This document shows, in pieces, positions 1-64,000 of a stretch of 64,000 nucleotides of DNA. The DNA is taken from contig NZ_CP016477.1 in NCBI RefSeq assembly GCF_001693275.1, positions 2,976,001 to 3,040,000 of the forward strand, read 5' to 3'. Below the pieces are notes generated by a model. The model was not told the DNA's origin. It saw nothing but the letters and a program-made list of their open reading frames with translations, and did not search any database. The translations under genes were made by a program, and so were the position numbers. How positions within the stretch are numbered: the first letter of the stretch is position 1; each line of letters opens with the position of its first letter. This stretch comes from Picosynechococcus sp. PCC 7117. GTDB lineage: Bacteria > Cyanobacteriota > Cyanobacteriia > Cyanobacteriales > MRBY01.

Positions 1-880
<880 letters not shown>

Positions 881-1136
881 ATTCCTTACTCATTCGTTAG
901 AATTTTCATTCGTCTTTAGCAAGAGATGTTTTTTAAGGCTCTCTTTATCCTTAACTAAGTTCCTTGGTATCGATTGTTTCAATCTCAACCAGCTCACTTG
1001 TTATAATCTTGTTTAAAACAAGGGGGCGGATAGTCACTTTCAAATTCTATTCTTTTGTCTCGGTTCGGGGCGGCGGTCCAGTGCGTCTCTCTCAACCGCG
1101 CTTAACTATATTAACCACACAACCCGGAGATGTCAA
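881..1136 (-). promoter_or_regulatory. rRNA operon promoter and leader
   Basis: On the minus strand TTGACA (plus 1131-1136) is followed after exactly 17 bases by TAATAT (plus 1108-1113), a near-consensus sigma-70 promoter pointing into the 16S gene. Transcription would start near 1100, giving a leader of about 220 bases. A 15-base palindrome (CTTGTTT-A-AAACAAG) sits at 1009-1023. I did not find a convincing boxA. The rest of 881-1287 holds no gene that I can support. Confidence 0.75.
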
Positions 1137-1287
1137 CACCTTTTTCTAATCTTTTTTCGGTATTTGGATGAAAAATCCCTGGAATGCCCTCAGAGCAAGA
1201 GGTTTGGTGGCTGGAAAAATTTGGAACTTTAAGTCCTTAAGCCCATCAATCTGGATTTGACAACCACCTCCCTACGTTTGCTCTCGA

Positions 1288-3039
1288 TTAGGTGAGGATT
1301 TCAGCGAGTTGGTTTTGCTCCCAGAGTTGTTTGTATAGTCCGTCTTGGTTAATTAGCTCTTCGTGAATGCCTGTTTGGACGATTTTGCCGTGATCCATGA
1401 CGAAAATGCGATCGCCTTTGGCGGCGGCGGAAAGTTGGTGAGTAATGAAGATGACGGTTTTATTTTGGGGAGAGCGGGAGAGGTAGTCGAGAATTTCCGT
1501 GGCGGTTTTGTTGTCCACACTAGAGAGGGCATCGTCGAGGATGAGGACAGGGGCATCGATCATAAAGGCGCGAGCCAGGGAGCTACGCTGGCGTTGTCCA
1601 CCGGAAAGGGTGATGCCGCGTTCGCCGACCAGGGTGTTGTATTGCCTTGGAAAGTTCAGAATTTCGTGGTGGATTTGGGCCTGTTGGGCTGAGGATTCAA
1701 TTTCGGGTTGGTCGCTACCGGGTAAACCGTAGGCGATGTTGTCACGGATTTGGCTACTAAATAGAAAACTTTCTTGGGGTACATAGGCGATCGCCTGGCG
1801 TAGATCTTGAAGGCGAATATCAGTGAGATCTTGCCCATCGAGGAACAGTTGACCGGGTTCAATATCAATCAGCCGCGGCAGGGCATTAGCAAGGGTCGAT
1901 TTCCCTGCCCCAATAGACCCCACAATGGCAATGATTTCACCGGGGTTAATGGTGAAATTGAGATCATCTAGGGCCGGACGATTGTCACCGGGGTAAGTAA
2001 AAGAAAGATGCTTGGCAATAATTTGGCCTTCGACCTGGTGACGATCCAAGGGATGGGCAGTGGTGCGGTCTTGGATGAGGGGTTGATTGTCGAGGATGGC
2101 TTCAATGCGATCAATACTCACCTCACCCCGTTGATAGGACGTAATCGTAAAGCCCAGTAGAGCCGTTGGTACGACCAATCGCTCTACCAATAGGATGAGG
2201 GCGATAAAGTTCCCCACCGTCAGTTCATCAGCGGTAATGGCCCTCGTCCCAAAGATCAGCAGGATCAATAGGCTGATATAGGAAATTCCTTCAATAATTG
2301 GAAAGAGGAGATTCCGAATCCGGGCGAGGCCAAGATTGGCTTGTAATAACTTTTGATTTTGCTTGTCAAAGGCTTGGCGTTCGTTGGCTTCCTGGGCATA
2401 GATTTTGATCAAAGAAATGCCACTCATGTCTTCTTGGATCAGTTGACTGAGCTCTGAAAGTTCCTCTTGGACTTCTTTTTGTTCGTCCCGCAAGCGACCA
2501 CTAAACAGTTGTACCGTGAGTAACATGGCTGGATAAACGGCGATCGCCATCACGCTAAGCTTGCCATGGAGCGACAACATCACTGGTAAGGTCATCGCGT
2601 AGGCAAACACCGTATTGGCTAGACTAAGCACGGAAAAACCCAGGAGACGACGCACATTATCCACATCACTGGTGGCCCGGTTGATTAAATCTCCGGAGGA
2701 TTGACTGGCAAAATATGCGGGCTCTAGGGTGAGGAGATGTTGGAAAATTTTTTGCTTTAGATCAAATTCCACTTGCCGACCCACACCAAAAATCGCCACG
2801 CGGGAGAGCATCCGGATGCCCCACATGACTGAGGCGAGGAGCAACATTAACAAAACAGCACGGGTTAAATTGCCTAGACCGATATCTGTTTGGAGCGAAT
2901 CTACTGTGTTACTGAGGATAATCGGCAGATAAACGCCCAGGCCATTGACAAGAATGAGGGCGCCAATCCCTAGCCAAATGTCCCGTTGATAGGGTTTGAG
3001 GTAGGCCAGAAGTCGGCGCAAGCGAGAGGGAGCAGCCAT
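1288..3039 (-). CDS. ABC exporter, fused membrane and ATPase domains
   Basis: A 583-residue half-transporter of the MsbA/MdlB/LmrA type. The first 300 or so residues hold the six-helix exporter membrane domain (clear hydrophobic stretches near residues 22-42, 62-78, 135-175 and 250-290). The ATPase follows, with Walker A GSIGAGKS near residue 374, the signature LSGGQRQR, Walker B VLILDDALSS and the H-loop FITHQLS. Such proteins work as dimers in the inner membrane and export lipids, peptides or drugs; the substrate cannot be read from the sequence. The ATG start at 3039 gives the expected length. It lies upstream of the rRNA promoter on the same strand, separated by about 150 bases, and looks monocistronic. 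Confidence 0.9.
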   Translation of the reverse strand: MAAPSRLRRLLAYLKPYQRDIWLGIGALILVNGLGVYLPIILSNTVDSLQTDIGLGNLTRAVLLMLLLASVMWGIRMLSRVAIFGVGRQVEFDLKQKIFQHLLTLEPAYFASQSSGDLINRATSDVDNVRRLLGFSVLSLANTVFAYAMTLPVMLSLHGKLSVMAIAVYPAMLLTVQLFSGRLRDEQKEVQEELSELSQLIQEDMSGISLIKIYAQEANERQAFDKQNQKLLQANLGLARIRNLLFPIIEGISYISLLILLIFGTRAITADELTVGNFIALILLVERLVVPTALLGFTITSYQRGEVSIDRIEAILDNQPLIQDRTTAHPLDRHQVEGQIIAKHLSFTYPGDNRPALDDLNFTINPGEIIAIVGSIGAGKSTLANALPRLIDIEPGQLFLDGQDLTDIRLQDLRQAIAYVPQESFLFSSQIRDNIAYGLPGSDQPEIESSAQQAQIHHEILNFPRQYNTLVGERGITLSGGQRQRSSLARAFMIDAPVLILDDALSSVDNKTATEILDYLSRSPQNKTVIFITHQLSAAAKGDRIFVMDHGKIVQTGIHEELINQDGLYKQLWEQNQLAEILT

Positions 3040-3130
3040 AGCAGGTGTGTGATTCTAAAACATGGACAATTCTTCTATTGTGACGGATCGGCTCCAACGC
3101 TTCATCGAAATAGAGAATTTCTGCATCTTA

Positions 3131-3278
3131 GAGCCTGTTTATAAAGAAAAAATTAAATCAAGACTGGATAAGGGATTTGGCTTCATTCGTCGCCATGTAG
3201 ATCAAGCGTCCTACATCGCTTAAGACCATTACTTCGCGGTAGATATAACCGCTTAAGATTTACTTTATAAATCCCCTC
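3131..3278. mobile_element. Putative 148-bp MITE with TTA target duplication
   Basis: Imperfect 16-base terminal inverted repeats bound the segment: left 3131-3146 (GAGCCTGTTTATAAAG), right 3263-3278, whose complement starts GAGGGGA and shares the last nine bases TTTATAAAG. Directly outside lie identical TTA triplets (3128-3130 and 3279-3281), as expected of a 3-bp target duplication. The interior has no ORF. A 3-bp TNA duplication is typical of IS5-family elements of the IS1031 group, so a non-autonomous derivative is the simplest reading. No second copy was seen in the window. Confidence 0.55.
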
Positions 3279-3330
3279 TTAAAGGTTGGGTGATAATAAA
3301 GTGGCGATCGCCTTTTGGGGAAAAGAATCT

Positions 3331-4470
3331 ATGCGGGTAATTGGTTTAATGAGCGGCACTTCGGTAGATGGCATTGATGCGGCTCTGGTGGAGATTCAGG
3401 GGGAAGCTGACGCCATCGAGATTGAATTACTCGGCTTTACGACCTATTCCTACGCGCCCCCACTCCGGGAAAAAATCCTCGCGGTTTGTGCCGGAGAAAA
3501 ATTCAGTGCCTTTGAATTCGCCGCCCTCGATGACGAAATTGCCCACAGTTTTGCCACTGCGGCGAGGCAACTCCAGGAACGCTACGGCAAAGCAGAGTTA
3601 ATTGGCTCCCACGGACAAACTATTTTCCATCGTCCCCCCAACGGCAACTTGGGTTTGAGTTGGCAACTGGGGCGTGGTGAGGCGATCGCCCAACAAACTA
3701 AAATTAAAACAGTCAGTAATTTTCGTCGGGCCGATCTTGCCGCCGGAGGACAGGGCGCACCGCTTGTGCCGAAGGTTGATGCTTACCTTCTAGCTGACTC
3801 AACAAAACACCGCTGTATTCAAAACCTAGGGGGCATTGGCAATGTCACCTATTTACCGCCAAAAAATCAGGCCGATTGGGAAAATTACGTGATCGGTTGG
3901 GATACTGGCCCCGGTAACGTGCTATTAGATTTAGCGATTCAAAAGTTAACCAACGGTGCCCAAGCCTACGATCAAGATGGCATTTGGGCATCCCAGGGGA
4001 CCCCCCATTTAGGTTTGGTAGAGCGCTGGCTAGCCGATCCTTTCATTGAACAACTACCGCCTAAGTCTACGGGTCGGGAATATTTTGGTGTCGATTTCCT
4101 CGAACAATGCTGGCGTGACGCCCAGGATTTCCAGCTTACAGAGGCGGATTGGTTGGCGAGTTTGACAGAATTTACAGCCTTAACGGTGCAGCAAAACTAC
4201 GAACTCTTTTTACCGCAACTGCCCGATGAAATTTTTCTCTGTGGGGGTGGATGTCGAAATAGTTATCTCAGAGAACGCTTACAGGCCGCCTTCGGAAATC
4301 AGATTCCCGTCAGAAGCACCGACAACCTAGGCTTAAACCATGATGCAAAAGAGGCGATCGCCTTTGCGGTATTAGCCTACTGGCGCGTTCAGGAATTTCC
4401 GGGAAATCTGCCGAAGGTGACGGGGGCGCAATGTCCGGCTCTGCTGGGAGAAATTCATTGTCCTTACTGA
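3331..4470 (+). CDS. anmK: Anhydro-N-acetylmuramic acid kinase
   Basis: AnmK phosphorylates and opens 1,6-anhydroMurNAc released by peptidoglycan turnover, giving MurNAc-6-phosphate. The N-terminus VIGLMSGTSVDGIDAALV is the family hallmark. The phosphate-binding LIGSHGQTIFHRP, the NLGGIGNVTYL stretch, GWDTGPGNVLLD and the C-terminal FLCGGGCRN also match. The reading frame opens at 3286, but the ATG at 3331 puts the conserved motif at residue 2 and gives 379 residues, close to the family norm. Its stop overlaps the convergent deacetylase-family gene by 7 bases. A MITE-like element ends 52 bases upstream and may contribute its promoter region. Confidence 0.93.
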   Translation: MRVIGLMSGTSVDGIDAALVEIQGEADAIEIELLGFTTYSYAPPLREKILAVCAGEKFSAFEFAALDDEIAHSFATAARQLQERYGKAELIGSHGQTIFHRPPNGNLGLSWQLGRGEAIAQQTKIKTVSNFRRADLAAGGQGAPLVPKVDAYLLADSTKHRCIQNLGGIGNVTYLPPKNQADWENYVIGWDTGPGNVLLDLAIQKLTNGAQAYDQDGIWASQGTPHLGLVERWLADPFIEQLPPKSTGREYFGVDFLEQCWRDAQDFQLTEADWLASLTEFTALTVQQNYELFLPQLPDEIFLCGGGCRNSYLRERLQAAFGNQIPVRSTDNLGLNHDAKEAIAFAVLAYWRVQEFPGNLPKVTGAQCPALLGEIHCPY

Positions 4471-5381
4471 ACAAAGGGTTCGAGGGTGGCCACCACCGAT
4501 TCTGCCAAGGTTTGGAGATGATAGCCCCCTTCCAGGGCAAACATCATTGGACAAGGTAACTGCTGGCAAAATTCGCTAAAAGTTTTGTAATCCTGGGGTT
4601 GGAGATTCATTCCTGCTAAGGGATCTTTCGCGGTGGCATCGTAGCCCGCACTGACAATTAATAGATCCGGCTGAAACTTTTGCAAGTAAGGTAAAACCAC
4701 GTCCTGGAACTTTTGGGTATAGATCCTTCGATCTGCACCTGGTTTGAGGGGAATATTTAAAATATTTTGGTGGCGACCGTGATGGTGAGCCTGGCCAGTG
4801 CCCGGATAAGCCGGATCCTGATGGAGAGAACAATAGACAATCTGGGGATTTTCCTCGACTAAATATTCTGTGCCGTTGCCATGGTGGACATCCCAATCGA
4901 GGATCGCCACTTTTTGAACCCCCGCTAAACCCAGGGCATAGTGGGCGGCGATCGCCACATTTCCCAGCAGACAAAATCCCATCCCAGTGCTGCGGGTGGC
5001 GTGATGGCCAGGGGGCCGCACCAAGGCAAAGACAGGCTCCTTCGTTGTAAACGCTAAATCGACCCCATCCAAACAGACATTCACCGCCAAAAGCGCCACA
5101 TTAAAACTTTGGGGTGAAACAGGAGTATCCGGATCCCAATAGCCACCGCCAGACTCTGCCAATTTTTGCAGTTCTTTCAAATAGTAGTCGTCATGCAATT
5201 GGCGCACCCAGGGCAAAGGATCTCGAAAGGTGATCGCCGTTGGTTCGTGCCACTGAATTTGGTTCGCCCAGGAGACTGTTCTCAGGGCTTGGGCGATCGC
5301 CGTTAACCGTCGCGGACTTTCTGGGTGGGAGCGCCCCGTGTCATGGTCAAGAAATTGATCAGAATAAATCAGATGAATCAT
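4464..5381 (-). CDS. Histone deacetylase-family (AcuC/HDAC-like) hydrolase
   Basis: A 305-residue arginase/deacetylase-fold protein. Visible hallmarks are the N-terminal RSHPESPRRL, the substrate-pocket RPPGHHATRS with the two catalytic histidines, the zinc ligands in ILDWDVHHGNGT, and IVSAGYDA carrying the further aspartate ligand. Bacterial members remove acyl groups from small amides or polyamines, or from acetylated lysines; the substrate here is unknown. The start at 5381 is an ATG. It is divergent from the small membrane protein at 5422 and convergent with anmK. Confidence 0.9.
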   Translation of the reverse strand: MIHLIYSDQFLDHDTGRSHPESPRRLTAIAQALRTVSWANQIQWHEPTAITFRDPLPWVRQLHDDYYLKELQKLAESGGGYWDPDTPVSPQSFNVALLAVNVCLDGVDLAFTTKEPVFALVRPPGHHATRSTGMGFCLLGNVAIAAHYALGLAGVQKVAILDWDVHHGNGTEYLVEENPQIVYCSLHQDPAYPGTGQAHHHGRHQNILNIPLKPGADRRIYTQKFQDVVLPYLQKFQPDLLIVSAGYDATAKDPLAGMNLQPQDYKTFSEFCQQLPCPMMFALEGGYHLQTLAESVVATLEPFVQ

Positions 5382-5421
5382 GGTATTCGCTACACTAAAG
5401 CATTGCTAGGAACAAAAAACA

Positions 5422-5766
5422 ATGAAATTTCTCGGTAAATTGATCGGCCTTGGCTTGATTCTTTTGGGCATTTATTTTCTGGGTAAAAATATCTTTTTCA
5501 CAACCGGCGGCTATCGCTATTCTTTTTGGCGTGGTATTTCTGCCGATCTTGCCGTCATGACCCTGGCTGGTGGTGTCGTTTCCCTCTTCACCCTCCCAGA
5601 AAACAACCGTACATTGGGTTGGATTTTAATTGGGGCCTCAATTCTTTTGATTTTTGCAGGGGGACGCGCGGTTCTCACCCCTGTCAGTCTCTGGCAACTC
5701 TTTATTTCCCTTGCCTCCATGACCTCCGGTTACCAACTGCTGCGCACTGGCCGAATTAACCTTTAG
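5422..5766 (+). CDS. Small membrane protein, unknown function
   Basis: 114 residues with about four hydrophobic segments (near residues 4-25, 38-57, 65-88 and 90-105), so very likely an integral membrane protein. The ATG at 5422 lies 40 bases from the divergent deacetylase-family start. I do not recognise a family and see no catalytic motif. The ORF is real by its hydrophobic pattern and by lying in a clean intergenic slot. Confidence 0.7.
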   Translation: MKFLGKLIGLGLILLGIYFLGKNIFFTTGGYRYSFWRGISADLAVMTLAGGVVSLFTLPENNRTLGWILIGASILLIFAGGRAVLTPVSLWQLFISLASMTSGYQLLRTGRINL

Positions 5767-5825
5767 CATACTGGGATTTTTCATCTGCCTAAATCCTTTG
5801 TGACAAAAGCTATTCTACAAGCCAC

Positions 5826-5860
5826 AAAAAAAGGCAGTTGCTTAATGCAAATAGCCGCCT
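5826..5860 (-). terminator. Rho-independent terminator of ftsY
   Basis: Read on the minus strand just after the ftsY stop, GGC-TAT-TTGC-ATTAA-GCAA-CT-GCC forms a hairpin followed by seven T. The stem has internal mismatches but pairs both GGC/GCC and TTGC/GCAA. Confidence 0.75.
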
Positions 5861-5886
5861 CTCAAGATTTTTGACTTTACTGGAGT

Positions 5887-7506
5887 CTAGCCATCCAGCA
5901 GCGCTTCAACAAATTCATAACTAGAGAAGGGCCGGAGATCTTCAATCCCTTCCCCAGCGCCGATAAAGCGAATTGGTAAACCGAGTTGTTGGCTCACCGC
6001 CAGAGCAACACCGCCCCGGGCCGTGCCATCTAATTTTGTCAGGACAACGCCACTGAGTTTTGCCGCTTCCGAGAAAACTTGGGCTTGCCGTAGACCATTT
6101 TGGCCGAGGGTTGCATCTAGGACTAAGAGGGATTCCACCTGGGCATCGGGAGCTTTTTTATCGACAATCCGCCGGATTTTCGCCAGTTCATCCATCAAGT
6201 TTTTCTTATTTTGTAAGCGGCCAGCCGTATCCACGAGCAAAATTTGTGCCTGCCGTGCTTGGGCGGCGGTAATACCATCAAAAACCACCGCTGCGGGATC
6301 AGTATTTTTACCGGGGTTGGCGATTACAGGAGTGTCAGTTCTTTCGCCCCAGACTTTTACCTGTTCGACGGCAGCGGCCCGGAAGGTATCAGCAGCAGCA
6401 ATGACGCAGCGATAACCCGATTGGTTGGCAAGGTGGGCCAGTTTACCGATGGTGGTGGTTTTACCGGCACCGTTGACGCCAGTGAGCATCCAGACATTGA
6501 GCTTGTCGGCTTCGGGAGCAAATTCGGTACTGGGTAATTTCGCCAGGGGTTTGTCGAGGATATCCCGGAGGATTTCTTTGAGATAGGTGATCGCCGCTTC
6601 GGGAGGCAGTGCTTCCTGGCGGAGTCGTTCCTGGAGGGTTTCGATAATGTAATCGGTGGCCTCAATGCCCACATCAGCCTGGAGTAGGAGCGATTCAATT
6701 TCTAAGACTGCTTCGTCATTGAGCGGCCCTTGACCCACCACAGCCTTGAGTTGATTGACCAAACTACGGCGGGTTTTACCGAGACCATCCCGGAGCTTTT
6801 TGAGCCATTCAATTTCTTCGAGGGAAATATCACTGGCATCACGGCCTTGATCAGCAAGCACCTTGGCAGACCAAAGGAAATTTTCGTCAAACTCTAGTCC
6901 TTCCGTATCGATCGCCGTTTCTTTGAGCTTTTCGAGGCCGTCGGACTTTTGCATCCAAGCAGGCGTTGCTGGGGTAGTTTCCGGTTCTGGTTCCGCTACT
7001 GTCTCGCTATCTGGGGTACTCTCTACTTCGGCAGCAATTACTTCCGGCTCTGGTTCTGGGGCAACGGGCGCGACGGTTGCGGCGGCTTCAACCTCGGTTG
7101 GTTCACTGTCTGGTTCTGGGGAAACTGCTTCTGCTGGGGCTTCCGGTTGAGGAGTAATTGCTTCGATTGTTTCTGGAGCCGTTTCTGGAGCTTCTGCCGT
7201 TGGTTCGGGGGCTGGTGTTTCTGGTTCAGTTTCAGCAGGCGTTGATTCTAGTTCTGGCTCCTGGGGTTCTGTGGCTTCAGGTTGAGGGGTCTCAGTTGTT
7301 TCAATACCCTTTTTTGCTTGGATATTTTTGTAAGCGGATTTCGCCCAGTTTAGGTAGTCAATTTCTGGGGTTGATGGCGTCTCAGGTTCGGGGGCAGCAG
7401 CTTCCTCCGTGGGGGATTCTGGCACCTGTTTTTCTGTAACGGTTGGTTCAGAGGTGTCTTGGGATTTGTCAGTTGTCTTGCGCCGGAACCAATCAAAAAT
7501 AGCCAC
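5887..7506 (-). CDS. ftsY: Signal recognition particle receptor FtsY
   Basis: FtsY docks ribosome-SRP complexes at the membrane during co-translational insertion. The 539 residues divide into an N-terminal tail of about 200 residues extremely rich in Glu, Pro, Thr and Ala, and a C-terminal NG domain. That domain holds GVNGAGKTTTIGKL (G1), AADTFRAAAVEQ, LLVDTAGRLQ (G3), LTKLDGTARGG (G4) and FIGAGEGIEDLRPF. The very N-terminus MAIFDWFRRK is a typical amphipathic membrane-targeting start. The acidic tail is longer than in many homologues and of low complexity, so its length will vary between strains. It is divergent from the S4-domain gene. Confidence 0.97.
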   Translation of the reverse strand: MAIFDWFRRKTTDKSQDTSEPTVTEKQVPESPTEEAAAPEPETPSTPEIDYLNWAKSAYKNIQAKKGIETTETPQPEATEPQEPELESTPAETEPETPAPEPTAEAPETAPETIEAITPQPEAPAEAVSPEPDSEPTEVEAAATVAPVAPEPEPEVIAAEVESTPDSETVAEPEPETTPATPAWMQKSDGLEKLKETAIDTEGLEFDENFLWSAKVLADQGRDASDISLEEIEWLKKLRDGLGKTRRSLVNQLKAVVGQGPLNDEAVLEIESLLLQADVGIEATDYIIETLQERLRQEALPPEAAITYLKEILRDILDKPLAKLPSTEFAPEADKLNVWMLTGVNGAGKTTTIGKLAHLANQSGYRCVIAAADTFRAAAVEQVKVWGERTDTPVIANPGKNTDPAAVVFDGITAAQARQAQILLVDTAGRLQNKKNLMDELAKIRRIVDKKAPDAQVESLLVLDATLGQNGLRQAQVFSEAAKLSGVVLTKLDGTARGGVALAVSQQLGLPIRFIGAGEGIEDLRPFSSYEFVEALLDG

Positions 7507-7564
7507 AGAAATTCCTAGGAGAGTAAATGAACTGTTTTCATTATTATGGCTTGATTGGGGTTTG

Positions 7565-7590
7565 TAAACGGAGGGTTTCCCGACCGTTTA
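7565..7590. other. Intergenic hairpin between ftsY and the S4 gene
   Basis: TAAACGG pairs with CCGTTTA, and inside it GGG pairs with CCC around a TTT loop, giving about ten base pairs. It lies in the divergent intergenic region, not at a gene end, and has no T-run, so it is not an obvious terminator. A -10-like TATGAT follows at 7615-7620 pointing toward the S4 gene. Confidence 0.4.
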
Positions 7591-7685
7591 GGCATTGGCG
7601 ACGGGGTGGTTTGGTATGATCGAGCGATGGTGTTTTTCCACTAGAAATTCTATTTTGTTATTTGGCGATCGCCTTTTCCCAGCCT

Positions 7686-8468
7686 ATGAATTTACCGAAG
7701 GATGATTTGCTCAAGGGCGTTGAAAACCGTGCAGAACTCAGTCGGCTGCTCGACCAAGCGGATCAGGCGATTCGCACTTGGGAAATTGTCCAGACGGATT
7801 TTCTCTCGCCGCCGGTGCTCTACGAAGCCTTAGAAATTTTTGGCAAGCTCACGGAAGTCCAGGTTATCCATGGGGGCGGCTACCCCCAAGCAGAACGGCA
7901 ACGGTTGGCGATCGCCCGCGAAGAAATTCCCCTCGATGCCAGCCATGTAGAAATTGCCGCCTTGGACATTGCCGGTAATTTTTTGTTTGATACGGCGACC
8001 CACCGAGATTTCCTGGGTTCGCTCCTCGGTACCGGGCTCGTGCGGGACAAAGTCGGTGACATTCTCGTCTTAGGCGATCGCGGTGCCCAGGCTTTGGTCA
8101 TTCCGGAACTCGTGCCCTTTTTAGAAACATCCCTAGTGCAGGTGCGCTCCGTACCAGTGAAAACGCGGCCGATTCCCCTCGAAGAATTAAAAGTACGCCC
8201 CCCGAAAAAGAAAGAACTCACTACCGTCGAAGCGTCCCTCCGTTTGGATGCCATTGGTTCGGCTGGGTTGGGGATGTCCCGGGCAAAAATGGCCGAGGCG
8301 ATCGCCAGCGGGAATGTGCGGGTTAACTGGAAAACCATTACCCAAAGCAGCTACAACGTCAAAGCGGGCGATCTGATTTCCCTCAGGGGCAAAGGCCGCG
8401 TCGAAGTTGGCGAGATCAACATGACCAAAAAAGAACGTTATCGCGTTAATCTCACCCGTTTTGTTTAG
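7686..8468 (+). CDS. S4-domain RNA-binding protein (YlmH-type)
   Basis: About 260 residues: an N-terminal YlmH-like RNA-binding portion and a C-terminal S4 domain ([20 protein letters not shown], then VRVNWKTI). Cyanobacterial members of this family are annotated as photosystem II S4-domain proteins; that link is from family annotation, not from this sequence. The frame opens with TTG at 7662, but the ATG at 7686 is the more credible start. The stop overlaps the convergent photolyase by 4 bases. Confidence 0.85.
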
Positions 8469-9898
8469 GCTTTGTCTTTGACTAATTTGTAGAGCCGCTT
8501 AAATTCCCGCTGGCGTACCCGGTGTTCCACAATCGGCTCTGGGTAATCATGCTGCTGACAGAGTAAACGGGGAATTTGGCCCGTGAGTAAAACCTGGGTA
8601 TCCAAACCGCTGAGCTCTGGCAACCAGTGGCGAATGTAGTCTGCTTCGGGGTCAAATTTTTGAGCTTGGGTGTAGGGGTTAAAAATTCGCAGGGGTTTAG
8701 GATCCATGCCGCTGGAAGCACTCCACTGCCAACCGCCATTATTCGCCGAGAGATCACCATCAACGAGGGTTTGCATAAAATATTTCTCGCCCCAACGCCA
8801 ATCGATAATCAAATCCTTGGTGAGAAAACTAGCAACAATCATCCGACAGCGGTTGTGCATCCAGCCCGTTTCATTGAGTTGGCGCATCGCTGCATCAATA
8901 ATCGGATAGCCCGTTTGACCAGTGCACCAAGCTTGAAATTTCTGCTCGTCATTTTCCCAGGGAAAGTCTTTAAACTCTTCCCGGTATGGCCCCTGGGCAA
9001 GTTCCGGAAAGAAAAAGAGACAGTGTTGATAAAATTCTCGCCAGGCTAATTCCTGCTGCCAGGTGGTGACGCCAGCTTCTGCTTCTTTACTGCGGCAATG
9101 TTTTAGGGCCGTTTCTGTGGCTTGCCAAACCGTCCGAATACCGATCGCCCCAAATTTCAACGCGGCACTAAGGCGAGAGGTGCCATCGATCGCCGGAAAG
9201 TTGCGATCGCCATCGTATTTTTCAATCAAATTCTCGGTAAATCTATCTAATTGCTCCAGGCTGGCCGCTTCCCCCACGGGTACAGTAAATGGTTTATCCC
9301 AACTGAAGCCCAGATCAGCCAAACTCGGTAAGGCGATCGCCCCTAGGTCTTTCGCTAATTTCTGTTCTGCATCACTCAGCCCTTGGCAATCTTTGAGGGC
9401 CTTAACGGGGACGGCTTTGGGCTTTTGTGACCAGTTTTTCCAGAACGGCGAATACACGCTGTAGGGCTTTTTCGACTGGGTGAAGACTTTCCCTGGGGCA
9501 TGGAGGAGCTGATCCCAAAAGGTTTCTACCTTGGCTCCCACCTCACGCAAGGCGATCGCCATCTGGTGATCTCGCTGTTGGGCATAGGGTTCCACGTCTA
9601 GATTCCAGTAGACCGTATGGACTTTGAGAGATTCTGCAACTTTGGGCAAGACTTCTAGGGGATTCCCCTGGAAAATCAGCAGTTGACTGCCCGCTTTTTG
9701 GTAATTTTCTGCCAATTCTGTTAGGCACGCTAACAGATATTTCACCCGCGCCGGAGCCACATCTTCTTTTTCTAAAATGGCCGGATCGAGGCAGAAAATG
9801 CCGACCACCTTGGCCGACTGTTGCCGTGCTTCTGCCAAGGCGACATTATCCTGTAGCCGCAAATCTCGCCGATGCCAATGTAAAACCAGTTCAGCCAT
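8465..9898 (-). CDS. phr: Deoxyribodipyrimidine photolyase (class I)
   Basis: Light-driven repair of cyclobutane pyrimidine dimers. The N-terminal antenna-binding domain starts [14 protein letters not shown]. The C-terminal FAD-binding domain shows [32 protein letters not shown], the block around [13 protein letters not shown], and [13 protein letters not shown]. With the ATG at 9898 the protein has 477 residues, normal for class I. The frame runs on upstream to a TTG at 9964, but that extension crosses the ilvB terminator. It is downstream of ilvB on the same strand, separated by a terminator. Confidence 0.95.
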
Positions 9899-9945
9899 CC
9901 TTAAAAATTGCCCTATTCGCTGCGGCTTATATCCTAATCGAGCCA

Positions 9946-9976
9946 CAAAAAAGGAGCAAGGCAAAGCCCGACTCCT
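9946..9976 (-). terminator. Rho-independent terminator of ilvB
   Basis: On the minus strand AGGAG-TCG-GGC-TTT-GCC-TTG-CTCCT forms a two-part stem followed directly by six T. It lies 36 bases beyond the ilvB stop and before the photolyase start. Confidence 0.8.
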
Positions 9977-10011
9977 GGCATTTATCTCTTTATTATTTCA
10001 CTGGGAAAAAA

Positions 10012-11787
10012 TTATTCAGCCTTTCCAGAGGACTCTTGTAAACCCATCATGTGGGCATTGCTCTTGCCGGGGATGACCATCGGATAACAGTTTTCGTCCT
10101 TTTTCACCCGCACATCCAACAACACTGGGCCATCGTGGGCCAACATTTCGGCGATCGCCCCTGACAGATCATCCGGATGATCCACCACCATCCCCTTCAC
10201 CCCAAAGGCTTGGGCGAGCAGTTCAAAGTTCGGCATCCCCGCTTCCATATTGGAGGAAGAATAGCGCTGACCATAGAAGTTTTGCTGCCACTGGCGCACC
10301 ATCCCCTGCCAGCCGTTGTTGAGGATCACCGTCTTTACTTTAATTTGATATTGGGCCAGGGTTGCCAGCTCCTGTAAACACATCTGGAAGCTCGCATCGC
10401 CACTGATACAAATCACCTCTTCGTCGGCGATCGCCACCTTTGCCCCTAGGGCCGCCGGAAGGCCAAAGCCCATGGTGCCCAAGCCCGCACTAGAAATCCA
10501 GCGGCGGGGGCCATTTTTCAGGAACTGAGCCGCCCACATCTGGTGCTGACCCACATCCGTCGTGTAGTAGGCATGGGGAGCCTGGCGGTCTAACTCCACG
10601 ATCACCGACTGGGGCGAGATCGAATCCGCAAAGCGAGGCGCGACCAAAGGATGTTTTTCTTTCCAGCCTTGAATTTTATCCAGCCATTCTTCCGTGGGCT
10701 TATTACCGAGGGGTAAACCCTTGCCGCCTAGCTGTTGCAACATTTCAATCAACACATGGCGCACATCACCAACAATGGCGACTTCCGGTAAACGATTTTT
10801 ACCCACCTCAGCGGGGTCAATATCAATGTGAATCACCTTCGCTTCCGAGGCAAACTCATCTAATTTCCCCGTCACCCGGTCATCGAAACGGGCACCCACC
10901 GCAATCAAAAGATCACATTCACTCACGGCGAAGTTGGCATAGGCCGAACCATGCATACCGAGCATCCCCACGGAAAGGGGATTATGCTCATCAAAAGCGC
11001 CCAAGCCCATTAGGGTTGTGGTCACCGGAATTTGGAACTGTTCAGCTAATTCTTTAATTTCTGCGTGGGCACCAGAGGTAATGGCACCGCCCCCGACGTA
11101 AAGCAATGGCTTGCGGGATTCAGAAATTAGACGTACCGCTTCCCCAATTTTGGAGGTATCTCCTTCGGTGCGGGGTTTGTAACCAGGGATATCCACATCA
11201 CCGGGTTCAACGGGAATATATTCACACAATTCCAGGCCGACATCCTTGGGGACATCCACTAATACAGGGCCAGGCCGACCTGTGCTTGCAATGTAAAAGG
11301 CTTCGGCAACGATCCGAGCCATATCCTTCGGATCCCGCACTACGTAGGAATGTTTCACTACGGGTAGGGTAATGCCAAAAATATCCGTCTCCTGGAAGGC
11401 ATCTGTACCGATCGCCGCGCGGGTGACTTGGCCTGTAATCACGACCATGGGGATTGAGTCCATATGGGCTGTGGCAATCCCCGTGACGAGGTTTGTCGCC
11501 CCAGGGCCAGAGGTACCAAAACAAACCCCCACTTTGCCAGTCGCGCGGGCATAGCCATCGGCGGCATGGGAAGCTCCCTGTTCGTGGCGCACAAGGATGT
11601 GCTTAATTTCTCCCCGTTCTTCCACTGGGTGTAGGGCATCGTAGATGGGCAGGATCGCACCACCGGGATAGCCAAAAATGTATTCGACACCATGGCGCTT
11701 GAGGCTATCGATCAAAATATATGCACCGGAACGAACCTCTGAACGGACAGCAGTCTCAGTTGCTGCGGGGGAAGTTGTTGAAACCAC
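10012..11787 (-). CDS. ilvB: Acetolactate synthase, large (catalytic) subunit
   Basis: Catalyses the first shared step of branched-chain amino acid synthesis from pyruvate, with ThDP and FAD. The 591 residues show [15 protein letters not shown], the catalytic glutamate in [34 protein letters not shown], the ThDP-binding [14 protein letters not shown] followed by [14 protein letters not shown], and a C-terminal VIPG. Length and ATG start are normal. The small regulatory subunit IlvN is not adjacent. Upstream (11788-12041) I see only AT-rich sequence with a 7-bp hairpin at about 11850 (CCCTAT/ATAGGG) and then the repeat locus. Confidence 0.96.
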
Positions 11788-12041
11788 GGGAGTTACCTAA
11801 GGAATAACTTAAAGGACGAAGAATACACCAGAAATAAGATCTCTGCTTCCCTATAATTTTTTCCGATAGGGGGATAGATTATTTTGGCGTTTTGTTGTAT
11901 TGAAGCCTACATTTTAAAAGAATTCATGCAGACTGTCGAGATACTGTATCATAGGCTGCTTTTAACTTAGATCAGCTTATTTTTGAGAAGCAATCCCCTG
12001 TAAAGGGTTTGTTACATGGATGTCAGCGAACAATCATGAAT

Positions 12042-12293
12042 GACACCTCTCTAGCTCCCCTCATAGGGGAGAATGGCACCCTCCGGCCTGGCGGCCACCT
12101 CCCTCAAGGGACACCCCTCTAGATCCCCTCATAGGGGAGAAGTTCATAGGACTCGCCAGTATACCCACCAACTGTTCCCCTCTTGAGAGGGGTTAGGGGA
12201 GTGTTAGCTCCAGGGGAAAGACACCCCTCTAACTCCCCTCGCAGGGGAGAAGGTACCCTCCGGCCTAGCGGCCACCTCCCTCAAGGGAGGATT
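12042..12293 (+). repeat. Modular GC-rich palindromic repeat, locus a (three units)
   Basis: Contains CTCCCCT-N3-AGGGGAG palindromes (12054-12072, 12123-12140, 12234-12250) and two copies of the second module, which begins CACCCTCCGGCC or TACCCTCCGGCC and ends in CTCCCTCAAGGGAGG. Between them, 12129-12205 holds a longer core that reappears inverted in locus b (14465-14545) at roughly 85% identity by eye. The distal unit overlaps the last codons of the helicase gene and supplies its stop. Confidence 0.85.
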
Positions 12294-14361
12294 GGAAGCA
12301 TTCTTGGGTGGCTTGGATGAGGGGATAGAGGGGGCCAAGCTGTTCACTGCCATTGGTGCCAAAATCACTGTGGCACAGATAAATTTGGGTATCAGCGCGG
12401 GCCAGGAGGTCTTGGATAATATCCTGAAGCCGTTGGCGATCGCCTTGTTGTTCGAGCGCCAGAGACCAAGGCTCCCCTTGCCAATTGCGTTGAAACACAC
12501 CGTAGCCAAACAAAGTTGCGGCACCGCCTTTTTCCCAGAGACGTGATCCCGCATCCAGCCAAAACTGATAGGGGTGATGGCGACGGGCGGAGCGGTATTG
12601 AAAGATGGTGACGAGGGTAATGGAATTGGGGGGTTGGTGGTTAAAGTTGTACTGGGGGCGCGGATTGGCGGTAATGGTTTCTGCTTGGATTAGTTGCAGC
12701 AGGTCAGCGAGCTGGGCTGTCGTTGTGTCTTGACTCCCTATGCGATCGCCACATTGCCAAAAGTGCTGGGCGGTCTCGCTGAGTTCCCGCAGGGTTGCCA
12801 GTTGGCCATAGCTGGGGGCCAGTTTTTGCAGATAAAAGGTTTGGATTGCCTGGTTTAGGGTCTGCAAAATGCCCTGGGGCGTAATTTGATGGGTTGCTTG
12901 GGTTTGCTCGATCCACTGGCGGATGGCTTCGTAGGCTTGGGTGGTTTGATAACCGAGGCGATCGCCCCTGGGCATCGTCGTTGCTGGGAGCAGTTGGGGC
13001 CGCTCCGGGTCGGGCTGGAAACAATAATCCACCAACAAACCAGCCCGCACGGGATCGATTAATGGCTTTTCGCTGGCGGTCTGGGATAGCATCATGAGCA
13101 TTTCCGCCACAGCTTGGCTCTGGATTAGCCGTCCACTACCGGGATAAATTAACGCCAACAAAGTCAGCAGCGATCGCCCCCAGGGAGAACTTGCAATGGG
13201 CCGCTGTTCCCGCAGGGGTTCCAGGGGAATTTCGGCAACGGCCAGGCTTTCCATCAAGGTATAACGGGCGACCTCATCTAACCCAGGCGCAATAATCGCA
13301 ATGTCTGCTGGCGCAATCCCCTGGTCTTTCACTAAAAATTGAATTTGTTCACCAACCCGTGTCAGCAGTTGGGCGCGAGAAATGGTTTGAATGGATTGGA
13401 TAGTGGCGGGTAGTTGTCCCCCAAACTGGGGTTGGGTCACGGTCTTTTGAATTTGCGCTGTGAGGGTCGCCCCCAGGCCCGCTGGTCGTTCTAGGTGAAT
13501 CACCTTGCACCGTTGCGCCAATTGGCTCCAATAATCAGGATCACCGCTCAAACCGAGGCGAATTCTCCCAACGGGATTTTCTGTAAAGACTCCGGTGCAA
13601 CCTTGATTTAATAAAATGTCCGCTAAATCCTTGGCGATCGCCGGATAATCTTGGCCATCATCGGCGAAAATTGCCCCAAACCGTTGCCCTAGGGAAGCTT
13701 GATATTGTTCATTTTTGAGTAAATATTGCCCGTAGAGATTGTAAATAATGCCATAGGTGAGAAAACCTCGTCCTAAGCACCAATCCCGCCACTGTTGGAT
13801 CAGTTTTCCTGCCGTTTCTGTAAATTCTTGGAGGTTTGTCTCTGCACCAATGGCCACCGTGCCTGTCAGTAGGGATAACTGTCCAGCTATCAGCCGCTGG
13901 GGAATCTCTTCTAGGGCAATGCCCGCCGCCCCCGCCAGCAGCAAAATATCCAATAGCCGTCGCACCAGACGATTTTGAAACCGCTCATTGGGCAGTAATT
14001 CCCAGGTAGCTAGGGTGTCGGCCCACAGTTCCCGCGCTAACTTTTGTTCCATCTCTGGCCGCAACCGCAGGGGAAATGGAGGGGCGATCGCCAACTGTTC
14101 ACAGATTAATGGGAAAAATAGCTCTACCTCATCGGCCATGAACGCCACTGGGGTTTTACTCACAAAAGGATAGCTGCCGCGAATTTCTTGGTGAATCAAG
14201 TCCGCCAGCAGCCGCTGATTTTGATTATTCGCCGCCAAGACCAATAATCCCGGCACCAATACCGCCTGGGGATCCTGCCCTGCCACCCAAGCTTTTAGCC
14301 GCGCCACCAATGCCGTCGTTTTCCCAGAGCGCGACTGACCCCGTAACCAAATTGCCCCCAT
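12265..14361 (-). CDS. UvrD/Rep-like P-loop helicase-related protein
   Basis: About 698 residues from the ATG at 14361 (a TTG at 14385 would add eight). Walker A GQSRSGKTTAL lies right at the N-terminus and a DEXX-like AIFADDGQDYP near residue 240. Later segments (IAIIAPGLDEVARYTL, ITLVTIFQYRSARRHHPYQF, QIYLCHSDFGTNGSEQLGPL) resemble the C-terminal half of superfamily 1 helicases. Several helicase motifs look degenerate, so it may be an ATPase rather than an active helicase. The last eight residues and the stop codon come from the repeat at 12265-12290, so the original C-terminus may have been replaced. The gene is bracketed by inverted repeat copies. Confidence 0.7.
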   Translation of the reverse strand: MGAIWLRGQSRSGKTTALVARLKAWVAGQDPQAVLVPGLLVLAANNQNQRLLADLIHQEIRGSYPFVSKTPVAFMADEVELFFPLICEQLAIAPPFPLRLRPEMEQKLARELWADTLATWELLPNERFQNRLVRRLLDILLLAGAAGIALEEIPQRLIAGQLSLLTGTVAIGAETNLQEFTETAGKLIQQWRDWCLGRGFLTYGIIYNLYGQYLLKNEQYQASLGQRFGAIFADDGQDYPAIAKDLADILLNQGCTGVFTENPVGRIRLGLSGDPDYWSQLAQRCKVIHLERPAGLGATLTAQIQKTVTQPQFGGQLPATIQSIQTISRAQLLTRVGEQIQFLVKDQGIAPADIAIIAPGLDEVARYTLMESLAVAEIPLEPLREQRPIASSPWGRSLLTLLALIYPGSGRLIQSQAVAEMLMMLSQTASEKPLIDPVRAGLLVDYCFQPDPERPQLLPATTMPRGDRLGYQTTQAYEAIRQWIEQTQATHQITPQGILQTLNQAIQTFYLQKLAPSYGQLATLRELSETAQHFWQCGDRIGSQDTTTAQLADLLQLIQAETITANPRPQYNFNHQPPNSITLVTIFQYRSARRHHPYQFWLDAGSRLWEKGGAATLFGYGVFQRNWQGEPWSLALEQQGDRQRLQDIIQDLLARADTQIYLCHSDFGTNGSEQLGPLYPLIQATQECFQSSLEGGGR

Positions 14362-14420
14362 CAGACCCCCGTTTGTGCCTAACAATTCTTTTACAATATT
14401 GACCTAACATAAAACACACA

Positions 14421-14590
14421 AAAAAATCCTCCCTTGAGGGAGGTGGCCATCAGGCCGGAGGGTGTCACTCCCCTAACCCCTCTCAAGAGGGGGACAGTTA
14501 GCGGGTATGCTGGCAAGACCGATGAACTTCTCTCCTTAAGGGGAGTTAGAGGAGTGGCCCCTAGAGGAGAGTTAGAGAGGTGGCCCTTAT
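14421..14590 (-). repeat. Modular GC-rich palindromic repeat, locus b (inverted relative to a)
   Basis: Read on the minus strand this has the same order of modules as locus a: CTCCCCTTAAGGAGAG, a conserved core, CCCCCTCTTGAGAGGGG, CACCCTCCGGCCTG, then the terminator-like CCTCCC-TCAA-GGGAGG followed by ATTTTTT (plus 14421-14443). It fills most of the 292-base gap between the divergent helicase and pcxA genes. Confidence 0.85.
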
Positions 14591-14653
14591 TAGGGAATCC
14601 CAAAAAATAGTTTGTGGGTGTCTGCCCAGGCCATACAAGCAAATCTGAACCCA

Positions 14654-15941
14654 ATGAATCTAAGCACTTTCATCAAAAAAGCCCGCCGCTGGTTTTACGA
14701 CACCCCAGACCGTGCCCTGGAGCAAGCCTACCGTGCCGCCCTCAATATCCAGGCCATTGAACTCGAACACTTTGGTGGCAAACCCGTTTCTGGCCGCAAT
14801 GCTGACTACAGCGACAGTGTGATCCGCTATTTCCAAGGGGAAGTGCGCAAACAACTCAAAATTATCGAGGTGCGCCTGCGAGAATTTCGCTCCTTTAATA
14901 CTGTCGTTCCCGTCTCCGAAGAAACAATCCAAAAAAAAAGCGAGCAATATCTACTACCCCGATGCCGCCGACAAGCCGACCCTGATTATCGAGAAACTAC
15001 GCTTTATTGACGAAATCACCGGACGCTATGGCCGTGGTCTGTCGAAACAATCCGTCGCCCTTGTTCCCCTCAATGACGAGACTGCCCAAACCAATGGCGA
15101 TCGCCCCGATGACAAACCCAAGATCGAGACGGTGTCGGACAAAACTGGTCTCGTACCCCGCTCCATCATGCGGACATTCTCCCGAATCCAGCGGGAGATC
15201 GATCCCAAGTCCAACGAAGCAGAAGCAGAAGTAGTCACAAAATTTCGGCGATCGCGCAACAAAACCGCTGTTTCGATTCGGTTTCTCCTTACCCTCGTGA
15301 TTGTGCCCTTGTTGGTGCATCAGTTGGCGAAAATTGCGATTACGCCCTTCGTGGAAGAGCATTTTTTCACAGAGGCAAGCCCGGCATTGTTCGTAAATTC
15401 CGATCTTGAAAATGAAGCTTTTGAGGAATTAGAGCATTACCGAGCAACTTTAGAAATGCGGCAGTTGGTAGGGTTAGCGCCAGCTCTCACAGAGGCAGAA
15501 ATCACTGAAAAAATCCAAGAAAAAGCGACGGAAATTGCCCAGGATTATCGCGCCGAAAGTTACAATGCTTACGAAAACATTTTTTCAGATATTTTTAGCT
15601 TCTTTGCTTTTGTGGGGATTTTGTTAATCAGTAAGCGCGAAATTGCGATGTTAAAGGGCTTTTTAGATGAGATTGTCTATGGCCTTAGCGACTCAGCAAA
15701 GGCATTTCTTATTATTTTGTTTACGGATATTTTTGTGGGCTATCACTCCCCCCATGGCTGGGAAATTATCCTCGAAAATGTGGCAAAACATTTTGGTATT
15801 GCGGAGAGCCGAGATTTTAATTTTCTTTTTATTGCAACATTCCCTGTAATTCTGGATACGGTCTTAAAGTATTGGATTTTCCGTTATCTGAATCGTATTT
15901 CGCCTTCTGCCGTCGCCACGTACCGCAACATGAACGAGTAA
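14654..15941 (+). pseudogene. pcxA: Proton-exchange protein PcxA (CotA/CemA family), frameshifted
   Basis: PcxA is a plasma-membrane protein needed for light-driven Na+-dependent proton extrusion and is related to chloroplast CemA. The first frame (14654-15010) begins MNLSTFIKKARRWFYDTPDR and stops early. The rest continues one base later, through KPTLIIEKLRFIDEITGRYG, the hydrophobic segment VSIRFLLTLVIVPLLVHQ and the conserved CemA-like C-terminus DIFVGYHSPHGWE to 15941. The break lies in a run of nine A at 14931-14939; eight A would give QKKASNIYYPDAADKP and restore a protein of 428 residues, full length for the family. It could be a true mutation, a sequencing error, or slippage-corrected expression. 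The stop codon abuts repeat locus c. Confidence 0.88.
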
Positions 15942-16022
15942 AAAATCCTCCCTTGAGGGAGGTGGTCGAAGACCGGAGTGTGCAATCCTCCCATTAAGGG
16001 GAGCTAGAGAAGTGTCTCTATA
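15941..16022 (-). repeat. Modular GC-rich palindromic repeat, locus c
   Basis: CCTCCC-TTGA-GGGAGG with its flanking A-run (T-run on the minus strand) starts in the pcxA stop codon, followed by GTGGTCGAAGACCGGAGTGTG and a degenerate CTCCCATTAAGGGGAG palindrome. Same orientation as locus b. It sits between the convergent pcxA and pilin genes. Confidence 0.8.
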
Positions 16023-16063
16023 GGAAAAACAAAAACTTTAAATTTCAACAAAGTAGCAAAAGA

Positions 16064-16699
16064 TTAGCGGTCTGTGAGAACAGTTTTGTAGTGGGTGCCG
16101 TCACAGCGGACGGCATCGGCATCGGTAATCGCATCGGGGTTTAGTTGCATACCCCCGGTGCTAAAACTACCAGAACCATCAATCACTTCTAGGGTAATAT
16201 TAGCAGCAGTACTTTGTTCTTCGCAGACGATAGACTTTAGGGTAACAACACCATTGTTGACATATAAAACAACACCACCAGCATAATTTTTAACTGCTAA
16301 AGGATCTTGGGGATTTGCAAATAAATATGTTGCATAGGGAATTGCGGTATTCTCAGTTAATCCTGGTGTTCCGCCAGAGTAGACATTTGTATAGCTGTAA
16401 TTATCACTGACGACCCTAATCCCAAAAATAAGTTCAGAAATAGAGTCAGCAAAACGACTATTTTCTTGATAAAAACCGAGTTGACTACGATTAACAATAC
16501 CTAAAACATTTCGTGCTTCTGTTTGTCGTGCCTTGGCTGAAAATCCCAAGTATGCAGGCCAGGCTATTAGTGCCAGAATTGCAACAATTAGTATTGAGAT
16601 TAATAGTTCAATTAGTGTTAATCCTTGAATATAATTCAAGTTATTTAATTTTTTGTCTTGAGCTTTTTTAGTATGCATATGATTAAATTTATCAACCAT
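16064..16699 (-). CDS. Type IV pilin-like protein
   Basis: 211 residues with a prepilin leader ending at Gly26 (YIQG|LTLIELL), the +5 glutamate, and a hydrophobic alpha-1 helix ILIVAILALIAWPAYLG. The C-terminal part carries a cysteine pair about 40 residues apart (VCEEQ ... VRCDG), a D-region-like loop that is also present in the neighbouring pilin. ATGs exist at 16699 and 16678; neither has a clear Shine-Dalgarno. It is more divergent than the pilin upstream and may be a minor pilin. It lies 188 bases downstream of pilA, beyond a terminator. Confidence 0.85.
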   Translation of the reverse strand: MVDKFNHMHTKKAQDKKLNNLNYIQGLTLIELLISILIVAILALIAWPAYLGFSAKARQTEARNVLGIVNRSQLGFYQENSRFADSISELIFGIRVVSDNYSYTNVYSGGTPGLTENTAIPYATYLFANPQDPLAVKNYAGGVVLYVNNGVVTLKSIVCEEQSTAANITLEVIDGSGSFSTGGMQLNPDAITDADAVRCDGTHYKTVLTDR

Positions 16700-16764
16700 A
16701 TTGTATTTATTTCAAAAAAACTGACTACTTCTAAAAAATAGTTTTAATAACTCGAAATTATCAA

Positions 16765-16802
16765 ACCAAAAAGCCAGCTCTTGTATCTTTTAAAAGCTGG
16801 CT
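16765..16802 (-). terminator. Rho-independent terminator of pilA
   Basis: On the minus strand AGCCAGCT (16795-16802) pairs with AGCTGGCT (16772-16779) in an 8-bp perfect stem, followed by TTTTTGG. It separates the two pilin genes. Confidence 0.85.
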
Positions 16803-16887
16803 TGTCAAAAAATATTTTTCTGACTTGAATATCAGTAATGATCCTGAATTAATCTATGTTATCGGAAATTTAGCAGAGAGTATTCTC

Positions 16888-17469
16888 TTAGTTACTGTCA
16901 CCAAGTTCGATACTAGTAGTGCCGTCATTAGGACAAGTGATTGCCCCTTCAGCACTACCAGTAGTAGAAAAGCTAGCTGCAGGAAGACCAGGAACAAGAG
17001 TAGGATCGACTTCTTCACAAATAGATGTTGTTGTCGTTGTGTTACCGTTCTCTGTAAACACAGCAGCAGCACCTAAATAGTCTTTAACAGCTTGAGCATC
17101 TGCTGCGGTCGCAAACATTGTGGCATTACTATTAGCAGGACTAGAAAAACTACCATTATTTTGTGCAGCAGCATCACCGTAAGAGTAGTTTTCTGTTTCG
17201 TTGGCAAGACCTAAACCAAGAGCAGCAATGTTAGTAGCAAATGTTTGATCTTCTAAATAGGCTGCCTGCTGAGCTTTATTCAAAGAAGCAAGAGCTTGTT
17301 TCGCTTCGGACTGACGGGCTTTAGCGGCTTGGTTCAAGAATGCGGGCAGGGCGATAGCAGACAGAATACCGATGATGATGATTACAACGAGCAGTTCAAT
17401 CAGAGTAAAACCTTTGTCAGCTTTCTTCTTGTTGAGTTGTTGCAGAAGCTTAAAAGTGAAATTTTTCAT
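16888..17469 (-). CDS. pilA: Major-type type IV pilin
   Basis: 193 residues from the ATG at 17469, preceded by AAGGAG ten bases upstream; the longer frame to 17508 is therefore unlikely. Prepilin cleavage falls at ADKG|FTLIELLVVII with Glu at +5 and the aliphatic helix ending in LPAFLNQAAKARQSEAKQA, the standard cyanobacterial pilin pattern. The C-terminal cysteines (ICEEVD ... ITCPND) probably form the D-region disulphide. Pilins build the extracellular pilus used for motility, adhesion and DNA uptake. It forms a pair with the pilin at 16064. Confidence 0.92.
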   Translation of the reverse strand: MKNFTFKLLQQLNKKKADKGFTLIELLVVIIIIGILSAIALPAFLNQAAKARQSEAKQALASLNKAQQAAYLEDQTFATNIAALGLGLANETENYSYGDAAAQNNGSFSSPANSNATMFATAADAQAVKDYLGAAAVFTENGNTTTTTSICEEVDPTLVPGLPAASFSTTGSAEGAITCPNDGTTSIELGDSN

Positions 17470-17559
17470 TTGGGGGCATCTCCTTATCCCGGCCTCAACC
17501 GGAATCATGTATCCGTTAACCCTAAATTACCCACCCACTTTCTTTTCCTATCACCCCCC

Positions 17560-17780
17560 AAAAAAATAGATCTCCCCTTCGGGGGGAGATGCCGTCAGGC
17601 AGAGGGGGGGTTACCCCAGGGGAGTTAGAGAGGTGTTCTCAATAGGTTACTGCTCAACCCACCCCAACCCCTCCCAGGAGGGGATAATTGGCCGGTGTTC
17701 CGGAAAGTTCTAAAAATCCTCTCTTGAGGGAGGTGGTCGAAGACCGGAGGGTGGTATCCCTAGAGGGCTGTCCCAAAAAA
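17560..17780 (-). repeat. Modular GC-rich palindromic repeat, locus d
   Basis: Fills the gap between pilA and the DUF559 gene. Contains ATCTCCCCTTCGGGGGGAGAT (17569-17589), CAGGGGAGTTAGAGAGGTG, CCCCTCCCAGGAGGGG (17669-17684) with the core GATAATTGGCCGGTGTTCCGG, and CTCTTGAGGGAGGTGGTCGAAGACCGGAGGGTG. The middle part reappears inverted in locus f. I see no gene in 17509-17818. Confidence 0.85.
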
Positions 17781-17818
17781 AAGTAGAACGTAAGATTACA
17801 AGAAAAACCATCCTTCCC

Positions 17819-18220
17819 ATGCGCCGTAAAATTCTGCCCTACAACAAACATCTCGTCGGACGCGCCCGCCAACTCCGCAAAACCATGACCAAAGGCGAAA
17901 TAATCCTCTGGCAACACCTCCGCAAAAAACAAATCCTCGGTGTCAGCTTTCTGCGCCAACGCCCCATCGACCAATTTATCGTTGACTTTTATTGCAAGGA
18001 CTGGATGCTCGCCATCGAAATCGACGGCAGTAGCCACGATAGCCTCGCCGCCCAAGAACGAGACGCTTATCGCCAAGCCAAACTCGAAGCTCTAGGCGTT
18101 TCTTTCCTCCGTTTCAGCGAATACGATGCCCAAAATCACCCAGAGGCGATCGCCGAAACTATCAAAACCTGGCTCCTCACCCACCCCCAAAAAAAAGTTC
18201 TCCCCTCGCAGGGGAGTTAG
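17819..18220 (+). CDS. DUF559-family endonuclease-like protein (Vsr/PD-(D/E)XK type)
   Basis: 133 residues. The DUF559 pattern is complete: RARQLRKTMTKGEIILWQHL, FLRQRPIDQFIVDFYC, LAIEIDGSSHD, RDAYRQAKLEALGVSFLRF. Asp56, Glu67 and Asp69 fit a PD-(D/E)XK-like metal site as in Vsr-related nucleases. The biochemical function of DUF559 proteins is not established. The last residues KKVLPSQGS and the stop codon are encoded by repeat locus e, and locus d ends about 40 bases before the start. From memory, DUF559 genes in other bacteria are also often embedded in such palindromic repeats, which suggests a functional link. No Shine-Dalgarno is obvious. Confidence 0.85.
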   Translation: MRRKILPYNKHLVGRARQLRKTMTKGEIILWQHLRKKQILGVSFLRQRPIDQFIVDFYCKDWMLAIEIDGSSHDSLAAQERDAYRQAKLEALGVSFLRFSEYDAQNHPEAIAETIKTWLLTHPQKKVLPSQGS

Positions 18221-18270
18221 AGGGGTGTCCCTTGAGGGAGGTGGTCGAAGGCCGGAGGGTGTTCTCTCCA
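18189..18270 (-). repeat. Modular GC-rich palindromic repeat, locus e
   Basis: CTCCCCTCGCAGGGGAG is followed by GAGGGGTGTCCCTTGAGGGAGGTGG and GTCGAAGGCCGGAGGGTG. It overlaps the 3' end of the DUF559 gene by about 32 bases and precedes the argG promoter region. Confidence 0.85.
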
Positions 18271-18401
18271 GAAAGAAGACAATCACAACCGAGCGTGTCA
18301 GCATTTTGTGATAGCAGCAAAAGTCCGGTTTTTTCAAGCTTTTTCCAGGGCAATGTCAAGCTATAATCTGCCTTGATTCATCTATATACGGTATTTAAAC
18401 T

Positions 18402-19601
18402 ATGGGTCGCGCAGAAAAAGTTGTCCTCGCCTATTCCGGCGGTGTCGATACATCCGTTTGTATTCCCTATCTCATGCACGAATGGGGCGTCAAGGAAGTA
18501 ATTACCCTTGCCGCAGATTTAGGACAAGGCGAGGAGCTAGGCCCAATTAAACAAAAAGCCTTAAATTCTGGGGCTGTAGTTTCCCTCGTTGAAGATGGCC
18601 GCGAAGAATTTATTACCGATTACGCTTTCCCCGCGATTAAAGCCAATGCCCTCTACGAAAATCGCTATCCCCTCGCCACCGCTTTAGCGCGTCCCCTCAT
18701 TGCGAAAATGCTCGTCCGGGCCGCCGAAAAATATGGGGCTGATGCCGTTGCCCACGGTTGTACCGCGAAAGGGAATGACCAAGTACGTTTCGACCTGGGG
18801 ATTTTGGCGCAAAACCCAGAAATCAAAGTGCTCGCACCAGCGCGGGAATGGGGCATGAGCCGGGAAGAAGCGATTACCTATGGTGAACAATATGGGCTGA
18901 CCTTCCCCGTGAAAAAATCTTCGCCGTTTAGTATTGATAAAAACCTGCTCGGTCGCAGTATTGAGGCTGGCCCCCTCGAAGATCCGATGTGCGAACCCCC
19001 CGAAGAGGTTTTTGAAATGGTGAAAGCTATTTCTGACACCCCCGATGAACCAGAATATTTAGAGATTAGCTTTGAAAAAGGCGTCCCAGTGACGGTGAAT
19101 GGCGAAGCCCTTGGCCCGGTGGCTTTAATTTCTAAGTTGAATGAGATCGTCGGAAACCATGGCATTGGCCGGATTGACATGATCGAAAACCGTGTGGTCG
19201 GCATTAAATCCCGCGAAATCTATGAATCTCCGGCGATGTGTGTCCTGGTGGATGCCCACCGCGATTTGGAAAGTTTAACCCTCACCGCCGATGTGACCCA
19301 ATATAAGCGCGGCATGGAGCAGACTTATTCCGAGTTGATTTATCGGGGTCTGTGGTTCTCGCCCCTGAAGCAAGCCGTAGATGCGTTTATCGAGCAAACT
19401 CAGGAACGGGTTACGGGCGTTGTGCGCCTCAAACTTCACAAAGGAACAGCGCGGATCGTCGGTCGTCGTTCTGAGAAATCAATTTACACGCCGGATCTGG
19501 CAACCTACGGGGCCGATGACAAGTTTAACCACGAGTCGGCGGAAGGGTTTATTTATATTTGGGGTCTTCCTACTCGCGTTTGGGCTCAGGCCAATAAGTA
19601 A
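18402..19601 (+). CDS. argG: Argininosuccinate synthase
   Basis: Joins citrulline and aspartate using ATP in arginine synthesis. The 399 residues start [19 protein letters not shown], the PP-loop AYSGGVDTS being the nucleotide site. They continue with [50 protein letters not shown] and the C-terminal [17 protein letters not shown]. Length and start are standard. A -10-like TATAAT at 18362-18367 lies 35 bases before the ATG; I cannot find a good -35. The gene is flanked by repeat loci e and f, the latter beginning directly at the stop codon. Confidence 0.97.
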
Positions 19602-19867
19602 CGAACACCCATCTAGCTCCCCTCAAGGGGAGTGGCACCCTCCGCCTGCGGCACCTCCCTCAAGGGAGGATTTAGGGGGGAGCTTTTCCGAAACATCAGC
19701 CAATTATCCCCTCCTGGGAGGGGCTAGGCTTCGACGTGAGACTTCGGCGTGAGCTCAGTCGAACGCTCAGCCGAACGGGTGGGTTAGCCAGTAGCCTACT
19801 GAAATTCCCCTACAGGGATATCACCCTCAGGCCTAGCGGCCACCTCCCTTGAGGGAGGATTTTTTTG
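19602..19867 (+). repeat. Modular GC-rich palindromic repeat, locus f, with nested insertion
   Basis: Begins immediately after the argG stop. Holds CTCCCCTCAAGGGGAG, CACCCTCCGCCTGCGGCACC, a first CTCCCTCAAGGGAGG, a core shared inverted with locus d (CCAATTATCCCCTCCTGGGA), then about 48 bases rich in TTCG and CAGTCGAACG words (about 19729-19776) that are absent from locus d. It ends with a terminator-like CCTCCC-TTGA-GGGAGG followed by ATTTTTTT (19843-19866). That last hairpin is a credible argG terminator. No gene is seen in 19602-19943. Confidence 0.85.
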
Positions 19868-19943
19868 GCAACTTTGCTTCTGGGGAAGATTTATGATGGA
19901 TAGGATGTAGATTATGGCGATCGCCTCAACGGAAATCACCTGA

Positions 19944-20897
19944 ATGGAAATCACATTTTTAGGAACCAGTTCTGGTGTGCCGACCCGGGCACGCAATGTA
20001 TCAAGTGTGGCGTTGCGATTACCGCAGCGGGCCGAGGCTTGGCTCTTTGACTGTGGCGAAGGAACCCAGCATCAACTTCTCCGTAGTGATCTCCGTTCGT
20101 CCCAAATTAGCCGCATTTTTATTACCCATATGCACGGCGATCATATTTTTGGGCTAATGGGTCTGATCGCCAGCATGGGCCTCGCGGGAACGGGACATCC
20201 CTTGGAAATCTATGGCCCTCCTGGTTTAGAAGAATATCTGCGGGCCTGTGAAAAGTATTCCTATATGCGCATTGGCGATCGCCTGCGGGTACATTTAGTC
20301 AAACCCGGCTTAGTCTTCGAAGATAAAGAATTTCAAGTGACCTGTTTACCGCTCAAACACCGAGTCACAGCCTTTGGGTATCGGGTGACTGAAAAGGATC
20401 GTCCCGGCAGATTTAACCTCGCTAAAGCGCAAAAATTGGGGATTCCCCCTGGCCCCATTTATGGCGACCTCAAAAAAGGGAAAGTCGTCACCCTCGATGA
20501 TGGCCGCAAAATTAACGGCTCAGACCTCTGTGGTCAACCGGAAATTGGCCGAAAAATGGTCTATTGTACCGACACTGTTTTTTGTGAGGCGGCGGTGGAG
20601 TTAGCCCAGGATGCGGACGTCTTAATTCACGAGGCAACTTTTGCCCACAAGGATGCAGAGATGGCCTTTGATCGGCTCCATTCCACTTCGACGATGGCCG
20701 CCCAGGTTGCCCTTTTGGCCCAGGTGAAGCAACTGATCATGACCCACTTTAGCCCCCGTTATATGCCGGGAAATGAGCTGACGTTAGATGATCTTTTGGC
20801 TGAGGCCCGGGCGATTTTTCCCAATACGATCATGGCGAAGGACTTTTTAAACTATGCGATTCCGCGTCGCAAGGCCCTAGCCCAGAGCTTACATTAG
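19944..20897 (+). CDS. rnz: Ribonuclease Z (tRNA 3'-processing)
   Basis: A metallo-beta-lactamase-fold nuclease that trims tRNA 3' trailers. The 317 residues start [20 protein letters not shown] and carry the zinc motif [15 protein letters not shown]. Further family landmarks are [39 protein letters not shown] and [11 protein letters not shown] start and length are normal for RNase Z. The stop overlaps the convergent frp by 9 bases. Confidence 0.96.
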
Positions 20898-21224
20898 GGT
20901 GAGGATGCGGATTTTTGAGAGTTTATCGGCTGCTAAACCGTCTAATTCCTGCAGTTCTAACCAACCCTCTTTAATGAGTTGAGCGAAGGTAAAGACGAGG
21001 CTTTCAGGGCTGAAATCGTATTTGCCATCTAGATAATGCCGCCGGGCACTCAAAAAATCATTGAGCTGCCAGAGATCAGCGGGGTCTGCGGCGAGGGTTG
21101 CCTGGCGTTTTGCTTCGGCCATCACTGCGGCAATTTCTCGGCGGTAGGATAATTCAAACGCTTCTTTGGCGATTGTTTTTTCTTGCAGTGACCATTGAGT
21201 ATTCGCAGTGGGCATCGTTAGCAT
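20889..21224 (-). CDS. frp: Fluorescence recovery protein
   Basis: FRP binds the red form of the orange carotenoid protein, speeds its return to the orange state and detaches it from phycobilisomes. The 111-residue sequence has the family signature [21 protein letters not shown] followed by [10 protein letters not shown] and LAADKLSKI. Trp52, Asp56 and Arg62 correspond to residues known to be essential in Synechocystis Slr1964 (W50, D54, R60 from memory); the histidine between them (H53) is Asn55 here. ATGs at 21224 and 21215 are both possible starts. It lies downstream of crtW and ocp on the same strand, which strongly supports the call. Confidence 0.9.
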
Positions 21225-21294
21225 GGGTGAGTAAAAAAGTGAATTTTAAAATAAGTATCGTTTTGACTTTAGTAAGTTCAAACTAATGGGCTTG

Positions 21295-21300
21295 ATTATA
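21295..21300 (-). promoter_or_regulatory. Possible -10 element of frp
   Basis: TATAAT on the minus strand, about 70 bases before the frp start, within the 200-base crtW-frp gap. No clear -35 is present, so the promoter is tentative. Confidence 0.35.
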
Positions 21301-21425
21301 ATAAGTTATGTATCAAAAGCGCAGTCTAAATTCTCATAATTCCGCAATTTGGCGGCGATCGCCGAGACACGAATACCGCTCAAGCGACGTGCTCACAGGA
21401 ATTTAAGGTTTTTATTACAATTTTG

Positions 21426-22166
21426 TTAAGAAACACCGTGATCCGGTAGCTGAAACCAAGGTTTATGGGGATGACGATGGTGTTCTTCGTGAAATGTGCC
21501 GAAATGGTAGCAGCTTAAAAATGACCAAATTCGCCACCCAATTGACTGTTTACTGATGCGTTTAGGGAGAGAGGGGCGATCGCGGTGGGGCAGATAAGTC
21601 CCAAAGAAAAACAGTTGCCAAGAACTGAGAAAAATCGGCAGCAGACAAAACACAAAAAAATTTTCGTAGGGCACATGGCCCAGCACATTTAACGGTAAGG
21701 CGATCGCCCCGAAAATTAGCACAAATCCCCAGAATTGCCGCCACGCTAAATATTTCCCCATAAAATGCCAGTACCAAAGCAGCGGATGGCGGTGCCGCCC
21801 ATTATGAAAGTCCGGGTCTCCGGGTTGGGCAGGGTGGCGATGGTGCTTAGCATGGTTGCGGATACAGTCTTTGTAGGACAAGCAAGCGTACAAACTGACC
21901 CCCCAGCGGCCCAGGCGATGGTTCCAACGGGGGGAACTCGGCAACAAATTACCGTGCATGGCGTCGTGGGCCAGGATAAATAAACCTGTGTGGAAAAAAG
22001 TTCTCACGAAAATTCCCGCAACAATCCCAGGCCAGGACAGCCCCATTAGCGGATGACTCAACCAATACACAGCACTTCCCAGCCAAGCCGAGAAAATGGC
22101 GATCGCCCACAGTAGTCCCAGACCCTCTTCTTGCCGCATCAATTTCAAAATGTTGCCTCCAACCAC
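21426..22166 (-). CDS. crtW: Beta-carotene ketolase (CrtW type)
   Basis: A membrane di-iron oxygenase that adds keto groups to beta-carotene, giving the echinenone or 3'-hydroxyechinenone that OCP binds. Histidine clusters of the desaturase-like fold are present: LAHDAMHGNL, KHHRHPAQPGDPDFHNGRH, FGTYLPHR and FHEEHHRHPH, with hydrophobic helices between them. The start is uncertain: GTG at 22166, TTG at 22148 (seven bases after GGAGG) or ATG at 22139. It follows ocp but is separated from it by a strong terminator, so it may rely on read-through or on a promoter inside the ocp end. Confidence 0.92.
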   Translation of the reverse strand: MVGGNILKLMRQEEGLGLLWAIAIFSAWLGSAVYWLSHPLMGLSWPGIVAGIFVRTFFHTGLFILAHDAMHGNLLPSSPRWNHRLGRWGVSLYACLSYKDCIRNHAKHHRHPAQPGDPDFHNGRHRHPLLWYWHFMGKYLAWRQFWGFVLIFGAIALPLNVLGHVPYENFFVFCLLPIFLSSWQLFFFGTYLPHRDRPSLPKRISKQSIGWRIWSFLSCYHFGTFHEEHHRHPHKPWFQLPDHGVS

Positions 22167-22177
22167 GCCATACTGAC

Positions 22178-22202
22178 AAAAAAACGCCCCAATTGGGACG
22201 TT
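22178..22202 (-). terminator. Rho-independent terminator of ocp
   Basis: On the minus strand ACGTCCC-AATT-GGGGCGT (one T-G wobble) is followed by seven T. It ends only about 12 bases before the earliest possible crtW start. Confidence 0.85.
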
Positions 22203-22250
22203 ACCAGGGATGAATTTATTGAGAATTAGGGCAATTCATCCAAGCATTCA

Positions 22251-23213
22251 CTACTTACGCACAAGGTTGAGCAGTTCTTTCGCAGACGCGAGCAAATCAA
22301 CGGCCACAAAGAAGATTTTCCCTTCAGGATTGAGGAGGAAGCGCCAAGCGACATTCATGCCTACCGCAGCACCAAACCAGGGCGTTTCACAGGTACCAGT
22401 GACTTTAATTTGGGTGTAACCATCATCAGTAGGTTCTACAACCCCTTTCTTCGGGTTGAGTTTCAGATTTTGACATTCCTCTTGGAAGAAGCGTAATACG
22501 GCATCTTTGCCGACAATCGGACGTTGGAACGGCGGCTGGAGAGCACCATCTTCTGCAAAGAGGCTGATCAATGCCGGAAAATCATTAGCATTGAGGTTGG
22601 TCATGTACTGGTTAATTGTGGGGTTATCGACACCTTCAATTTCGATTTTTTCCCGCTGTGCAATTTCCGTCGGCACGACAACCGGCTCAGAAACACGCTG
22701 ATACCCTTCCATCTTGGCTGGGTCAAAACCCATATCCACAACGGCATTTCTCAAAACCGTAATTTGTTGGCCGGGTTCAAGGCTACGGATCGTATCTAAA
22801 ACCGCAGAAGCATTGGCAGACAGCTTGTAGCCAGCGGGAATCGGTGCAACACTGCCTTCTTCCATCCATTCGCCGAGGCGGTACCAGAAACCGAGCTTAA
22901 TATTTACAGACCAAGTCGCATAGGTGCGGTTGATAGGCGTATCGATACGGTTCGCCAGGTCGCACATTACCTGGGCTTGATCCTTAAAAGAGAGCTGCTT
23001 GATTTGCAAAAGGGTAGATTCTGCAAACTGCATATTTGCCGCACCAGGAGCAGCAATAGTGATTGACTTACCCATTTCCAGGTAAGCGAACCAGATTAAT
23101 GCCAGTTGATCCTCTGCACTCAGCTGACTAAACCGAGCGCTGGTAGCCGGCACAACATCCGCAGTTAATGTACTGGGGAAGATGTTTCTTGCTGCATCGA
23201 GAGTATAAGGCAT
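22251..23213 (-). CDS. ocp: Orange carotenoid protein
   Basis: A soluble blue-light sensor that quenches phycobilisome energy. The 320 residues comprise the N-terminal carotenoid domain, a linker and a C-terminal NTF2-like domain. Key residues fall in place: Tyr44 and Trp110 (carotenoid contacts), Arg155 (interdomain salt bridge and phycobilisome contact), and, shifted by two because of a longer linker, Tyr203, Glu246 and Trp290 for the classical Y201, E244 and W288. These support a photoactive OCP1-type protein, consistent with the frp and crtW genes beside it. ATG start, ACGGAG about nine bases upstream. Confidence 0.97.
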   Translation of the reverse strand: MPYTLDAARNIFPSTLTADVVPATSARFSQLSAEDQLALIWFAYLEMGKSITIAAPGAANMQFAESTLLQIKQLSFKDQAQVMCDLANRIDTPINRTYATWSVNIKLGFWYRLGEWMEEGSVAPIPAGYKLSANASAVLDTIRSLEPGQQITVLRNAVVDMGFDPAKMEGYQRVSEPVVVPTEIAQREKIEIEGVDNPTINQYMTNLNANDFPALISLFAEDGALQPPFQRPIVGKDAVLRFFQEECQNLKLNPKKGVVEPTDDGYTQIKVTGTCETPWFGAAVGMNVAWRFLLNPEGKIFFVAVDLLASAKELLNLVRK

Positions 23214-23245
23214 ACAAATGTGCTCCGTGAAAGTTTAGTTTTTGT

Positions 23246-23258
23246 CCTTGAGTCAAGG
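23246..23258. promoter_or_regulatory. Palindrome in the ocp leader
   Basis: CCTTGA-G-TCAAGG is a perfect 13-base palindrome about 35 bases upstream of the ocp start. It could be a protein site or a small mRNA hairpin. A clear sigma-70 promoter for ocp could not be assigned in 23214-23448. Confidence 0.35.
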
Positions 23259-23448
23259 TTAACACACAAAAACTTAACAATTGTTTACATCTTGGATAAG
23301 AATATGTTGGCAATGGCATTACTTTTGATTAGTCAAAGTGGGAAACTTAGACAAGGCAAGCCTTTTGGATCTCATCGACACTTTCTCAATTATCTAAGGC
23401 TAATGTCAAAATTGTTTTATGTTTAGCGCTCAGATTAAGGGGAAGGCA

Positions 23449-24834
23449 ATGGAGAAAATTGTGGCTGGGTACAAGGATCAGCTAACGGATCTGATCCAAC
23501 GGTACAAAAATCAAGTGGATTTTCTAGCGATTCGTTTGGAACAGTCAGCGGGGAGCAGTATTGTTTTGCGGTCAAATAAGATCGAGACCCTCAGTGAAAG
23601 TACCTCCCTTGGGGGCCAGGTGCGCGTTTGTCACAAGGGCGGTTGGGGGTTTGCGGCCTTTAATAATCTCGAAAATCTGCAGCTCCGGATCGAAGAGGCG
23701 ATCGCCGCCGCGATTTTAATCGGCGATGATGAAACACTTTTGGCTCCCATTGACCCAATCCAAGCGGTTTGCTCTTTACCCCTAAGCGGAAGCGACCCAC
23801 GCCACATTCCTTTACAGCGGAAAAAAGAATTATGCGATCGCTACAGTGATTTGCTCTTGAGCCAGAGCGGTAAGATTACCAGCACCAGGGTCAGTTACGG
23901 CGACAGTACCCAGCACATCATCTTGGCGACTTCAGAGGGCACCCTGATCGAACAGTCCTGGGTTGATCTAGAAATGCGTTTTTCCGCCACGGCCCGTGAT
24001 GGGGAAACGGTGCAAACCGGGCGGGAAACCACCGGTTCCCGCAAAGCCTACGAAGATCTAGAAAACCTCGATGAACAAGTTAAAGGCGCAGCCCAGCGGG
24101 CCGTTAACTCATTAACCCTCCCCACAGCCAAAGGCGGCACCTATACCGTTGTCATTGACCCCATTTTGACCGGGCTATTTGTCCACGAAGCCTTTGGGCA
24201 TCTCTCCGAAGCGGACATGGCCTATGAAAATCCCGATCTTCTCGAAACCATGAGCATGGGCCGACAATTTGGTGGGGAAGATCTCCAGATTTTTGATGGA
24301 GCCGCCCCAGTAGGCCATCGTGGTAGTTATCGATATGATGATGAAGGCGTTCCGGCTACCACGACCCAATTGATTCAAGATGGCAAACTTGTGGGCCGCC
24401 TCCATTCCCGCGAAACCGCTGGCAAGCTCGATGAAAAACCGACAGGCAACGCCCGCTGTTTGAACTATCACTATCCGCCCATTGTTCGCATGACCAACAC
24501 TTGGATCGAACGGGGTAAAACGCCCGTTGCCGACTTACCCACGGACATCAAAGAAGGGGTGTATGCGAAAAACTGGCTCGGTGGCATGACCAACGGTGAA
24601 ATGTTTACCTTTAGTGCCGGGGAAGCTTGGATGATCCGCGATGGCAAAATTGCTGAACCCGTCAAGGATGTCACCCTCTCTGGCAACGTCTTTAAAACCT
24701 TAAAAAATATTGAGGCGATCGCCGACGATTTTTACTGGGACGAATCCGGTGGTTGCGGCAAGGGAGGCCAAAGCGGTTTACCCGTCGGTTGTGGCGGCCC
24801 CTCCCTGCGCATTCGTGATGTCGTCGTCGGCTAA
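23449..24834 (+). CDS. tldD: TldD-family metalloprotease
   Basis: TldD acts with TldE (PmbA) as a zinc peptidase that opens unfolded peptides; here it may trim peptides or regulators, substrate unknown. The zinc motif HEAFGHLSEAD (HEXXXH) is present, as are GSYRYDDEGVPATTTQLI, NARCLNYHYPPIVRMTN, GGMTNGEMFTFS and the C-terminal GCGKGGQSGLPVGCGGPSLR. The ATG at 23449, preceded by AAGGGGAAGG, is preferred over the ATG at 23419, giving 461 residues. No tldE partner is adjacent. Repeat locus g begins at its stop codon. Confidence 0.93.
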   Translation: MEKIVAGYKDQLTDLIQRYKNQVDFLAIRLEQSAGSSIVLRSNKIETLSESTSLGGQVRVCHKGGWGFAAFNNLENLQLRIEEAIAAAILIGDDETLLAPIDPIQAVCSLPLSGSDPRHIPLQRKKELCDRYSDLLLSQSGKITSTRVSYGDSTQHIILATSEGTLIEQSWVDLEMRFSATARDGETVQTGRETTGSRKAYEDLENLDEQVKGAAQRAVNSLTLPTAKGGTYTVVIDPILTGLFVHEAFGHLSEADMAYENPDLLETMSMGRQFGGEDLQIFDGAAPVGHRGSYRYDDEGVPATTTQLIQDGKLVGRLHSRETAGKLDEKPTGNARCLNYHYPPIVRMTNTWIERGKTPVADLPTDIKEGVYAKNWLGGMTNGEMFTFSAGEAWMIRDGKIAEPVKDVTLSGNVFKTLKNIEAIADDFYWDESGGCGKGGQSGLPVGCGGPSLRIRDVVVG

Positions 24835-24835
24835 A

Positions 24836-24942
24836 CATCCTCCCTAGAGAGAGGTGGCCGAAGACTGGAGGATGTTCCGGCCCCCAAAAGATCCTCCCTT
24901 GAGGGAGGTGCCGAAGCCGGAGGGTGGTGTCCCTAGAGTGGA
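24836..24942 (-). repeat. Modular GC-rich palindromic repeat, locus g
   Basis: Two tandem units: ATCCTCCCTAGAGAGAGGTG with GAAGACTGGAGGATG, then ATCCTCCCTTGAGGGAGGTG with GAAGCCGGAGGGTG and the trailing GTGTCCCTAGAGTGG. Orientation as in loci b to e. It starts within a few bases of the tldD stop. Confidence 0.8.
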
Positions 24943-25025
24943 GAATGTTGAATTTTCAAAATGCTTGTGCCAGCATAAAGAGGTTCTACCGGATAAAACC
25001 TGCCGGAGAATAGGAGGTGATGCCC

Positions 25026-25097
25026 ATGAATGACAGTAGTAACAACATGGGTCTCACAGTTAAAGTAAATCGGCTGCGTGCCGGGGCTGTTCTCTAA
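25026..25097 (+). CDS. 23-codon upstream ORF (possible leader peptide)
   Basis: ATG at 25026 is preceded by AGGAGG with an 8-base spacing, a better ribosome site than those of most genes here. The peptide reads MNDSSNNMGLTVKVNRLRAG and then AVL before a TAA. An in-frame ATG at 25020 would be too close to the Shine-Dalgarno. The ORF runs through the 5' strands of the P1 and P2 helices of the structured RNA described below, so translating it would disturb that fold. No homologue is recognised. It may instead be fortuitous. Confidence 0.4.
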   Translation: MNDSSNNMGLTVKVNRLRAGAVL

Positions 25098-25234
25098 AAT
25101 TTTGCTTACTCTGCTGAGTAGGTTAAGAGAGTCGGAGTTCCTTCCGGCAGTCAGATTTTAACTAAAGAGACCCGACTAGACCGCCCTTGCTTCGTTATCG
25201 TAGAGATAACCCTAGTAAGGGCGGATAGTTTTTT
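25026..25234 (+). ncRNA. Structured leader RNA upstream of phhB (class unassigned; omega/HEARO-like?)
   Basis: A nested fold is visible. P1: 25049-25055 GGGTCTC with 25167-25173, extended by 25058-25064 AGTTAAA with 25157-25163. P2: 25074-25076 plus 25079-25084 (CTG, TGCCGG) with 25144-25149 plus 25152-25154. P3: 25091-25097 TCTCTAA with 25123-25130 (one bulge). P4: 25105-25111 CTTACTC with 25116-25122, loop TGCT. P5: a separate hairpin 25181-25188 CCGCCCTT with 25217-25224, containing GTTATC/GATAAC (25194-25199/25205-25210), followed by six T. The nesting of four helices and a terminator-like hairpin is hard to explain by chance. The general look recalls IscB-associated HEARO RNAs; this is from memory and untested. 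Confidence 0.6.
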
Positions 25235-25250
25235 AGAGGAGGTTTTCTCC

Positions 25251-25529
25251 ATGGCAACCCGATTGACCGACACCGAAATCCAAGCACAATTGAGTCAATT
25301 TCCTGAATGGTCAAAGGTTGATAACAAAATTCAACGCCGATTTAAGTTCAAAAACTTTATTGAGGCCATTGACTTTGTAAACAAACTCGTCGAACCGGCC
25401 GAAGCCGCCGACCATCACCCCGACATCGAGATTTCCTACAACAAAGTCACCGTAAACCTAACCACCCATGACGCTGGCGGCCTTACCCAAAAAGATTTTG
25501 ATCTCGCCGGAACTTTCGATCAACTGTAA
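25251..25529 (+). CDS. phhB: Pterin-4a-carbinolamine dehydratase
   Basis: A 92-residue pterin dehydratase, which recycles 4a-hydroxytetrahydropterin or, in organisms without aromatic amino acid hydroxylase, serves another pterin role. The active-site pattern EAADHHPDIEISYNKVTVNL and the C-terminal HDAGGLTQKDFDLA match the family. The Shine-Dalgarno GGAGG (25238-25242) is 8 bases before the ATG and could pair with CTCC just before the start codon. The long structured leader makes post-transcriptional control plausible. Confidence 0.94.
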   Translation: MATRLTDTEIQAQLSQFPEWSKVDNKIQRRFKFKNFIEAIDFVNKLVEPAEAADHHPDIEISYNKVTVNLTTHDAGGLTQKDFDLAGTFDQL

Positions 25530-25835
25530 ACGTCAAAAGCCGCCAACACCTCAAACAAAACCTTAAGGAAAAACATCTGGGAAGTTTTTAGATTTTCTAT
25601 CTAGAAGAAAAAAAATAAGCGCAAGCACTCTATCGATTCAAAATCCAGGAGGCTATGCTGTAACATTTCTGACAAAACTTCTCAGGTAACTTTTACTTAA
25701 TGGATAGGTAAAGGAATCATCAAAAAATTCTTATGACGAATCCATTCCCAATCCAAAATTTTGAGCTAATATGATTGATACAAAGGCCTAATCTGAAATC
25801 TCAGAATCTAGTGCCTAATGTGTGAGGAAAAACAA

Positions 25836-27557
25836 ATGAAAACATCTTTATCTCTCTGGAAGTCTCTATCCATTGCTTCCGCTGCTGTCGGCGTTTCCGT
25901 TGCCACTGCTGGCACCGCCCAAGCCCAAGCAAATAACAGCGAACTCCTTAATCAAATCAACACCTACAGTCAAGGTGACATTGCTCAGGTAAACAGCGTT
26001 TTCCAACTCAGCGATGTATCGCCTTCTGACTGGGCCTTTGACGCGCTTCGTAACCTAGTCGAAAACTACAACTGTATCGTTGGTTACCCCGATGGCACCT
26101 TCCGTGGTAACCGTCCCCTCAGCCGTTATGAATTTGCGGCTGGTCTGAACGCTTGTTTACAACAAATCGAGCGGATGATACAAAGCGGTGGTTCTGAAGT
26201 AACCCCCGAAGATCTCGCTGCACTCCGTCGCTTGATCAACGAATTTGAAGCGGAACTGGCTACCCTAGGCGCTCGCGTCGATGACCTCGAAGGTCGCGTT
26301 GAATTCCTTGAAGATAATCAATTCTCCACCACAACTAAACTGAAAGGTGAAGTTGTCTTCGCAATTGGTGATAGTTTCGGCGACGTGAATGCCCTAGACT
26401 TTCGCCTTGAAGGGGGTGAAGGAGACATCACAATTGATGATGTTGACTTGACACCTGGCTTCTTGAGAGATGGTGTAGCCAGCGGGTTTAACGGTGCCAC
26501 CATCGTTGCCAATGATGATGATGATACTCAAACGACTTTCACCGACCGCGTTCGCCTGACCCTTGAAACCAGCTTCACCGGTAAAGATACTTTAATCACT
26601 CGCTTGACTGCTGGGAACTCTTCATCTTTCTCCCCCACTGCAGGTGCAGTTGTTGATGATGGTCCTGATCTCGGCTCTGGTGTAGGCTTCCAAACCTTTA
26701 ACCTCGACACTGGCAACGACGTTGTCATCGACTGGTTGGCCTACTACTTCCCTCTCCGCAGAGCAAATGTTTACCTCGCAGCTTTTGGTGGTCTCCACAG
26801 TGACTACACCAGCACAACCTTCGGTGCAACTGGCCTTGAAGATTTCACCGGTGGTAGCGGATCTCTAACTCAACTTGCTGCATCCAGCCCCATCTACACC
26901 ATTGGTGGTGGTTCCGGTTTAGGTTTCAACATGCCTCTCGGCCCCGTTGATATCTCCTTGGGTTACCTCGCTGATGAAGCAGCCGATTCCACTGAAAGCA
27001 ATGGTCTGTTCAACGGTGAATACGGTGCACTAGCACAGATTGCTTTCAACCTCGGCGATCGAGCTGAGTTGGGTGTAACCTACGTCAACAGCTACCACGA
27101 CAGCGGTGCTATCTATGACTTCGGTGGTGGTTCTGCAGTAAATGGTACAGCTTGGGCGAACGCTCTTGGCTTGTTCGGCACTGAAGCCAATAGCTACGGT
27201 GTTCAAGGTAAGTTTGACATTACTGACCGTATTTCCTTAGCCGCTTACGGGATGTACACTGATGCCAAAGTTTCTGGTTCTAGCGACGAGTTCGACATCT
27301 GGAGCTATGGTCTTGGTGTAGCCTTCAACGACCTCGGTAAAGAAGGTAACGTTCTTGGTCTCTTTGCTGGTGCTCCTCCTTACCTCGCAGAAGGTGATCT
27401 CAAGACTCCTCTGCAAGTTGAAGGTTTCTATAAGTACCAACTCACCGACGGAATCTCCATCACTCCTGGCGTAATCTGGTTGAAGGATGCGGCTCAGGGT
27501 GTGCTGGGTGAAGAAGATGCCATCATCGGTACTCTCCGCACTACCTTCACTTTCTAA
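25836..27557 (+). CDS. SomB-type outer membrane porin (SLH + OprB)
   Basis: 573 residues from the ATG at 25836, which has GAGGAAA upstream and is preferred over 25818. A signal peptide ends near GTAQAQA. An S-layer homology domain follows (VSPSDWAFDALRNLVENYNCIVGYPDG), then a coiled-coil segment with LGARVDDLEGRVEFLED, then a long beta-barrel region of alternating polar and aromatic residues ending in Phe (TLRTTFTF), as outer membrane barrels do. The SLH domain anchors the porin to peptidoglycan-linked polymer. It forms small-solute pores. A terminator follows. Confidence 0.93.
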   Translation: MKTSLSLWKSLSIASAAVGVSVATAGTAQAQANNSELLNQINTYSQGDIAQVNSVFQLSDVSPSDWAFDALRNLVENYNCIVGYPDGTFRGNRPLSRYEFAAGLNACLQQIERMIQSGGSEVTPEDLAALRRLINEFEAELATLGARVDDLEGRVEFLEDNQFSTTTKLKGEVVFAIGDSFGDVNALDFRLEGGEGDITIDDVDLTPGFLRDGVASGFNGATIVANDDDDTQTTFTDRVRLTLETSFTGKDTLITRLTAGNSSSFSPTAGAVVDDGPDLGSGVGFQTFNLDTGNDVVIDWLAYYFPLRRANVYLAAFGGLHSDYTSTTFGATGLEDFTGGSGSLTQLAASSPIYTIGGGSGLGFNMPLGPVDISLGYLADEAADSTESNGLFNGEYGALAQIAFNLGDRAELGVTYVNSYHDSGAIYDFGGGSAVNGTAWANALGLFGTEANSYGVQGKFDITDRISLAAYGMYTDAKVSGSSDEFDIWSYGLGVAFNDLGKEGNVLGLFAGAPPYLAEGDLKTPLQVEGFYKYQLTDGISITPGVIWLKDAAQGVLGEEDAIIGTLRTTFTF

Positions 27558-27613
27558 GTCAGTTAACTTTGTTTAGACAGATTTAATTCTCACACTTTTT
27601 GATTTTGAGAAAG

Positions 27614-27641
27614 CCTCACCTCCGGGTGGGGTTTTCTTTTT
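27614..27641 (+). terminator. Rho-independent terminator of the porin gene
   Basis: CCTCACC (27614-27620), loop TCCG, GGTGGGG (27625-27631) with one T-G wobble, then TTTTCTTTTT. Confidence 0.85.
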
Positions 27642-27642
27642 G

Positions 27643-27711
27643 GACACCCCCACCCCTCAAGGGGAGAAGACACCCTCCGGCCTGTCGGCCACCTCCCTCT
27701 AGGGAGGATTA
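27643..27711 (+). repeat. Modular GC-rich palindromic repeat, locus h
   Basis: CACCCCTCAAGGGGAGAAG is followed by ACACCCTCCGGCCTGTCGGC and CACCTCCCTCTAGGGAGGATT. This is the most compact two-module copy in the window. It lies directly after the porin terminator. Confidence 0.85.
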
Positions 27712-27799
27712 ATGCTTCTCTAATTCCCTTCATACTCTGTTTTTCTAAAGCAGGATATTAGGGGAAGATGGTAAGTGATGTCTATGGAATCAGAACTTG

Positions 27800-28666
27800 A
27801 TGAGAATTAGTGTTTTTGGGATGGGGCTAATGGGGACACCGATCGCCCTGAAATTAGCCCAGGAAAATTTTTTGGTGACCGCTTACAACCGGACAACAGA
27901 CAAACTGAATCCTCTGGAAGAACAAGGTTTAACAGTAACGACGAATCCCCAAACGGCGATCGCCAACAGTGATTATTTAATTTTGACCCTCAGTGATGCG
28001 GCGGCAATCCAAACGGTCTTATTAGAAAACGCAGATACTTCCTTTACAGGGAAAACAATTATCCAGATGGGGACGATTGCCCCGGAAGAAAGTAAGGCGA
28101 TCGCCGAAGAAGTTCAGCGACGTCAAGGTCAATATCTAGAAGCACCAGTCCTCGGCAGTATTCCCGAAGCGAAAAAAGGAACATTATTGGTGATGGTCGG
28201 GGGCGAAGAAACATTATTCCAAGCCTGTTTGCCAATTTTTAAAACCCTGGGGCAAGACCCGAAATATATTGGGGCAGTGGGTCAGGCAGCAGCCCTGAAA
28301 TTGGCTTTAAATCAGTTGATTGCGGGCTTAACAGCTAGTTTTTCCCTGAGTTTAGGGTTAATCCAACGGGAAAAAGTCGATCTTGATAAATTTATGGGGA
28401 TTTTGCGAGATAGTGCCCTCTATGCCCCCACCTTTGATAAAAAACTGCCGCGCATGGGCGATCGCACCTTTGCAAATCCCAACTTCCCCACAAAGCATTT
28501 ACTCAAAGATACTAGGCTCTTTTTGGCAGCCGCAAAAACCGTGGGCCTCGATACGACTGGGCTAGAAGGCATTCGAGACATTATCGAGCAGGCGATCGCC
28601 CTAAATCTCGCCGAGGCAGACTACTCTGCTATTTATCAAGTGATTAATCCTGGCCCCACACCTTAG
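27800..28666 (+). CDS. NAD(P)-dependent dehydrogenase, 3-hydroxyisobutyrate dehydrogenase family
   Basis: 288 residues. The Rossmann fingerprint is right at the N-terminus (ISVFGMGLMGTPIALKLA). It is followed by the beta-hydroxyacid dehydrogenase substrate segment EAPVLGSIPEAKKGTLLVM, and the catalytic-lysine region AAALKLALNQLIAGL. Members reduce glyoxylate or succinic semialdehyde, or oxidise 3-hydroxyacids; cyanobacterial homologues are often glyoxylate/succinic semialdehyde reductases, but the substrate is not decided here. The ATG at 27800 immediately follows an in-frame TTG. The 3' end overlaps the convergent GGDEF gene by 23 bases. Confidence 0.88.
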   Translation: MRISVFGMGLMGTPIALKLAQENFLVTAYNRTTDKLNPLEEQGLTVTTNPQTAIANSDYLILTLSDAAAIQTVLLENADTSFTGKTIIQMGTIAPEESKAIAEEVQRRQGQYLEAPVLGSIPEAKKGTLLVMVGGEETLFQACLPIFKTLGQDPKYIGAVGQAAALKLALNQLIAGLTASFSLSLGLIQREKVDLDKFMGILRDSALYAPTFDKKLPRMGDRTFANPNFPTKHLLKDTRLFLAAAKTVGLDTTGLEGIRDIIEQAIALNLAEADYSAIYQVINPGPTP

Positions 28667-29714
28667 CGACCATTTGATTACGACCGCGGGCCTTGGCTTC
28701 GTATAGCGCGACATCCGCCAGGGCGACAAATTTTTCTGGATTCGTCGTCACACAGCCTGGTTCAATGGAGGCGATACCCAAACTGACCGTGACAATCGGC
28801 GCTACCAAAGAGCTCTGGTGGGGAATCTGCAAACTGCGGACTTGCTCGATGATATTTTCTCCTAACAATTGCGCCCCAATACCGGGGGTATCTGGCAAGA
28901 TGACAATGATCTCTTCGCCACCATAACGGGAAACTAAATCTGTGGGTCGCTTCACTTGGCTGGCGATCGCCTGGGCTACTTCAAACAAACAATGATCACC
29001 AGCCTGGTGACCATAGGTATCATTGTAATTTTTAAAAAAATCCACATCAATGAAAATAATCGAGAGAGGTATTTGATTGCGGAGCATCAGTCGCCATTGA
29101 CGCTCTAAAACCAAATCAAAAACCCGACGATTCGCCAGTTGGGTCAAAGGATCTAAAGCCGCTAACCGTTGCAATTGCACATTCGTCGCTTCCAAACGTT
29201 GGTAGAGCTTTGCCTGATAAATGAGATGGCGCACCCGTTGGCGCAAAATTGTCCAGTGGATCGGTTTGGTGATGAAATCCGTTGCCCCGGCGGTAAAGGC
29301 CTTGGTGACTGATTCGTCATCCTCCCGGGCCGTAATCATCAAGATGGGAGTGCGGGCGATCTTTGTCAGCAGATCTTCTGCTTGTTGGTAGGCCACCAAT
29401 TCGTGACGAAGCAGGAAAGTTTCCTGGGAAGATTCAGTATTTTTTGCAGGAGAAATTTCAGTGCTGGCTTGGAGTTGTCGAAAGGCATTGCAAAATTCCA
29501 AGCCATCCATGACCGGCATCATAAAATCCAACAGGATAATATCGGGCATGGTTTTTTGGAATATTTCTAGTCCCTCTTGACCATTGGTTGCTTCAGCGAC
29601 TGCATAACCTTCTTTTTCCATCCAAAAACGAATCAGGCGACGCGAAATTGGATCGTCATCAATGACAAGAATTAACGGTTGATCATCCTGCATTGAGGCA
29701 GAATCAGCGGTCAT
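28644..29714 (-). CDS. Response regulator with diguanylate cyclase (GGDEF) output
   Basis: About 356 residues: a receiver domain (LVIDDDPIS acidic pocket, phospho-acceptor in DIILLDFMMPVMDG, conserved Thr/Ala and Lys in MITARED and FITKP), then a GGDEF domain (LTQLANRR, FIDVDFFKNYNDTYGH, active site GGEEI). An RxxD inhibitory site (RPTD) lies five residues before GGEEI, so product inhibition by c-di-GMP is likely. The receiver contains an unusual insertion of about 35 polar residues between the acceptor helix and the TARED strand. The ATG at 29714 is preferred over the TTG at 29729. No partner kinase is adjacent. Confidence 0.93.
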   Translation of the reverse strand: MTADSASMQDDQPLILVIDDDPISRRLIRFWMEKEGYAVAEATNGQEGLEIFQKTMPDIILLDFMMPVMDGLEFCNAFRQLQASTEISPAKNTESSQETFLLRHELVAYQQAEDLLTKIARTPILMITAREDDESVTKAFTAGATDFITKPIHWTILRQRVRHLIYQAKLYQRLEATNVQLQRLAALDPLTQLANRRVFDLVLERQWRLMLRNQIPLSIIFIDVDFFKNYNDTYGHQAGDHCLFEVAQAIASQVKRPTDLVSRYGGEEIIVILPDTPGIGAQLLGENIIEQVRSLQIPHQSSLVAPIVTVSLGIASIEPGCVTTNPEKFVALADVALYEAKARGRNQMVAKVWGQD

Positions 29715-29833
29715 AGATTCTAGGCGCAAAAAGAACTATATGGTTATTCTAACGGGTTACTGCCCTAGGCAATCGGCCCTCTGATGTTAATTTGACGACC
29801 TTTCAGAGATTTTCAGTATGATCACTTAGGCTG

Positions 29834-32101
29834 CTATTCCTGCTCGATTTGGGTGACGCGGCGCACGTTCAAAGTATCGCTCATGTTTTTAATTTGATTA
29901 ATGCTGTGGGCTAGTTGTTGGGCATTACGAATTTCAATCCGCAAAGAAATAATCGCTGGTTGGCCGTGGCTCGTTTTGACATTGGTACTCCGCACGTTGA
30001 TGTGCTGATCGCTCAGGCGTGACAAGATATCCCGCAGGACTCCCACCCGGTCAATGACTTCAATGCGGAGATCCACAGGGTAGACCGGGGCGTGCTTTTG
30101 GTCGATGCTGGGATTCCAACTCACAGGAATTAGGCGATCACCATCGAAGTTTTGCACATTGGCGCAGCTGCGGTGGTGAATGGAAATACCTTTATGGCTG
30201 CGGGTGACAATACCGATAATCGGTTCGCCGGGCAAGGGCGCACAACAACTGGCGATGGTATAAACCAACCCTTCAATGCCAGCAATGGGGTATTTATGGC
30301 TATCTTGGAGGGGCTTGGCCGGTTTCGTCGCTGTGTTTAAAGAAGCTTCTAGTTCCAGTTGGGGGAGATGTTCTTCTTCCTGGTCGCGCACTTGATCCCG
30401 CCAGCGGTTCACCACTTGGTTGAGGGTGACTTCGCCGTAACCCAAAGCCGCCAACAGATCCTCAGTGTTTTGGTAATTGCACTTGTGGGCAACGGTTTGC
30501 ATCGCCTCGGATTTGAGGATCGAATCGAGGCCCGTTTTCCCTAATTCTTTTTCGAGTAAGCTGCGGCCCCGTGCTAAGTTTTCATCCCGCCGCGATCGCT
30601 TAAACCATTGGCGAATCCTATTTTTGGCACTGGGAGTAACTACATAATTGAGCCAATCGAGGCTGGGGTGGGCATTTTTTTGGGTAATAATTTCGACGAT
30701 ATCGCCATTGCGGAGTTTTTTCTCTAACACCGACCAACGGCCATTGATCCGCGCCCCTTTCATGTGGTTCCCCACCTCGGTGTGAATGCGGTAGGCGAAG
30801 TCGATGGAAGTAGCGCCTTTGGCCAGGGCCACCACATCTCCATTGGGGGTAAAGACATACACATCATCTTCAAAGAGATTGTCCTTGAGGTTATCAATGT
30901 ATTCTTCAGCATCCTTGAGGTCGCTTTGCCATTCGATCAGTTGCCGCAACCAAGTGAATTTTTCGTCTTCGGAAGTGAAACTAGCGGCGGAATGACCAGC
31001 TTCTTTGTATTTCCAGTGGGCGGCAATCCCGTATTCGGCGATGTGGTGCATTTCCATGGTGCGAATTTGCACTTCGAGGGGGCGACCATTTAGGCCGACA
31101 ACGGTGGTATGGAGCGATTGGTAACGGTTGGGCTTCGGCAGGCCAATGTAGTCTTTAAAGCGTCCAGGAATCGGTTTAAAGGCATCATGAATCACCGCCA
31201 GGGCGCGGTAACATTCGTCATTGGTTTCGACAATAATCCGAATCCCAGCGATGTCAAAAATTTCGTCAAATTCTTTGTGTTGTCGTTGCATCTTGTGATA
31301 GATGCTGTAGAGGTGTTTCGGGCGACCTTTAATTTCCCAGACGTGGAGGCCCAGGTGACGCAGGCGATCGCGGATAATTTCGATGGCCTCTTCGAGTTTG
31401 GCTTCCCGCTCGGTGCGTTTTTCGGAAATGTGTTTTTGCATCGAACGGTAGGCTTCCCGCTCTAGATACTTAAAACAGAGGTCTTCTAGTTCCCATTTAA
31501 AACGCCAAATCCCTAAGCGATTGGCTAGGGGCGCAAAGATTTCACGGGTTTCCAGGGCAATGCGTTCTTGTTTGTCGGGGCGCAGATGTTCGAGGGTGCG
31601 CATATTGTGGAGGCGATCGGCGAGTTTCACGACAATCACGCGGATATCCTCGGCCATGGAAAGAAACATCCGCCGGAAATTTTCTGCTTGGCGTTCTGTT
31701 TTGCTGGAAAAAGTAAACTTGGTGAGCTTGGTTACCCCTTCAACAAGCTTGCGGGTTTCAGCGCCAAAGCGTTCTTCAATTTCTTCGGGACTGACTTCTG
31801 TGTCTTCGACCACATCATGGAGAAATCCCGCCGCAATCATTGCGCCATTTCCGCCTAGATCAAGCAACAATCCTGCTACGGCAATGGGATGGGCAATATA
31901 AGGCTCACCAGATTTACGGGTTTGACCTTCGTGGAGGGCATGGGCAAAGCGGAAGGCTTCACCGATGAGTTGGCGATCGCCTTCGGAGACCCCGACCAAT
32001 TGCTCTGGCTGATAAAGGTAATTTTTCAACCAAGCAGGTAGCGGCACATCAAATTTTTCTGTTTCGGATGCGGCAGTTAATTGAACGGGAGAAGCAGTCA
32101 T
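29834..32101 (-). CDS. rel: Bifunctional (p)ppGpp synthetase/hydrolase
   Basis: Makes and degrades the stringent-response alarmone. The 755 residues hold an HD hydrolase domain (HPIAVAGLLLDLG, FLHDVVEDT), a synthetase domain (IKGRPKHLYSIYHKM, DIAGIRIIVE, and RFKDYIGLPKPNRYQSLHT, where RFKD is the charge pattern of bifunctional enzymes), a TGS domain (VYVFTPNGDVVALAKGATSI) and a C-terminal ACT domain (RIEVIDRVGVLRDILSRL). Start and length are typical. It is transcribed from the region that also holds the tnpB element's downstream end. Confidence 0.96.
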   Translation of the reverse strand: MTASPVQLTAASETEKFDVPLPAWLKNYLYQPEQLVGVSEGDRQLIGEAFRFAHALHEGQTRKSGEPYIAHPIAVAGLLLDLGGNGAMIAAGFLHDVVEDTEVSPEEIEERFGAETRKLVEGVTKLTKFTFSSKTERQAENFRRMFLSMAEDIRVIVVKLADRLHNMRTLEHLRPDKQERIALETREIFAPLANRLGIWRFKWELEDLCFKYLEREAYRSMQKHISEKRTEREAKLEEAIEIIRDRLRHLGLHVWEIKGRPKHLYSIYHKMQRQHKEFDEIFDIAGIRIIVETNDECYRALAVIHDAFKPIPGRFKDYIGLPKPNRYQSLHTTVVGLNGRPLEVQIRTMEMHHIAEYGIAAHWKYKEAGHSAASFTSEDEKFTWLRQLIEWQSDLKDAEEYIDNLKDNLFEDDVYVFTPNGDVVALAKGATSIDFAYRIHTEVGNHMKGARINGRWSVLEKKLRNGDIVEIITQKNAHPSLDWLNYVVTPSAKNRIRQWFKRSRRDENLARGRSLLEKELGKTGLDSILKSEAMQTVAHKCNYQNTEDLLAALGYGEVTLNQVVNRWRDQVRDQEEEHLPQLELEASLNTATKPAKPLQDSHKYPIAGIEGLVYTIASCCAPLPGEPIIGIVTRSHKGISIHHRSCANVQNFDGDRLIPVSWNPSIDQKHAPVYPVDLRIEVIDRVGVLRDILSRLSDQHINVRSTNVKTSHGQPAIISLRIEIRNAQQLAHSINQIKNMSDTLNVRRVTQIEQE

Positions 32102-32240
32102 AGAAACACAGGGGAGAAGAAAAACAACAACGACAGCGACAGTGGGTTAGGCAGAAGCAGGACTATTGACAAAGGTGATTTAACTTAAGCTTAACCCACG
32201 CTTCTGGGTGGTCAAGAAAAAGCTAGGGACTTGCTCCCAA

Positions 32241-32333
32241 AGAATTAAGAATATGGAGTTATGAACTTTAACACTTCCACAATGGACCTAACGTAAAGAC
32301 TGGTCTTCACTTAAGTATAGGTACCTTAATTCT
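32241..32333 (-). other. Fold-back region at the tnpB 3' side (possible right end / omega RNA part)
   Basis: AGAATTAAG (32241-32249) and its exact complement CTTAATTCT (32325-32333) enclose about 75 bases that include AAGAC-TG-GTCTT. In IS200/IS605 elements the right end and the 3' part of the omega RNA overlap the tnpB stop region, and this segment covers exactly that position. The element boundary and the guide start could not be fixed by eye. Confidence 0.35.
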
Positions 32334-33575
32334 CACGTGAACTACCTGATGCTCTACGCCTAGCGATGAGCATGGGCTTCCTGATTCAACGGGAACTGCA
32401 TCCAACAAAACAGACGTTTTGCCAGGTTGTCTTACATTCCCTCCACAGGCAGTATCGCTGGTTCCCAACGACAATACTTGAACTGAGTCCAGTCGAAGTA
32501 TCCGCAAGCCTTCATTTCTGATATTGATTGCTGCATTGATGTCCCTGTCATGATGAGTGCCACACCCTTCACAATTCCAAGTTCGTACATCCAACGGCAG
32601 ACTTTTTACCCGGTTTAGACACACATGGCAGGTTTTAGAACTAGGAAAGAAGCGGTCAATCTCCAGATATTGCTTTTTTTCCCATTCCGCCTTGTACTTA
32701 AGCATCGTGCAAAACATTCCCCAGCCCGCATCACTGATTGCTTTGGCTAAATTATGATTTCTCACCATGCCCTTCACATTGAGATTTTCCACCACAATCA
32801 CTTGGTTTTCGTTCACTACCTTGCGGGATAGCTTGTGGAGAAAATCCCCTCGACAGCGCGCAATCTTGCCATGGACTTTTGCCACCGCCAACCTTGCCTT
32901 CTGTCGATTCCGACTCCCTTTCCGTGTCCGAGAAAGCCTTTGCTGTTTTCGCTTTAGGTTCCGTTGATGCTTGGCAAAATGCCGGGGGTTTGCAAACTTA
33001 GAACCCTCACTGGTAATCGCAAAGTGAGTCAATCCCACATCAATCCCTACAGCCTTATCGGTCGGCCCCGACTCAACCTTTTCCTGTCTATCATCCACCA
33101 ACACAGAAGCAAAATATTTACCATCAGGAGTTCGTGAAACCGTGACGGTTTTTATCGTTCCCTCAAGAGGACGATGAACACGACAGTAAACAGCACCAAT
33201 CTTGGGTAGATGTACGTAATCCCCCTCAAATTTGACATTCTGGGGGTAGCTAATGGATTGCTTTCCATGCTTTGACTTGAAGCGGGGCAACATTGCCCGC
33301 TTCTCAAAGAAGTTTTTGTAGGCAGTCGAGAGATTGAGGGCGACCACCTGAAGGCACTGAGAATAGGGTTCTTTTAGCCATTCATGCTCCTTTTTGAGAG
33401 TAGGCAAAAGCCCTTGAAGATAGCCACGGGATAAACCTTTTCCAGTTGCCCGGTAAGTCTGTTGACACAAATGCAGCGCATAATTCCAGAACCAGCGAGC
33501 ACAACCAAAAGATTTCGTGAGAGAAACCTGTTGGTCTGAAGTCGGATAAAGTCTGTACTTATAAGCGCGGTACAT
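32307..33575 (-). CDS. tnpB: TnpB, RNA-guided nuclease of an IS200/IS605-type element
   Basis: 422 residues. The RuvC acidic residues are intact: Asp179 in VGIDVGLTHFA, Glu263 in IVVENLNVKGM, and the aspartates of HHDRDINAAINI (343/345). The zinc finger has Cys316, Cys319, Cys335 and Cys338. The N-terminal helix-turn-helix part begins MYRAYKYRLYPTSDQQ. An intact catalytic set suggests an active omega-RNA-guided DNA nuclease. The C-terminal 70 residues after DINAAINIRN are not conserved domain sequence and probably reflect the overlapping RNA scaffold. No tnpA transposase is present, so the element depends on a partner in trans or is domesticated. The left end (33576-33759) was not resolved. 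Confidence 0.93.
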   Translation of the reverse strand: MYRAYKYRLYPTSDQQVSLTKSFGCARWFWNYALHLCQQTYRATGKGLSRGYLQGLLPTLKKEHEWLKEPYSQCLQVVALNLSTAYKNFFEKRAMLPRFKSKHGKQSISYPQNVKFEGDYVHLPKIGAVYCRVHRPLEGTIKTVTVSRTPDGKYFASVLVDDRQEKVESGPTDKAVGIDVGLTHFAITSEGSKFANPRHFAKHQRNLKRKQQRLSRTRKGSRNRQKARLAVAKVHGKIARCRGDFLHKLSRKVVNENQVIVVENLNVKGMVRNHNLAKAISDAGWGMFCTMLKYKAEWEKKQYLEIDRFFPSSKTCHVCLNRVKSLPLDVRTWNCEGCGTHHDRDINAAINIRNEGLRILRLDSVQVLSLGTSDTACGGNVRQPGKTSVLLDAVPVESGSPCSSLGVEHQVVHVRIKVPILK

Positions 33576-33759
33576 TAGTTAAAAAAGTGATCAGAAAGTT
33601 GTGCCATAAAACAAAAGTCTTGCTTTATTACCTCCGGGTCGAACCTCAGTGTCGAGACCTCGCCGAATTTTTGCTGAAGTATTTTGAAATGATCACCAAT
33701 GTTAATTTTAATACAGTTTTGATGGCTTGTTTGTTCTCTAAATTTGCACTATCTACTCG

Positions 33760-34131
33760 ATGAATTTTTCCGCCTATCAACAATTAAAAATCGATCTGCA
33801 AACCCTGGCCACAGATTTAACGCCCCTCCAACAGGAATCGGGGGCTTTAGTCCGTCAGGGCCAAGGGTTCCTCAGCTTTTGGGAAACCCAGTTAGCCCCC
33901 CTCACTGGGGAACAGCTTCCTGAAAAAATCTATAGCGCTTGGCGATCGCTCCACACGGAATTGTATCGGGGGCTGCGGCTCCTCAATACCGATTTAATCT
34001 TTCTCCAGGGCAGTCGTAGTCCCAGCACCCAAAGCCAAAAACAACAGCAGATCCAAACCCGCCTGACCCAACTCGATCAATACTGCACAGAAATCATTAA
34101 GCTTGGCGATCGCCTGACACCGGAAGCGTAA
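33760..34131 (+). CDS. PatD-like protein
   Basis: 123 residues, all helical in appearance, with GLRLLNTDLIFLQGSRSP and a C-terminal LTQLDQYCTEIIKLGDRL. This pattern agrees with my memory of the PatD family, described as controlling heterocyst frequency in filamentous cyanobacteria. Nothing else in the window hints at a heterocyst-forming organism, so the protein probably has another, perhaps division-related role. The ATG start is followed by MNFSAYQQLK. The 3' end overlaps sasA by 35 bases in convergent arrangement. Confidence 0.6.
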   Translation: MNFSAYQQLKIDLQTLATDLTPLQQESGALVRQGQGFLSFWETQLAPLTGEQLPEKIYSAWRSLHTELYRGLRLLNTDLIFLQGSRSPSTQSQKQQQIQTRLTQLDQYCTEIIKLGDRLTPEA

Positions 34132-35350
34132 AGTGAAACTCGCTGCCCTGGCCTGGGGTACTATCGACCCAGATGCGGCCTTGGTGGGCTTGGATAATTT
34201 GCCGACAGACGGCCAAACCCAGACCGTAGCCCTCTTGGGTGGCGTCTCGCTTAAGACGAAAATGCCCCTCAAAAATTTTTTCCTGTTCCTCCTCCGGGAT
34301 ACCATGGCCCGTATCAATCACACTCACCTGTACCTGTTGGAGGGTGCGATGGAGGCCCACAAGCCGCACAAGCCCCCCTTCAGGGCTGTATTTGATGGCG
34401 TTGTCTAGTAAATTGACAATGACCTGCCGGATCAATTCCCGGTCTCCATAAACCTCCGGCAGATCCCGGGGGATATCTAAAACTAATTGAATTGATTTAC
34501 GTTGAAACCGCTCCTGAATTTGCTCTGTGATTTGTTGGCATAGGGGACTCAGGGCCATCGGCTGGGGCTTAACATCTAATTTGGTCAGCAGTTGCCGTGA
34601 CTCTTGGAGCAGCTCTGTGATCATCCGGTTCATGATCTGGAGTTGGTTTTTCGCCTGCTGATAAAGCTGCCCCCGCAACCCAACTGTTTTTTCCGTTTCC
34701 GGACGTTTTGAGAGGATTTCTAAGGTTTCGATGGCGATGGACGTTCCGGTGAGGGGACTGCGCAAATCATGGGCCAGCATCGCCAAAATCTGATCTTTAA
34801 ATTCAATTTGCTTGAGGAGAGCTTCTTTTTCCCGTTGCAATTGGAAGATTTCGTCGGACAGGCGCATTACTTCCTTAGAATGTTCTGTCTGGGACGCAGC
34901 CAAGCGGCGATCGCATCGTTCAACCTCTGCCAATTGGCGATCGCCAAGCTGTTTTCTGAGTGCCGCTACTGTATCCAGCCACTGGCCCCACCACCGTTCT
35001 AGATCCGGCAAAATATTGCTGCCTGCAAAGACTTGCAACGGCTCCGGAAAAACCTTGACCAGAGAAGGCGTCGCCACCAAACGATACAATTCCACCAGTT
35101 GGGGTTGATCTTTGATATTGATAATTTCCAAAGAAAAATCCGTTTCTTGCCGCAAACGCTCAAGATAATCTTGCACCCGCTTGATCTCACTCCGATGGGC
35201 CAAACGCTCATCCGTAAACAACAACAATCGCAGTTGCATATCGGCCGTAACGGGTGAAAGTTGAGATTGATCTTCAGCAGACACAGGCAGTTCAAACAAG
35301 ACAAATTCGCCCCAAGAAAGTAAGTGATCCACAATCTGTCTACCATGCAC
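34097..35350 (-). CDS. sasA: Circadian clock histidine kinase SasA
   Basis: SasA binds KaiC through a KaiB-like domain and phosphorylates RpaA, the clock output regulator. The KaiB-like thioredoxin-fold domain spans about residues 38-130 (LRLLLFTDERL, LEIINIKDQPQLVELYRLVA, TPSLVKVFPEP). A coiled coil and the phospho-acceptor His194 (MLAHDLRSPLTGTSIAIETL) follow, then ATP-binding boxes NLLDNAIKYSPEG, DTGHGIP and GYGLGLAVCRQI. The frame opens with GTG at 35350, giving a 37-residue extension before the KaiB-like domain; starts at 35239 (ATG) or in between are possible. The kai genes are not in the window. Confidence 0.93.
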   Translation of the reverse strand: MHGRQIVDHLLSWGEFVLFELPVSAEDQSQLSPVTADMQLRLLLFTDERLAHRSEIKRVQDYLERLRQETDFSLEIINIKDQPQLVELYRLVATPSLVKVFPEPLQVFAGSNILPDLERWWGQWLDTVAALRKQLGDRQLAEVERCDRRLAASQTEHSKEVMRLSDEIFQLQREKEALLKQIEFKDQILAMLAHDLRSPLTGTSIAIETLEILSKRPETEKTVGLRGQLYQQAKNQLQIMNRMITELLQESRQLLTKLDVKPQPMALSPLCQQITEQIQERFQRKSIQLVLDIPRDLPEVYGDRELIRQVIVNLLDNAIKYSPEGGLVRLVGLHRTLQQVQVSVIDTGHGIPEEEQEKIFEGHFRLKRDATQEGYGLGLAVCRQIIQAHQGRIWVDSTPGQGSEFHFTLPVSGDRQA

Positions 35351-35555
35351 AATCTAGGGGAAAAGAACAGTTTATGGTGAGCTTACTCCAAAACCCATTG
35401 TAATCCGTAGAGGACCAATTACCCCATGTTCCCAGAGCCTCAAACTTGAGTTAGATGCGGTGCATTGACCAAATCGTTTTAGAATCTAATGGAAATTGAC
35501 ACCGACGCCTCAAAATCGTTCAGCAAGCGACTCTTTTTAAGGAAGGAATACCACT

Positions 35556-37145
35556 ATGGCTTTAGGCTACGTTGCCCTCGTTCTCCATGCCCACCTCCCC
35601 TTTGTCCGTCACCCCGAAAGTGATTTTGTCCTTGAAGAAGAGTGGTTATTTGAAGCAATTACCGAAACCTATATCCCTTTGCTTCATGTATTTGAAGGGC
35701 TAAAGCAAGATGGGATCGACTTTAAAATTACGATGAGCATGACCCCACCTTTGGTGGCGATGCTCCGGGATCCTCTCCTCCAAGACCGCTACGACGCCCA
35801 CATGAAGCTGTTAATGGAGCTGGTCGAAAAGGAAATTGTTCATAACAAATACAACGGTCACATTAAATATTTAGCGGAGTATTACCACAAAGAATTTAGC
35901 GCCATCCTCGACACCTGGGAACGCTATGACCGGGATCTCGTGACGGCCTTTAAGCAGTTCCAGGACAGTAACAACCTCGAAATCATCACCTGTGGTGCCA
36001 CCCATGGCTACCTCCCCCTGATGAAGATGTACCCCCAGGCAGTTTGGGCACAATTGCAGGTGGCCTGTGAAAGCTACGAAGAGAATTTTGGGCGTCCCCC
36101 CAAGGGCATTTGGTTGCCTGAATGTGCTTATTATGAAGGTTTGGAGCGGATGCTCGCCGATGCGGGACTGCGGTACTTTCTCACCGATGGCCACGGCATT
36201 CTCTATGCGCGCCCCCGTCCCCGCTATGGTAACTATGCGCCGATTTTCACCGAAACAGGGGTGGCTGCCTTTGGCCGGGACCATGAGTCTTCCCAGCAGG
36301 TATGGTCATCGAAGGTGGGTTATCCGGGTGATGTCTGTTACCGGGAGTTTTATAAAGATCTCGGTTGGGAAGCGGACTATGAATATATCAAGCCCTACAT
36401 TATGCCCAACGGCCAGCGGAAAAATACGGGGATCAAGTACCACAAGATCACCAGTCGTGATGGTGGTTTATCCGAAAAAGGCCTTTATGATCCCTACTGG
36501 GCGAGGGAAAAAGCGGCAGAACATGCGGGCAACTTCATGTACAACCGGGAGCAACAGATTGGTCGTCTGAATAAGATGATGGGGCATCACCCGATTGTGG
36601 TGTCTCCCTATGATGCGGAATTGTTTGGCCACTGGTGGTACGAAGGCCCCTGGTTCTTGGATTACTTTTTCCGCAAGTCTTGGTACGACCAAAATACCTA
36701 CCAGATGACCCACTTGGCAGATTATCTAAAAATGGAGCCGACGCAACAGGTGGCTGTGCCGTCCCAATCGAGTTGGGGATACAAGGGATTCCATGAATAT
36801 TGGCTTAACCAGACGAATGCTTGGATTTATCCCTATCTCCACAAGGCTGCGGAACGCATGATCGAGCTTTCGACGCGGGAACCAGCTGATGAACTAGAAG
36901 AACGGGCCTTGAACCAAGCAGCTAGGGAGTTGCTGTTGGCACAGTCATCGGATTGGGCGTTTATTATGCGCACAGGTACTATGGTGCCCTACGCGGAACG
37001 ACGTACTAAGAGTCATGTGTTACGCCTGGAAAAAATCTATGAGGATGTAAAGATCGGCAAGATTGATGCGGGTTGGCTCGAAAAGATTGAGAAGATGGAT
37101 AATATTTTCCCGAATATTGATTATCGGGTTTATCGGCCTTTGTAG
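35556..37145 (+). CDS. GH57 family glucanotransferase, probable 1,4-alpha-glucan branching enzyme
   Basis: 529 residues of glycoside hydrolase family 57. The N-terminus GYVALVLHAHLPFVRHPE holds the conserved HAHLPF. The nucleophile region is WLPECAYYEGLERML with the catalytic Glu, and the acid/base Asp is in VVSPYDAELFGHWWYEGP. The C-terminal part (LNQAARELLLAQSSDWAFIM) matches GH57 branching enzymes. It would act on glycogen in the cytosol; family members also include amylases, so the exact activity is inferred. AAGGAAGG lies about eight bases before the ATG. Repeat locus i, with a terminator hairpin, follows the stop. Confidence 0.9.
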   Translation: MALGYVALVLHAHLPFVRHPESDFVLEEEWLFEAITETYIPLLHVFEGLKQDGIDFKITMSMTPPLVAMLRDPLLQDRYDAHMKLLMELVEKEIVHNKYNGHIKYLAEYYHKEFSAILDTWERYDRDLVTAFKQFQDSNNLEIITCGATHGYLPLMKMYPQAVWAQLQVACESYEENFGRPPKGIWLPECAYYEGLERMLADAGLRYFLTDGHGILYARPRPRYGNYAPIFTETGVAAFGRDHESSQQVWSSKVGYPGDVCYREFYKDLGWEADYEYIKPYIMPNGQRKNTGIKYHKITSRDGGLSEKGLYDPYWAREKAAEHAGNFMYNREQQIGRLNKMMGHHPIVVSPYDAELFGHWWYEGPWFLDYFFRKSWYDQNTYQMTHLADYLKMEPTQQVAVPSQSSWGYKGFHEYWLNQTNAWIYPYLHKAAERMIELSTREPADELEERALNQAARELLLAQSSDWAFIMRTGTMVPYAERRTKSHVLRLEKIYEDVKIGKIDAGWLEKIEKMDNIFPNIDYRVYRPL

Positions 37146-37149
37146 GCAG

Positions 37150-37284
37150 AACACCCCTCAAGAAACACCTCTCTAGCTCTCCTCAAGGGGAGAGGACACC
37201 CTCCGGCCTATCGGCCACCTCCCTCAAGGGGAGAAGACACCCTCCGGCCTATCGGCCACCTCCCTCAAGGGAGGATTTTTTTTT
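37150..37284 (+). repeat. Modular GC-rich palindromic repeat, locus i (hybrid tandem)
   Basis: CTCTCCTCAAGGGGAGAG is followed by CACCCTCCGGCCTATCGGCC, then CTCCCTCAAGGGGAGAAG, where the second module switches into the first at the shared CCCTCAAGGG, then a second CACCCTCCGGCCTATCGGCC and the terminator hairpin. The two CACCCTCCGGCC copies are identical over at least 30 bases. Confidence 0.88.
37259..37284 (+). terminator. Terminator hairpin carried by repeat locus i
   Basis: CCTCCC-TCAA-GGGAGG followed by A and nine T, positioned 114 bases after the GH57 stop. This is the clearest example of the repeat's end module acting as a rho-independent terminator. Confidence 0.8.
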
Positions 37285-37387
37285 GGACGGTTCAAAAAGT
37301 GGCACAGGGCAAGAAAATTTCTGGGATTGGGTCGCCACAATGGTGGTAATAAAGGCGATCGCCCTTGGGGCAGGAGAAAAAAATCTG

Positions 37388-38146
37388 ATGGTTAGTTACA
37401 GTTTTATTAGCTTTGGATTTGGGTCGGGGTTTCTCGCCCTAGTGGTCTTTTTCATTTTGCAGTGGCTCCAGATTCCGGCGGGGAGTTTAGTCGATTGGCT
37501 GGTGGGCATTGCCAGTTTTTGGTGGCTGTTAGCGGTGGTAACGATTCCGTGGAATATTTATTTTGAGGCGGAAGAGACAAAGGCAGAGGCGGTGATTTCT
37601 CGCCAGAAAAATATCCCCGTTGATGCCCAACAGTTAGCCTATGTGGCAAAAATTGCTCGGTTTGGTTTGCTGTTGGCGATCGCCCTCCATCTGCTTTCGG
37701 CTTTGGGATTATATGGTCTGGCGGCCTGGGGCATTAGTCCGGTGGGGTATGTCACAGGCGGGGCAATATTATTGCTCACGGCATTGCGGCCAGCGGTGCG
37801 GGCTTACCAATTTATTGCCCAGCGTCTTATGTCGATTCGCCAACAAATTCAATATCCCCGGGAAGATGTGGTGGAATTACGTCACCGGGTGGTGACCCTA
37901 GAGGCAGGAGTTAAAAACCTACAAGAAATAACCGAAAAAAATAGCCAAACCCACCAGGAAGAATGGCATAGCCTCCGGCGCGATTTAGCGAAAATGCGGG
38001 CCGCCCTCGAACAACTAGAAGCCACCAATGAAGCGGCTCACCAACAACTCGCCCGGGAAGCGACGACGGCGATCGCCCAACTCAGTGAAGACAGCCAAGT
38101 GTTGAACCATGTGCGGGAAATTATTCACTTCTGGAAACAAGCTTAG
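37388..38146 (+). CDS. Membrane protein with C-terminal coiled coil, unknown function
   Basis: About 252 residues from the ATG at 37388; the frame extends upstream through an ATG at 37340 to a TTG inside repeat i. The N-terminal part has two strong membrane segments (GFGSGFLALVVFFILQWLQ; GIASFWWLLAVVTIP) and two more near the middle (FGLLLAIALHLLSALGLYGL; VGYVTGGAILLLTAL). A long heptad-like tail follows (VVELRHRVVTLEAGVKNLQE ... KMRAALEQLEATNEAAHQQL). I do not recognise the family; similar proteins appear to be cyanobacterium-specific. Confidence 0.75.
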   Translation: MVSYSFISFGFGSGFLALVVFFILQWLQIPAGSLVDWLVGIASFWWLLAVVTIPWNIYFEAEETKAEAVISRQKNIPVDAQQLAYVAKIARFGLLLAIALHLLSALGLYGLAAWGISPVGYVTGGAILLLTALRPAVRAYQFIAQRLMSIRQQIQYPREDVVELRHRVVTLEAGVKNLQEITEKNSQTHQEEWHSLRRDLAKMRAALEQLEATNEAAHQQLAREATTAIAQLSEDSQVLNHVREIIHFWKQA

Positions 38147-38226
38147 GTTTAAGGTTTGCGCCGTTATGCCCTAATGGTCAAAAAGTCCCGATAGAATGGG
38201 AGCAAAACATCATCCCCGCACTCACT

Positions 38227-38586
38227 ATGCCTCAGTTTTTGTTGACTTGGTTAGCGACGGCTGGCTCCCTCTTTCTTACGGCCACCATTGTCCCCGGTTT
38301 AGAAATTAATGGCCTGACCACAGCCTTGATCGGGGCGATCGCCCTTGGGTTTGTGAATGCCATTGTTAAACCAATTTTGATCCTCTTTACCCTGCCCCTG
38401 ACCATTTTGACCCTCGGCCTATTTCTCCTGGTTGTCAATGCGATCGCCTTGGGGTTAGTCGGCTACCTCACACCGGGTTTAGAAGTCAATGGCTTTTTCC
38501 CGGCGGTGATTGGTTCCCTGGTGCTGACCTTTATTTCCAGCTTGATCAATCAACTCCTCGGCCAAGACGACGAACTCACCGAATAA
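38227..38586 (+). CDS. YvlD-type four-helix membrane protein (phage holin family IV)
   Basis: 119 residues, almost wholly hydrophobic, with about four membrane segments and the family words GFVNAIVKPILILFTLPLTI and FLLVVNAIALGLVGYLTPG. Members are chromosomal small membrane proteins of unknown role; the holin name is historical. There is no phage context here. Confidence 0.85.
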   Translation: MPQFLLTWLATAGSLFLTATIVPGLEINGLTTALIGAIALGFVNAIVKPILILFTLPLTILTLGLFLLVVNAIALGLVGYLTPGLEVNGFFPAVIGSLVLTFISSLINQLLGQDDELTE

Positions 38587-38693
38587 TCTTTTTTCGTCAC
38601 TCACTCTACCCAAAATTTCGCCTCCCAGTAGTGAACCGGGGGGCAATTTGCTTTTATGCTAGGGAGAAAATCGGCAATCTTTACCCAAAATCT

Positions 38694-39428
38694 ATGGCAA
38701 CTGCGGAAAATCTCTTGGTCGTCAATGACGTCTATGCAGGATATATCAAAGATCTAAACATTCTCCAGGGCATTAACTTTCGGATCGCTCCCGGAGAATT
38801 AGTGGTGGTCATTGGCCCCAATGGCGCAGGAAAATCGACCCTCGCTAAAACGATTTTTGGTCTCCTGACCCCCAACCAAGGCAACATTACGTTCAAAGGA
38901 AAACCCATTACTGGCCTGCGTCCCAACCAAATTGTGCAACGGGGTATGTGCTACGTCCCCCAGATTCAAAATGTCTTTGCCAACCTGAGTATCGAAGAAA
39001 ATTTAGAAATGGGGGCCTTTGTGCGGTCTGGCTCCCTCGAAAATCTCAAGGAACAAATTTATACGATGTTCCCCGTGCTGAAACAACGGCGCAAACAACG
39101 GGCGGGCACTCTCTCTGGGGGCGAAAGGCAAATGTTAGCCATGGGTCGGGCTTTGATGTTAGACCCGGATCTTCTCGTCCTCGACGAACCGTCAGCAGCT
39201 CTTTCCCCGATCCTCGTGGCTAGTGTTTTTGAACAAATCAAAGCGGTCAATCAACTGGGTAAAGCGATTATGCTCGTGGAACAAAATGCAAAAAAGGCGT
39301 TGGAATTTGCTGACCGGGGCTATGTTTTAGAAAGTGGCTGTGATCGCTTTGAGGGCACAGGGCAAGATTTGCTAACGAACCCGAAGGTCGGAGAACTCTA
39401 CCTCGGTGCCGCCTACAAAGAGACCTAG
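38694..39428 (+). CDS. natE: Branched-chain/neutral amino acid ABC transporter ATPase (LivF/NatE type)
   Basis: 244 residues from the ATG at 38694; the frame opens earlier at 38631 without support. Walker A GPNGAGKSTL, Q-loop VPQIQNVFANLS, signature LSGGERQM and Walker B LLVLDEPSAAL define a LivF-like ATPase. In cyanobacteria NatE pairs with NatA in the N-I neutral amino acid permease; the other subunits are not in the window, so the symbol rests on resemblance. The next gene may overlap its end. Confidence 0.85.
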   Translation: MATAENLLVVNDVYAGYIKDLNILQGINFRIAPGELVVVIGPNGAGKSTLAKTIFGLLTPNQGNITFKGKPITGLRPNQIVQRGMCYVPQIQNVFANLSIEENLEMGAFVRSGSLENLKEQIYTMFPVLKQRRKQRAGTLSGGERQMLAMGRALMLDPDLLVLDEPSAALSPILVASVFEQIKAVNQLGKAIMLVEQNAKKALEFADRGYVLESGCDRFEGTGQDLLTNPKVGELYLGAAYKET

Positions 39429-39471
39429 ATTCGCTACAGTAAAAACTAGAGCTTGGGTAATTGCGGTCGTG

Positions 39472-40164
39472 GTGAAGTTTCTGGACAATCTGAAAACCTC
39501 TTGGCGGCAATGGTGGCGATCGCCGGAAGCAGAAACCCCAGAAATTATTGATGTGGCCGCAGAACCCATCGAGACGCCCCCCCAGAAAACATCCCCCAAG
39601 CCCTGGCAACGGGTCATTGAGAGATTTCGCCCAACCCAGCCAGCGGTCACAACTCTCCACGACGATCTCGAAGAACAGGTTAAAGCCAATTTACGGGAAC
39701 AGGATAAAACCCGCATTGCCCAGGTATTCCAGCGGTTTGCCCAGGGGGTAACGCCAGCGGATATTGAAAAAATTAAAGCTCATTTAGGGGAGATGCGCCG
39801 GGGGCCAATCAAAGATATTTGGCAAAAGGTGCAAGGCCTCGCCCAACTGATTAAGGATCCGAATGTGGCCTGGCGGTCAAAAACCATGGCGATCGCCGCA
39901 TTGTTGTATTTAGTTTCGCCCCTCGATGCGGTGCCGGATGTGATTCCCTTTGCGGGGTTAGCCGATGATGCAGCGGTGATTATTGCGGTGGGTTCGACCC
40001 TCGCCTTTGAGTTAGAAAAATACATGACCCGTCAGGCAGAAAAAAAGGCCGAAATCGAAATTAAAAAGCACACCACCAACGTCAGAATAACACTTCTCGG
40101 CAGTATTGCCGCAGCGGCGATCGCCATTCTCGTCAAAATTGTCCTGAATATTCTGTCGTCCTAA
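39472..40164 (+). CDS. DUF1232 (YkvA-like) membrane protein
   Basis: About 230 residues from a GTG at 39472 (the frame extends to a GTG at 39406 inside natE). A polar N-terminal half of unknown function precedes a DUF1232 domain with the hallmark LLYLVSPLDAVPDVIPFAG and LADDAAVIIA. The C-terminus has one more hydrophobic helix (LLGSIAAAAIAILVKIVL). The function of DUF1232 proteins is not established. It is co-directional with natE and probably co-transcribed. Confidence 0.8.
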   Translation: MKFLDNLKTSWRQWWRSPEAETPEIIDVAAEPIETPPQKTSPKPWQRVIERFRPTQPAVTTLHDDLEEQVKANLREQDKTRIAQVFQRFAQGVTPADIEKIKAHLGEMRRGPIKDIWQKVQGLAQLIKDPNVAWRSKTMAIAALLYLVSPLDAVPDVIPFAGLADDAAVIIAVGSTLAFELEKYMTRQAEKKAEIEIKKHTTNVRITLLGSIAAAAIAILVKIVLNILSS

Positions 40165-40174
40165 CCAACAAGTT

Positions 40175-40399
40175 TCAAGAAAAAGAATACACAGGCGTTT
40201 CTACAACTTTGAGGGGCGGTTGTTGACCCCAGATAATTTCCTGCAACCGATCTACCGTCTCCGGCGCAAATAATTTCTCGCCCGTCTCCTGGCAGACCCT
40301 AGCCGGGACATTTTCCACAACGTAAATCTTCCCGGCAATTTCCACGGAATAGGTCACAAAAGAATCAACAAAAGTTTCTTCAAAAGCAATGTCGCTCAT
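40175..40399 (-). CDS. Small YgiT-like protein lacking zinc cysteines
   Basis: 74 residues. The segment YSVEIAGKIYVVENVPARVC, continuing QETGEKLFAPETVDRL, matches the middle of YgiT-type antitoxin zinc-finger proteins. The N-terminal CxxC pair is absent and the second pair is reduced to CQETG, so zinc binding is unlikely. Toxins that usually accompany YgiT-type proteins are not adjacent; the next gene is purE. It may be an orphan or repurposed antitoxin remnant. ATG start at 40399. Confidence 0.65.
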   Translation of the reverse strand: MSDIAFEETFVDSFVTYSVEIAGKIYVVENVPARVCQETGEKLFAPETVDRLQEIIWGQQPPLKVVETPVYSFS

Positions 40400-40440
40400 C
40401 TACTAATTTCCTGTAGCAACTTCCTCCATTTTGCAAAACA

Positions 40441-40965
40441 CTACATTTGCTTGAGGTAATCCTCATAACCGATCGCCGTTAATTGAGTTTGTTTATTGAG
40501 CACCATCTCCTTGAGACTTTGACGATAGGCTTGCACTTGTTGTAAAAGCGCTGGATCGAACGCCCCTAACATTTGCACCGCCAACAAACCGGCATTGGTC
40601 GCATTGCCGATCGCCACTGTCGCCACCGGAATACCACGGGGCATTTGCACAATGGAATAGAGAGAATCCACACCGCTGAGGGTACTGGTTTTAACGGGCA
40701 CCCCAATCACCGGCAAAGGCGTCAGAGCAGCAACCATCCCCGGTAAGTGCGCGGCTCCACCTGCCCCAGCAATAATCACCTTTAAACCCCGTTCATGGGC
40801 TGTTTGGGCATATTCCACCATGCGCTCCGGGGTACGATGGGCAGACACAATGCCAACCTCGTGGGGAATATTAAATTGTCTACAGATGGCGATCGCCGCT
40901 TCCATCGTGGGAAGATCAGAATCGCTCCCCATAATGATGCCAACCAGGGGATTAATTACACTCAT
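40441..40965 (-). CDS. purE: N5-carboxyaminoimidazole ribonucleotide mutase
   Basis: 174 residues of class I PurE, converting N5-CAIR to CAIR in purine synthesis. The sequence shows [49 protein letters not shown] and [20 protein letters not shown]. Length and start are normal. Its ATG lies only 13 bases from the annotated nagA start on the other strand. The purK partner is not adjacent. Confidence 0.96.
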
Positions 40966-40978
40966 AGGTTTTTAGCTC

Positions 40979-42151
40979 ATGTATGTCATGCCGACTAACC
41001 ATCATAAACAAAGGGAGAACTCTTCACAAACCCTGATCAGGGCATGTCTTGTTGGTTTAGAAGGTCAATTTTGGTTGCGATTCGATGCAAATCGCTGTTT
41101 AACACATCTGGAGCCAATGGAAGCCGAAATTCCACTAGAATTCCAGGAAAATATCCAGGATATTGCTGGGGATTTATTATCCCTAGGGGGAGTGGATTTA
41201 CAGATTAACGGTGGTTTGGGTTTAGCGTTTCCGGAAGTGACCCAGACGGATCTGCCGAAACTTCAAGAAATTTGTGATTATCTTTGGGGCCAGGGCATTG
41301 ACGCATTTTGTCCGACCATCGTCACCACTTCTTTAGAAAATATCCGGCGATCGCTGGCTGTTTTTGCCGAGCTTTGGGGAGACCCGCAACCGAATACAGC
41401 AAAAATTTTGGGGATACATTTAGAGGGGCCATTTTTAAATTACGAAAAACGAGGGGCGCACCCAGCCCAACATTTACAACCGTTGACCCTGAAGAATCTG
41501 CAACAGGTAATCGGCGAATTTGCCCCAATGATCAAAATCATTACCCTGGCCCCAGAACTCGATTCCAGCCATAAATGTGTGGAATATCTGCGCTCTTTGG
41601 GGATTGTTGTTAGTTTGGGTCACTCCCTCGCTACAGAAACAGAAGCCAATCAAGCCTTTGCCCGTGGCGCAACGATGATCACCCATGCCTTTAACGCGAT
41701 GCCCAGTTTGCATCACCGGGAGGCGGGTTTATTGGGAGCAGCAATGGTTAATCCTGACGTTTACTGCGGTCTGATCGCCGATGGCCAGCACGTCAATCCC
41801 ACGATGTTGGAGATTTTTTTGCGGGCCGCGAAACGACCTTTTTTAGTCAGTGATGCCCTCGCCCCCATTGGTCTCCCGGATGGGGTATATCCTTGGGACG
41901 ATCGCCAAATTACCGTCACCCACGGCACGGCTCGCTTGGACAATGGCACGTTATCCGGCACGACGTTACCGCTGTTTGCCGGGGTCAAAAACCTTGTCCG
42001 GTGGGGTATTTGTGATTTAGAAAAGGCGATCGCCTTAGCGACTCTGGCCCCCCGAAAAGCCCTTGGTATGGCGACTTGGACAACGGGCAAACCCATCAAC
42101 CTTTTGCGTTGGCAAGGAGTAGATGGCACCGTTGAATTTAGCCGACTTTAG
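40979..42151 (+). CDS. nagA: N-acetylglucosamine-6-phosphate deacetylase
   Basis: 390 residues of the amidohydrolase family. DLQINGGLG, the metal-binding HLEGPFLNYEKRGAHPAQHL, VSLGHSLA, ITHAFNAMPSLHHREAGLLG, LIADGQHV and the catalytic-aspartate segment FLVSDALAPIGLPDG are all present. It turns GlcNAc-6-P into GlcN-6-P, linking cell-wall recycling to central metabolism; anmK in the same window feeds the same pathway. The first 40 residues are poorly conserved and the start may be further in. Its 3' end overlaps the convergent gene by 4 bases. Confidence 0.93.
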   Translation: MYVMPTNHHKQRENSSQTLIRACLVGLEGQFWLRFDANRCLTHLEPMEAEIPLEFQENIQDIAGDLLSLGGVDLQINGGLGLAFPEVTQTDLPKLQEICDYLWGQGIDAFCPTIVTTSLENIRRSLAVFAELWGDPQPNTAKILGIHLEGPFLNYEKRGAHPAQHLQPLTLKNLQQVIGEFAPMIKIITLAPELDSSHKCVEYLRSLGIVVSLGHSLATETEANQAFARGATMITHAFNAMPSLHHREAGLLGAAMVNPDVYCGLIADGQHVNPTMLEIFLRAAKRPFLVSDALAPIGLPDGVYPWDDRQITVTHGTARLDNGTLSGTTLPLFAGVKNLVRWGICDLEKAIALATLAPRKALGMATWTTGKPINLLRWQGVDGTVEFSRL

Positions 42152-43131
42152 TGAATTTTTTCCACGTGCCAACCGGTTTGGGCACCAATCTTACCCGCTT
42201 TGACAAACCGCCAATTGCCCCGCTCAAAGCTATTTTTCCCTTTTTTGGGACTGGGTTGAACGCCGATCAATTGGGCCACTTCGTCCGTCGAAATCATCCA
42301 ACCTGCCGTGGCGGCCTGTTCTAAAACGCTGAGATAAGCGAGGGGATTAGACGCTTGACGGGATTCCGAAAGGGCCGCTTCTACTCTGGCAAGCTTCTGG
42401 GCGATCGCCGCCATTTCTGTTCTCATGTCCCCTAGCTGATCACTTAAATTTTGCACGACCTCCTCTAGAGCAATTGTTGTCACCGTCGGGGTATCCGTTG
42501 GCAGAGGATCTGCTTTTTCTAAAACTTCTGGCCCTGCTATTGTCCCAGGCTGAGATGACGAAACAGTTGGCATAGGTTCAGGGGAAGTCGCTGATGGCGA
42601 ATCATCCCAAGGATCTGGGGCTAATTGATTTGCTTTTTGTAAGTTCGGCTGAAAATCGTGGGTTTGAATCCAGGTACGATTAACGGCAGTGGCCAAATCC
42701 TGGAGGTAAGCTGCCGTTTGGGATTTACCTTGGTCTTCAAACTGCCGGGCTACCTCCTGCATAAACTTCACCAAATCCGGGGTGATTAATTTTTGATTCG
42801 CCGCTAAAATCTGTTGCTCTTCTCCCCGACGACAATTTAAAAGCGCTTCGATCAATTGGGCATAGGCTTGGGTAGTGGCATCTGGTTGGGGCGCGACCGG
42901 ATTCGGTTGGGTGAGAATGTGATGTAATTTGCCCGCCCAGTTGTGGAGATAGCGAGCCCCATTCAGTTCACCTTCCGCCGCAAGGTAGTTAGCCACCTGT
43001 TCCATCACTTCAATAAATTGGGCATCCACCAACTGCTCGTTTTGCCGCAGGACAATCCACTCTTCACCCCGGCGGCAGTTTAAGAGTTTTTGTACCAAAT
43101 CAAGGTAAGCTTTCAGATTTTTCTGTTCCAT
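42148..43131 (-). CDS. Cyanobacterial protein with duplicated NCRRGEE helical repeat
   Basis: About 327 residues from the ATG at 43131 (the frame reaches back to 43170). Two homologous repeats of about 60 residues are visible: AYLDLVQKLLNCRRGEEWIV and AYAQLIEALLNCRRGEEQQI, each followed by a QLVD/KLITPDLVKFMQEVA-like helix pair. Similar single repeats occur in cyanobacterial TPR and CHAT proteins, from memory. A proline-rich linker, a coiled coil (LSDQLGDMRTEMAAIAQKLA) and a C-terminal segment LAYLSVLEQAATAGWMISTD, then EVAQLIGV, follow. No enzymatic motif is seen; a scaffold or adaptor role is a guess. Confidence 0.75.
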   Translation of the reverse strand: MEQKNLKAYLDLVQKLLNCRRGEEWIVLRQNEQLVDAQFIEVMEQVANYLAAEGELNGARYLHNWAGKLHHILTQPNPVAPQPDATTQAYAQLIEALLNCRRGEEQQILAANQKLITPDLVKFMQEVARQFEDQGKSQTAAYLQDLATAVNRTWIQTHDFQPNLQKANQLAPDPWDDSPSATSPEPMPTVSSSQPGTIAGPEVLEKADPLPTDTPTVTTIALEEVVQNLSDQLGDMRTEMAAIAQKLARVEAALSESRQASNPLAYLSVLEQAATAGWMISTDEVAQLIGVQPSPKKGKNSFERGNWRFVKAGKIGAQTGWHVEKIH

Positions 43132-43255
43132 GGGTAATGGACTCAAAAATAGAACCATATATCTACCCATTGTGTCCTATTTTGGTGACATTTTAGCCAA
43201 GTAATTAGGACTTCACAGAGCTAAACAAATCAAGGCAAAAAACTTCATAATTTTC

Positions 43256-43966
43256 CTAGGGATAAACTTGAGGATAGTTAATAGGTTCAATATAGTTACC
43301 ATCACATTCATCCTTGAGGAGAAACCGATTTAAGCTGAGATCTGTACCTGTAAATTGATAAAACCCCAAGCTACCGCAATCCCCTAAACCTCTGCCTTTC
43401 GTAAAAATACTAATGGTTTGGCTACTCGGATCATATTCTGAATACCCAGCTCTGGTTACTTCTGTTTCTTTAATCAATTGTTGATCCGTATCTTGGTAGA
43501 AATAAGTAATCGGTAGTGGCGTCAGATCGAATTGATCCTCGTCTCTTCGGTATAAAAAATAATTCTGGAGCAGTTGATAGGCCGTCGAGCCACAAACAAG
43601 GTGCACAAGATACTCATCTTCACCCACACGGTAAACATTAGAGGCCGCTTCTGTGAGCTCCGATTCAAATCTAAACTCTTGGCAAAGCCCCAATTCTTCC
43701 CGGTTTTCCAAAAGCTCCGGAATGATTGCTTGGCTGATATCAGGGGAGGAATAATTCTGATCTACTACTTCTACTTCCTTCGTATCGGCCCCTTGAGAAT
43801 TAACTAGGGGCAATGGTTCAGCGGGAACAGGAATTGGTTCTTCTGTCGGATCGGTAGGTGTTGTTCCGTCGGGTTCAGGGGCAGAAGGATTAGACTGATT
43901 TTGGCAACTGCTTAACCCCAAGCCAAGGCTGATCAGGGTACTAAAAGTAATAAATTTAAACCTCAT
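43256..43966 (-). CDS. Putative lipoprotein, unknown function
   Basis: 236 residues from the ATG at 43966, preceded by TGGAGG six bases upstream. The N-terminus RFKFITFSTLISLGLGLSSC is a lipoprotein signal with lipobox LSSC, followed by a Pro/Thr/Glu-rich linker (about 40 residues). The mature domain contains LVCGSTAYQLLQNYFLYRR and GLGDCGSLGFYQFTG, the latter a pattern seen in cyanobacterial DUF1176-like proteins, tentatively. It is probably anchored in the inner or outer membrane facing the periplasm. Confidence 0.8.
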   Translation of the reverse strand: MRFKFITFSTLISLGLGLSSCQNQSNPSAPEPDGTTPTDPTEEPIPVPAEPLPLVNSQGADTKEVEVVDQNYSSPDISQAIIPELLENREELGLCQEFRFESELTEAASNVYRVGEDEYLVHLVCGSTAYQLLQNYFLYRRDEDQFDLTPLPITYFYQDTDQQLIKETEVTRAGYSEYDPSSQTISIFTKGRGLGDCGSLGFYQFTGTDLSLNRFLLKDECDGNYIEPINYPQVYP

Positions 43967-44012
43967 ATATCTGACCTCCACGCACTAAATCATAAGAGAG
44001 TTAACCAGTTAA

Positions 44013-45092
44013 TTAAAGAGCCAGGGAAGAACTTAATTTCGCAAAAATCATCCGTCCCGCAGAGGTTTGTAAAGATGAAGTAACGGTTACAGCGACATCG
44101 GAACCCATAAATTGTTTCCCTTCCTCGACAACGACCATGGTGCCATCTTCGAGATAACCCACCCCTTGTTTTTCTTCCTTTCCTTGCTTAAGAATTTTTA
44201 CATCTAAATTATCTCCAGGGAGATAGATCGGACGAATCGCTTGGGCAAGGTCATTAATATTTAAAATCTCGACTTTTTGGAGATTAGCAACCTTTTGCAG
44301 ATTGTAATCATTGGTCAAAAGAATCCCATTAATTTCCTGGGCCAAATGCACTAATTTAGCGTCCACAGTGGCAATGTCATCGTAGTCTGCGGGGTTGACA
44401 GAAACCCGTTTGGGAAAACGATTTTGCATACTCTGGAGAATATCTAAGCCCCGACGACCCTTGGCGCGTTTCTGGTCGTTGCTAGCGTCGGCGAGTTGCT
44501 GTAATTCGTTGAGGACAAAAATTGGAATGAGGATTTGTCCTTCGATAAAACCTGTTTTAAGGAGTTCTTCTAGGCGACCGTCAATGATACAGCTTGTGTC
44601 GATGATCTTTGTCGGCGAAGGACGGAGGGTTCCTTCAGCAACGAGGAGAGTATCTAAACTATTGGGATTGATCAGCCGCAGAAAAGTGCGCCCGTGGACA
44701 TCGGCGAGGCTTACGCCAAGGTAGGCAAAGGTGATACTGCCGAGAATGGCAAAGGTAGGCTTAAGAAAACCAAACTCTGAAGGAATGGGCAACAGAAAAA
44801 TGGGAGCAAGCATTAAATTTGCCACCAAAAGCCCAATCACTAAACCCACAGCACGGGTGACGATAATTTCGATGGGGGTGCGCCGAAATTGTTGCTCGAA
44901 GCGGCGATAGGTACTCTGGGCGAGGAGACCGATGGAAAGGCCCAGGAGTGAGGCAAAACCGGCCCCCACCCACCGGAGGGCGTCAATGTTGGAGGCTTGG
45001 TCACGCACGGAGGCAGGGAGTAAATCAATGACATCAAATCCCACAAGGGCGATCGCCACCACAAAGATCAGAACAAGGAAAATATCGAACAT
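44013..45092 (-). CDS. Membrane-anchored PIN/TRAM domain protein (YacL-type)
   Basis: 359 residues. Up to four N-terminal membrane helices (LVLIFVVAIALVGFDVI and others) are followed by a PIN nuclease-like domain (IIDTSCIIDGRL, LDILQSMQNRF, DAKLVHLAQEINGILLTNDY) and a C-terminal TRAM domain (KQGKEEKQGVGYLEDGTMVV, then VEEGKQF). The acidic residues of the PIN site are present. Such proteins are widespread in Firmicutes and cyanobacteria and are presumed RNases; the substrate is unknown. Confidence 0.9.
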   Translation of the reverse strand: MFDIFLVLIFVVAIALVGFDVIDLLPASVRDQASNIDALRWVGAGFASLLGLSIGLLAQSTYRRFEQQFRRTPIEIIVTRAVGLVIGLLVANLMLAPIFLLPIPSEFGFLKPTFAILGSITFAYLGVSLADVHGRTFLRLINPNSLDTLLVAEGTLRPSPTKIIDTSCIIDGRLEELLKTGFIEGQILIPIFVLNELQQLADASNDQKRAKGRRGLDILQSMQNRFPKRVSVNPADYDDIATVDAKLVHLAQEINGILLTNDYNLQKVANLQKVEILNINDLAQAIRPIYLPGDNLDVKILKQGKEEKQGVGYLEDGTMVVVEEGKQFMGSDVAVTVTSSLQTSAGRMIFAKLSSSLAL

Positions 45093-45279
45093 AGGTCTTA
45101 CCCGGCTATAAGTCCCAGTTTTAGGGGGAATTTGGGGTTTAGGATAATGGAGAATAATGCCCTCATTATATCGGTGAGCCTTCTATTCCTTCGCGCCTCT
45201 GGGAATTAACAAAATTTGTTGATTTCTGCGCCAATTTTCCAGCTAAATGCTTCCTATTCCCCATTGAGACTGTTCTACC

Positions 45280-46470
45280 GTGGTTACCAGTGCCTACCTC
45301 CATCTCCCCTTCTGTTTACGCCGTTGTTTCTACTGTGATTTTCCGATTACGGTGACAGGGGAAAAACAAACTGCGGGGATTCGCACCCAGATGGAGGAAT
45401 ACGGGGCCTGGCTCTGTCGGGAAATCCGCGCAACACCGATCCTGGGGGGCGAGTTAAAGACGGTGTTCTTTGGGGGCGGCACACCCTCTTTATTTCCAGT
45501 AGATCTCTTGGAAAAAGTTTTAAGAACCCTTGATCAGCGATTTGGCATTGCCCAGTCAGCAGAAATTTCCCTTGAAATTGATCCAGGTACTTTTTCTTTA
45601 GAACAATTGATCCGGTACAAAAATATTGGTATTTCTCGCCTAAGCCTTGGGGTACAAGCTTTTCAGGATAATTTGCTAGCAAACTGTGGGCGATCGCACA
45701 GGGTAATAAATATATTTACTGCGTGTGATCACCTGGAGCGATCGCAGATCCCCTGGAGTTTGGATCTGATCTCCGGATTACCAGATCAGACCCGCGACGA
45801 TTGGCAAGCTTCCCTTGATCAGGCGATCGCCCTTAATCCCCACCACATTTCCTGCTATGACCTAGTGATCGAACCCCAAACCCCCTTTGGCAAACAATAC
45901 GAACCTGGTGAACGCCCCCTTCCTTCCGATGAAAATACCGCTGCCATGTATCGCCTCGCCAGTGAAACCCTCCGCAAAGCAGGCTATGACCACTACGAAA
46001 TCTCCAACTATGCCAAACCCGGCTACCAATGTCAGCACAATCGCGTCTATTGGGAAAATCGCCCCTACTATGGTTTCGGCATGGGGGCCGCCAGTTTTAC
46101 CCAAAATCAGCGCTTTTCTCGGCCCCGCACCCGCGCCGAATATTACGCCTGGGTTGAACAATACGAACAAAATAATGGTGTTTTAGACGTGGCGGTCTTA
46201 ACAAAAGGCGATCGCCTCCTTGAAACCTTGATGTTGGGTCTCCGTTTAACGGAAGGTTTGGATTTATCTCAACTGATCACAGAATTTGGCCAAAGTCGTG
46301 TGGATCAGATTCTAGAAATCCTAAAACCCGCTTTTCAGAAAGGCTGGGCTCTCCTTTCCCCCACAACGCCACCACGTCTTGCCCTAAGCGATCCAGAAGG
46401 ATTACTGTTCTCCAACACCATTCTCGCGGAACTTTTCCACCACCTCGACCCAGAAAACCCCGTAGAATAA
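45280..46470 (+). CDS. hemW: Radical SAM haem chaperone HemW
   Basis: 396 residues starting with GTG. The radical SAM cluster motif is LPFCLRRCFYCDFPIT (CxxxCxxC). FFGGGTPSLFP, EIDPGTFS, ISRLSLGVQAFQD, LDLISGLPDQT, YDHYEISNYAKPGYQC and YYGFGMGAASF follow, as in HemW rather than the anaerobic coproporphyrinogen oxidase HemN, whose extra N-terminal region is missing. HemW transfers haem to proteins; older annotations call it coproporphyrinogen III oxidase-like. Confidence 0.9.
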   Translation: MVTSAYLHLPFCLRRCFYCDFPITVTGEKQTAGIRTQMEEYGAWLCREIRATPILGGELKTVFFGGGTPSLFPVDLLEKVLRTLDQRFGIAQSAEISLEIDPGTFSLEQLIRYKNIGISRLSLGVQAFQDNLLANCGRSHRVINIFTACDHLERSQIPWSLDLISGLPDQTRDDWQASLDQAIALNPHHISCYDLVIEPQTPFGKQYEPGERPLPSDENTAAMYRLASETLRKAGYDHYEISNYAKPGYQCQHNRVYWENRPYYGFGMGAASFTQNQRFSRPRTRAEYYAWVEQYEQNNGVLDVAVLTKGDRLLETLMLGLRLTEGLDLSQLITEFGQSRVDQILEILKPAFQKGWALLSPTTPPRLALSDPEGLLFSNTILAELFHHLDPENPVE

Positions 46471-46500
46471 TCACGCCTTTCCCTTTCTCTTTCCCTACCC

Positions 46501-47439
46501 ATGATTGATCTTTCTCAGAAAAAAATCCTTGTCACTGGCGGCGCTGGCTTCCTCGGCCAACAAGTAATTCACCAATTGATCCAAGCCGGTGCTCAACCGG
46601 AAAATATTACCGTCCCCCGTTCTTCCAGTTGTGATCTACGTCGTCTCGAAGCCTGTCAGCAAGCAGTCCAAGGTCAGGATATCGTCATTCACCTGGCGGC
46701 CCACGTGGGGGGAATTGGCCTCAACCGGGAGAAACCCGCTGAACTTTTTTATGACAATTTAATGATGGGTACCCAGCTAATCCACAGTGCCTACGAAACG
46801 GGGGTCGAAAAATTTGTCTGTGTCGGGACGATTTGCGCTTACCCGAAATTTACCCCTGTACCTTTCAAAGAAGAGGATCTTTGGGCAGGCTATCCCGAAG
46901 AAACCAATGCCCCCTACGGCATCGCCAAAAAAGCGCTCCTCGTGCAACTAGAAGCCTACCGCCTGCAATATAGTTTCAATGGTATTTATCTACTCCCGGT
47001 AAACCTCTACGGCCCTGGGGATAACTTCAAACCGGAAAGTTCCCACGTGATCCCCGCTTTAATCCGTAAAGTCTACGAAGCGCAACGGGATGGTGTTAAA
47101 CAGCTCAAGGTTTGGGGAGATGGCAGCCCAACACGGGAATTTCTCCACGCAATGGATGCGGCCCAGGGCATCGTTTTAGCAACGCAAAAATATAATGAGG
47201 CAGCCCCCATCAATCTAGGAACCAATACAGAAATTTCTATTAAGGATTTGGTCGAGCTAATTTGTGAACTAATGGCCTTTGACGGAGAGATTATCTGGGA
47301 AACGGATAAACCCAATGGACAACCCCGCCGTTGCCTAGATACCCAGAAAGCCAAGGAGAAATTTGGTTTCGAGGCAGCGATTGGTTTACGGCAGGGTTTA
47401 CAGGAGACTATTGATTGGTATTGCCAGAACCCAGAATAA
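46501..47439 (+). CDS. GDP-L-fucose synthase-like NAD-dependent epimerase
   Basis: 312 residues of the extended short-chain dehydrogenase family. ILVTGGAGFLGQQVI is the nucleotide fold, and AAHVGGIGLNREKPAEL with NLMMGTQLIHSAYE and VCVGTICAYP match WcaG/Fcl. The catalytic YGIAKKA (YxxxK) is present. It would make GDP-L-fucose from GDP-4-keto-6-deoxymannose for surface polysaccharide. The partner GDP-mannose dehydratase (Gmd) is not adjacent. It starts 30 bases after hemW on the same strand and may be co-transcribed. Confidence 0.87.
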   Translation: MIDLSQKKILVTGGAGFLGQQVIHQLIQAGAQPENITVPRSSSCDLRRLEACQQAVQGQDIVIHLAAHVGGIGLNREKPAELFYDNLMMGTQLIHSAYETGVEKFVCVGTICAYPKFTPVPFKEEDLWAGYPEETNAPYGIAKKALLVQLEAYRLQYSFNGIYLLPVNLYGPGDNFKPESSHVIPALIRKVYEAQRDGVKQLKVWGDGSPTREFLHAMDAAQGIVLATQKYNEAAPINLGTNTEISIKDLVELICELMAFDGEIIWETDKPNGQPRRCLDTQKAKEKFGFEAAIGLRQGLQETIDWYCQNPE

Positions 47440-47460
47440 ATATTTCCCTTTGGGGAAAAT

Positions 47461-48363
47461 CTAGGAATTGGCCGCGTTTTGTAGATCGGTAACGGTGGGT
47501 TGTTTTAGCTTACTGGCTAATCCCATGCGCTCCAGGAGACGAATAAAAGAATAGGTAAAGTCCGGTAGGTATTTCACCTTACCTTTTTGAATTGTGATTC
47601 CGTGGCGTACCGACCAACCAAAGGCATGGTGCAGATTGTGCCAACCTTCTCCGAGGCCAAGGACGGCAACCCAACCATTGTTACGGCTGTGATCGGTGGT
47701 TTGGAAAGGGCGATCGCCCCATTTGTGACAAACGGAATTCACGAAAGCGACACCATGAAATAGGAGAGTGGTGCTGATAAAAAATGCGGCCAGATATTCC
47801 AGGCCGCCGACCCCATAGGACAATGCGCCTAGGGCAATGAGGGGCACAAAATGGAAGCGATCAATCAGTTTCAGGATTGGATCTCGCTCAATGTCAGCGG
47901 GCAATTTTTTCGGGAAGGTATTGGGAGAAATGAGCCAGCGGTAATGGGCCCACCAAAACCCCTCCTTAGAGCTGTGGGGATCACCGGGATGGTCACTAAA
48001 CCGATGGTGATCTTCGTGGTGAGCTTTCCACCAACTCGGCCCCATTTGCCCCGCCGAGGCAGTAATAAAACTGCCGATCCATTTCACCCAGGGGGAAGCT
48101 TGGTAGGCTTTGTGGGTCAGGAGACGGTGGTAGATGGCAGTGGTGCCGAGCATTCTCAGCCAGTACCAAAAGATAATCCAAAGGATAGCTCCCCAACTGA
48201 GACCTGTAAAAAAGGCGATCGCCATGCCGAGATGACAAAGGATAATCCAGACTGGGCCAGTGGCATAGCTGAGGAGCGTTAGTCGAGAATAGTTGCGGGG
48301 ACGGGGATTAGGTTGTGGTGGTGTAGAGGGAATCGGGTCAAGAACGTTGCTGTAATGCGTCAA
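47461..48363 (-). CDS. desC: Acyl-lipid delta-9 desaturase
   Basis: 300 residues with the three desaturase histidine boxes HRLLTHKAY, HHEDHHRFSD and GWHNLHHAFGW, and pairs of hydrophobic helices between them (VWIILCHLGMAIAFFTGLSW; AAFFISTTLLFHGVAFVN). It introduces the first double bond into acyl chains of membrane glycolipids, using ferredoxin. The ATG start is normal. The C-terminal part VRHGITIQKGKVKYLPDFTY is typical of cyanobacterial DesC. Confidence 0.93.
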   Translation of the reverse strand: MTHYSNVLDPIPSTPPQPNPRPRNYSRLTLLSYATGPVWIILCHLGMAIAFFTGLSWGAILWIIFWYWLRMLGTTAIYHRLLTHKAYQASPWVKWIGSFITASAGQMGPSWWKAHHEDHHRFSDHPGDPHSSKEGFWWAHYRWLISPNTFPKKLPADIERDPILKLIDRFHFVPLIALGALSYGVGGLEYLAAFFISTTLLFHGVAFVNSVCHKWGDRPFQTTDHSRNNGWVAVLGLGEGWHNLHHAFGWSVRHGITIQKGKVKYLPDFTYSFIRLLERMGLASKLKQPTVTDLQNAANS

Positions 48364-48455
48364 AATGCTTTCCTAACGAGTTGAGAATATCTTCTATGAA
48401 ACCGTGTTTTTACATAACTTTACAACTCGTAAGTCCCGAATCCCTTGCGGTCGGG

Positions 48456-49124
48456 TCAAATAAATTCGGAAATGTCTTCGTCACAGTCATCGGCTAAATA
48501 AGATAAGGAACGGAAGCGGAGGCCGACCAATTGTTCATAGAGGGGGTTGAGTTTGCACATTGGCGGAATATGGACAATTTTTTTGCCAAATAGCTTGATA
48601 TCCCGCTCAAAGGGGCATTGGGGCGGCACCATCTTACAGATGAAGCGGGCCACGCGGGGATCGTCAATGTCCATGCCATCGAGCCAGTTGCGGATTGGTT
48701 TAAGGGCATCAAGGTGAACTTCTGGTTGGGGGGTTTCGGTGGTGACAGTTTCGGGGTCGTAGAGGGTTTTTTCAAGGTTATGGAGGGCGCTGAGATCTAC
48801 CCCAAGGGCTTTCCCAAAGGCTTTGATTTGATCGGCTTCAACAATGGAGTAGACCCCATCGGCGATCGCCATCATCACCGCTGTCCGGAGAAAATTTTCG
48901 CGGATATTGAGATCTTCTCCGAGGTCAGCCGCCAACTCTTGGCCCGTAATCGGTTCTAAGTCCCCTAGGCTACTGTGGGGGGCGAGTTCGTCCTGGGTCA
49001 GTCGCGTAATGAGCTCTTGCTCTTCGGCATCAAAATGACCGTCGGCCCAGGCAATGGTCAGTAGTCCCCGTAACCAAGCCGTGATTTGGCGATCGCTGTA
49101 GACAGTTGTGCTCGCAGAACTCAT
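48456..49124 (-). CDS. TerB-like protein with Mo-dependent nitrogenase C-terminal-like domain
   Basis: About 222 residues from the ATG at 49124. The N-terminal half is TerB-like (LLTIAWADGHFDAEEQELIT, VMMAIADGVYSIVEADQI). The C-terminal 85 residues (LDALKPIRNWLDGMDIDDPR, ICKMVPPQCPFERDI, IPPMCKLNPLYEQLVGLRFR) match the family called Mo-nitro_C. The name comes from cyanobacterial annotations; no nitrogenase genes are in the window and no link to nitrogen fixation is shown. Conserved cysteines in this domain may bind a metal. Confidence 0.8.
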   Translation of the reverse strand: MSSASTTVYSDRQITAWLRGLLTIAWADGHFDAEEQELITRLTQDELAPHSSLGDLEPITGQELAADLGEDLNIRENFLRTAVMMAIADGVYSIVEADQIKAFGKALGVDLSALHNLEKTLYDPETVTTETPQPEVHLDALKPIRNWLDGMDIDDPRVARFICKMVPPQCPFERDIKLFGKKIVHIPPMCKLNPLYEQLVGLRFRSLSYLADDCDEDISEFI

Positions 49125-49343
49125 AGCTGTTTCAAAAATCTGTAACTCTTTCCCCATTGTAGGCAAGAAATCAAGAAGCCATAGAAAATACAGTGAAATT
49201 AATCCATGCCCCAAAAAGATTAAGATCTAATTATCAATTTTTCGGGCTGCTTTAACTAAATTAATGAGGTAAAATCGATGTTATTTATTGATTTTTAATA
49301 AGCTAATTTTCTAAACACTGTTTTGTGATTTACAGAATATTTT

Positions 49344-50462
49344 CTAAGTATTTGTTGGAGGTAGATCAAAACCAAAAGTAAAACAAAATTTAGCCCCTTG
49401 GTTAACCCGTGTTTCGGCCCAGATCTGTCCCCGATGCACTTCGATAATACGCCTAACAATTGCTAAGCCAACTCCTGTTCCTTCAAATTCAGATTGGGTG
49501 TGGAGTCGCTTAAATGGCAAAAAAATCTCTTCTAGATGTTCTGCGGTAAAACCAACACCATTATCTTCTAGGCAGTAAGTTTGAGAATCGATTTTATAAA
49601 ATTTTATTTGAGGATTTTTGACCTTGCTGGTGTATTTCCAGGCATTTTCAAATAGGTTTTCAAAGGCCATCTTAAGGAGCGGGCGATCGCCTAGGATAAT
49701 TACATCCGGTTCGATTTTAATTTCTATGGCTCGATCAGGGGTTTCACCTTGGAGATCCTGAATAATTTCTATGGCAATTTCACTTAAATTAATCCTCTCA
49801 AGGGTTAATTGCTTTTCTTTGATTTCTGCAAGGCGCATCAAGTCAGAAATGATATGATTCATTTCCTTAGCAGAATTCGCAATAATATCTAACGTCTCTA
49901 AGGTTTCTTCGTCAAAGGTATCAACATCACCTAAGAGCAAGTCACAAAACCCTAATAATTTCGTTAATGGCCGCCGTAAATCATGGGAAACCATATAGTT
50001 AAAGGATTTTAGATCTTGGTTGATCTGGGCTAACTGGTTATTTTTTTCTTCAAGCTCCTGGGCATTACGCAAAATCTTAAGTTGATTTTCAACGCGCACA
50101 AGCACCTCATACATATCAAAGGGCTTATTAATATAGTCAACACCCCCTAAGGAAAAAGCCTTCACCTTATCGAAAACATCATTTAAAGCACTGATGAAAA
50201 TAATGGGAATTTTGGCGGTGTCTGGATTAGCCTTTAGCCGTTGACAAACGCCATAACCATCTAAGATGGGCATTTTAATATCCAGCAGGATCAAATCAGG
50301 GGGATCCGCTGCCACTGCTTTGAGGGCTTGTTTGCCATTGATCACCTGTCGCACTTCGTGGCCCTTTTCAACCAAAATTTCTGAAAGAAGTTGTAGGTTT
50401 TCAGGAACATCATCAACAATTAAAATATCGCCTCGGTGCTGCAGATAAGAATCTTGAATCAT
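49344..50462 (-). CDS. Hybrid receiver-histidine kinase
   Basis: About 372 residues from the ATG at 50462: an N-terminal receiver domain (ILIVDDVPEN, acceptor in LILLDIKMPILDGYG, FISALND and YINKPFD), a short coiled coil, a HisKA domain (FNYMVSHDLRRPLTKLLGF) and an ATP-binding domain (FENLFENAWKYT, LEDNGVGF, GTGVGLAIVRRI). This is the arrangement of cyanobacterial receiver-first kinases of phosphorelays. No cognate regulator is adjacent. The AT-rich regions on both sides (49215-49343, 50463-50664) hold nothing I can support. Confidence 0.92.
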   Translation of the reverse strand: MIQDSYLQHRGDILIVDDVPENLQLLSEILVEKGHEVRQVINGKQALKAVAADPPDLILLDIKMPILDGYGVCQRLKANPDTAKIPIIFISALNDVFDKVKAFSLGGVDYINKPFDMYEVLVRVENQLKILRNAQELEEKNNQLAQINQDLKSFNYMVSHDLRRPLTKLLGFCDLLLGDVDTFDEETLETLDIIANSAKEMNHIISDLMRLAEIKEKQLTLERINLSEIAIEIIQDLQGETPDRAIEIKIEPDVIILGDRPLLKMAFENLFENAWKYTSKVKNPQIKFYKIDSQTYCLEDNGVGFTAEHLEEIFLPFKRLHTQSEFEGTGVGLAIVRRIIEVHRGQIWAETRVNQGAKFCFTFGFDLPPTNT

Positions 50463-50664
50463 AATGCTTAAGTTCACCACATTGGCTTTGGAATTACCCC
50501 TGACAGGATGGCATTGAAATGATGAGAATTACGCGCATTAAAACATTGGTTTGGCTTAAACCCTAGTTTTCTTTTATTATTCCATTAATTTTTTTAGAAA
50601 AATGTAAAGAGTTCAAAAAGTATGCCATCCGGCTTTCATGATGCTTATTCTGATGATACAAACG

Positions 50665-52281
50665 TTAAAATTCTGGGGCGCTCTGGATTGTGTGTGGGTT
50701 TTTGGTTTTGGGGTGCATAAAAGTTAAGGCTGTGGCCTGGAGATGTAGACGGGGGGCGGCCCGGTTGCCATAGAGGCGATCGCCAAGGATTGGATTGTTT
50801 AACCCGTCGGGGTGGGCGCAATGGACCCGGAGTTGGTGGGTGCGGCCTGTAATTGGCTTGAGTTTGAGGCGATGGGAATCTAATTTAATGAAATAGGTTT
50901 CGCTGGGTTTGCCCCGTTGCGCATCTACTTTTTGCCGGGGGCGATCGCCAGGGTCTGCCCAGAGGGGAAGGGTAATTATTCCTTCTGGACGCTGAATTTT
51001 TTCCTCTAGGAGAGCTTCGTATTCTTTATGAATTTTGCGGCGGCGAAACTGGGTTTGCAGATTCTGTTGGGTTTCAGCGTTTTTGGCAAATAAAAGAATT
51101 CCGGACGTATCTTGGTCGAGGCGATGGACAAGGAAAATATCTTGATAATCGCGGCGCAATCGGGAAAATGCACTGTCATAGGTCTGGCTACTGCGCCCTG
51201 GAATCGAGGGGAGACCAGCGGGTTTATGGATGGCAATAAGGCTGTGATCTTCGTAGATGATTTCTAGGGGAATTTCTGGGGTCGTCAAAATATCTTGAAA
51301 AGATTTCCCCCCCAAGCCCGAAAGCAAAAAGCCGAGGATCGGTTGGCAGCGCTCTTCACAAGCTAAATAGAATTCGCCTACTTGTTTGTCAGGGCTGTTT
51401 TTACCCCACCAAAATTCCGCCATGGCCAAGGGTTTAAGGTTCTGTTTCGCGGCATAGTTGAGAAGCTTAGGCGCACAACAATCGCCGGTGCCGGTGGGTA
51501 AACCAGTGGGAAATAAATCGGCGATCGCCTTTGATTCTCCTTGAAAATTTTTGAGGTGATAGACCTGGTGCATCCGTTTTTGGAGGGTGCGAGACAGGGT
51601 TTTGCGGCGCTGGCGGAGGCTTTGTAAGTCTTGATCAGCTTGGTCAATAATCACCGTGAGAGGATTAATCTCTTGATCCCTGGCCTGTTTGAGATCGCGT
51701 TTGTGGTTGCTTTCCTGGCGGCTTTCTTCTTCAAGGGCGGCGATCGCTTGCGCTAATTCGGCTCCCGTTAAATGGGTCTGGTAAACTTCGCGTTTTTGGC
51801 GGCGTACCTGTTTTTTCTGGCGACGTTCTTGATTAAACTGCGCGATTTTTGTTTGCCATTGTTGCTGCAACGTTTGGTAAGTTTTTCGTTCTGGTAGGGT
51901 TTCTAGGCGTTGGATTTCCCGGCGAATCTGGCGTAACTGGGCGAGAATTTCTTGCTCTTCTAAAATCAGGCGATCGCCCCCATCCATCGGTGGCACCCAA
52001 CCGGGGAGGACTTTTTCGCCTTTAAGCAGTCCCGAAAATGCCTTGAGAAATACCCGTTGCCCGGTGGCCGTTTCTGCTAGCAATACCCCGTACATTTTCC
52101 CTTCCCAATTAAAATCCGGATTTTCCCTTAGTTCCGCCATTAATTCACGGGCGATCGCCTCAGCATTTTTGGTGCGGGGGAGACGACAAAGTTGTTTAGT
52201 GGCCGGACAAACCCCCTCATACCAAGCAGTAACAACATCGGGTTCCAATTGTGGTTGATAGGGGAATCGGGGCGAAGCCAT
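50665..52281 (-). CDS. RluA-family pseudouridine synthase with long N-terminal extension
   Basis: 538 residues. The C-terminal 200 residues are a RluA-type catalytic domain: IIYEDHSLIAIHKPAGLPSI, the catalytic aspartate in LVHRLDQDTSGILLFAK, KEYEALLE, and LKPITGRTHQLRVHCAH. The N-terminal 330 residues include a charged coiled coil (about 110-230) and the conserved GTGDCCAPKLLNYAAKQNL with AMAEFWWG. This long form is known in cyanobacteria and some gamma-proteobacteria; the RNA target of the form is not known to me. The GDCCAPK region has adjacent cysteines that could be structural or redox-active. Confidence 0.9.
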   Translation of the reverse strand: MASPRFPYQPQLEPDVVTAWYEGVCPATKQLCRLPRTKNAEAIARELMAELRENPDFNWEGKMYGVLLAETATGQRVFLKAFSGLLKGEKVLPGWVPPMDGGDRLILEEQEILAQLRQIRREIQRLETLPERKTYQTLQQQWQTKIAQFNQERRQKKQVRRQKREVYQTHLTGAELAQAIAALEEESRQESNHKRDLKQARDQEINPLTVIIDQADQDLQSLRQRRKTLSRTLQKRMHQVYHLKNFQGESKAIADLFPTGLPTGTGDCCAPKLLNYAAKQNLKPLAMAEFWWGKNSPDKQVGEFYLACEERCQPILGFLLSGLGGKSFQDILTTPEIPLEIIYEDHSLIAIHKPAGLPSIPGRSSQTYDSAFSRLRRDYQDIFLVHRLDQDTSGILLFAKNAETQQNLQTQFRRRKIHKEYEALLEEKIQRPEGIITLPLWADPGDRPRQKVDAQRGKPSETYFIKLDSHRLKLKPITGRTHQLRVHCAHPDGLNNPILGDRLYGNRAAPRLHLQATALTFMHPKTKNPHTIQSAPEF

Positions 52282-52357
52282 GACAATACGACGCTCATCT
52301 TTTGTAAACGTAAGCCCTTTATTTTAGGCGTGAGCACACCGTTTGTCCGCTGGTGAC

Positions 52358-52804
52358 CTATGCGATTGCCAATAGTTGGCGCAAACATAATATTGATTGG
52401 CGTGCCTCAAACTTAAATGCTGCCGTGACAAAAATATAGCCGAAAATAAGCATCCCCACGGGAATGAAACCGATTAGAACAATAGATAATTCTAGTAAAT
52501 GAAAAGCGGCGATCGCTAACAATCCAGAAGCAAAACCCAGCCAACCAACCATGAAACAGATTATTAAAATATGCGGGGCCATTGTCACTTTAATAATGCT
52601 TCCTTCCCCTGTGGATTTGATTTTACCTTTCATGATCGGCAGAAAAGAATTTGTGTAATGGATGACACGTCGAATTTCAAATGTGTTTTGGCTGACGGTA
52701 CCTCGAACAATGTGATTTTGAATGGCATCGACTAATCTTTGTCGTACTGCTGCTGGTTGAAGATGTGTCTTGAGAATTAACTGAGTAAAAGGGCGAAAAG
52801 TCAT
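52358..52804 (-). CDS. Small membrane protein, unknown function
   Basis: 148 residues. A polar N-terminal half with FRPFTQLILKTHLQPAAVRQ and FEIRRVIHYTNSFLPIMKGK is followed by two long membrane helices (LIICFMVGWLGFASGLLAIA; LSIVLIGFIPVGMLIFGYIF). The N-terminal half resembles bacterial proteins with a small membrane-proximal beta domain, but I cannot name a family. It has an ATG start and lies between two genes on the same strand. Confidence 0.7.
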   Translation of the reverse strand: MTFRPFTQLILKTHLQPAAVRQRLVDAIQNHIVRGTVSQNTFEIRRVIHYTNSFLPIMKGKIKSTGEGSIIKVTMAPHILIICFMVGWLGFASGLLAIAAFHLLELSIVLIGFIPVGMLIFGYIFVTAAFKFEARQSILCLRQLLAIA

Positions 52805-52830
52805 CGGTTGGTTTGGTTTTTGTTGCGTCT

Positions 52831-53718
52831 TTAGAATACTTCGCCGCCGTCTAGGAGCTGAGCCATTGGTTGCGGTTGCTGCTGGAGATGCTGCTGGAGG
52901 TGACGGGGATGATCGGTAATGAAATAATCAATGTTTTGTTCTACAAGGCGATCAATCTGGGCTAATTCCTGGGCCAATTTTTTCGGGTTTTGACTTTTAT
53001 GGGGTGGTGAAAAAATCGTCCAAGCACCGACGGCTAATTGGTGTTGATGGAGTCGCTGAATGGTTTGTTTTTTAAATAGATTAACGTTGAGACTGACTAA
53101 GCTGGCATCGAGGATTTTTTCTAAAATGTGACTTTCAGTAAATTTGCGAATGAAGAAATTTTTGGTCACCAAAGGCGAGTAGAGAATGCCTGTTTCAATG
53201 GGGTGATGGGTGAGCTTCAGCCAGATCAAAGCCCAAATACTAAAGGAGGTAACAAATGCTTCCTGTTGCAGCCCCATTTTTTCGATCAATTGGGCGACGG
53301 CAATGCCTGTTTTCCGTTGCTGGAGGTTGAGGCGGGGGGCTTTCATCTCGATATTGATTAACAATTTGCCCCGCAGTTCGCTCAACACATCTTCAAGGAG
53401 AGGAATTTTTTCGGGTTGGGGATAGGTGTAGGTTTGTTTGCCGATTTTGAGGGAATCTTTAATGCGCAGGGTTTGGATCTCTGGCCAGGTCATTTCGGTA
53501 ATTTTCCCTGTGACCCCCGTCAGCCGCTTGGTATAGAGGTCATGGAAAACCACCAATTTGCCATCCTTTGTGAGGAAAGTATCGAGTTCAACGCCGTCTA
53601 AACCTAAGGCGATCGCCTTTTGGAAACCCGCCATGGTATTTTCTTGGTGATCGGTCACAACCCCCCGATGGCCCAAGATTAGGGGATGTGCGGACGGCTG
53701 AAAAAATCTCGATTGCAT
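52831..53718 (-). CDS. Glycerophosphodiester phosphodiesterase
   Basis: 295 residues of the GDPD TIM-barrel family: ILGHRGVVTDHQENTMAGFQ, LGLDGVELDTFLTKDGKLVV and FHDLYTKRLTG hold the catalytic His, Glu and metal ligands. LLINIEMKAP and IDYFITDHP complete the barrel. It cleaves deacylated phospholipid head groups to glycerol-3-phosphate and an alcohol. There is no signal peptide, so it is probably cytosolic. Its product could enter the same glycerol-3-phosphate pool as the glpK pathway 3 kb away. Confidence 0.9.
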   Translation of the reverse strand: MQSRFFQPSAHPLILGHRGVVTDHQENTMAGFQKAIALGLDGVELDTFLTKDGKLVVFHDLYTKRLTGVTGKITEMTWPEIQTLRIKDSLKIGKQTYTYPQPEKIPLLEDVLSELRGKLLINIEMKAPRLNLQQRKTGIAVAQLIEKMGLQQEAFVTSFSIWALIWLKLTHHPIETGILYSPLVTKNFFIRKFTESHILEKILDASLVSLNVNLFKKQTIQRLHQHQLAVGAWTIFSPPHKSQNPKKLAQELAQIDRLVEQNIDYFITDHPRHLQQHLQQQPQPMAQLLDGGEVF

Positions 53719-53815
53719 CGCGGAAAAATCCTCTAATCACTTCTCCCACGGTAAAAAGTAACAGCGCGACAGGGCATAATGGGGACAGTAAACTTTACAA
53801 ACAGTTACAAATTCC

Positions 53816-54670
53816 ATGACATCTGCGGCGGTTTCCCTCGATAAAGTCACCAAGGTTTTTAGTAAAGTCCCGGTGGTCAATGAGCTTTCCTTTGCGATTC
53901 AAGCTGGGGAAATGTACGGTCTGTTGGGGCCAAACGGGGCGGGGAAATCCACCACGATCCGGATGTTGATCACCCTCACCGAACCCACAAGCGGCAAAAT
54001 TTCCATTGCTGGGGAAGATGTGATGCAAAATCGCGCCCATGCCAAACGCAATATTGGCGTGGTGTTGCAACAGATGAGTGTGGATGTGGATCTCACGGTT
54101 TGGGAAAACTTGGAATTCCATGGCCGCCTACACCATATTCCCAATCCCCGTCGGCAACGGTTAATTCGTCAGTCTCTGGAGTATGTAGAACTGAGCGATC
54201 GCCGCGATGCTCTGGTGAAAACCCTATCGGGGGGGATGAAACGCCGCGTCCAGATTGCCCGTGCTCTGTTGCATGAACCCAAAATTCTCTTTCTCGATGA
54301 ACCCACCGTTGGCCTGGATCCCCAAACCCGCCGTCGTCTCTGGGAAATCATTCGTGACCTCAACAAAAATGGCATGACGATTCTCCTGACCACCCACTAC
54401 ATGGAGGAAGCTGCTACCCTCTGCGATCGCATTGGCATTATGGAAGCGGGTCGCCTGATCGACGAGGGCACTTTCGAGGAACTCCAGGCAAAATATGGCA
54501 AAGGTTTAGTCGTCAAACAAAAAGGCGATCGCTGGGAATACAAATTTTTCCCGACCCTCCAAGAGGCAGAACATTATCTCGACAACTTGCCCGATAAAAC
54601 CAGCATGATGGTGCGCGAATCCAACCTCGAAGATATTTTCGTCGAACTCACCGGGCGGCAGTTGGACTAA
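53816..54670 (+). CDS. ABC-2 type export ATPase (DrrA-like)
   Basis: 284 residues with Walker A GPNGAGKSTTIRML, VLQQMSVDVDLTVWENLEF, signature TLSGGMKRRVQIA, Walker B ILFLDEPTVGLDPQTRRRLW and TTHYMEEAATLCDRI, as in daunorubicin-type or NodI-like exporters. The C-terminal 60 residues (VVKQKGDRWEYKFFPTLQEA) are the usual accessory part. The ABC-2 permease that normally follows is missing; the next gene is a convergent Uma2 gene. The membrane partner must be elsewhere. Confidence 0.88.
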   Translation: MTSAAVSLDKVTKVFSKVPVVNELSFAIQAGEMYGLLGPNGAGKSTTIRMLITLTEPTSGKISIAGEDVMQNRAHAKRNIGVVLQQMSVDVDLTVWENLEFHGRLHHIPNPRRQRLIRQSLEYVELSDRRDALVKTLSGGMKRRVQIARALLHEPKILFLDEPTVGLDPQTRRRLWEIIRDLNKNGMTILLTTHYMEEAATLCDRIGIMEAGRLIDEGTFEELQAKYGKGLVVKQKGDRWEYKFFPTLQEAEHYLDNLPDKTSMMVRESNLEDIFVELTGRQLD

Positions 54671-54690
54671 GTTTTGAACGAAGTCAACGC

Positions 54691-55272
54691 TCACCAAATG
54701 GTGCTCAAATCCAATTGAAAATTCGGTAAGACAGTTGCGCCATCGAGAAACTCAGGTTGCTCAAGAATTTCTACGGGTTGACCGCTGCGATACACCTCAA
54801 CTTGCCGATTTTGACGATTAATTAGCCAACCCAACCGCGACCCATTGTCGATAAATTCCTGTAATTTGGCTTGGGTGCGGGCTAGGGAATCCGTCGGTGA
54901 CAATAGCTCCACAACAAAATCTGGACAGAGGGGTAAAAATCTCGTCTTTACTTCCGGTGCGAGGGCTTCCCAGCGGGCCGAGGGAATCCAGGCGGCATCA
55001 GGCGATCGCATCGCCCCATTGGGCAAAATAAATCCCCCAGAAGAATCAAATGTTTTACCCAGTTTGCATTGGTGATTCCAGAGCCATAATTGTGCAGTGA
55101 GGCTGGCATTACGTTCGCTAGTTTCGCCACCAGTGGGGGACATAATCGCTAAATCTCCTTGGGCATTCCGCTCAAAACGGAAATTTTTATTTTGCTGGCA
55201 GAGTTGAAAAAATTGTTCGTCGCTGAAATTGCAATTTTCAAGATTTAACTCTAAAGGAAGGGTCACGTCCAT
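54691..55272 (-). CDS. Uma2-family (DUF820) endonuclease-like protein
   Basis: 193 residues. AIMSPTGGETSERNASLTAQ, the SPDAAWIPSARWEAL segment, FVVELLSPTDSLARTQAKLQ, EFIDNGSRLGWLINRQNRQV and EVYRSGQPVEIL match the Uma2/DUF820 family, a PD-(D/E)XK-like fold greatly expanded in cyanobacteria. Its role is not established. The ATG at 55272 is followed by MDVTLPLELNLENCNF, typical of the family. Confidence 0.9.
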   Translation of the reverse strand: MDVTLPLELNLENCNFSDEQFFQLCQQNKNFRFERNAQGDLAIMSPTGGETSERNASLTAQLWLWNHQCKLGKTFDSSGGFILPNGAMRSPDAAWIPSARWEALAPEVKTRFLPLCPDFVVELLSPTDSLARTQAKLQEFIDNGSRLGWLINRQNRQVEVYRSGQPVEILEQPEFLDGATVLPNFQLDLSTIW

Positions 55273-55341
55273 TGCCTAAACTTCCACCGGTGGGCTACTA
55301 CTGCCATTATAGTGAGCTTGTTCAAGGCTCAAATTCACCTC

Positions 55342-56592
55342 TTATTTTTCAGCCCGGTTTGTCGCAGCTTGTTGAAAAAGGGCGGTGTATTGTTCAAACC
55401 CTCCCGGAAAAGCAACGTTAATTTGTAACGGATCAGCCGGATCGGTAATGCCCCCAATCACTTGGGTTTGACCATTGATTGTCCCCAGTTTTAAGGGAAT
55501 CCGATTTTTTAATTCTCCCTGGGAGCTGTCGATATACACGACGAGATTGCCGCTCTTTGCCCATTTACCAATGTCTTGGACGAGCTGAAGGAATAGGCGA
55601 TCGCTCCCCCCCCGTCGAACTTGATCGCCTTCGGTGTGACTTGTGACCGTATCGCCGACGCCAACGATTAACGGCATCAATTGCGGATCAAAATTCTCTT
55701 GCACCAGTTGCAATAGTTCCTCGTGGTTTTGGGGCGCTTGGCGAGCGTTAAAGGTTTCCCCTAGGGGATAGTGGCCCGTGCGTTGGGCATAATAATAATT
55801 CAGCAGCACTAAAACCCCCGCTTCTTTGACGGCACCACGCACCATAAACTGAAAATCTGTGGTGCCAGAATCCTTGGCTGTGGCAAAGCGAACAATTTCT
55901 TTCCCCACATTATCTCTGCCTAGATTAGGCGCATAGTGCACGAAAAAACTATTGTCTAAACCCTGTTGACTCGCTTTTTCAAGCAAATCATTCATCAGGG
56001 TTTCCATGGTGCGCTGGAGGTCTTGGTAAATCTCTAGGCGATCGCCTAAATATTCGGCCAGGACATTTAAATTTGCCGTTGGCGAAACGAGATTATCTAA
56101 AACAGAAGCATGGATCAGCTCAGGTTGAAGCTCAGCGGGGAAAATATCAGCGTATTTAGTAAAAAATCGCCCTAAACATTGACCAATTAAATCTGGCACC
56201 GTTCCAAGAAAATCTAGCTCTGCCTGGCTGACACCGGGATGGGAAATCTGACCATTATCCGTCTGCCATTGCACGCCCCCCGCCGCTAAACCGGGTAAAT
56301 AGCTTGTTTCATCTTTAGCTGCAACATTGCGAAATGCCCGTTCGACGATGCGATTTACTCCCCTTCTGCCTTCATGTTCACCGTTGGTGAGGACAAAAAA
56401 GTGGTCTTTAAACTTGCGTGTGGCGCGGATATAGTCAGGATCAATTTTGCGGGTTAAAGGGTCTTTGACTAACCCCATGCAAACGCCATCTAAATCCTGA
56501 ATAATGAGTAAATTTTCTGTGTTGCTGAGGGTTGAAAGGAAGGCTTCATGATCAAGGGAATAATGTTGGTCATGGAGCAGTAAAGCAGTCAT
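55342..56592 (-). CDS. stpA: Glucosylglycerol-phosphate phosphatase
   Basis: 416 residues recognised as StpA/GgpP, which removes phosphate from glucosylglycerol-phosphate made by GgpS, giving the salt-protective solute. The N-terminal HAD-like motif IIQDLDGVCMGLVKDPLTRK and FVLTNGEHEGRRGVNRIVER, plus LMPLIVGVGDTVTSHTEGDQ near the C-terminus, support this. The synthase ggpS is not in the window. Downstream on the same pathway glpK and gghA lie directly upstream on the same strand. Confidence 0.9.
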   Translation of the reverse strand: MTALLLHDQHYSLDHEAFLSTLSNTENLLIIQDLDGVCMGLVKDPLTRKIDPDYIRATRKFKDHFFVLTNGEHEGRRGVNRIVERAFRNVAAKDETSYLPGLAAGGVQWQTDNGQISHPGVSQAELDFLGTVPDLIGQCLGRFFTKYADIFPAELQPELIHASVLDNLVSPTANLNVLAEYLGDRLEIYQDLQRTMETLMNDLLEKASQQGLDNSFFVHYAPNLGRDNVGKEIVRFATAKDSGTTDFQFMVRGAVKEAGVLVLLNYYYAQRTGHYPLGETFNARQAPQNHEELLQLVQENFDPQLMPLIVGVGDTVTSHTEGDQVRRGGSDRLFLQLVQDIGKWAKSGNLVVYIDSSQGELKNRIPLKLGTINGQTQVIGGITDPADPLQINVAFPGGFEQYTALFQQAATNRAEK

Positions 56593-56704
56593 AAAGTCTT
56601 TTGAAATTCAATGGGTGTGCAGTAGTTTGAGGAATTCGTATCCCCTAGATCTTCTTTGTGAAGGGGGACTTGCTGTGGGCAGAAGCCCTCCCCAAGGAGG
56701 AAGT

Positions 56705-58219
56705 TTAGACCCAGTTTTTCGCTCGTTCGACGGCTTTTTGCCAGATTTTGAAATGCGCTTGGGCTTGGGAGGCGTTGGCACTGGGTTTAAAAACGTAATC
56801 AATCTTGCGGTTTTGCACCAGGGTTTGGTAATCATCCCAAAAGCCAACGGCCAATCCGGCGGCAAAGGCTGCTCCCTGGGCCGTGGCATCCAGCACCGCA
56901 GGACGTTCCACGGGAATGCCCAATACATCGGCCTGGAATTGCATCAGAAAGTCGTTATTGCACGCGCCGCCATCGACTTTTAATTCTTGGATCGGGGTAC
57001 CAGAATCTTGGTTAATTGCTTCGACTACTTCCTTCGCTTGGTAGGCGATCGCCTCTAGGACAGCCCGTACCATGTGTTCTTTTTTGACGCCTCTCGTTAA
57101 ACCGAGAAATGCGCCCCTGGCACTCATATCCCAGTGGGGCGCCCCCAGGCCACTCAGGGCAGGGACAAAGTAAGCGCCGCCGTTATCATTCACCCCTTGG
57201 GCAAGATCATTCGTTTCCGCCGCCGTTTCAATAATTTGTAGGCCATCGCGCAACCATTGGATACAAGCCCCAGCGGTGAACATACTCCCTTCGAGGGCAT
57301 AGCCAATATCGAGATTTGTGCCATCATGATGGGCTTGGGTGCACGCGATGGTCGTTAGGAGCTTATGTTTGGAGCGTTTAATCTCGTCGCCCGTGTGCGC
57401 CACCAAAAACGCCCCTGTGCCATAGGTGCATTTCAATAAGCCGGGGCGATCGCAACCATGGGCATAGAGGGCCGCCTGTTGATCCCCAAAGATGGCGGTG
57501 ATCGGAATTGCCGCCCCCAATAAACTTGGATCAGTTTTACCAAATTCCCCTAGGCTCGACTGCACCGTTGGCATCATCTGGCGGGGAATATCGAATAAAT
57601 CTAACAAATCCGGATCCCAATCTTTTTGGTTGAGATTGAGCAACATTGTCCGGCTGGCATTACTGTGATCTGTGGCGTGGACTTTGCCTCCCGTAAGATT
57701 CCATAAGGCCCAGGTGTCGATGGTTCCCGCAAGGACATTATTGGGATTGACAGCGCTATTTTCCTTGGCCCAGCTTAGTAACCAGTTCAGTTTTGTTGCC
57801 GAAAAATAAGCATCCAGCACTAAGCCCGTTTTGTTGTAAATTTCTGCCGCTTTCCCTGCTGCATTGAGGGTTTGACAGAGGGGAGCTGTCCGCCGATCTT
57901 GCCAGACAATGGCCCGATGGAGGGGTTTGCCAGTGGTCTTATCCCAGAGAACACAGGTTTCTCGCTGTACCGTGAGACCGATCGCCGCAATGTCTTGGCT
58001 TTCAATGCTGCTATTGTTGACGACCTGTTGCATGACGGCTTTGGTGTCATTCCAAATTTCCGTTGCATCATGTTCGACCCAACCGGGCTGGGGATAATAT
58101 TGGGTTAATTCTTTGTAAGCTTGGGCAACGATATCGCCTTTGTGGTTAAACAAGAGGGCACGATTGCCAGTAGTACCAAGGTCTAGCGCGAGGATGTATT
58201 TTTGATGGGCCATGGTCAT
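56705..58219 (-). CDS. glpK: Glycerol kinase
   Basis: 504 residues of the FGGY kinase family: ILALDLGTTGNRALLFNHKG, QYYPQPGWVEHDATEIW, VQRETCVLWDKTTGKPLHRA, IVWQDRRTAPLC, GDQQAALYAHGCDRPGLLKC, TYGTGAFLVAHTG and KVDGGACNNDFLMQFQADVL. It phosphorylates glycerol, including that released when glucosylglycerol is degraded. The gap to stpA (56593-56704) has CCCTCC-CCAA-GGAGG-like sequence but no convincing terminator. Spacing to gghA is 81 bases; co-transcription is plausible. Confidence 0.96.
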   Translation of the reverse strand: MTMAHQKYILALDLGTTGNRALLFNHKGDIVAQAYKELTQYYPQPGWVEHDATEIWNDTKAVMQQVVNNSSIESQDIAAIGLTVQRETCVLWDKTTGKPLHRAIVWQDRRTAPLCQTLNAAGKAAEIYNKTGLVLDAYFSATKLNWLLSWAKENSAVNPNNVLAGTIDTWALWNLTGGKVHATDHSNASRTMLLNLNQKDWDPDLLDLFDIPRQMMPTVQSSLGEFGKTDPSLLGAAIPITAIFGDQQAALYAHGCDRPGLLKCTYGTGAFLVAHTGDEIKRSKHKLLTTIACTQAHHDGTNLDIGYALEGSMFTAGACIQWLRDGLQIIETAAETNDLAQGVNDNGGAYFVPALSGLGAPHWDMSARGAFLGLTRGVKKEHMVRAVLEAIAYQAKEVVEAINQDSGTPIQELKVDGGACNNDFLMQFQADVLGIPVERPAVLDATAQGAAFAAGLAVGFWDDYQTLVQNRKIDYVFKPSANASQAQAHFKIWQKAVERAKNWV

Positions 58220-58300
58220 TGTTGAAATAAGGTTTTTAAAAGGGGTTAGATAAATTTAAAAGGTGTGTTTTTAAGTCGATTTTAGTTTGGAATTTATCGT

Positions 58301-60649
58301 TTAAGGAGGGATTTCAGACAATAGAAAACCTTCGCCATTATGCAGGTGAATTTGAGCTAAGTCACGGCTTGTATTGATCTCTAAGGTGGGAGTGGCGATC
58401 GCCAACTGCCAACGATCCAAATCCAGGGCGAGCCATTTACCAATCTCAACGGTCTTCGGAACCCCAGCCATGTGCGCCACTAACACAAGCCGCTGTTGGG
58501 TGTCGGGATTGGTGCGCCTGCCGTAGAAAATGGTGCGTTGGTGATCCGACCAATGGTGCAGGCGATCGCCCCTTGCAGGATCGAGATGATTTCGCAGCCA
58601 AGGCTGGGCCTGGCGATATTGCCGCAAACGTAAATTAAAGCTCGCCCGCTCATCCGGTACCGATCCACAATAATGGGAGACCCGACAAGCCTCGTGGCCA
58701 TCCTCCATAAAGGCGATCGCTATTTCCTTCAGGTTGGCAATGGTAATCGGCTTTAAAAAATCAAATTGTGGTTCTAATTCGGTTTGCAGAAAAATCGCCA
58801 GCTTTGGTAGATCATAGCCAATCGCTTCAATGGCCTGTTCCACTGCTTTAAAGAACTGCCGCATTAACGAGAGATCATAAAAGCCCATGGTTTTAAACCG
58901 CCGAAATGCCCAGGATTGTCGGTAAATTTCCGGCGTAATTTGCCAATAGAGAAAGCCAATTTCGTCCGCCATAATTTTGACGGCATATTGATCATCTGTA
59001 TTCCGAAAAAAGCCCCAGGGAGTGTGCATTAATGCATTTAAAAAATCCATCGGAATTCCTGGACTAAAGCCATGGATCCACAATTGGGTTGCCGGATTAT
59101 CGTAGGCATTTTGTAAAATTTCTGGCAAAGAATCCCCTAAATATTCATTAATGCGAATTGCGACGGTGTTAATGTGGTTGCCCTTGCGTACCGTGTCATG
59201 GTTGGCACAACCGGTCACCCAGCGATCGCCATGGGCCATAATTTTGCACACATCCCGCCATTCCCGTTGCCAAAATCCCTGTAACGTGGGCGTATTATGC
59301 TCGAAGATCAACGGACTCCATTGAAAACAATCGGGCTTTAGGTAAATTAAATCCAAATGGGTAGCCATATCTTCCCAACCGACATTGGGCCAGGGGCGGC
59401 CATCTTCATAGATGGTGTACAGCTCGCGGGTCGCTGTCCCAACGGTTTGGGGTACCGCAGCCATCTTCAGCAGGAAATCATTGTCATAGTCTAGTTGGCC
59501 GGAAATGGCGTCGGACACCTGAAAATCTTGACCCCCATCGACCCGAATCCCATCAGCGCCTAAATTAATTTTTCGCCGCTGCAACTCCAGGAGAACAGCC
59601 CGCACCATCGGATTTTGCTGATTTGTATCATGGCCATACATATTTGCGCCCCGGAAAAATTGCGCATTAATTAATCCCAGGGCTTGGTGATGGATATGCC
59701 CGTAAACCAAGTCGAAAATAATCTGGATCGGGCGGGCAAAGGCGGTGTGGAGCGTGGCAATAAAATCCACAACTTCGGCGGGTCTGAGGGTACTGAGGAG
59801 GGCGGGACTGGTGGCCGCTGCCCCTAAAATCAGATCGTCATAGCCCCAATTTTGGGTGTCTGGTTTTTTCAAGTGAACTTGTACTTCTTGGTTGGCGATC
59901 GCCCGAATTTGCCAAAAAGCATGGATTGTTTCATTTTCGGCGGGGCGAAATTCCACCGTGGGTTCAATGGGTAACAGTTCAATCGCATCAAAGCCCACAT
60001 AGTTTTTTTCAGCGGCGGTGAGGGGTTGGCTATTGGCCAATTTGCGGGCGAGGTCACGATAAATGCGTGTGAGTCCAGCTAGGGTGCCCGTGGGGGAAGC
60101 GGTACCCACATGGATTTGCAAAATATTGCGGGGCGGTGTGACCCAAGTTTCCTGGTGAAAATAGTCGCGGTCGGCCCTGTCTCGCTCCAGTTGGGCGATG
60201 TCGTAGAGCTCGGCTGGCGCAAACACACCGTAGGGCAGGGAGTGGGCAAAGACATCGCGGATAATCTGTTCACCACTGCGCAACCAGTAAAACGATCCCG
60301 CTTGGGTACGGGTGCCAGCTTTGAGACCCGCCACAACACCCCAGGCAAATTCCCCTTGGCGCGGCAGCTCTAGCACCTCCCGACGGAACGGAATGACTTG
60401 ATCGGCAAGGCGAAAATCGATTGCCTCCATGGGCGTAAAAATTTCGAGGTAAACGGGGCGATCGCCCACCTCCGGAATCCAGAATCCTATTTGGGTTAGG
60501 CCATCACTGCCATAGGTTGCGCCCAATTTCTGACTCAGTTGTTGCCCCCGCTGAAATGGGTCTGGGGTGCCCGTGGCGATCGCCTTAGCCCAGGTCAATA
60601 AAGCTTGGGTGGGGGCTTCGACAAGTTGAATGGGGGGTGAAATATTCAC
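58301..60649 (-). CDS. gghA: Glucosylglycerol hydrolase, GH13-like
   Basis: 782 residues, GTG start. Catalytic-type motifs of the alpha-amylase clan are seen: IIFDLVYGHIHHQALGLIN, the nucleophile region LGADGIRVDGGQDFQV, TIYEDGRPWPNVGWED and VTGCANHDTVRKGNH. Overall it matches what I recall of Slr1670 (GghA) from Synechocystis, which splits glucosylglycerol into glucose and glycerol after salt downshock. The position next to glpK agrees with that genome. Other GH13-like glucosidases cannot be excluded from sequence alone. Confidence 0.82.
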   Translation of the reverse strand: MNISPPIQLVEAPTQALLTWAKAIATGTPDPFQRGQQLSQKLGATYGSDGLTQIGFWIPEVGDRPVYLEIFTPMEAIDFRLADQVIPFRREVLELPRQGEFAWGVVAGLKAGTRTQAGSFYWLRSGEQIIRDVFAHSLPYGVFAPAELYDIAQLERDRADRDYFHQETWVTPPRNILQIHVGTASPTGTLAGLTRIYRDLARKLANSQPLTAAEKNYVGFDAIELLPIEPTVEFRPAENETIHAFWQIRAIANQEVQVHLKKPDTQNWGYDDLILGAAATSPALLSTLRPAEVVDFIATLHTAFARPIQIIFDLVYGHIHHQALGLINAQFFRGANMYGHDTNQQNPMVRAVLLELQRRKINLGADGIRVDGGQDFQVSDAISGQLDYDNDFLLKMAAVPQTVGTATRELYTIYEDGRPWPNVGWEDMATHLDLIYLKPDCFQWSPLIFEHNTPTLQGFWQREWRDVCKIMAHGDRWVTGCANHDTVRKGNHINTVAIRINEYLGDSLPEILQNAYDNPATQLWIHGFSPGIPMDFLNALMHTPWGFFRNTDDQYAVKIMADEIGFLYWQITPEIYRQSWAFRRFKTMGFYDLSLMRQFFKAVEQAIEAIGYDLPKLAIFLQTELEPQFDFLKPITIANLKEIAIAFMEDGHEACRVSHYCGSVPDERASFNLRLRQYRQAQPWLRNHLDPARGDRLHHWSDHQRTIFYGRRTNPDTQQRLVLVAHMAGVPKTVEIGKWLALDLDRWQLAIATPTLEINTSRDLAQIHLHNGEGFLLSEIPP

Positions 60650-60828
60650 GCGAACCTGAGGGCAAAACTGTAATTGACAATTTACCCGTGCTTGCTACAG
60701 TCGCCATTTTACTATGCTGATCTTAGTGACAAAAAATTCCAAAGCTAGTTTGTCACAATAAAGTTGATCGATGCAGTGTTCCCAATTATGGGATAGAAAA
60801 TTTTTTTGACTGTGGCGATCGCCTTGGA

Positions 60829-61074
60829 TTATCTGCCAAAGATGATCGGAATAATAATCGCCAATGTTGCCGCCACAATCAGGCTAAAAGCAAGGTTAAC
60901 GACTTGGGTAGAGGCTTTTTGGTATGTATCGACGCGGTCATTAATAATCCGCACATCACCATCTAACTTGCTGACCTTATCGCCAAGGGAACTGATTTCA
61001 GAACCTAATTTTTCTAAAGTAGCTTCAATTCGGTCTAGTTTTTCACTGGTTCCACTTTCAGGCATGGGCATCAT
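60829..61074 (-). CDS. Small coiled-coil protein with C-terminal membrane helix
   Basis: 81 residues. A heptad-rich stretch (LDRIEATLEKLGSEISSLGD ... LDGDVRIINDRVDTYQKAS) is followed by one hydrophobic helix (NLAFSLIVAATLAIIIPIIF). Similar short proteins are common in cyanobacteria and phages; function unknown. Possible ATGs at 61074, 61071 and 61065. Confidence 0.75.
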   Translation of the reverse strand: MMPMPESGTSEKLDRIEATLEKLGSEISSLGDKVSKLDGDVRIINDRVDTYQKASTQVVNLAFSLIVAATLAIIIPIIFGR

Positions 61075-61185
61075 TGCTTAGGATAATCTCATTTTACACT
61101 GCTCAGTAAAGTGGCTAAAACACCATCAAGGGCATCGACCCTAAGCAAATAGTGTTAGTTTTTAGACTGTTGCGTGAACTTGTTA

Positions 61186-62619
61186 ATGTCCAATCCGTCT
61201 TCTAACCCGCCCCATCAGGCCCTCGCCCCCCTCAAACTGAGTACCCAACTGGCCTATGGCGCAGGCACCGTTGGTGTTTCTATGACTGGGAATATCCTGG
61301 TCTTTTTTGTCTTATTTTTCTTTACGGATGTGGCGGGTTTACCACCGGATAAAAGCGCCTTAATTCTGATGGTGGGCAAGGTAATGGATGCCATTAGTGA
61401 TCCTGTTGTGGGCTGGTTGAGCGATCACACTACTTCTCGCTGGGGGCGGCGTTTTCCCTGGATGATCTTTGGGGTGGTTCCGTTTGCGTTGTGCTTTGTG
61501 GCCATGTGGGGAATTCCGACGACCAATACCCAGTGGTTGTTGATCTACTACATTACCTTGGCGCTGATTTTCAATACGGCCTACACAGTCATTTTTTTAC
61601 CCTACGTCGCCCTCACCCCAGAGTTGACGTCTGATTATAATGAGCGCACCCAACTCAATAGTTTTCGGTTTACCTTTGCCATTGGGAGCAGTATTTTGGC
61701 GCTGGCCCTGGCCCAGGGAGTGTTTCGGGTGGTGCCGGTGGTGTCCCAGCGTTACCTTGTGCTGGCGGTAATCACAGCGGCGATCGCCCTTGGCAGTATG
61801 TATTGGTGTGTGCGCGGTACGTGGCAGCGGGTGCAGTTCATGGAGCAGTATCGCCAACAGCACCAACAGCGCCACCAACCCCGTTTATCCTTGGTGCAGC
61901 AACTACAGATTGTTTTTAATAATCGCCCGTTTCTGCTGGTGATGGGCATTTATCTCTGTTCCTGGCTGGGGGCGCAACTTACGGCGGTGGTGATGCAATA
62001 CTTTGTGGTGAGTTGGCTAGGGCTTTCGGATTTTGTCTTTACCCAGTTTGCCCTGGTGGTGCAGGGAACAGCCCTACTAATGTTATTTGTCTGGAGTCGC
62101 CTCAGTCGCCGTTGGGGTAAACGCACCGTTTATGCTCTAGGCATGGGGTTCTGGATTGTCGCCCAAGCAGGGTTATTTTTCCTACAACCGGGTCAAGAAA
62201 AATGGCTGTTTTTGTTGGGATTTATGGCGGGCCTGGGGGTTTCAACGGCCTATTTGATTCCCTGGTCGATGTTGCCGGACGTGATCGAACTCGATGAACT
62301 GCGCACCGGGCAGCGACGGGAAGGGGTTTTCTATGCGTTTATGGTGATGCTCCAAAAGCTCGGCATTGCCTTTGGGATTTACATTGTTGGCAAAGCCCTT
62401 GATTGGGCGGGCTACATTGAGCGGGTTCCGGGGAGTCCCCCGGCGGTACAGCCTGATTCTGCCCTCTGGGTGATTCGGTTGGTGATTGGCCCTTTGGGGA
62501 CGGTGTTGCTCATTGGGGGATTGATCTTGGCTTATTTTTATCCGATTACCCAAGGGTTTCATGCTGAGATCCGCCGCAAACTCCAAGCGGGCGATCGCCT
62601 ATCCAGTCCAGCCAAATAA
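61186..62619 (+). CDS. GPH-family sugar/cation symporter (melibiose carrier type)
   Basis: 477 residues from the ATG at 61186 (a GTG at 61174 is also in frame). About twelve membrane helices, with the GPH signatures QLAYGAGTVGVSMTGNIL, VMDAISDPVVGWLSDHTTSR and WGRRFPWMIFG near the N-terminus, and MLPDVIELDELRTGQRREGV in the C-terminal half. It would import a glycoside with Na+ or H+. Closeness to stpA-glpK-gghA suggests, but does not prove, a sugar or glucosylglycerol substrate. Confidence 0.9.
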   Translation: MSNPSSNPPHQALAPLKLSTQLAYGAGTVGVSMTGNILVFFVLFFFTDVAGLPPDKSALILMVGKVMDAISDPVVGWLSDHTTSRWGRRFPWMIFGVVPFALCFVAMWGIPTTNTQWLLIYYITLALIFNTAYTVIFLPYVALTPELTSDYNERTQLNSFRFTFAIGSSILALALAQGVFRVVPVVSQRYLVLAVITAAIALGSMYWCVRGTWQRVQFMEQYRQQHQQRHQPRLSLVQQLQIVFNNRPFLLVMGIYLCSWLGAQLTAVVMQYFVVSWLGLSDFVFTQFALVVQGTALLMLFVWSRLSRRWGKRTVYALGMGFWIVAQAGLFFLQPGQEKWLFLLGFMAGLGVSTAYLIPWSMLPDVIELDELRTGQRREGVFYAFMVMLQKLGIAFGIYIVGKALDWAGYIERVPGSPPAVQPDSALWVIRLVIGPLGTVLLIGGLILAYFYPITQGFHAEIRRKLQAGDRLSSPAK

Positions 62620-62779
62620 AACAGGATTGATCCTGTAAATAAATACTTAATTTTTTGTTCTCTAGATTGGTTGGGATAGCTTAGTTTTTTATCGCAAGAT
62701 TGCAAGATGTAAGGCTTTTATAGCGGGCTAAACGTTCTTCGCTATGGTGAAAAAAATTGTGGCGGCATAGAACAAGTTT

Positions 62780-63985
62780 ATGGCAACCAAACAGAACAAT
62801 ATTCTTTGGCGACGGGTAATGGCGATCGCCGCAATCCAGGCAGCGATCTCTTTAATGTGGATTGCCTATCGTGCCTATCTCGGTACGTTGTTGGGCGGGT
62901 GGGGATTTTCAGAGGATTTTACGGCGCAACTGCTGACGGTAGAGGTTTTATTGGCGGTGGTGATGGAACCGGTATTTGGGGCCTTGAGCGATCGCCAACA
63001 GCGTTTTTTAGGGAGTCGGTTGCCTTTAATCAGTTTGGGGGTGATTTTAGCGGCGGCTATTTTCATTGGCTTGCCGATCTTGGGAGTGTTTCAATTGCCA
63101 TTGCGGTGGGTATTGCCCGCAGTTGCCATTGCTTGGGCCTTGGCGATGACGATGTTTCGTACCCCGATTTACGTGCTACTGCTCAAAAGTACCCCCAGCC
63201 GCGCCGAGTTGCCCCTCGCCATCTCTGTGCTGACGATGGTGATCGGGGTGATGGGCGTTCTGAAACCGAGTATTCAAAATGGATTGTTAGCGGTGGGAGC
63301 TTTACCGGCTTTCCTTGCGGGATCAGTGACGTTGTTAATCGCCTCTTTGTGTTTAGGATTGGTGCTACCGAAGCCTGCTGCGCCCTTAATTGAGGAGGCA
63401 CCAACCCCAAGCCCCTTACCCTGGTTGGGTTTTGTACAAACGATCCTCATGGCGATCGCCTTCACCTGGGGTAGTGCAATTGTTTTACAGCGGTGGCTCG
63501 ATTTATTTGGTTCAATTCCGCTGACGTTAGGGATCAGTGTCGGCCAGGGCTTAAATTTTCTGGTGGCGATTTTGGCGATTCCTGTAGGTTGGCTAACGCT
63601 CCGGTGGCAGCGATATCCCCTCTTGGGTGTTGCCTTTGGTTGGTTGACCATCATTCTCTTGCTGCTGTTGGGGGCACCCGCCCAGGATGGCGGTTATGTG
63701 GTTATTGCTCTGCTCTGGGCCTGGGCCTTGGCGACCGTCAGAAACGGCACTTTACCCTACATTTTTAAGACAATTCCGGGGGATTGGGCTGGCTTGGGTA
63801 TCGGCATCTTTTTTGGAATTTCTGGCCTTGCGGGGATGGTTTTGTCCCAGTGGGTACCAGCAGAAGCAAACCGTTTGCAGGGCTTAGTCGGGGTGGTTTG
63901 TTTGGCGATCGCCACAATTCTGGCTCTCATCTCCCAACATAAAAAGGCGAGTGCGTCCCTAGCTAACGAAGCCCCAAAATCATAA
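62780..63985 (+). CDS. Major facilitator superfamily transporter
   Basis: 401 residues with about eleven to twelve hydrophobic helices and the MFS loop motif VFGALSDRQQRFLGSRLPLI between helices 2 and 3. The substrate is unknown. ATG start at 62780. It follows the GPH carrier on the same strand after 160 bases, a gap that contains the palindrome ACAGGA-TTGA-TCCTGT (62621-62636), a weak terminator candidate without T-run. Confidence 0.88.
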   Translation: MATKQNNILWRRVMAIAAIQAAISLMWIAYRAYLGTLLGGWGFSEDFTAQLLTVEVLLAVVMEPVFGALSDRQQRFLGSRLPLISLGVILAAAIFIGLPILGVFQLPLRWVLPAVAIAWALAMTMFRTPIYVLLLKSTPSRAELPLAISVLTMVIGVMGVLKPSIQNGLLAVGALPAFLAGSVTLLIASLCLGLVLPKPAAPLIEEAPTPSPLPWLGFVQTILMAIAFTWGSAIVLQRWLDLFGSIPLTLGISVGQGLNFLVAILAIPVGWLTLRWQRYPLLGVAFGWLTIILLLLLGAPAQDGGYVVIALLWAWALATVRNGTLPYIFKTIPGDWAGLGIGIFFGISGLAGMVLSQWVPAEANRLQGLVGVVCLAIATILALISQHKKASASLANEAPKS

Positions 63986-64000
63986 CTGTGCAAGCTGCCA

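Follow-up and report, generated by a model that had tools for sequence, protein, structure and literature searches.

Many bacterial genomes contain short palindromic repeats, and we know of no spreading enzyme for large families of them. Among the described systems, REPIN-RAYT is one of the closest to the arrangement studied here. Both have inverted palindrome pairs, a tag beside the hairpin, a gene flanked by repeats, dispersed pairs without a gene, and tandem arrays (PMC3116915). The defining feature of REPIN-RAYT is a repeat-flanked Y1 transposase of the HUH type, whereas the enzyme here is a Vsr-like nuclease of the DUF559 family and none of 27 Y1_Tnp loci had inverted flanking repeats. 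Further differences are that the GTAG tag is absent here, and that DUF559 genes of several lineages occur within one genome and also lie within coding genes. In-frame palindromes have already been described as Rickettsia palindromic elements and as REPs within genes (PMC10969869, PMC3733652), and for the CGTC-tagged REPs the authors state that there is no dedicated transposase (PMC3733652). Compared by description, these families resemble ours in both respects, but the parts of those sources drawn upon report no DUF559 gene, and the arms described below carry a tag of the YTRGG type. Among open PMC papers we found none that links DUF559 to palindromic repeats.

We analyzed a window of 64,000 nucleotides, positions 2976001-3040000 of contig C1 of the 3.43-Mb cyanobacterial genome G000. 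It contains a DUF559 gene at 17819-18220 on the forward strand, with a type IV pilin-like gene on one side and argG on the other. The gene encodes 133 aa with a predicted Vsr-like / EDxHD-type nuclease fold, and the ORF matches PF04480 (DUF559) with an E-value of 6e-28 and 97.3 bits, the curated cut-off being 20.6. Repeat copies bracket the gene at 17712-17759 upstream and at 18196-18227 and 18228-18265 downstream, as a preliminary description of this DNA had noted. It had also placed the last codons of the gene in repeat sequence. Indeed, about eight C-terminal codons and the stop (...KVLPSQGS, then TAG) fall in TTCTCCCCTCGCAGGGGAGTTAG, the repeat nature of which is seen from an inverted match of 91% between 12220-12251 and 18198-18229. 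The further statement that this is the sole nuclease gene in the repeat cluster has to be narrowed, since a tRNase Z-like metallo-beta-lactamase protein is encoded there as well (19944-20897); the DUF559 gene is the only candidate DNA nuclease recognized in the cluster. Two pilin-like genes border the cluster (16888-17508 and 16064-16699), the former of which weakly matches the DNA-uptake receptor ComP (E 1.8e-4).

The repeats of the window belong to two alternating subtypes, subtype 1 consisting of a hairpin, GTGG, a small hairpin and CCGGAGGGTG, and subtype 2 of a hairpin followed by TTAGAGGGGTG. Upstream of the gene, on the forward strand, lie the outer repeats CTCCCCTTCGGGGGGAG and ...CCCCAGGGGAGTTAGAGAGGTG (17572-17635), the palindrome CCCCTCCCAGGAGGGG with a spacer (17663-17706; inverted partner at 19685-19728, 89%) and the subtype 1 copy at 17712-17759, which belongs to family D1 (92% to the reference copy) and points at the gene. 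Downstream, also on the forward strand, the subtype 2 copy at 18196-18227 is made up of the hairpin CTCCCCTCGCAGGGGAG and its tag, supplies the stop codon and has a DNA fold z-score of -2.1. It is followed at 18228-18265 by a subtype 1 copy in the same orientation as the one at 17712-17759. The flanks of this DUF559 copy are direct, not inverted, repeats (direct score 60, inverted score 26). The same cluster includes a pair of repeats (19600-19672, reverse strand) that separates argG from the tRNase Z-like gene. Further copies are a subtype 1 repeat at 19822-19867 (reverse strand; inverted relative to 14419-14464, 87%), a pair of subtypes 1 and 2 at 15941-16016 (forward strand), and repeat clusters at 14419-14590 (forward strand) and, at the left edge of the region, at 12038-12293 (reverse strand).

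In the window, 15 occurrences of two simple palindrome patterns were counted; shuffled windows had 0.49 on average and at most 4. The 17-mer CTCCCTTGAGGGAGGTG, with up to two mismatches, has 35 copies genome-wide and its reversed control none; 14 of the 35 lie within 25 kb of the window ORF, or 9 of 23 when copies less than 500 bp apart are merged (p = 2e-11). An Rfam search of 11500-38000 gave no match. The window unit is probably a decayed chromosomal copy inside a local burst of such repeats. Its DUF559 protein is still under purifying selection, with a dN/dS of 0.09 relative to the ortholog in the same-genus genome G081. The second DUF559 gene of the genome (L001), next to an hsdS-like gene, is boxed by repeats of a different sequence and ends in one. 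Distant from both genes, positions 1964633-1964834 of C1 hold six copies of a repeat variant with a 37-bp period. The flanks of three loci in our collection (L257, L273, L068) have the two-hairpin layout of subtype 1 (hairpin, GTG, small hairpin, GGAGGG), and the subtype is therefore widespread.

DUF559 nucleases are 110-140 aa in size. Sixteen residues are invariant in 30 DUF559 proteins, and 11 in 24 sequences that include relatives from viral contigs. In the latter alignment the invariant residues include E27, D56, H73 and D82, which we take by their order to be the EDxHD motif. With an AlphaFold model of the protein (pLDDT 88.6), Foldseek ranked the DUF559 structure 3hrl first, then the homing endonuclease I-Bth0305I (3r3p, E 3.6e-4) and then Vsr (1vsr, E 0.026, prob 1.0). 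The first of these, NGO0050, is a solved member of the same Pfam family whose entry title records no function, and the closest characterized fold outside DUF559 is that of I-Bth0305I. DUF559 shares with this EDxHD enzyme the fold of the catalytic domain and the conserved residue order E, D, H, D, but no intron, intein or added DNA-binding region was seen with DUF559, and there are hairpin arms instead. With the Vsr repair endonuclease (1vsr, 1cw0) it shares the fold only, and it differs in its repeat-bounded mobile context; the Vsr nick site, presumably CTWGG, resembles the tag of the arms. Given the invariant residues, the fold matches and the low dN/dS, DUF559 looks like a maintained predicted nuclease with the fold of homing and repair enzymes.

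DUF559 is carried by 165 of 244 genomes of the phylum. To measure its association with repeats, the 300 bp upstream of the domain were compared with the 300 bp downstream, and an inverted match with a score of at least 30 was counted as positive. Outside family f30, 29 of 40 loci had such a match; so did 25 of 29 automatically fetched loci, most of them f30, 6 of 11 from other phyla and 17 of the 28 viral contigs with DUF559. The controls gave 0 of 29 Uma2 genes, 0 of 27 Y1_Tnp genes and 3 of 801 shifted positions. The 40 non-f30 regions (41 domains) were drawn among the matches listed, f30 and most long fused ORFs being left out and L077 dropped from the test. For the viral set, 33 of 80 loci with near-complete domains were chosen, of which five were then dropped for short flanks; each control set started from 30 genes, the remainder being cut by contig ends. 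The loci from other phyla came from viral and plasmid collections, with one contributed by a scan of genome contigs, and the positives among them are from Deinococcus, Sphingomonas, Novosphingobium, Sinorhizobium and Aequorivita. The four sets, five cyanobacterial plasmid loci and three loci from the genus of the window make up 116 loci, not all independent, 80 of which have an inverted match and 89 an inverted or direct one (control genes, 0/56 and 6/56); 36 of these partly non-independent loci lack an inverted match and 27 lack either kind. A C/T-arm hairpin was present in at least one flank of 69 of 80 DUF559 loci and of 2 of 56 controls. The association of DUF559 with inverted hairpin repeats in bacteria of several phyla is nearly certain, in accordance with the statement of the preliminary description that DUF559 ORFs of many unrelated bacteria adjoin such palindromes. 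A check on whether DUF559 phylogeny tracks repeat sequence had also been proposed there, and repeat similarity and DUF559 similarity are correlated (Mantel r 0.26, 0 of 500 permutations as high; species relatedness not corrected for). Three genomes (G048, G062, G165) each have one A and one B nuclease, each paired with its own arm type. For five DUF559 units (L001, L112, L155, L067, L114), a restriction-modification or BREX-like methyltransferase gene is the host or the neighbor.

The arms are typically built of a pyrimidine/purine (C/T-G/A) hairpin and, after it, a conserved G-rich tag whose usual form is GGGG-YTRGG-GGG. At 29 loci with a free-standing gene both tags face the gene, and the opposite layout was seen at one. 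The stop codon lies within the tag in 14 of 71 DUF559 genes (the misframed L105 left out), compared with 6 of 2661 control stop triplets. Arms also occur as gene-less pairs of an L arm, a spacer and an R arm, which fold as a three-way structure; the pair at L085 has a DNA fold of -29.8 kcal/mol (z -4.6). Among the type A R arms, 37 of the 60 that were read have an L arm partner, with a modal overall length of 85 bp and differing flanks. These are, like REPINs, dispersed inverted pairs of palindromic units. Direct flank repeats of 2-6 bp were not significantly in excess among 34 unique type A pairs, so that the target duplication of most DDE insertion sequences and MITEs is not seen in them. 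The pairs looked palindromic past the core, but a target-site dyad was rejected: the excess over the 34 unique pairs was reached by 90 of 1000 shuffles and is not significant.

Type A units from six genomes (L076, L081, L085, L089, L092, L093) have genes that are 91-98% identical at the nucleotide level and lie at differing sites, with about 470-890 bp alignable. At L085 and L092 the alignment is confined to the gene and its repeats, and its edges coincide with the arm edges; one unit is thus found at different sites with its edges at the termini. The window site is empty in G209 and G244 of the same genus, where the pilin gene is joined to argG with neither gene nor repeats, and priA is uninterrupted in most f30 genomes. 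These empty sites do not resolve to the exact base, and no insertion was pinned to the base between very close strains. For the type B unit, the conserved gene downstream of it was found in 60 of 60 family genomes searched. Among 30 loci fetched, the unit is present in three, G266 has a single palindrome built of the outer-end sequences of the unit and G022 a lone arm; no B arm was seen at the remaining readable sites (one locus lacks the anchor). In Sinorhizobium and related genera, arms occur in 145 plasmid records, only 4 of which have the gene with at least 80% query coverage. A clean empty site was found neither among the Sinorhizobium plasmids with arms nor among Picosynechococcus plasmids.

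Units also reside inside genes. In f30, DUF559 and its arms are inserted in frame in PriA, immediately ahead of the Walker A motif, and other f30 host genes encode an ispE-like GHMP kinase and an M14 peptidase (in frame) and a radical SAM protein (at the end). In other genomes DUF559 and arms are found, likewise in frame, in Eco57I, MmeI and type ISP methyltransferases. A single ispE-like GHMP kinase ORF (L037:334-2064) contains two DUF559 domains, as if two units had inserted. Taken together, the shifted units, the empty sites and the in-frame insertions make it very likely that the DUF559 gene and its arms move as one unit, and there is good support for the earlier idea of a mobile system made up of gene and repeats.

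We propose that DUF559 together with its hairpin arms makes up a single selfish mobile element of ∼0.5-0.6 kb, in which the candidate nuclease mobilizes the arms, and we put the probability of this at about 0.58. On balance, DUF559 is probably the mobilizing enzyme. The nuclease would recognize hairpin and tag and nick or cut there, and the exposed strand could then be copied or recombined elsewhere without target duplication. Where two arms bracket the gene, it would be carried along; where they do not, gene-less arm pairs would be left, REPIN-like and often ∼85 bp long. We see even odds that this extends to a pan-bacterial class of tiny elements that encode no protein but a DUF559 nuclease and terminate in hairpins with a GGGG-YTRGG-type tag; in these the nuclease would mobilize itself as well as large families of palindromes without a gene, among them in-frame inserts in essential genes. 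DUF559 is a direct candidate for a spreading enzyme, being widespread, experimentally tractable and boxed by repeats in several phyla. If it drives the movement, short repeats would have a new route of spread through bacterial genomes, and the mobilizing chemistry would have no relation to that of DDE, HUH or tyrosine/serine recombinases. It could account for many bacterial palindromic repeat families without a known transposase and would help to explain short palindromes in frame inside genes such as priA.

The palindromes could instead be spread by something else, and DUF559 would then act as a stand-alone homing nuclease. It would cut either the palindromes or a fixed site (e.g., the priA linker), and its gene would be copied in by repair with the arms as homology. 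We consider this unlikely, but several observations speak for it. The priA insertion place is identical in seven f30 genomes of five genera, with sister genomes lacking the insert, and this pattern favors a homing component; judged by ORF length, 5 of 116 priA ORFs have an insert, and G128 and G220 are two further genomes. The closest characterized non-DUF559 fold is that of I-Bth0305I of the EDxHD family (PMC3943268), solo palindromes stand in G266 and G022 where relatives have the gene, and arms are plentiful without the gene in G170. The site in G080 speaks against it. The filled priA site of G220 reads TGACCCCTCACCC...gene...GGGTGAGGGGTCA, whereas that of the same-genus G080 retains the outer pieces only, its outer flanks otherwise matching; judged from its sequence, G080 is an internal-deletion scar and not an intact repeat. 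Moreover, no other enzyme was seen bounded by repeats (0 of 56 Uma2 and Y1_Tnp loci), and within one genome each DUF559 lineage goes with arms of its own type.

Arms without the gene bear on the single-element reading as well. A relation between repeat copy number and the presence of DUF559, anticipated in the preliminary description, was found for one arm family and not for the other. Counted within family f6, with arms at the gene's own flanks subtracted by hand, family B arms were commoner with the B nuclease (mean 2.3 in 9 carriers vs. 0.5 in 19 non-carriers, MWU p 0.002), while family A arms showed no association with the A nuclease (2.7 in 7 carriers, 3.3 in 21 non-carriers, p 0.20), and G170 has 24 family A arms and no DUF559 match. 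For the generic tag motif GGGGYTRGGGG, enrichment with DUF559 was only weak (p 0.012 for the excess, p 0.14 for the ratio). With this mixed outcome we rejected copy-number correlation as proof. No DUF559 relics were found at 9 sampled sites of A arms in G170. Intact gene-less type A pairs are seen in this genome (L327 to L335), some of them in tandem at 185 bp. The G170 arms, the family A counts, the 145 plasmid records and the direct flanks of the window gene indicate that either the arms outlive the enzyme or the enzyme homes into arms spread otherwise. REP singlets have been argued to be remnants of REPINs, which is a parallel for arms outliving their enzyme.

It is quite improbable that another enzyme, e.g., a RAYT or other transposase, moves the repeats and that DUF559 was merely trapped between two copies. 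Arms do exist without DUF559, and REPIN-RAYT provides a precedent for the movement of similar structures (PMC3116915), but the same gene family would then have been trapped in several phyla between arms of unrelated sequence, and Y1_Tnp genes are themselves not flanked by repeats (0/27). A RAYT as the mobilizer was rejected because the genome's own Y1 loci, an IS200/605-type TnpA-TnpB locus as judged by eye (L033) and a partial Y1 match (L034), carry none of these palindromes. Y1_Tnp is also absent from several DUF559-rich f30 genomes, e.g., G218, G117, G006 and G025, and RAYTs are therefore not required.

That DUF559 is an ordinary Vsr-like repair or defense gene in repeat-rich, weakly constrained intergenic DNA is very improbable and disfavored: Caulobacter VsrA, which carries DUF559 and was read as a mismatch-repair enzyme, is linked to cytosine methylation (PMC12907096) and several DUF559 copies lie near type I or BREX-like methyltransferase genes, but general repeat density is controlled for by the shifted positions and the Uma2 set, and the in-frame copies inside priA and ispE-like genes would be left unexplained. 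The reading of VsrA as a repair enzyme also counts against the mobile-element proposal.

In Aequorivita (L105:4340-4880) the DUF559 gene is followed by several tandem L-spacer-R units with near-identical spacers. These resemble the tandem REPIN clusters that have been described for Pseudomonas.

Follow-up and report, generated by a model that had tools for sequence, protein, structure and literature searches.

The tldD-phhB locus of Picosynechococcus sp. PCC 7117

The window, a 64,000-nucleotide stretch of the Picosynechococcus sp. PCC 7117 genome, contains a compact unit at positions ~25000-25235 of the + strand, located between tldD, which ends at 24834, and phhB (25251-25529, +). From 5' to 3', the unit opens with a brief leader that is conserved in relatives, followed by a strong Shine-Dalgarno (SD) sequence and a 23-codon ORF; then come a long hairpin (P1/P2), whose top is variable, and a hairpin resembling a terminator (P5). 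The long hairpin is built from the ORF sequence together with sequence 3' of the ORF. The ORF, SD, helices and P5 listed in a preliminary description of this DNA were all found where it had placed them.

All of these features are read from the + strand. The leader (24985-25011) is conserved over ~30 nt, as judged from column conservation in 207 relatives anchored at the SD. The SD, AGGAGGTGAT (25012-25021), is a near-perfect complement of the 3' tail of the 16S rRNA, and GGAGGTGATG is nearly invariant among relatives. The 23-codon ORF (MNDSSNNMGLTVKVNRLRAGAVL and a stop codon) spans 25026-25097, and its start codon would be hidden by a predicted hairpin, H0 (25023-25051), in which CCCATG (25023-25028) pairs with CATGGG (25046-25051). 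In the long hairpin, P1 pairs 25049-25064 with 25157-25173 and P2 pairs 25074-25084 with 25144-25154, while the variable apical part contains a local hairpin, P4 (CTTACTC/GAGTAGG, 25105-25122). The terminator hairpin P5 (25181-25234) has arms at 25181-25191 and 25214-25224, followed by a run of six T at 25229-25234. The SD of phhB (25235-25242) starts directly after this T run, and no promoter-like site was found in the window between the T run and the phhB ribosome site. This lack of promoter room suggests read-through of P5, as in an actuaton (see below), and the phhB mRNA of this host probably arises in this way. Separately, a 24-nt repeat, AAACATCCTCCCTAGAGAGAGGTG, occurs twice between tldD and the element (24833-24910); its copies are 88% alike and have inverted arms.

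Distribution and gene neighbourhood

The element is present as a single copy in its own genome and in all six sampled genomes (6/6) of the host's family. It was detected in 171 of the 196 sampled genomes of the order, covering 88 of 95 genera. When 386 genomes drawn from across the phylum were searched under strict filters with a covariance model derived from 69 relatives, 125 of them gave matches, with one match per genome among the matches listed. One relative, whose genome is 95% complete, carries a degenerate-looking copy, with the SD mutated to GCAGG and an altered P2 strand.

A short form of the element, first seen as weak matches, was found in a cyanobacterial family with small genomes (116/201 genomes, 38/59 genera), which probably corresponds to the marine picocyanobacteria. 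It encodes a peptide of the type (M/V)SxSCxxQGLLIAENAG and has a shorter P1. In some of these genomes a second weak match was observed.

Relatives were also detected in Chloroflexota. A DNA pattern consisting of the ribosome site, the start codon and GTAGTA was run on a collection of 84,980 species and gave at least 118 matches; among the matches listed, 111 were cyanobacterial, seven belonged to Chloroflexota (all seven named genomes being MAGs) and none was found elsewhere. A scan of 301 Chloroflexota genomes added six matches, and none was obtained with the reversed pattern. The Chloroflexota ORFs have 14-18 codons (MVDSSTKRSAAASLLNVG, MSDCSKRQGVTAGEAL and MNDSSHCSITEGLL) and are MxDSS-like, and their later codons are complementary to their own ribosome site. 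They are followed by a hairpin over the ORF end and then by an intact terminator, and their flanking genes are unrelated. The 5' domain of these sequences matched the cyanobacterial covariance model, with E values of 1e-9 in Oscillochloris and 9e-9 in two others. Part of this similarity is imposed by the search pattern; a common ancestry of the cyanobacterial and Chloroflexota forms is likely. Three of the Chloroflexota copies lie upstream of a gene for a methylmalonyl-CoA mutase-like B12-binding protein, named by eye from its sequence. A single match to the start pattern was also seen in a viral contig (IMGVR 3300016484_000735, 5898-5926); that contig gave no match to the covariance model.

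The genes surrounding the element vary. Upstream neighbours in 161 loci include psbD (60), cobB (20), tldD (6) and glmU (3), and since tldD adjoins only those six copies, the idea of a RiPP precursor, derived from the tldD neighbour, was dropped. Downstream, 194 loci showed phhB (97), a porin gene (46), cysK (5) or none of these (46), and in 29 of 190 loci the first long downstream ORF is on the opposite strand. Where phhB is co-directional, it is found at a median of ~336 nt from the SD of the element. These mixed neighbours, together with the element's own terminator hairpin (canonical ACCGCYY...RRGCGGATAG form in 183 of 208 relatives), indicate that the element is a gene of its own; the proposal of a cis element specific to phhB is therefore not supported. 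An rRNA-operon neighbourhood, suspected from the position of many copies 300-500 nt from a contig end, was rejected, as no rRNA was found in 20 loci; the upstream gene, where readable, was often psbD.

Fold and coding capacity of the element

The predicted folding energy of the region is -91.2 kcal/mol versus -67.6 +/- 4.8 kcal/mol in dinucleotide shuffles (z = -4.9), better than in 200 of 200 shuffles. Covariation was tested on a sequence-only alignment of 69 relatives with 26 scored P1/P2 pairs. In P1 and P2 together, 97.6% of the alignment cells are paired (99% in P2), and double changes occur in 16 of the 26 pairs (9/13 in P1 and 7/13 in P2), a number equalled by none of 500 shuffles. Doubly changed cells numbered 153 versus 42 in shuffles, and sliding the partner strand by one column nearly halved the pairing. 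The P1/P2 fold deduced from the alignment is thus strongly supported by compensatory changes.

The preliminary description had drawn four coaxially nested helices followed by P5, and most of this model holds. P1 and P2 are upheld by covariation, and P5 and P4 are also real: P4 is paired in three of the closest relatives, with pairing-preserving changes, and is variable in length and sequence outside them. The exception is P3 as drawn (25091-25097/25123-25130), whose strands are complementary in this genome; reading of the alignment showed that this complementarity is lost outside the closest relatives. In P5, the sequence conservation of the arms (CTAGACCGC...GCGGATAG) goes far beyond the need of a terminator, while the loop is free to vary. 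A search of positions 24900-25300 against Rfam 15, at gathering and relaxed thresholds (E up to 5), gave no family match; THF, cobalamin, glnA and preQ1 riboswitches were among the models without a match, in agreement with the earlier impression that the element is unlike any of them.

The ORF was surveyed in 210 distinct cyanobacterial elements, chosen by ribosome site and start only. It has 23-25 codons in 204 of them, which bears out the 23-codon ORF with near-perfect SD proposed at 25026; a further five terminate at codon 17, and one carries a frameshift. Most differences in length amount to three bases, so that the frame is kept, and all three stop codons are used (TAA 118, TAG 90, TGA 2), with ATG as the start in 216 cases and GTG in two. 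In column-shuffled alignments of 163 distinct 23-codon ORFs ~180 in-frame stops would be expected; the zero observed is partly due to selection, since only 23-codon ORFs entered this set, and for this reason the unselected 204/210 figure was relied on. Of the single-base codon changes in the same 163 ORFs, a proportion of 0.333 was synonymous, compared with 0.257 (p 0.036), a modest excess, which was not significant when codons 2-9 or 10-16 were taken alone. In 183 of 188 cases codon 3 specifies Asp or Glu, its third base being free to vary, and in the last seven codons variation is found mostly at third positions. Searches of Pfam and NCBIfam with the peptide found no model.

Other codons point to a constraint at the RNA level as well. 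Ser at positions 4-5 is encoded almost exclusively by AGT, and codons 10-16, in the middle of the ORF, vary with the helix, the peptide being free to change while the encoded base pairs covary. Both the coding and the RNA level are therefore under selection. Five Thermosynechococcus-type elements have an ORF that terminates at codon 17, indicating that the AGAVL end of the peptide is not essential; in these, a GTTGTTCTC-like sequence, which normally encodes AVL, persists beyond the stop. As had been pointed out, the ORF crosses the 5' strands of P1 and P2, so translation and folding must compete.

In H0 the start codon pairs with codons 7-9, and 96% of the cells are paired across relatives, although at least one pair is broken in several of them. 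No covariation of H0 was found across relatives, because the start codon, in one of its arms, is fixed. Its existence is predicted by folding with controls: the AUG had a predicted unpaired probability of 0.12 in the 5' 69 nt versus 0.53 in the full RNA, and a value of 0.10 for the native sequence rose to 0.43 when the order of codons 2-12 was shuffled and to 0.47 with codons taken from other genes of the window. Formation of H0 excludes that of the P1 foot (GGGTC), and vice versa, since both use the same GGG. A physiological role for this competition is proposed tentatively, at slightly less than an even chance. A pairing in cis of GTTCCTYCC with the SD was also considered in cyanobacteria and rejected, because it is not kept across relatives in the alignment.

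Relation to known RNAs and proposed role

The element almost certainly belongs to the ncl0160 family, on a comparison made by published length, start and stop statistics rather than by sequence. According to the main text of Brenes-Alvarez et al. 2016 (PMC4734099), ncl0160 is an sRNA of Synechocystis PCC 6803 and Nostoc PCC 7120 with 83 homologs, transcribed as an sRNA and widespread in non-picocyanobacterial genomes. Its conserved peptide has 23-25 aa, always with a ribosome binding site, an ATG or rarely GTG start, and TAA (47), TAG (34) or TGA (2) stops (PMC4734099); the elements studied here show the same ORF lengths, starts and stop proportions. Unlike the present analysis, that main text gives one predicted fold (Fig. 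S2), with no mention of covariation, a start hairpin, or picocyanobacterial or Chloroflexota relatives. In the open literature searched, the name ncl0160 was not found beyond that paper, and no entry recognisable as the element was present in the accessible part of Voss 2009. The "new" element of the preliminary description is therefore, as a family, almost certainly a published one, while the covariation-supported fold, the start-codon hairpin H0 that excludes P1, the short form in the probable picocyanobacterial family and the 14-18-codon Chloroflexota relatives are new here.

Other known systems share part of this layout. Actuatons, which are sRNA cassettes with read-through into the downstream gene, have been documented in cyanobacteria (Kopf et al. 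2015, PMC5386190), and the present element resembles them as a discrete sRNA-like unit with a terminator directly before a sense gene that has no promoter space; it differs in that the same downstream gene is found in only half of the loci, and read-through is a prediction in its case. Like the dual-function coding sRNAs SgrS and SR1, it is a short RNA with a conserved ORF and a conserved structure, and coding and structural selection were both detected, although a dual function is putative; unlike them, it is not known to have a base-pairing target, and its own ORF supplies a strand of the main helix. In hok-type type I toxin mRNAs an early hairpin hides the start and later long-range pairing changes it. 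By analogy, H0 and P1 may act in a comparable order, although the peptide encoded here is polar, with no obvious membrane segment, unlike those of the hok type.

Several other explanations were weighed. The element could be a small mRNA made solely for a regulatory peptide, with P1/P2 merely stabilising the transcript or setting the translation level; the coding signature of the ORF and the motif M-x-(D/E)-S-S-x-x-(M/Q)-G, which can be recognised in cyanobacteria, in the short-form family and in Oscillochloris, speak for this, but codons 10-16 vary freely while their base pairs covary, and the C terminus has been lost in some lineages where the nearby RNA sequence persists, so that we regard it as unlikely. 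A trans-acting base-pairing sRNA, with, for instance, the 3' strand of P1/P2 or the CTAGACCGC...GCGGATAG hairpin as putative target sites and a secondary ORF, would account for terminator arms unusually conserved in sequence and for AGTAGT being conserved as RNA; conservation, however, is strongest at the SD and the start codon, which is what translation would lead one to expect, and this explanation is improbable.

Two further possibilities bear on the genomic context. That the element is a cis attenuator or leader of phhB, in which translation of the ORF decides on termination at P5, is suggested by the co-directional phhB downstream in 97 of the 194 loci, by the missing promoter room after P5 and by the actuatons of such layout documented in cyanobacteria (PMC5386190). 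A conserved association with the regulated gene nevertheless fails in the other half of the loci, the opposite-strand ORFs and the Chloroflexota copies, seen with no phhB alongside, point the same way, and no antiterminator is visible because P5 shares no strand with P1/P2; we consider this distinctly improbable. The mobile structured RNA suggested in the preliminary description is contradicted by the data and has hardly any standing: neighbours do differ between lineages, but nothing was found in its favour, the element occurs once per genome and is near-universal in the order, and searches of plasmid and phage collections gave no match.

It is very probable that the element is a coding sRNA in its own right, belonging to the ncl0160 family, and reasonably probable that this free-standing translated sRNA has competing H0 and P1 folds tied to translation. 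In such a small RNA gene, translated into a 23-residue peptide, H0 would form first, holding the very strong ribosome site and the start codon and hiding the start. The finished RNA would then build P1/P2, taking the GGG from H0 and helping to free the start, and a ribosome reading the 23 codons would have to unwind P1/P2, so that the folding state and translation may report on each other. The switch and the direction of its regulation are what we infer from these competing pairings. P5 would end the transcript, and leakage past it would probably supply phhB mRNA in this genome. More speculatively, and rather unlikely in our view, the element could be an ancient RNA switch, common to Cyanobacteria and Chloroflexota, for sensing translation initiation, with the peptide partly a by-product; a near-maximal SD and a short ORF of the MxDSS type, with the start-hiding strand contained in its codons, would fit a sensing role in which 30S supply sets the fold.

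The element is among the most widely conserved cyanobacterial small RNAs and is so far not represented by an Rfam model; the covariance model could be used by Rfam and annotation pipelines. With its fold, a testable competition between H0 and the long-range helix, and distant relatives, what had been an entry in a list becomes an object that can be mutated and measured.
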